A stretch of DNA of 17,401 nucleotides from Anaerolineae bacterium (GTDB taxonomy: Bacteria; Chloroflexota; Anaerolineae; UBA1429): the NCBI GenBank assembly GCA_007118555.1, contig SKRJ01000371.1, positions 1 through 17,401 of the forward strand. Direction: 5' to 3'. A program made the position numbers and the translations under genes. The notes below the pieces were generated by a model. The model made no database searches and was not told the origin of the DNA. It saw only the letters and a program-made list of their open reading frames with translations. Of the stretch, positions 1 to 17,401 are shown piece after piece. Position 1 is the stretch's first letter. Each line of letters begins with the position of its first letter.

Positions 1-35
1 CCTGGAACGAGAGCACATCATCCGGTGCGCTTCAG

Positions 36-86
36 GAGCCGCAGGTCTCCCTGGCTATACGACCTGTCACGATCTCCCTGCGGCTC
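36..86. repeat. Perfect 10-base inverted repeat with 31-base loop
   Basis: GAGCCGCAGG (36-45) is exactly complementary to CCTGCGGCTC (77-86). A competing smaller pairing AGGTC/GACCT (43-47 with 61-65) lies inside it. No T-run follows on either strand, so a simple intrinsic terminator is unlikely. It may be the structured end of an upstream transcript or a protein binding region. Function unknown. Confidence 0.45.
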
Positions 87-277
87 ACCTGCGCCATGGC
101 TATACTCATTATAGGGCAGAGAAGCCAGCGGTGGGGTAACGTAGCCTCAAGGAGGCATAAGAATCGGGTTCAGGTGGCGTAAAGCTGTGCCGGGTTGCTT
201 TGTCTACTGCCAGACCTGGCTGGGCAGACGGTCTGAGCGCGCGACCAGAGTTGGCCGTTTTCCACCTAGAAATGCGC

Positions 278-306
278 TTGACGTCCTCCATGGGCTACTA
301 TATCAT
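278..306 (+). promoter_or_regulatory. Sigma70-type promoter for the RiPP-like operon
   Basis: TTGACG (278-283) and TATCAT (301-306) each match the consensus -35 and -10 at five of six positions and are separated by exactly 17 bases. This puts the transcription start near 313 and leaves an untranslated leader of about 95 to 100 bases before the PqqD-like gene. It is the best promoter match upstream of the operon. The 5/6 matches and ideal spacing are seen; use in vivo is inferred. Confidence 0.55.
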
Positions 307-378
307 GCCCAGGAGTATCGATTGCAGGTTGAATGCTGCGTATCCGGCTCTTGGAGTTCGTTTTGAGGATGGCCAGAG

Positions 379-397
379 TGATCGCTGATCGCGATCA
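379..397. promoter_or_regulatory. Palindrome/tandem repeat overlapping the ribosome binding site
   Basis: The sequence TGATCGCTGATCGCGATCA has two tandem TGATCGC units, and its last 12 bases (386-397, TGATCGCGATCA) are a perfect palindrome. The last A of the palindrome is the first base of the Shine-Dalgarno sequence AGGAGGG (397-403). In the mRNA this could form a small hairpin beside the ribosome site; in DNA it could be an operator. Either role is inferred. Confidence 0.35.
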
Positions 398-409
398 GGA
401 GGGAACATC

Positions 410-706
410 ATCTTCGCACTAAACTCTATCGTGCGGCAGAGTCCCAATATCGTCTCTCGCAACATCGCGGGCGAGGTCATTCTCGTGCCCATCGCCCGCA
501 ACGCCGACGAGCTCGAGAGCATCTATACGCTCAATGAGACGGCCTCCACGATCTGGGATGCCCTCGATGGCCAGCGTAATCTGGCCGACCTGGCGGGCCT
601 CATTGTGGCTGAATATGATGTCACGGATGACGTGGCATTTGCGGACCTTGTTGAACTGATTGAACAGCTCGCGCAGGTCAAGGCTGTGGAGATCGTAATG
701 GAATGA
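410..706 (+). CDS. PqqD-like RiPP recognition element (RRE) protein
   Basis: A small PqqD-family protein (98 residues from 410, 91 from the GTG at 431). PqqD proteins bind the leader peptide of a RiPP precursor and present it to a partner radical SAM enzyme. The family pattern is visible: an N-terminal LNSIVRQSPNIVSR strand, then GEVILVPI, YTLNETASTIWDALDG and a C-terminal helical half. Start choice: a strong AGGAGGG (397-403) lies 6 bases before an in-frame ATC (410) that would give MFALNSIV, matching the usual N-terminus of the family. The first conventional start, GTG 431, lies 27 bases from that site and would cut off the first strand. An in-frame stop at 386 excludes anything further upstream. 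The gene overlaps the following radical SAM gene by four bases (ATGA), implying translational coupling. The family assignment is firm; the exact start is not. Confidence 0.85.
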   Translation: MFALNSIVRQSPNIVSRNIAGEVILVPIARNADELESIYTLNETASTIWDALDGQRNLADLAGLIVAEYDVTDDVAFADLVELIEQLAQVKAVEIVME

Positions 707-1797
707 GCTGCCCCCATGTTCCGGAGCTGAAATACAGCGCCTTTGGCCAGCGTCTCTTGGAAAAGGCGCAGAGCCAGCGTCAACTCCTATGGGCCTCTCT
801 GGAGTTGACGTTTCGCTGCAATATGCGCTGCCAACACTGCTACATCCAATGCGATGAGGGGAGTTGGGTTGACGATCCGGAGCTAAAGACCGATGGGTGG
901 CGGAGCATCATCGATCAGTTGGCCGATGCGGGGGTGCTCTGGCTGCTGCTCACCGGCGGCGAGCCACTGCTGCGGCCCGATTTCGACGAGATATTCATGT
1001 ATGCCAAGCGCAAGGGCATGCTCATCACGCTCTTTACCAATGGCACCCTGGTGACCGAGGAGATCGCCGATCTCTTGGCGGCCTACCCGCCCTTTGCCGT
1101 CGAAGTGTCACTGTATGGGCGCACGGCCGAGGTGTACGAGCAGATCACCACCGTACCCGGCTCTTACGAGCGTTGCATGGAGGGCATCGCCCGATTGGCG
1201 GCCCGTCCTATCCTGCTGCGGCTCAAGTCGCCCCTGATGACACTCAACCAGCACGAGATCCCGGATCTCAGGGCCTATGCCGAGTCGCTGGAGGTGCCAT
1301 TCCGCCATGATCCGCTGCTCAACGCCGGTATGACGGGCGGTGTGCAGCCGACGTTGCTGCGCCTGTCGCCCGAGGAGGTGGTGGCGTGGCAGATGGCCGA
1401 TGTCGAGTCTCGGGAGAGTTGGTGTGCGTCGTACGAGCGGCGAGCTGGTGCGCAATTCGACCCCGAGCAACTCTATGTGTGCGGCGCAGGGCTGCGCTCG
1501 GTGCACATTGACCCGGCGGGCCGTCTCAGCATCTGCATGATGGTGCGCGAACCGTCGTATAACCTGGGGCAGGGTTCTCTGGCCGATGCCTGGGATCGGT
1601 TCGTCCCCAAAGTGCGTCAGGGCCACATGCGTCATGATTCTGCTTGCTATGCTTGTAAACTGCGGATGACTTGCGAGAGCTGTCCCGCATACGCTATTAT
1701 GGAGACAGGCGATCCATGCGGTGCTGTGCCCTACCTGTGTAAGGTGGCTCACCATCGGGCGGCAGCCATGGAGCGCATGGCCCAATCTGCCGTATAG
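703..1797 (+). CDS. Radical SAM/SPASM peptide maturase (PqqE-like)
   Basis: A 364-residue radical SAM enzyme. The 4Fe-4S cluster motif is C39-x3-C43-x2-C46 (RCNMRCQHCY), followed by the SAM-binding GGEP at residues 85-88. The C-terminal SPASM region has cysteines at about 260, 278, 315, 318, 324, 327, 339 and 346, including a CX2CX5CX2C cluster, which fits two auxiliary iron-sulfur clusters. Enzymes of this class modify ribosomal peptides (for example thioether or C-C crosslinks) using a 5'-deoxyadenosyl radical. The upstream PqqD-like protein is its expected leader-binding partner, and the 47-residue peptide 28 bases downstream is the likely substrate. The ATG is set by the ATGA overlap with the previous gene. 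The chemistry performed cannot be read from sequence. A heme or PQQ role is not supported, because no other pqq or heme genes are present. Confidence 0.93.
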   Translation: MSCPHVPELKYSAFGQRLLEKAQSQRQLLWASLELTFRCNMRCQHCYIQCDEGSWVDDPELKTDGWRSIIDQLADAGVLWLLLTGGEPLLRPDFDEIFMYAKRKGMLITLFTNGTLVTEEIADLLAAYPPFAVEVSLYGRTAEVYEQITTVPGSYERCMEGIARLAARPILLRLKSPLMTLNQHEIPDLRAYAESLEVPFRHDPLLNAGMTGGVQPTLLRLSPEEVVAWQMADVESRESWCASYERRAGAQFDPEQLYVCGAGLRSVHIDPAGRLSICMMVREPSYNLGQGSLADAWDRFVPKVRQGHMRHDSACYACKLRMTCESCPAYAIMETGDPCGAVPYLCKVAHHRAAAMERMAQSAV

Positions 1798-1825
1798 TGG
1801 GTCCCGACACCATCAGGAGAAGATC

Positions 1826-1969
1826 ATGAGCGGAACCAAAAAGGTATACGTCAAGCCCACCATCGAGGGGGTCCATCTCTTGCCGGATGAGGCTGTGCTC
1901 GGCCACTGCAAGACGATCCAGGATTGCGTTGACGAGCAGAGTCCAGAGCAGTTTCAGTTTGGCTCCTGA
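1826..1969 (+). CDS. Putative RiPP precursor peptide, 47 residues
   Basis: A short gene with an AGGAG ribosome site (1815-1819), between the radical SAM and kinase genes. Its N-terminal part, MSGTKKVYVKPTIEGVHLLP, carries a KxYxKPxI pattern like the YxxP leader motif bound by PqqD-like RRE proteins in lasso and related RiPP systems. After it come EAVLGHCKT and a polar tail with a second Cys, ending QFQFGS. The two cysteines are at residues 28 and 34, and the last residue is Ser47. There is no signal peptide or membrane segment. Inferred role: substrate of the radical SAM enzyme (the Cys residues are possible thioether donors) and perhaps of the HprK-like kinase. The leader/core border is not evident; GHC around residue 26-28 is one possibility. 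Its size, position and motif make it a confident coding gene; the RiPP role is likely but unproven. Confidence 0.8.
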   Translation: MSGTKKVYVKPTIEGVHLLPDEAVLGHCKTIQDCVDEQSPEQFQFGS

Positions 1970-1986
1970 TTGAGCTTTTCTGATCA

Positions 1987-2910
1987 ATGGCGCTGGTGAG
2001 ATCGTCGGCCTTGAGGGATCTCTCTATGGGGCCTGGCAGCCAGGTTGTTCTGAGCATTGCCGAAATCGGCTATGAGCTCTGGGCCCACGACAAGGATATC
2101 ACCCTGGCTCTGGACCCTACCTATGTTCCTTTCGTCAACGGATGCAACGCGGACATTTCCTTGTGCGTGTATTCAGGCAGCATGGCGGAGGTAGATCTCG
2201 GGCCGGTTCTCTTTGACTCGGGCGGTGTCTGGACGCTACACGCCTCCCGCGGAGAGCTCGTATATGGGTTTGTGCCCGGCGAGACCTCTCCCCAGGGAGG
2301 TCGTACGTACTCTACCCTGATGCGACTCGATCAAGATCTGACGAGAGGGAGCATCTATGTAAAAGCTCCTGCCAATGAGAGCTCCTTGCGAGTACGTGCT
2401 CTCAGCCAGGCCAGCGGGGAGGTCTTGACCGTAGCTATGCTCTCTCGTGGACGCGGGGTCGAGTTGCACGGGCTGGGCCTGAGGAGCCAGGACACAGGCT
2501 ATCTGTTCTGTGGTGTCTCGGGGGCTGGCAAGAGCACCGTAGCCAGGATTTGGCGTGATGAGCCCGAGCTAGAGATCCTGAGTGACGACCGGATCATCGT
2601 CAGAAAGGCAGACGGCGGTCTGCGCATCTATGGCACGCCGTGGCATGGCGATGCAGGGGCTGCGTCTCCGGGCTCGGCTCCTCTCCAACAGCTCTTTTTC
2701 CTGCGCCAGGGTTCCACCAACCATGTTCGCGCGCTCTCTCCGGGCGAGGCTGCGGGGCGCCTGATGACCTGCTGCTTTGCCACCTTCTGGGACCCGGTGG
2801 GGATGGCGTTTACGCTTTCAGTTCTGGAAGAGATTTCTACCGCAGTGCCCTGCTATGAGCTGACCTTTGTCAAAGATCACTCTATGGTGGACTTTGTGCG
2901 GCAACTATAA
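1987..2910 (+). CDS. HprK-like P-loop kinase of a peptide-modification cassette
   Basis: A 307-residue protein with an HPr-kinase-like nucleotide-binding domain. The Walker A motif is GVSGAGKST (residues 176-184), followed by LSDDRIIVR (198-206) and YGTPWHG (215-221), the usual order in HprK-related proteins of RiPP clusters (ScmC-like, or the lasso-peptide kinases of the ThcoK/PsmK type). True HprK acts on the PTS protein HPr; relatives in lasso clusters phosphorylate the precursor, in known cases at its C-terminal Ser. The upstream peptide ends in Ser, so peptide phosphorylation is a reasonable inference. The first 170 residues are divergent. The ATG at 1987 lacks a visible ribosome site; an in-frame ATG at 2026 has GAGGG 8 bases upstream and may be the true start. 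The gene follows the peptide gene by 17 bases, so it is probably in the same operon. Confidence 0.82.
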   Translation: MALVRSSALRDLSMGPGSQVVLSIAEIGYELWAHDKDITLALDPTYVPFVNGCNADISLCVYSGSMAEVDLGPVLFDSGGVWTLHASRGELVYGFVPGETSPQGGRTYSTLMRLDQDLTRGSIYVKAPANESSLRVRALSQASGEVLTVAMLSRGRGVELHGLGLRSQDTGYLFCGVSGAGKSTVARIWRDEPELEILSDDRIIVRKADGGLRIYGTPWHGDAGAASPGSAPLQQLFFLRQGSTNHVRALSPGEAAGRLMTCCFATFWDPVGMAFTLSVLEEISTAVPCYELTFVKDHSMVDFVRQL

Positions 2911-2940
2911 GCCGCATCATATCGGTAGCGAACTGTCGAG

Positions 2941-2962
2941 GAGCGCTCTTGTAAGAGCGCTC
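2941..2962 (+). terminator. Strong intergenic hairpin (attenuator or processing site)
   Basis: The arms GAGCGCTCTT (2941-2950) and AAGAGCGCTC (2953-2962) are perfectly complementary. As RNA they would form a 9-pair stem with a TGTA tetraloop. No T-run follows, so this is not a classical intrinsic terminator. It sits 24 bases before the peptidase start and could attenuate transcription, protect the upstream mRNA end, or separate expression of the kinase and peptidase genes. Confidence 0.5.
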
Positions 2963-2985
2963 GTCTAGCGAGAGGATCTAGTGGG

Positions 2986-5964
2986 ATGCAGCACTGCTAC
3001 CGTGGGCCTCATCTTGCGTCCCGGCTGCGCCTTGTTCTCGTGCTCGCGTTGCTCCTTTCTTTTTCCTCATGGGCTGCACCCACATATGCCTCGACAGACG
3101 ATGTGAGCCCTGGCCTGCAGATCGTGTCAACCACGCTGACGGGCATCGAGTTCGAGTGGCTTGCCCCGTCCCATACCGTGCAACAGGATCCCGTCCTGGG
3201 ATGCGACATGCTGGCGGTCGCCGGCATGGCCCCTGTGGATGCCGCCGGCTGGCCCGCTCTGCCGGCCGCTGGCGCCCTTATCGGCATACCGTATACGGCT
3301 ACCGATCTCGGGCTCGAGATCCTGGAGATCGAGTACGTCGATCTCCCCGGCCGCTACTCGCTCTGCCCTGTGCCGCGCCCCATCCTGGAGCACCGGTCGG
3401 AGGTGTCGATGCCCCGGGGCTATACGCAGGAGGCCGATCCTGTGGCCTATGCTCTGGAGAGCTATTGGCCCACCGAGGTGATCGCGTTGGCCGAGGAGGG
3501 TTTCCTGCGCCAGCAGCGAGTGACCCAGATCGCCCTCTACCCTTTCCAGTACGTGCCCGCCACGGGGCAGCTACGGGCGATCCAACGTGTGCGCGCCCGT
3601 CTGTCCTATGTGGCCGATCCGCCACCTGCCCAGAATGACCCGCTCCTCGAGCCGGATGCCTATGAGCCGCTCTATCAAGCTGCTCTCGCCAACTATGAGC
3701 AGGCCCGCGTCTGGCGACAGCCCGTAGGCGCGCGCCAGGCGTTTCCCGTCACGGTCCAGGCCCAGACCGCGCAAGTTCTCAAGCTATCCGTGGAGGAGCA
3801 GGGCATGGTACGTCTGACGGGCGCAGAGCTGGCGTCCGCTGGGTTACCCTTGGGAGAGATCGATCCTCACACGATCCGCCTGTTCAACCAGGGACAAGAG
3901 ATCGCCCGCCGCATCGAGCAGTCGGCCCCCGGCCCGCTCCAGGCCGACGATGCGCTGTACTATTACGGAGAGGCGATTCGCTCGTCCTACACGGCGACGA
4001 ACGTCTATTGGCTGACCTGGGGCGAGGGACTGGGGCTCGACATGGTCACCGAGAGGACCGGCGTCTCGGACGTCCCGACAGCGTTTCGATACCTGCTGCC
4101 CATTAGCAGAGGCGGCCGCATGCTTGGGACCCCGGCCTATTTCACCGAGCCGATGGTTGCCCGGCAGGAGCGCGCCTATCTCACCAGCAACCCGATGCCG
4201 CCGGACGACGACCACTGGTATTGGGGCTGGATTCCGCCCGTGGGCGGGCTGTCTACCCGGGTCTTTACCAGCACCATCAAGGCTCCCTCGCCGGAGGCGT
4301 TGACGGCCCAACTGCGCGTCTATCTCACCGGCGAGAGGGCGAACAGGTCGTGGCACTGGGCGCGCGTCGAATGGGACGGGCTTTTGATCGGCGAAGCGAC
4401 CTGGGGATATGGCGAAAACATGGTTTTCGAAGCCAGCGTGCCCCAGGAGCATCTGTTGGACGGCGAGGTCGCCATCACGGTCACGACGGGGCTGGAGCTG
4501 TCTCCCGACGAGTTCGATATCATCTACTTGCATCGCTTTGAGCTGGACTATGGCCGGCGCTACCTGGCCGAGGACGACGTGCTCACCTTTGCGGTGGACG
4601 AGCCGGGCTCCTGGGAGGTGCGCGTCGAGGGCTTTTCGGGGCAGGCCGTGCCCGATCTGTACAGGACCACCGACCCGCTGCGCCCGGTCCATATCATGCA
4701 TGGCACGCTAGAGCCTGACGGCGAGGGGCACGCCCTGAGTCTGGTCCAGACTGTCGCGCAGACGGAGCGCTATGTGGCGCTGACCCCCGATCGGTATCAG
4801 AGCCCTGTGGCCATGGAGCTGGTGACCCCCACCCACTGGAGTGACCCGGCCCAGAGCGCCGACTATTTGATCATCACCCACGCCGACTTTTACGAGGCCA
4901 TCCAGCCGTTGGCCAATTACCGCAGGGCCCAGGGCCTGCGTGTGGTCGTCGTCGATGTGGTCGATCTGTACAACGAGTTCAACCACGGGATCGTGGGCGT
5001 CGATGGCATCCGCGGGTTCATCGCCCATGCCTATCACAACTGGAGCCCCCCGGCGCCGGCGTACGTCCTGCTGGTGGGCGACGGCAACTTTGATCCCAAG
5101 AATCACTTGGGGCGCGGCGAGATCTCGTACCTGCCGCCCTATCTGGCCGATGTAGATCCCTGGATGGGCGAGACCGTGGCGGACAACCGCTATGTCACCG
5201 TGCATGGCGACGACATCTTTCCCGATCTGTTCCTGGGGCGGCTGCCGGTCAAGACGGCGGCCGAGACGACGGCCATCGTAAACAAGATCCTGGCCTATGA
5301 GGCGCTGGAGAGCGAACTCTGGCAGCTTGACATCTCCTTTGTGGCTGACGTTGCCGGCGCAGGCGGGAACTATCCCGTGCTATCGGACGTAATCATCAAC
5401 CTGCACACGCCAGAGCCATATTTCCCCGAGCGCATCTATTACCTGGTGACGCCGGGCCATGACACGGTTGCGGGTGTGCGGGCGTCGCTGTTCAACGCGT
5501 TCAATCAGGGACGTCTCCTCATCAACTACAAGGGGCACGCGGCAATCTCGTCGTGGGGGGCGCCAGCGTTCTTTAACCTTGCCGATCTCGCGAATCTGGC
5601 GGATAATCATCGGCAGCCGTTCATAGTGCCCATGACCTGTCTGGAGGGCTACTATATCAGCCCACCGGCAGCCAATGGCTCTGATCGATCCTCGCTTTCC
5701 GAGGCGCTGGTGCGGCTGGAGGGGCGGGGGGCCATCGCGTCGTTCGCGCCCTCGGGCTTTGGCATTGCGGCCGGACACGAGTTTCTCAACAAGGGGCTCT
5801 TTGACGCCCTGTTCCAGGACGGCGTGACCGAGCTCGGACCCGCGACGACGCTGGCCAAGCTCAGGCTCTACAGAGACACGGTCGGCTATCGCGAGCTGAT
5901 CGACACATACCTGCTCATGGGTGATCCGGCCATGAGCCTGCGGACCTATAGCCCAGAGCCATGA
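2986..5964 (+). CDS. Secreted C25 (gingipain-type) cysteine peptidase
   Basis: A 992-residue exported protein. Residues 1-36 form a signal peptide: basic RLRL, a hydrophobic VLVLALLLSFSSWA core, then an APTYAS-type cleavage region. Residues about 37-215 resemble a C25 propeptide (LCPVPRPI; YPFQYVPATGQLRAIQRVR). A middle beta-rich region spans about 260-600. The peptidase domain runs from about 626 (DYLIITHADF) to the end, with VLLVGDGNFDPKN, the catalytic-dyad His in NYKGHA (H851), the catalytic Cys in MTCLEGYY (C885), and a terminal LLMGDPAMSLR. It lacks the Bacteroidetes type-IX sorting domain, so export by Sec is expected. The 75-base gap with a hairpin after the kinase gene leaves operon membership open. 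It may process or act with the putative peptide, or be an unrelated extracellular peptidase. Cleavage specificity cannot be told. Confidence 0.88.
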   Translation: MQHCYRGPHLASRLRLVLVLALLLSFSSWAAPTYASTDDVSPGLQIVSTTLTGIEFEWLAPSHTVQQDPVLGCDMLAVAGMAPVDAAGWPALPAAGALIGIPYTATDLGLEILEIEYVDLPGRYSLCPVPRPILEHRSEVSMPRGYTQEADPVAYALESYWPTEVIALAEEGFLRQQRVTQIALYPFQYVPATGQLRAIQRVRARLSYVADPPPAQNDPLLEPDAYEPLYQAALANYEQARVWRQPVGARQAFPVTVQAQTAQVLKLSVEEQGMVRLTGAELASAGLPLGEIDPHTIRLFNQGQEIARRIEQSAPGPLQADDALYYYGEAIRSSYTATNVYWLTWGEGLGLDMVTERTGVSDVPTAFRYLLPISRGGRMLGTPAYFTEPMVARQERAYLTSNPMPPDDDHWYWGWIPPVGGLSTRVFTSTIKAPSPEALTAQLRVYLTGERANRSWHWARVEWDGLLIGEATWGYGENMVFEASVPQEHLLDGEVAITVTTGLELSPDEFDIIYLHRFELDYGRRYLAEDDVLTFAVDEPGSWEVRVEGFSGQAVPDLYRTTDPLRPVHIMHGTLEPDGEGHALSLVQTVAQTERYVALTPDRYQSPVAMELVTPTHWSDPAQSADYLIITHADFYEAIQPLANYRRAQGLRVVVVDVVDLYNEFNHGIVGVDGIRGFIAHAYHNWSPPAPAYVLLVGDGNFDPKNHLGRGEISYLPPYLADVDPWMGETVADNRYVTVHGDDIFPDLFLGRLPVKTAAETTAIVNKILAYEALESELWQLDISFVADVAGAGGNYPVLSDVIINLHTPEPYFPERIYYLVTPGHDTVAGVRASLFNAFNQGRLLINYKGHAAISSWGAPAFFNLADLANLADNHRQPFIVPMTCLEGYYISPPAANGSDRSSLSEALVRLEGRGAIASFAPSGFGIAAGHEFLNKGLFDALFQDGVTELGPATTLAKLRLYRDTVGYRELIDTYLLMGDPAMSLRTYSPEP

Positions 5965-5976
5965 CGCTCAAGGGGC

Positions 5977-5995
5977 CTGGGCCGCCAGCGGCCAG
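5977..5995 (+). terminator. Possible weak hairpin after the C25 peptidase gene
   Basis: CTGGGCCGC and GCGGCCAG (5977-5985 with 5988-5995) pair over eight base pairs with one bulged G and a very short loop, 13 bases after the peptidase stop. There is no T-run. It may mark the transcript end weakly, or be incidental in GC-rich DNA. Confidence 0.25.
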
Positions 5996-6048
5996 AAGAA
6001 CCAGGCGCGATTTCTTGTATCGTTGCATCCAAAGAAGGAGACGGAACT

Positions 6049-6621
6049 GTGGAACTACGAACACTGCTCTTTGAGGAGGGAGGCCCGCAGCACACCGAGG
6101 CGACGCTGGCGCTCTGCCTGGAGCGGGCCCTGGCCCTTGGCATCCGGCAGGTCGTGGTCGCTTCGTCGCACGGTGACACCGCGCGCCAGGCCCAGGCCCT
6201 GTTTGCGCCCCACGGCATCCGGGTGTGCGCTGTCACCCTGTGCCATGGCTGGGAGCACCTGGGCTGGTGCATGTCGCCGGAGACGCGGCGCGAGCTCGAG
6301 GAGTTGGGGATTGTGGTGGTCACCGGTATCCATGCCCTGGGCGATGGCGTGGGCTCGGCCTTTAGCGACAAACATGGCGGCCGCGCCGTCGAGGAGGTGG
6401 TGCGCGATGTGCTCTATCGGTTCTCGCAGGGTATGAAGGTTGCCGTCGAGTGCCTGCTGATGGCAGCCGATGTGGGCTTTTTGGACATGGAGGCCGAAGT
6501 GATCTCGATTGCGGGCACGGGGTCGGGCGCAGACACGGCCATTGTGTGCAAGCCCGCCTATCCGCGCACCGTGCTCGAGCTCGAGATTCGCGAGGTACTG
6601 GCCAAGCCCCGCATCCCCTGA
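6049..6621 (+). CDS. Stand-alone pyruvate kinase C-terminal-domain protein
   Basis: A 190-residue protein consisting only of a domain like the C-terminal (alpha/beta) allosteric domain of pyruvate kinase. It lacks the catalytic TIM barrel, so it is not a pyruvate kinase. Visible features are ALALGIRQVVVASSHGDTARQ near the N-terminus, a central VVVTGIHALGDGVGSAF, and a C-terminal ISIAGTGSGADTAIV followed by KPAYPRT. Such proteins occur in archaea and various bacteria; their biochemical role is not known to me. It starts at GTG 6049, with AAGGAG (6035-6040) 8 bases upstream. It lies 84 bases after the peptidase gene with no obvious promoter, so it may be read through from upstream or have its own weak promoter. 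No functional link to either neighbour is evident. Confidence 0.75.
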   Translation: MELRTLLFEEGGPQHTEATLALCLERALALGIRQVVVASSHGDTARQAQALFAPHGIRVCAVTLCHGWEHLGWCMSPETRRELEELGIVVVTGIHALGDGVGSAFSDKHGGRAVEEVVRDVLYRFSQGMKVAVECLLMAADVGFLDMEAEVISIAGTGSGADTAIVCKPAYPRTVLELEIREVLAKPRIP

Positions 6622-6653
6622 GAAGAGACCGCCGGAGCTGTGTGGCCCGCGAG

Positions 6654-6681
6654 TTGCAGAATGGCGCGCAAAGACTATAAT
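6654..6681 (+). promoter_or_regulatory. Sigma70-type promoter of the peroxiredoxin-glutaredoxin gene
   Basis: TTGCAG (6654-6659) and a perfect TATAAT (6676-6681) are separated by 16 bases. Transcription would start near 6688, about 32 bases before the ATG at 6720. This makes the selenoprotein gene an independent transcription unit, consistent with the terminator right after it. Confidence 0.65.
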
Positions 6682-6719
6682 CTGGACAAAGTTGACCCAT
6701 GTGCTAAGGAGAAAAACTG

Positions 6720-7469
6720 ATGTCACTCAAGGTTGGAGACAAGGCGCCTGATTTCACACTTCCCAGCCATCTTGGCACGGAGGTCAGCCTCAGCGAGCTG
6801 CGGGGCAAGAATGTGCTGCTGGTGTTCTTTCCGCTGGCCTGGACCCCCGTTTGAACGAATCAGATTCCTGCTTACGAGGCAGATGTAGCCTTGTTCCAGC
6901 AGGTGAATGCCCAGGTGCTGGGCATCAGCGTCGACTCGGTTCCGTGTTTGCAGGCCTGGGCCGAGAGCCTGGGCGGGATCCAGTATCCGCTGCTGAGCGA
7001 TTTCTGGCCCCATGGCGAGGTCAGCGATGCCTATGGGGTGATGCGTGGTGAAGGCTACTCGGAACGCGCCCTCTTTTTGATCGATCGGGAGGGAATCCTT
7101 CGCTATATCGACATCCACGATATCGAGGATCAACCCGAGAATGCTGTCGTTTTGCAAGAGATTCGCAAGATGGACCCCGAGGCGGCCGCAAAGGCCCCGG
7201 CGCAACCCGAATCAGGGCCGGAGGAACTGCCCACCGGCGGCGTTATCCTGTATTGCACCCGCTGGTGCCCCGGATGCCGTCTGGCGCGGCGCTGGCTCGA
7301 GCAGCGCGGCATCGACTATACCGAGGTGGATGTGAACGCCTCGCCCGAGGCTGCCGAACGGGTGCGCGGCTGGGCCGATGGCAAGCTGCTCACACCGACC
7401 TATGACATCAACGGGACCATCGTGGTCAACAATCAGTGGGACCGCCTCTCAGAGCTGCTCGACTCCTGA
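6720..7469 (+). CDS. Selenocysteine peroxiredoxin-glutaredoxin fusion (in-frame TGA, Sec45)
   Basis: Read through one in-frame TGA (6852-6854), this is a 249-residue fusion. Residues 1-150 are an AhpC/TSA peroxiredoxin: [11 protein letters not shown], then [22 protein letters not shown], then VLGISVDSV and [11 protein letters not shown]. The TGA falls exactly on the peroxidatic Cys of the TPVCT motif, so it is read as selenocysteine (residue 45) rather than a nonsense mutation. Residues about 174-249 are a glutaredoxin-like domain: YCTRWCPGC (C183, C186), with a cis-Pro region LTPTY. The fused domain could reduce the oxidised selenocysteine, giving a self-contained peroxide reductase in the cytoplasm. 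C76 (SVPCLQAW) is a possible resolving residue. The start is ATG 6720 with AAGGAG (6706-6711) 8 bases upstream. The frame on both sides is intact and conserved, which argues against a pseudogene. Ordinary gene calling would report only a truncated protein starting near 6891. Sel genes are not in this window. Confidence 0.85.
6852..6896 (+). promoter_or_regulatory. Selenocysteine TGA codon and candidate SECIS hairpin
   Basis: Bacterial SECIS elements lie just downstream of the TGA, inside the coding sequence. Here CTGCT (6868-6872) pairs with GGCAG (6878-6882), optionally extended by a T-A pair, with an apical loop TACGA starting about 19 bases after the TGA. An outer stem pairs GAACGA (6853-6858) with TTGTTC (6891-6896). 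Position and size fit. The loop does not start with the G expected in the common bacterial consensus; an alternative CCT/AGG fold has loop GCTTACG but a weak stem. The TGA is certain; the fold is tentative. Confidence 0.5.
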
Positions 7470-7485
7470 GCCCATGTCCGTCCAC

Positions 7486-7520
7486 AAAAGAGGAGCAGGC
7501 GTCTGTCGCCTGCTCCTTTT
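7486..7520. terminator. Bidirectional intrinsic terminator between convergent genes
   Basis: The arms GGAGCAGGCG (7492-7501) and CGCCTGCTCC (7507-7516) form a perfect 10-pair stem with loop TCTGT. TTTT follows (7517-7520) and AAAA precedes (7486-7489). It therefore has a terminator shape on both strands: it ends the peroxiredoxin-glutaredoxin transcript from the left and the eight-gene minus-strand run, whose last stop is at 7563, from the right. Confidence 0.88.
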
Positions 7521-7562
7521 GCTGTGCCAATGCCGGCTGCGAGCCGCCACCGGCATCCGCGG

Positions 7563-8483
7563 CTAGCCAAACAGGTCGGTGCTGAGATAGCGCTCGCCCG
7601 TGTCGGGCAGCAGCGCGACGATCAGCTTGCCGGCGTGCTCGGGGCGATGGGCGAGCTGCAAGGCCGCCCAAGTGGCGGCCCCCGACGAGCCGCCCGCCAG
7701 GATACCCTCCTCACGGGCCAGGCGGCGGGTGACGCCAAAGGCCTCCTCATCGGTGATCGACAGGATCTCGTCGACCAGAGATAGATCCAGCACCTTGGGG
7801 ATGAAACCGGGCCCCATGCCCTGCAGGCGTGACTCGCCCGGCTCTCCGCCAGAGAGCACCGGCGACGAGGCGGGCTCTACGGCGACAATGTGCACCGACG
7901 GCTTGTGCTCTTTGAGGCGCCGCGCGACGCCGGTGATGGTGCCTCCCGTGCCCGATGCCGACACAAAGATGTCCACCTGCCCCTCGGTGTCGCGCCAGAT
8001 CTCTAGGCCCGTGGTCTCGTAATGCACGGCGGGGTTGGCCGGATTCTCGAACTGCAGGGGCATGAACGCATTGGGGTCACTGGCCACGATCTCTTCCGCC
8101 TTGGCGATGGCGGTCTTCATGCCGCCCTCGCCGGTGAGGACCAGCTCGGCGCCCAGGGCCCGCAACAGCCGCTTGCGCTCCTCCGAGACCGAATCGGGCA
8201 TGGTGCAGATCAGACGATAGCCCCGCGCCGCGCAGACCATGGCCAACCCGATCCCGGTGTTGCCGCTGGTGGGCTCCACCACGACCGAGTCGGCGGACAG
8301 CCGTCCCTGCTCCTCGGCGGCGACGATCATGCTGAGGGCGATACGCTCCTTGACGCAAGACAGGGGATTGAACGACTCGAGCTTGACGACGACCTGGGCC
8401 TGGGCATCGTCAACGATGCGATTGAGGCGCACCAACGGCGTATTCCCGATCGTGGCCGTGACGTCAGCATGGATACCGGGCAT
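7563..8483 (-). CDS. cysK: Cysteine synthase (O-acetylserine sulfhydrylase) family PLP enzyme
   Basis: 306 residues, normal for the CysK/CysM family, which replaces the acetyl group of O-acetylserine with sulfide to make cysteine, using PLP. The visible order is IGNTPLVRL (12-20), the PLP lysine in NPLSCVKER (K45), the substrate loop TSGNTG (72-77), the phosphate-binding GTGGTITG (178-185) and a C-terminal LAGGSSGAA. The lysine context NPLSCVKER differs from the common NPGGSVKDR, so a paralogue with another acceptor or donor is possible. It starts at ATG 8483, directly after the TAA of the upstream gene (8484-8486), which indicates one transcript. It is the last gene of the minus-strand run and ends 43 bases before the shared terminator. 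Confidence 0.9.
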
Positions 8484-10190
8484 TTAGGCTTCCCCCTGTT
8501 TGCTTGCGGGCGAGGCTGCCACGTCGCTCTGTCTGGAACGACGTTGCTGGATCAGGCGCCATCCGCCGGCGCCGAGAACGGCCACTCCCAGCCCCACACC
8601 GCCCATCACCGCCATGCGCTCGCGCACGAGGGCGGCAGTCTCGGGATCGAGGGCTGTGGCCTGGAACGACGCTTCGACCACCGGCGCAATGAGGTTATCG
8701 ACCGGCACATAGTCATCGGTGAGCAGGATGTAGGGCGCGGCGTTCATGTACTCGGCCAGCTCGTCGGGGGGGAGGGCGCGAAACGGAGTCGTCAGGCGGC
8801 TCGTATCGATGGGATGCTGGCTGCTCGCCACGACAAAGGTGCTGCGCGTGCTCTGCTCCCAGCCGGCCATCGATGGGATCACTTCCACGTGCTCGAACAC
8901 CTCTTGTTGGGTGGCGACAAAGGCCCGCAAAAAGCGCCCCGAGACCCCGGCGTCGATGATGTTTGCCATATAGACGCCATCCTCCTTGAGCACCGAATCC
9001 ACCACCTGGGTGAACTCGAGGGTGGTGAGATGGTAGGGTACCGAGTAATCGTCAAAGGCGTCGCCAAACACCACATCGTACGAGCCGGGCTCCTCGTACC
9101 ACATCAGGTGGGCGCGGGCATCAAAGTTGTGGGTGACAATGTCGGTGTCATAGGGCAGGCCCAGCCAGCGATGGGCCGCCTCGGTTACGCCCGGATCGAT
9201 CTCGCTGACGACCAGCCGGCTCTCGGGGGCCAGGGCCTGCACATAGCGCGGAAAGGTGTATCCACCACCGCCGATGAAAAAGGCCGCCAGATCGGGCTTG
9301 GCCTCGATGATCGGCTCCATCAAGGCTGCATAGGTCTGCTCGTAGGCATAGAGGAGAAAGAGGGGATCGTCAAGGTCCGTATAGCTGTGCACGAGGCGAT
9401 CCAGCCGCAGCACGTGGATCGTGCGCCCCTTAACCTCCTGGTCCTGGCGGGGCAAGATCCGTGTGCTGATATTGATGCAGAAATAGTTGGTTTCGTCCAT
9501 GCACTCGCGGCGCAGGTAGCCGCCCGTATTGAGCGCCAAGAGCGTACCGCCAAAGACCGCCAGGACGAGGGCGGTGCGGGCAACCGAGCGCTTCCAGGAG
9601 ATGTCCAGCAGGAACCAGATCCCCAGGGAGAGAAGTACCGCCGACACGCCTACATAGGTCGCCTTGGTTCCAAAGCGCGAGATCAGGAAAAAGCCGGCGA
9701 GAAAGGTGCCCGCAATGCTGCCGGCCGACGACCAGGCATAGATCTTGCCGACCGTCGTGCCGCTATGCTCCAGGTTGGTAAGGCTGAGCTTGACGACAAT
9801 GGGCGCCACACAGCCCAGAATGACGCTGGGTACCAGGAACACGGCGGCGATATACATCACGATCCACACCATCATCGGTACGTTCCAGGGCAGCCGCACC
9901 GTGTGCAGATCGTTGCTCAGCCAGAGGGCCAGCAGCGTCGTGAGGGCCGCGCCTGTGTAGACCACGCCCAGCAGGTTCGGTGTGGGAAAACGATCGGCCA
10001 GGCGGCCTCCCACATAGTTGCCCAACGAGATGCCCGCCAACACCACGCCAATGATCGAGGTCCAAGTGTAGAGCGATACACCAATGGTCGGGGCGATGAG
10101 CCGGCTGGCAACCAGTTCGATGATCATGATCGAGCCGCTGCTGACAAAGACGAGAATGTACGGATTCCATAGTTTCTGTTGCAACCGCAT
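8484..10190 (-). CDS. Membrane-fused spermidine-synthase-like methyltransferase-fold protein
   Basis: A 568-residue protein with about seven hydrophobic segments in the N-terminal 220 residues (first: PYILVFVSSGSIMIIELVAS) and a periplasmic-type linker. A spermidine-synthase-like Rossmann domain follows: GGGGYTFPRY near residues 303-312, the acidic SEIDPG after it, and GDAFDDYSVPYHLTT. A last hydrophobic stretch (GLGVAVLGAGGW) and a basic tail close the protein. This is the arrangement of the fused MFS/spermidine synthase family; its substrate is not established, and polyamine synthesis should not be assumed. The ATG at 10190 has AGGAG (10196-10200) 5 bases upstream and is preferred over an ATG at 10217. 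The gene abuts the cysK-type gene directly. Confidence 0.85.
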   Translation of the reverse strand: MRLQQKLWNPYILVFVSSGSIMIIELVASRLIAPTIGVSLYTWTSIIGVVLAGISLGNYVGGRLADRFPTPNLLGVVYTGAALTTLLALWLSNDLHTVRLPWNVPMMVWIVMYIAAVFLVPSVILGCVAPIVVKLSLTNLEHSGTTVGKIYAWSSAGSIAGTFLAGFFLISRFGTKATYVGVSAVLLSLGIWFLLDISWKRSVARTALVLAVFGGTLLALNTGGYLRRECMDETNYFCINISTRILPRQDQEVKGRTIHVLRLDRLVHSYTDLDDPLFLLYAYEQTYAALMEPIIEAKPDLAAFFIGGGGYTFPRYVQALAPESRLVVSEIDPGVTEAAHRWLGLPYDTDIVTHNFDARAHLMWYEEPGSYDVVFGDAFDDYSVPYHLTTLEFTQVVDSVLKEDGVYMANIIDAGVSGRFLRAFVATQQEVFEHVEVIPSMAGWEQSTRSTFVVASSQHPIDTSRLTTPFRALPPDELAEYMNAAPYILLTDDYVPVDNLIAPVVEASFQATALDPETAALVRERMAVMGGVGLGVAVLGAGGWRLIQQRRSRQSDVAASPASKQGEA

Positions 10191-10232
10191 GTCCGCTCCT
10201 TGGCTTGATGGGGACAACGGGTTCAGAGCTGC

Positions 10233-11054
10233 TTACCAGCAAATCTGTTTCTGCACAGGGTGGGCGTGCTGGTCCGATCGCTCAGGGAGGGGCCATGCGC
10301 GCCACTCGTGGGCCATCTCGACCAGGCCAGTGACAATGGCCTCCCATAGCACCTGGCCCTTGGCCGGCGTCGCAGACCGGGGATCACCATGCACGCCCTG
10401 GGTGGTCCAGCGCCCCCAATAGTCGTTGAACCGCGCGGGATAGTTGGATGTGCTATCCGAGGAGAGATAGCGCCCCTTGACATCATCATCGGCCACCATG
10501 CGATCGGTGCGCACGCGCTCCTCAGCCAGATAGAGATACAGCGAGGTCTCGAACTCGTCGGCGTGGGCCAGCACCTCGGATTCCCGGATGCCCTCAAAGG
10601 CCTCGACGCCCAGGGTGATGTAGGTGACCGCGGCGCAGAGCGAGTTGGTCTCCAGCACCGTCTTGCGCGCCACAATGTCCGCCAGGGGCATGTTCGAGCC
10701 GTGACCGTTGACGATCAGGATCTTTTCGAACCCATGATAGGCGACGCTCTTGGTGATGTTGAGGCAAAAGGCGATAAACACCTCGGGCTCGATGTGGATG
10801 GTGCCGGGGAAATCGATATGGTGCCGGTTGAGGCCATAGGCCACGGTGGGCAGCACCAGGATCTGCTCCGGAGCGCGGCGGCCCACCTCGTGGCAGACCG
10901 ACTCTACAAGAAAGGCGTCGGTATCCAGGGGGAGGTGGGGGCCATGCTGCTCGGTGGAGGCCACCGGCAGGATGACGACCTTTTGCAGACCGATGGCCTC
11001 GTTCATCTCGGGCCAGGTCAGCCTATCGTAGCGAAACTCGTGCGCTGACGACAT
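10233..11054 (-). CDS. Creatininase-family metal-dependent amidohydrolase
   Basis: 273 residues. The metal-site motifs of the creatininase family are present: STEQHGPHLPLDTD (E35, H37, D46), IVNGHGSN (H118) and HADEFETS (H164, E169), plus a late GVHGDPR. The family covers creatininase, the mycofactocin MftE peptidase and the riboflavin/F420 formamide hydrolase ArfB, so the substrate is not fixed by sequence. No mycofactocin genes are visible here. A GAGGAGG ribosome site lies just upstream of ATG 11054. The 36-base gap after mltG suggests co-transcription. The last 25 residues (basic, SDQHAHPVQKQICW) look like a lineage-specific tail. Confidence 0.87.
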   Translation of the reverse strand: MSSAHEFRYDRLTWPEMNEAIGLQKVVILPVASTEQHGPHLPLDTDAFLVESVCHEVGRRAPEQILVLPTVAYGLNRHHIDFPGTIHIEPEVFIAFCLNITKSVAYHGFEKILIVNGHGSNMPLADIVARKTVLETNSLCAAVTYITLGVEAFEGIRESEVLAHADEFETSLYLYLAEERVRTDRMVADDDVKGRYLSSDSTSNYPARFNDYWGRWTTQGVHGDPRSATPAKGQVLWEAIVTGLVEMAHEWRAWPLPERSDQHAHPVQKQICW

Positions 11055-11090
11055 CCTGCCTCCTCGTAGGGTCGCTCCCTTGGCGATGAT

Positions 11091-12245
11091 CTATTGTCGG
11101 TTACGGGCAGCGTCGTGCTGCAGGTGCTCCTCGTAGGTCTCGGAAAAGATGTGCTCGCCATCGTCCAGAGAGACAAAGAACAGATAGTTGGTCTCGGCAG
11201 GCTCGAGCACGGCGCGGATCGAGGCCAGGCCCGGGTTGCAGATGGGGCCCGGCGTGAGCCCGGGGTGCAGATAGGTGTTAAAGGGCGATTGCACACTGTT
11301 GAGCTGCTCGCGGGTGAGCTGCTGCCAGCATTCGCCTGTGTCGGCGTTACAGCCCAAGGCGTACTGCACCGTGGGGTCGGCCTGCAGCCGCATGCCGATA
11401 TTCAGCCGGTTCCAGAACACGCTGGCGATGACGGGGCGCTCTGTGGCCACGACAGCCTCGCGCTCTACGATGGCCGCCAGGGTCACCACCTCATGGATGC
11501 TGATGCCACGCTCCTCCGCCATCTCGCGCAACTCACCGCCAAAGCGCCAGTCAAAGTTGCGGAGCATGATCTCGATCACATTCTCCGCCGGCGTGTTACG
11601 CGGCAGTTGGTAGGTATCGGGGAACAAAAAGCCCTCCAGACCGCGGGCGCTCCCGATGGGGCGATCCGCCAAAAAGGGCCAGTCGTCATGATCGGCTCGG
11701 ACCAGGGCCAGAAACTCGTCCGCCGATGTGACCCCGCGCTCCTCCAGGAGCCGGGCGATCTGCTCAGAGCGCCAGCCCTCGGGGATGGTGACGGTGACGG
11801 TGGGCAAGAGCCCGCGTTGGAGCTGCAGCATGATCTGCTCCATGGTCATATCGCGGCGCAGGATATAGGCGCCCGCCTGAATGTCCTCATCGGCGCCCGA
11901 AAACTGGACATAACGCCGGAATATTCCAGCGTCGTGGATCAGCCCCATCTCCTCGAGGCCGTGGGCGATGCCCAGCACCGACTGGCCTGGTCTGACGACA
12001 AAGGTGATCTCGGTGGGATCGTGCGGGTCGACCGGCTCAGTGACCAGATCCCCCTGGGCACGCAGGTACAGCCCGAAAACGGCCTGCTCAAGCTTGGCGA
12101 TGGTGATCTCGTAGGGCTCTGGGGCCGAGCGGGCCTTGGCCTCGCGCCAGATATACCAGAAACTCCCGCCCAAAATGGCGGCAATGACCAGCACCGTCAC
12201 CGTGATGGTGGCGGCCTGCAAAAGCGCTCGAATCACACGAGACAT
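11091..12245 (-). CDS. mltG: Endolytic murein transglycosylase MltG (YceG-like)
   Basis: 384 residues. One N-terminal membrane anchor (about 11-32) is followed by a periplasmic/extracellular region with a LysM-like segment (TFVVRPGQSVLGIAHGLEEMGLI, 81-103) and the YceG catalytic domain. The signature LEGFLFPDTYQLP is at 203-215, and the catalytic Glu lies in TLAAIVEREA (E261), followed by VIASVFWNRLNIGMRLQADPTVQYALG. MltG cleaves nascent glycan strands and is thought to help terminate peptidoglycan polymerisation. Its start overlaps the ruvX stop by one base (TGATG), a classic ruvX-mltG pairing. All key residues are present. Confidence 0.95.
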   Translation of the reverse strand: MSRVIRALLQAATITVTVLVIAAILGGSFWYIWREAKARSAPEPYEITIAKLEQAVFGLYLRAQGDLVTEPVDPHDPTEITFVVRPGQSVLGIAHGLEEMGLIHDAGIFRRYVQFSGADEDIQAGAYILRRDMTMEQIMLQLQRGLLPTVTVTIPEGWRSEQIARLLEERGVTSADEFLALVRADHDDWPFLADRPIGSARGLEGFLFPDTYQLPRNTPAENVIEIMLRNFDWRFGGELREMAEERGISIHEVVTLAAIVEREAVVATERPVIASVFWNRLNIGMRLQADPTVQYALGCNADTGECWQQLTREQLNSVQSPFNTYLHPGLTPGPICNPGLASIRAVLEPAETNYLFFVSLDDGEHIFSETYEEHLQHDAARNRQ

Positions 12246-12670
12246 CAGGTCTGTTCCTCCGCACCCGAATCGATATAATCTTGAAGGATAACGGCGGCGG
12301 CCACCGCATCGAGATCGTCACGCGCCGGACGGTTTCTTCGCGAAGTTTCGCGCAGGATATCCCTGGCGCGGTCGGTGCTATAGCGCTCGTCCCAGTAAAC
12401 GATGGGGGTCTGGACATGCTCGCTGAGGCCACGCACATAGGCCTCGGTGGAGGCCACCTGCTTGCCTGCGGTGCGATCCTCTCGGAGGGGCAGGCCGACG
12501 ACGATGCGGGTCACCCCCTCGCGGCGGATGATCTCGGCCAGCTCGTGAAAGCTGCTGGGACCGGCCACCCGCGCCAGCACGGTCAACGGGCGGGCCAGCA
12601 TCCCCAACTCGTCGCTGATGGCCACACCAATGCGCTCCTCGCCTACGTCCAGGGCCAGATATCGCGTCAT
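12245..12670 (-). CDS. ruvX: Pre-16S rRNA processing nuclease RuvX/YqgF
   Basis: 141 residues, the usual length. The RNase-H-like fold motifs are present: YLALDVGEERIGVAISD (4-20), IVVGLPLRED (56-65), the acidic DERYST (94-99) and DDLDAVAAAVILQDY near the C-terminus, which supply the catalytic aspartates and glutamate. It matures the 16S rRNA 5' end; the older name reflects a presumed Holliday-junction resolvase role. It overlaps the upstream gene by four bases (ATGA) and mltG by one base, so all three are probably translated in a coupled way. Confidence 0.93.
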   Translation of the reverse strand: MTRYLALDVGEERIGVAISDELGMLARPLTVLARVAGPSSFHELAEIIRREGVTRIVVGLPLREDRTAGKQVASTEAYVRGLSEHVQTPIVYWDERYSTDRARDILRETSRRNRPARDDLDAVAAAVILQDYIDSGAEEQT

Positions 12671-14169
12671 GGGCTTGACGAAATGACGATCTCCATGCGG
12701 CCAGCCAGCATCGGCATGCGATGAATCAGGTCGGGCGCCAGCTCGATCTGGGGCTCACTACGGAGCGACAGGTTCTCCGCCAGCCAGGCGCTGGCGTCCT
12801 CGAGCTCGCGCCCGCGGATGCCACGCTGCACCATCTCCATATTGATCACGGGCGTCACCAGCCCTTGCACCTGTACATCCATCTCGATGCCGGCCTCGAG
12901 CACCCGAATGTTGCCCGAGCGGCTGATCTGCAGGCTGTCTTCGATGGCCTGGCCCTCGCCGTCGGCCTGCTGTAGCAGCAGGTGGCGCGCCAGATCGCGG
13001 ACGTCGTTGTCCTGAATGGCCAGACCGCTGACCACGAGGCGCATATGGCCAGAGAGCATGTCGACCTGCTGATCCACGACCTCGAAATAGTCGAGGGACA
13101 TGACCTGTGCGTCAAGGGACTGCACCGGCACATACTCACCTGGTTCTAGCTCGTCGACAAAGCGACTGTATGCCTCTTGCTGCAGGCGCTCCACCAGCAT
13201 GGTGCGCAGGGCGTCGAAATCGGCATAGGCCACCACGGATACGCGCCGGGTTCCACCGCCTTCGATGCGTACATCATTGAGGGCCTCGACCTGGGCCGCC
13301 AGCTCGCCTTCTACACGGTTGACGGTAAAGGGCGGGGCCACGACAAAGCCCGGCTCGATGGCCATGATTGGCACGCGTGCATGCGAGTGCTGGCCGGGTG
13401 GCAGCTCGGCATCCACAGTGGTGTAAAAGCGTTGTGTAACGCCGCTGCTGGTGCGGACCACCGTGCCCTTGGGAATGTTGATGGTTGTCTCGGTACGGTT
13501 AGCCAGCACGATCACACCGGAGGCATGCTGATCCGGGACGTCTTTGCGCCCGGTGGCGGGCGTCTGGGCCTGCCCTTCGACGATCACCTGAATGCTGCGG
13601 GCCGGGATGACGCGATCGTCCAAGTCGATCTCGCGATAGCGCGGATTGGCATGCAGGAGAAACGCCGTCTCGTAAGGCGAGGCAACCGGCTCCAGCACGA
13701 TGCGAGCCATGGGCATAAAGAACACGACGACGCCCGCCAGCGCTGTAAAGAGGATCATGATCAGCAGCAGCGAAAAGAACGCGGCGGTGAGGGTGAGCTT
13801 GCGCGGCTTGCGTTGATAGCGCCGGCCCCGGGGCTCGTCCACGGGGATTGCGCGCCGCCCCAGGTCGGTGGTATGCACTTGGGGCGGGCGATGCTTGCGC
13901 AAGGACGCAGGCACGGCCCAGTGCACGGCCAGTCCGACCTCGCGGGCCAGACCACGTGTTTCACGGTCGCGCGTCACCAGGCGCAGGTCTATGGCGGCAT
14001 CTTCCGAGATGCGCTTGAGACGTTTCAGGTTGATGGGCCCTCGCAGCACACTGGCGCGCCAGGGTATCACCAACCATACCTGGGTGCCAGGCTTGGCACG
14101 CCCCGCAAGGGCACAGATGGTATCAATCGTGTCTTGGCGGGTTACAAAGATTAGCTGGGTGGGACGCAA
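12667..14169 (-). CDS. Baseplate-J/gp47-like single-pass membrane protein of unknown function
   Basis: 500 residues. The N-terminal part (1-95) is a soluble alpha/beta domain with TGTQVWLVIPWRA-like strands and an LRLVTRDRETRGLAREVGL segment. A basic linker and one transmembrane helix follow (about 125-152), then a long external beta-rich region with ASGVIVLANRTETTINIPKGTVV and TVDAELPPGQHSHARVPIMAIEPG, typical of proteins annotated as baseplate J/gp47-like. No phage genes surround it, so it is more likely an envelope protein using this fold. It starts with TTG at 14169, with AGGAGG about 4 bases upstream. It lies 27 bases after the SHS2 gene and overlaps ruvX by four bases. A partnership with the FtsA-like neighbour at the membrane is inferred. 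Confidence 0.72.
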   Translation of the reverse strand: MRPTQLIFVTRQDTIDTICALAGRAKPGTQVWLVIPWRASVLRGPINLKRLKRISEDAAIDLRLVTRDRETRGLAREVGLAVHWAVPASLRKHRPPQVHTTDLGRRAIPVDEPRGRRYQRKPRKLTLTAAFFSLLLIMILFTALAGVVVFFMPMARIVLEPVASPYETAFLLHANPRYREIDLDDRVIPARSIQVIVEGQAQTPATGRKDVPDQHASGVIVLANRTETTINIPKGTVVRTSSGVTQRFYTTVDAELPPGQHSHARVPIMAIEPGFVVAPPFTVNRVEGELAAQVEALNDVRIEGGGTRRVSVVAYADFDALRTMLVERLQQEAYSRFVDELEPGEYVPVQSLDAQVMSLDYFEVVDQQVDMLSGHMRLVVSGLAIQDNDVRDLARHLLLQQADGEGQAIEDSLQISRSGNIRVLEAGIEMDVQVQGLVTPVINMEMVQRGIRGRELEDASAWLAENLSLRSEPQIELAPDLIHRMPMLAGRMEIVISSSP

Positions 14170-14196
14170 GGATCCTCCTGAGGCAGGAAAGCCGTT

Positions 14197-15444
14197 CTAG
14201 GCACCGCGGCGCCAGTGAATGGTATCGACGAGGGCGCGATCCAGGGTCTGGCCGGGCGCATACAGCCGGGCGACATAACAGGCCAGGGAACGCAGCAACA
14301 GATGCGTCGAACCGCTGGCCTGGGACGTGCAATCGAGGACGTGCTGGCTCCCGTTGGCATCCAACCCATCCACCTTGGGGCAGCGGCCAAAAGGCAGGCG
14401 CTGCTCCCAGTAGGGCGTCTCGAGCGCGGCGGCCACTTCGGGCACGCGGCCGGTCACATCATAGCAGTAGGCGCGATAGGGAAGGAAACTGTCCTCGCCG
14501 CTTCTGGAGACCTGATTGGCCAGGGCCGACATCCAGCGGCGCAGCGCCAGCCAATAGTCGCGGGACATCATCGTCTCGATGTCCTCTCGCAGCTCTCCGG
14601 CACGGTAAGCGCGAAGGAGCGCTTCGATCTGATGCTGGGGGATCGAGAGATGTGCCATGGCACCCGCGACCAGCTCATCGCCCCCCTGATCGATGCTGGC
14701 GGCCCATTCGACACGCCCCTGCCGCACCAGATCCACGACAGTCTTTTTGTCGTCAACGATAAGAACGAGGGCGACGGTATCCGAGACGGGCGCCGCGTAG
14801 GCCACATGATGGGGGATGATGGTCGCGATCTCGAGGCCCAGCCGATCGGCAATCATCTCCAGGGTGCGAATCCAATCGACGGGCGCCAGCGAAAAGAACA
14901 TCTTGAGGCGCAGATGGTCGCCGGACAGGCCCCCCGGGCTGGTGACAGGGCGGCCGTCCAGGTTGATATAGGCCAGGGATCCGCAGACGATATCCTCTTT
15001 GGCCCCTCGCGCACGAACATCGAGGCGATCCTGGGCCTTGCGATAGCCGCGCCTCAAGAGCGAATCGAGCTCGGACTGGGTGATCGGCTTGCGGGGGTTG
15101 GGCCGCTGTATCTCGTCCACCACCGAGAGGCTGCGCGTCACGCCCGAGGGGATCGTCATCGTCACATGGTCGGGGACGATCTTGCGCGCCGCCCAACGGG
15201 GCGTCATGTCCTCGGCCTGGCTTAGGGCGCGTTCTGACCCGGCCAGCCAACGATCCGGATCGGGGCGGGTGCTATCGCCGATGCCCTGCACCGGTGCAGA
15301 CGCGACGCCGAGCAACTCGGCCGAGCCCTCCACCAGCTTGACGACCGCGGCTCGCACGAGACCCTTTTCCCACGACATGATGGTGTGGTGGGACATGGAC
15401 ATGCTGTTGGTACCACGCGAGCGTGGCCATCGTAGCGCTACCAT
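14197..15444 (-). CDS. FtsA/PilM-like SHS2-domain actin-fold protein
   Basis: 415 residues with the look of the FtsA/PilM ATPase family: an N-terminal AVVKLVEGSAELLGVASAPV strand pair, KIVPDHVTMTIPSG, the SHS2-like segment RPNPRKPITQSELDSLLRRGYRKAQ, and a central VALVLIVDDKKTVVDLVRQGRVEWAASIDQGGDEL resembling the phosphate-binding region of actin-fold proteins. The canonical first GxDxG loop of FtsA is not recognisable, so ATP binding may be altered. ATG 15444 has AGAGG close upstream. The gene sits between alaS and the baseplate-J-like membrane gene. A cytoplasmic scaffold for an envelope complex is plausible, but the protein should not be called FtsA itself. Confidence 0.65.
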   Translation of the reverse strand: MVALRWPRSRGTNSMSMSHHTIMSWEKGLVRAAVVKLVEGSAELLGVASAPVQGIGDSTRPDPDRWLAGSERALSQAEDMTPRWAARKIVPDHVTMTIPSGVTRSLSVVDEIQRPNPRKPITQSELDSLLRRGYRKAQDRLDVRARGAKEDIVCGSLAYINLDGRPVTSPGGLSGDHLRLKMFFSLAPVDWIRTLEMIADRLGLEIATIIPHHVAYAAPVSDTVALVLIVDDKKTVVDLVRQGRVEWAASIDQGGDELVAGAMAHLSIPQHQIEALLRAYRAGELREDIETMMSRDYWLALRRWMSALANQVSRSGEDSFLPYRAYCYDVTGRVPEVAAALETPYWEQRLPFGRCPKVDGLDANGSQHVLDCTSQASGSTHLLLRSLACYVARLYAPGQTLDRALVDTIHWRRGA

Positions 15445-15489
15445 GGTTATCCTCTGGCTACCTTTCCCACAGGGGCCAACACCCTCATG

Positions 15490-17401
15490 CTAGCCCAGCG
15501 CCTCACTGGCCAGATCGATCACAGTCTGCAGAGCGTCACCCAATTGGTCTGCGTCCTTGCCGCCCGCCTGCGCCATGTTCGGACGCCCGCCGCCCCCACC
15601 GCCCATGCGGCGAGCTGCGGTGCCGGCCAGCGTGCCGGCGCTCAGCCCGCGCCCGATGGCGTCATCGGTGAGTCCGACGACGAGCATGGGCCGGCCGTTG
15701 ATGATGGCGCCCAGGGCCACGATGGCGCTGCCGAGCCGGTCGCGCAGTTGGTCGGCCATCTGCCGCAGGGCATCCACATCTTGAGCCTCTACCTGCTCGG
15801 CCAGCACCTGAATGCCATCGATGGTCTGCGCTCTGGCGAGAATCACGTCCACCTGCTCGCCCGCCAGACGTTCCTGCAATTGCTGGATCAGGCGGCGCTG
15901 TTGGCGCATCTGCTCGACCAGATCCTGGGCCTTGTCCACCACCTGATCGGTGCGGGCGGCAAGGGTCTCGGCCACTTGCGCCAGCGTCTCGGCCTGCTGC
16001 AGACGGTAGGCGTCGGCGCCCCGGCCTGTGACGGCCTCGATGCGGCGCAGACCCGAGCCGATGCTGGCCTCGCTGGTGATGATGAACGAGCCGATTTGGC
16101 CCGTGGCGCTCAGATGGGTGCCGCCGCACAGCTCGGCGGTAAAGTCCTGGATCAGGATCACACGCACCTGATCGGTGTACTTTTCGCCAAAGAGGGCGAT
16201 CACTCCCTGGCCCAGCGCTTCTTCGTAACCCATCACGGTGGCGCTGACCGGGCGATTGGCCCGCACCTGCTCATTGACGATGCGCTCGACCTCCCGGATC
16301 TCGTCACGGCTCATGGCCGAGAGGTGCCCAAAGTCAAAGCGCAACCGCTCGGGCCCTACGAACGAGCCGGACTGGGCGGCGTGCCCGCCGAGCACTTCGC
16401 GCAGCGCGCGGTGCAACAGGTGGGTGGCCGTGTGGTTGCGGCCAATGTCCAGGCGGCGCTCGCTATCGATGCGCGCTGTCACCCTATCGCCCACGGTGAG
16501 GCAGCCCTCGACGATGTGGCCGCGATGGGCCGTCAGCCCCGGCATGGGGTGCACCGTATCGGTGACCACCATGCGACCCTCACTAGCGATGAGCTCGCCT
16601 GTATCGCCCACCTGACCGCCCGACTCGCCATAGAACGGGGTGCGATCCAGGACCACCTCAATGTCCCGGGAGCCGCACTCTTGCACCGACTGGCCGCCAG
16701 CGATGATGGCCAGCACCCGGGCCTGGGTCTCCCAGCTCTCATAGCCGACAAACTCGGTGGTGGGCAGATCCAGCGGCCGATAGACGCTGGCCAGGCTATC
16801 CACGGCAAACTGCTGGGCCGCGCGGCCACGTTCGCGCTGCTCTTGCATGGCGGCGCGAAAACCGGCGTCATCCACGCTCAGGCCCAGCTCCTCGGCGGCG
16901 TCACGGGTCAGCTCCAGGGGAAAGCCATAGGTGTCATAGAGCCGGAACGCCTCGACACCAGGGATCATGGTCTCGCCCCGCTCCTTGAGCTGCTCGGCCA
17001 GGTCGTCCAGCCGAGAGAGCCCCTGCTCGAGGGTGGCCAGGAAACGGCGCTCTTCCTGGGTGATGGTCTCGCAGATAAAGTTACGGCGCTGCTCGAGCTC
17101 GCGATAGTGATGCCCCATGGTGTCGATGACCACCGAGGCCGTCTCGGCCAGGAAGGGCTCGCGAAAGCCGATCATGCGGCCAAAGCGCGCAGCGCGGCGC
17201 AGGATCAGGCGCACGATATAGCTGCGCCCCTCGTTGCCGGGCAGCACGCCATCGGCGATCAGAAACGCCAGGGCGCGGCTGTGGTCGGCGATAACGCGGT
17301 AGGCCGTGCTGTTGGCCAGGCGGGTGGCTTCGTCGTGCCCCAGGAGCTCGCGGGTGCGCTGCATGATCGGCATGAACAGGTCGGTGTCATAGTTGTTTTC
17401 G
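15490..17401 (-). CDS. alaS: Alanyl-tRNA synthetase, 5' end outside the window
   Basis: About 637 C-terminal residues are visible; the frame stays open to the window edge (ENNYDTDLF precedes the first internal Met at 17373), so the start and most of the catalytic core lie to the right. Present are the end of the class II aminoacylation region (FLIADGVLPGNEGRSYIVRLILRR), the editing-domain zinc site with HTATHLLH (near 16420-16440) and CGGTHLSATG (near 16105-16130), a coiled-coil stretch, and the C-terminal DHHA1-type domain with the glycine-rich RRMGGGGGGRPNMAQAGGKD. It charges tRNA-Ala and hydrolyses mischarged Ser/Gly. It is the first visible gene of the minus-strand run; 45 bases separate it from the SHS2 gene. 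Confidence 0.97.
   Translation of the reverse strand, partial: ENNYDTDLFMPIMQRTRELLGHDEATRLANSTAYRVIADHSRALAFLIADGVLPGNEGRSYIVRLILRRAARFGRMIGFREPFLAETASVVIDTMGHHYRELEQRRNFICETITQEERRFLATLEQGLSRLDDLAEQLKERGETMIPGVEAFRLYDTYGFPLELTRDAAEELGLSVDDAGFRAAMQEQRERGRAAQQFAVDSLASVYRPLDLPTTEFVGYESWETQARVLAIIAGGQSVQECGSRDIEVVLDRTPFYGESGGQVGDTGELIASEGRMVVTDTVHPMPGLTAHRGHIVEGCLTVGDRVTARIDSERRLDIGRNHTATHLLHRALREVLGGHAAQSGSFVGPERLRFDFGHLSAMSRDEIREVERIVNEQVRANRPVSATVMGYEEALGQGVIALFGEKYTDQVRVILIQDFTAELCGGTHLSATGQIGSFIITSEASIGSGLRRIEAVTGRGADAYRLQQAETLAQVAETLAARTDQVVDKAQDLVEQMRQQRRLIQQLQERLAGEQVDVILARAQTIDGIQVLAEQVEAQDVDALRQMADQLRDRLGSAIVALGAIINGRPMLVVGLTDDAIGRGLSAGTLAGTAARRMGGGGGGRPNMAQAGGKDADQLGDALQTVIDLASEALG

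Follow-up and report, generated by a model that had tools for sequence, protein, structure and literature searches.

A conserved in-frame TGA at the peroxidatic position of an AhpE-like peroxiredoxin–glutaredoxin fusion gene of Anaerolineae very probably encodes selenocysteine

The gene at 6720–7469 on the forward strand of the window—the whole stretch of 17,401 nucleotides that was analysed, contig C421 of its genome—raises the question of how a reading frame with a stop codon at its catalytic residue is to be read. The frame starts with ATG at 6720, ends with the stop TGA 7467–7469, and contains a single in-frame TGA before its end, at 6852–6854 (codon 45). Read through this codon, it yields 249 residues, which feature a peroxiredoxin (Prx) domain followed by a glutaredoxin (Grx) domain from the N to the C terminus. 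The Prx domain (6732–7109, residues 5–130, with a structural match to about residue 153) matches PF00578 (AhpC/TSA) with an E value of 1.5e-41, and the Grx domain (7242–7400, residues 175–227) matches PF00462 with an E value of 9.6e-11 and carries the CPGC motif C183-P-G-C186 at 7266–7277. The in-frame TGA stands at the peroxidatic cysteine of the motif PxxxTxx...(U)TNQIP. The initial annotation had proposed that it replaces this cysteine, and that the homologous frame is intact on either side, and had suggested an alignment of homologues at residue 45; the alignment shows Cys or TGA at residue 45, and the Prx and Grx matches as well as coding-type substitutions on both sides agree with an intact frame. 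With high confidence, although short of certainty, the gene is taken to encode a selenoprotein, in which UGA 6852–6854 is read as selenocysteine (Sec) in an AhpE-like Prx with a built-in Grx.

The named records that best match the fusion gene come from Anaerolineales and Anaerolineaceae (Chloroflexota). Among 60 genomes searched, G001 is the sole other member of the genus; its fusion gene shares with that of the window both the TGA and 82% identity, and the window aligns with its region over 16,782 bases at 80.2% identity. The differences between the two copies at first, second, and third codon positions amount to 7/3/19 in the 44 codons before the TGA, 11/7/42 in the 106 codons of the Prx part after it, and 5/3/26 in the 77 codons of the Grx domain; the linker is looser, with 6/4/10 in 20 codons. 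This pattern looks like that of coding sequence, upstream of the TGA as well as downstream. The whole fusion is present in 30 of 396 genomes of the class (E ≤ 1e-40; the window's genome included), each time with one stop, which is a TGA, and a whole fusion free of stops is not listed among these 396 genomes. Three near relatives in the class sample, in G003, G062, and G291, each have the TGA, and their matches end at residues 161–193; the G003 match carries an added TAG, and no Grx match was found in its fetched locus. A search of 400 genomes of the phylum with the Cys form of the query (E ≤ 1e-60) gives four fusions, all with TGA; one is the window's own, and the class sample also contains the other three. 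The codon at position 45 was scored in 110 loci, consisting of the best 80 of 574 relatives and, for the rest, of loci from the genome search including the same genus; one (L113) was dropped for lack of a match, and the remaining 109 have TGA in 39, TGC in 47, TGT in 22, and TAC in 1. Further fusion loci have TGA at codon 45 in 23 of 23 cases; one of these, L151, is a duplicate that shares its contig with L009. L020 and L025, initially included among the fusions, consist of separate genes. Without these two, 39 fusion loci remain in the DNA-level alignment (the window's and one duplicate counted), and all 39 have TGA. Dozens of uncultured bacteria thus have this arrangement. A Cys-type fusion is listed neither among the 396 class genomes nor among the 400 phylum genomes, and none occurs in the 70 non-TGA loci scored, where the furthest match extends to residue 214 (L106). 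The TAC locus (L108) was excluded from the Cys groups, and identical sequences were removed from the SECIS, alignment, Cys76, and tree counts.

The RNA just after the TGA folds into a predicted bacterial SECIS hairpin (6867–6903, forward strand), with the apical loop AGAUGUA at 6881–6887, 26 nt after the UGA. Bases 6846–6905 fold with −21.7 kcal/mol, and dinucleotide shuffling puts the z score at −3.65; for three shorter cuts of the post-TGA region, the z scores are not significant (−0.13, −1.09, and −1.29). When synonymous codons are shuffled 200 times with the protein left unchanged, the hairpin of the window has a z score of −2.72, and none of the 200 shuffles is as low. The same-genus ortholog (L090) is borderline, with a z score of −1.62 and 5.5% of its synonymous shuffles as low. 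Across the family, the post-TGA fold has a mean z score of −2.30 in the Sec genes (n = 60; p ≤ 0.05 in 45) versus −0.22 in the Cys homologues (n = 69; p ≤ 0.05 in 7). The Mann–Whitney test of Sec versus Cys z scores gives p = 4e-16 (60 versus 70, the TAC row being added), a value that is too optimistic because the rows are related. A published model of the bacterial SECIS, coded in an in-house script from a figure legend of PMC13188914 rather than taken from a dedicated predictor, asks for a loop of 3–9 nt, an upper stem of 4–16 bp, a G in the first two loop positions, a distance of 16–37 nt from the UGA, and a minimum free energy (MFE) of −7.5 kcal/mol or below. The window fits this model with the loop AGATGTA, 7 bp, 26 nt, and −19.7 kcal/mol; the SECIS check that the initial annotation had suggested is thus answered in its favour, both by the model and by the synonymous-codon shuffles. 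The MFE fold fits in 25 of the 39 loci then called fusions, two of which are not true fusions (shuffles 24%), in 10 of 21 unfused Sec genes (shuffles 26%), and in 11 of 69 Cys genes (shuffles 16%); that of L090 does not fit. RNAalifold on 39 aligned post-TGA sequences gives zero consensus pairs, which says neither for nor against covariation, since the stems seem to be shifted by 1–2 bases between sequences. A sequencing error, or a nonsense mutation that recently hit a Cys-type gene—as Cys homologues at the same position and an assembly fragmented into 477 contigs might suggest—deserves hardly any credence as the origin of the TGA in view of its presence in the same-genus copy and in the other fusion loci (39 in all), the coding-type substitutions after it, and the stable hairpin found in Sec genes and not in Cys genes. 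Comparison of the sequences thus indicates that the TGA is neither a sequencing error nor the sign of a broken gene.

In protein records, the gene takes other shapes. Out of 7,868 matches, 120 relatives were listed; residue 45 is Cys in 68 of them, Trp in 26, and Arg in 1, and 25 begin downstream of residue 45, the window's own product included. In the 68 Cys rows, the residue is read from protein records. None of the 25 listed NCBIfam models reaches its cut-off for the fusion protein, and the Grx domain stays under the cut-off of every listed Grx family. The earlier expectation that such a gene is easily lost in annotation is borne out by the 25 relatives that start past residue 45 and the 26 with Trp. 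Short products of this kind would also result if translation began at an internal start and gave only the downstream part, a Grx preceded by what is left of the Prx, for example from the 192-residue frame 6891–7469. This is highly improbable, as TCG replaces the TTG at 6891 in the gene of G001 and coding-type substitutions are also seen in the 44 codons ahead of the TGA. The Trp rows are probably, in their simplest reading, TGA codons that gene callers translated by another code (table 4). P0003, P0005, and 24 other proteins of the collection have Trp exactly at the Sec position, and a Trp at this place is a handle for finding hidden selenoproteins.

The genome of the window (G000; 2.6 Mb, 477 contigs, 78% complete, 2.7% contaminated) has selB and selD over their cut-offs; its selD is itself of the Sec type, with its own TGA, and reads GUGGK. 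No selA and no tRNA-Sec were found in this assembly, which is read as missing sequence because the genome is 78% complete. G001, which is 95% complete, has selA, selB, selD, and a 70-bit tRNA-Sec that ARAGORN calls tRNA-SeC with the anticodon TCA. Of the sel genes that the initial annotation had asked for, selB and selD are therefore present in the genome itself and selA and tRNA-Sec only in the same-genus genome; the lack of selA, selB, and tRNA-Sec, which it had named as an argument against Sec, applies in part, in an incomplete assembly, and not to selB. A selA match (E ≤ 1e-60) occurs in 26 of the 30 genomes with the whole fusion; those without are G000, G109, G187, and G300, the last of which is 93% complete. 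As 318 of the 396 class genomes have selA at this threshold anyway, its co-occurrence cannot discriminate. If the TGA were decoded as Cys or Trp instead, by a suppressor tRNA or a change of code, the missing selA and tRNA-Sec would be accounted for, as would the Trp at residue 45 in 26 of 120 collection proteins, which is what table 4 gives. Such decoding is nevertheless very unlikely: the neighbouring gene 6049–6621 ends in TGA, as does the fusion gene itself; the same-genus genome has tRNA-SeC(TCA) together with selA, selB, and selD; and eight tRNA-like regions taken from the window's genome contain no UCA anticodon, as far as these regions go. Trp is, moreover, incapable of peroxidatic chemistry. 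The gene is real and conserved, and most of the computational tests mark it as a selenoprotein gene, with gaps.

By sequence, the Prx domain comes closest to AhpE among the best 60 of 165 PDB matches, and in a comparison with the predicted structure AhpE ranks first, tied with other Prx. The domain shares with the AhpE subfamily the closest sequence, the motif PxxxTxx(C/U), and Arg116. Because Cys76 is present beside the Sec45 codon, it departs from the single peroxidatic Cys of that subfamily and is named AhpE-like. AhpE of Mycobacterium tuberculosis (Rv2238c) is paired with mycoredoxin-1 (Rv3198.1), which, according to a passage of PMC4360819, reduces the sulfenic acid of AhpE directly or via a mixed disulfide with mycothiol; a passage of PMC8945050 describes the pairing likewise. 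The likeness consists of the equivalents of T42 and R116 in AhpE and, as given in PMC4360819, of a Grx-like reductant. The differences are that AhpE is a separate single-Cys protein with Cys at the peroxidatic position, whereas the fusion has TGA at codon 45, an attached Grx, and an added Cys76, which aligns with a Thr of AhpE. The Grx domain matches mycoredoxin-1 weakly (2lqo, E 7e-4) and scores 47.5 bits in the mycoredoxin family TIGR02200, below the cut-off of 89.5. The fusion resembles, with this in mind, the AhpE/mycoredoxin pair in one chain and with Sec.

Other known systems share single traits with the fusion. PrxU of Eubacterium acidaminophilum (NF040737), to which the initial annotation had compared it, has Sec at the peroxidatic position in common with it; the comparison does not extend to the subfamily, as the Prx domain is AhpE-like and the 68.3 bits of the fusion stay below the PrxU cut-off of 270. 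PrxU reportedly has no Grx domain. The HUGP/GUXX-star fusion selenoprotein (NF045501) is similar in being a multidomain selenoprotein with a Grx-like domain; however, the fusion scores 28.8 bits against a cut-off of 325, and its Grx part alone matches. For UXX-star, the score is 41.8 against a cut-off of 66 bits, and the Grx motif reads CPGC, with no Sec there. PGdx of Haemophilus influenzae, like the fusion, unites Prx and Grx in one chain, in the order Prx–Grx from N to C terminus; the Prx domain of PGdx is of the Prx5 type. The fusion differs from it by the TGA at codon 45, by the absence of a PF04107 match in nine of the ten fusion genomes searched, and probably by its Prx domain, for which AhpE is the best match among the best 60 of 165. 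In a passage of PMC1361801, PGdx is described as a hybrid Prx–Grx and a glutathione-dependent peroxidase of the Cys-based atypical 2-Cys type. Families of peroxiredoxins and of glutaredoxins with Sec have been described (PMC13188914, PMC9312934, and PMC1794560); the first, a review, lists a selenoprotein Prx with TxxU. A Sec AhpE or a Sec Prx–Grx fusion was not found described in the titles and abstract openings of the open-licence papers retrieved.

We infer the following course, from the insertion of Sec through catalysis and resolution to the supply of electrons. SelB, with the hairpin just downstream, would read UGA 6852–6854 as Sec. In the N-terminal AhpE-like domain, Sec45 would reduce hydroperoxides with the help of Thr42 and Arg116 and be converted to a selenenic acid. 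P38, T42, and R116 are present in all 136 aligned rows. Two residues could then resolve the selenenic acid: Cys76 (6945–6947), which would form an internal selenenylsulfide, or Cys183 of the Grx domain, which would attack it directly. Cys76, a candidate resolving cysteine, is typical of the fused form in the alignment of homologues: it occurs in 35 of 38 Sec fusions (those without are L011, L012, and L016) versus 1 of 23 unfused Sec genes and 11 of 69 Cys homologues. The one unfused case, L096, comes from G003 and is a near relative of the fusion. In the predicted structure, helices start at residues 45 and 74. Direct resolution by Cys183, as in a 1-Cys, AhpE-like Prx in which Cys76 would be incidental, has a serious chance of being correct, though somewhat below even. 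It would fit the invariance of C183 among the 134 aligned rows that have this position, next to C186, which is Ser in 5 rows, and C76, which is missing in 36 of 135, and it would parallel the direct reduction of AhpE sulfenic acid by mycoredoxin-1 reported in a passage of PMC4360819. Against it speak the distribution of Cys76 between fused and unfused genes and the five rows with Ser at 186, all of which are without Cys76; a Fisher value for this association carries no weight here, since it takes in two gapped rows and ignores how the rows are related. The proposed order is one in which the selenenic acid of Sec45 would form a bond with Cys76 that would then be reduced by Cys183/Cys186. The attached Grx would serve the Prx domain as a reductase within the chain, in the manner of mycoredoxin-1 and AhpE in M. 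tuberculosis, and would in turn be reduced by a cellular thiol donor. The term self-regenerating, used in the initial annotation, is too strong, since the Grx domain still needs an outside reductant. Bacillithiol is a candidate donor in this genus because bshA is present. BshA is matched in 10 of 10 fusion genomes and is over its cut-off only in G000 and G001; in these two, the gene, which is the first of bacillithiol synthesis, lies far over the cut-off at G000:C374:4027-5136 and G001:C44:6203-7312. MshC is matched in 10 of 10 and over its cut-off in none, and PF04107 (gamma-glutamylcysteine ligase type) is matched in 1 of 10 (G251). By these three markers, the 10 fusion genomes have no donor in common.

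The flanks of the gene carry signals of unequal strength. Upstream, a possible promoter (6654–6681, forward strand; weak, by eye) consists of TTGCAG at 6654–6659, a 16-base spacer, and TATAAT at 6676–6681. Read directly, TATAAT is perfect and TTGCAG weak, and a sigma-70 scan gives 0 promoters for the fusion gene at its threshold (shuffles 0.3); a promoter had been rated as good in the initial annotation, an assessment that holds in part. The ribosome-binding site it had named is present as AAGGAG at 6706–6711 (forward strand), 8 bases before the ATG. Downstream, a hairpin at 7491–7517, likely a bidirectional terminator, lies between the fusion gene on the forward strand and the convergent gene 7563–8483 on the reverse strand and probably serves both; a terminator had been predicted here, and the scan scored it on the minus strand only. 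Elsewhere in the window, the region 431–2910 contains a PqqD-like protein (PF05402), a radical SAM protein (PF04055), a short frame within 1721–1969 that has two Cys near its end and matches nothing in Pfam, and a protein of 307 residues whose weak AAA_33 match lies below the cut-off; it looks like a peptide-modification (RiPP) cluster. The region 2986–5964 encodes a protein of 992 residues in which a C25 (gingipain-type) peptidase domain is accompanied by a propeptide.

Beyond the fusion, AhpE-like genes with TGA occur as stand-alone forms in Bacillota, Acidobacteriota, Eremiobacterota, Binatota, and Chloroflexota, including the named strains Bacillus pinisoli, Schinkia azotoformans, Evansella vedderi, and Sulfobacillus harzensis. 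The loci L022, L023, L024, and L075 (Sulfobacillus, Bacillus, Schinkia, and Evansella) are stand-alone genes of this kind with TGA at the peroxidatic codon and are possible unannotated selenoproteins of cultured bacteria, as far as their sequences tell. In a Bacillaceae metagenome-assembled genome, a Grx-like gene lies directly upstream of a Sec AhpE-like gene (L020:5034-5846)—the pair in its unfused state. On a tree built from 118 Prx domains (60 Sec and 58 Cys), which leaves out L108 and most of L102–L118, the Sec label has to change six times; two of these changes are forced by well-supported branches, with the bootstrap not fully settled. The reading as a whole—Sec45 is oxidised, Cys76 resolves it, the fused Grx reduces the bond, and Cys76 marks the on-board reductase, within a wider and largely unannotated Sec AhpE-like family that spans several phyla and includes cultured Bacilli—stands at about even odds. 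The fusion would add to the selenoproteins a form that escapes gene callers. In it, an AhpE-like peroxidase and a Grx-type reductant would make up one covalent unit, and the reductive half-cycle of 1-Cys-type peroxiredoxins would thereby become testable in a single purified protein.
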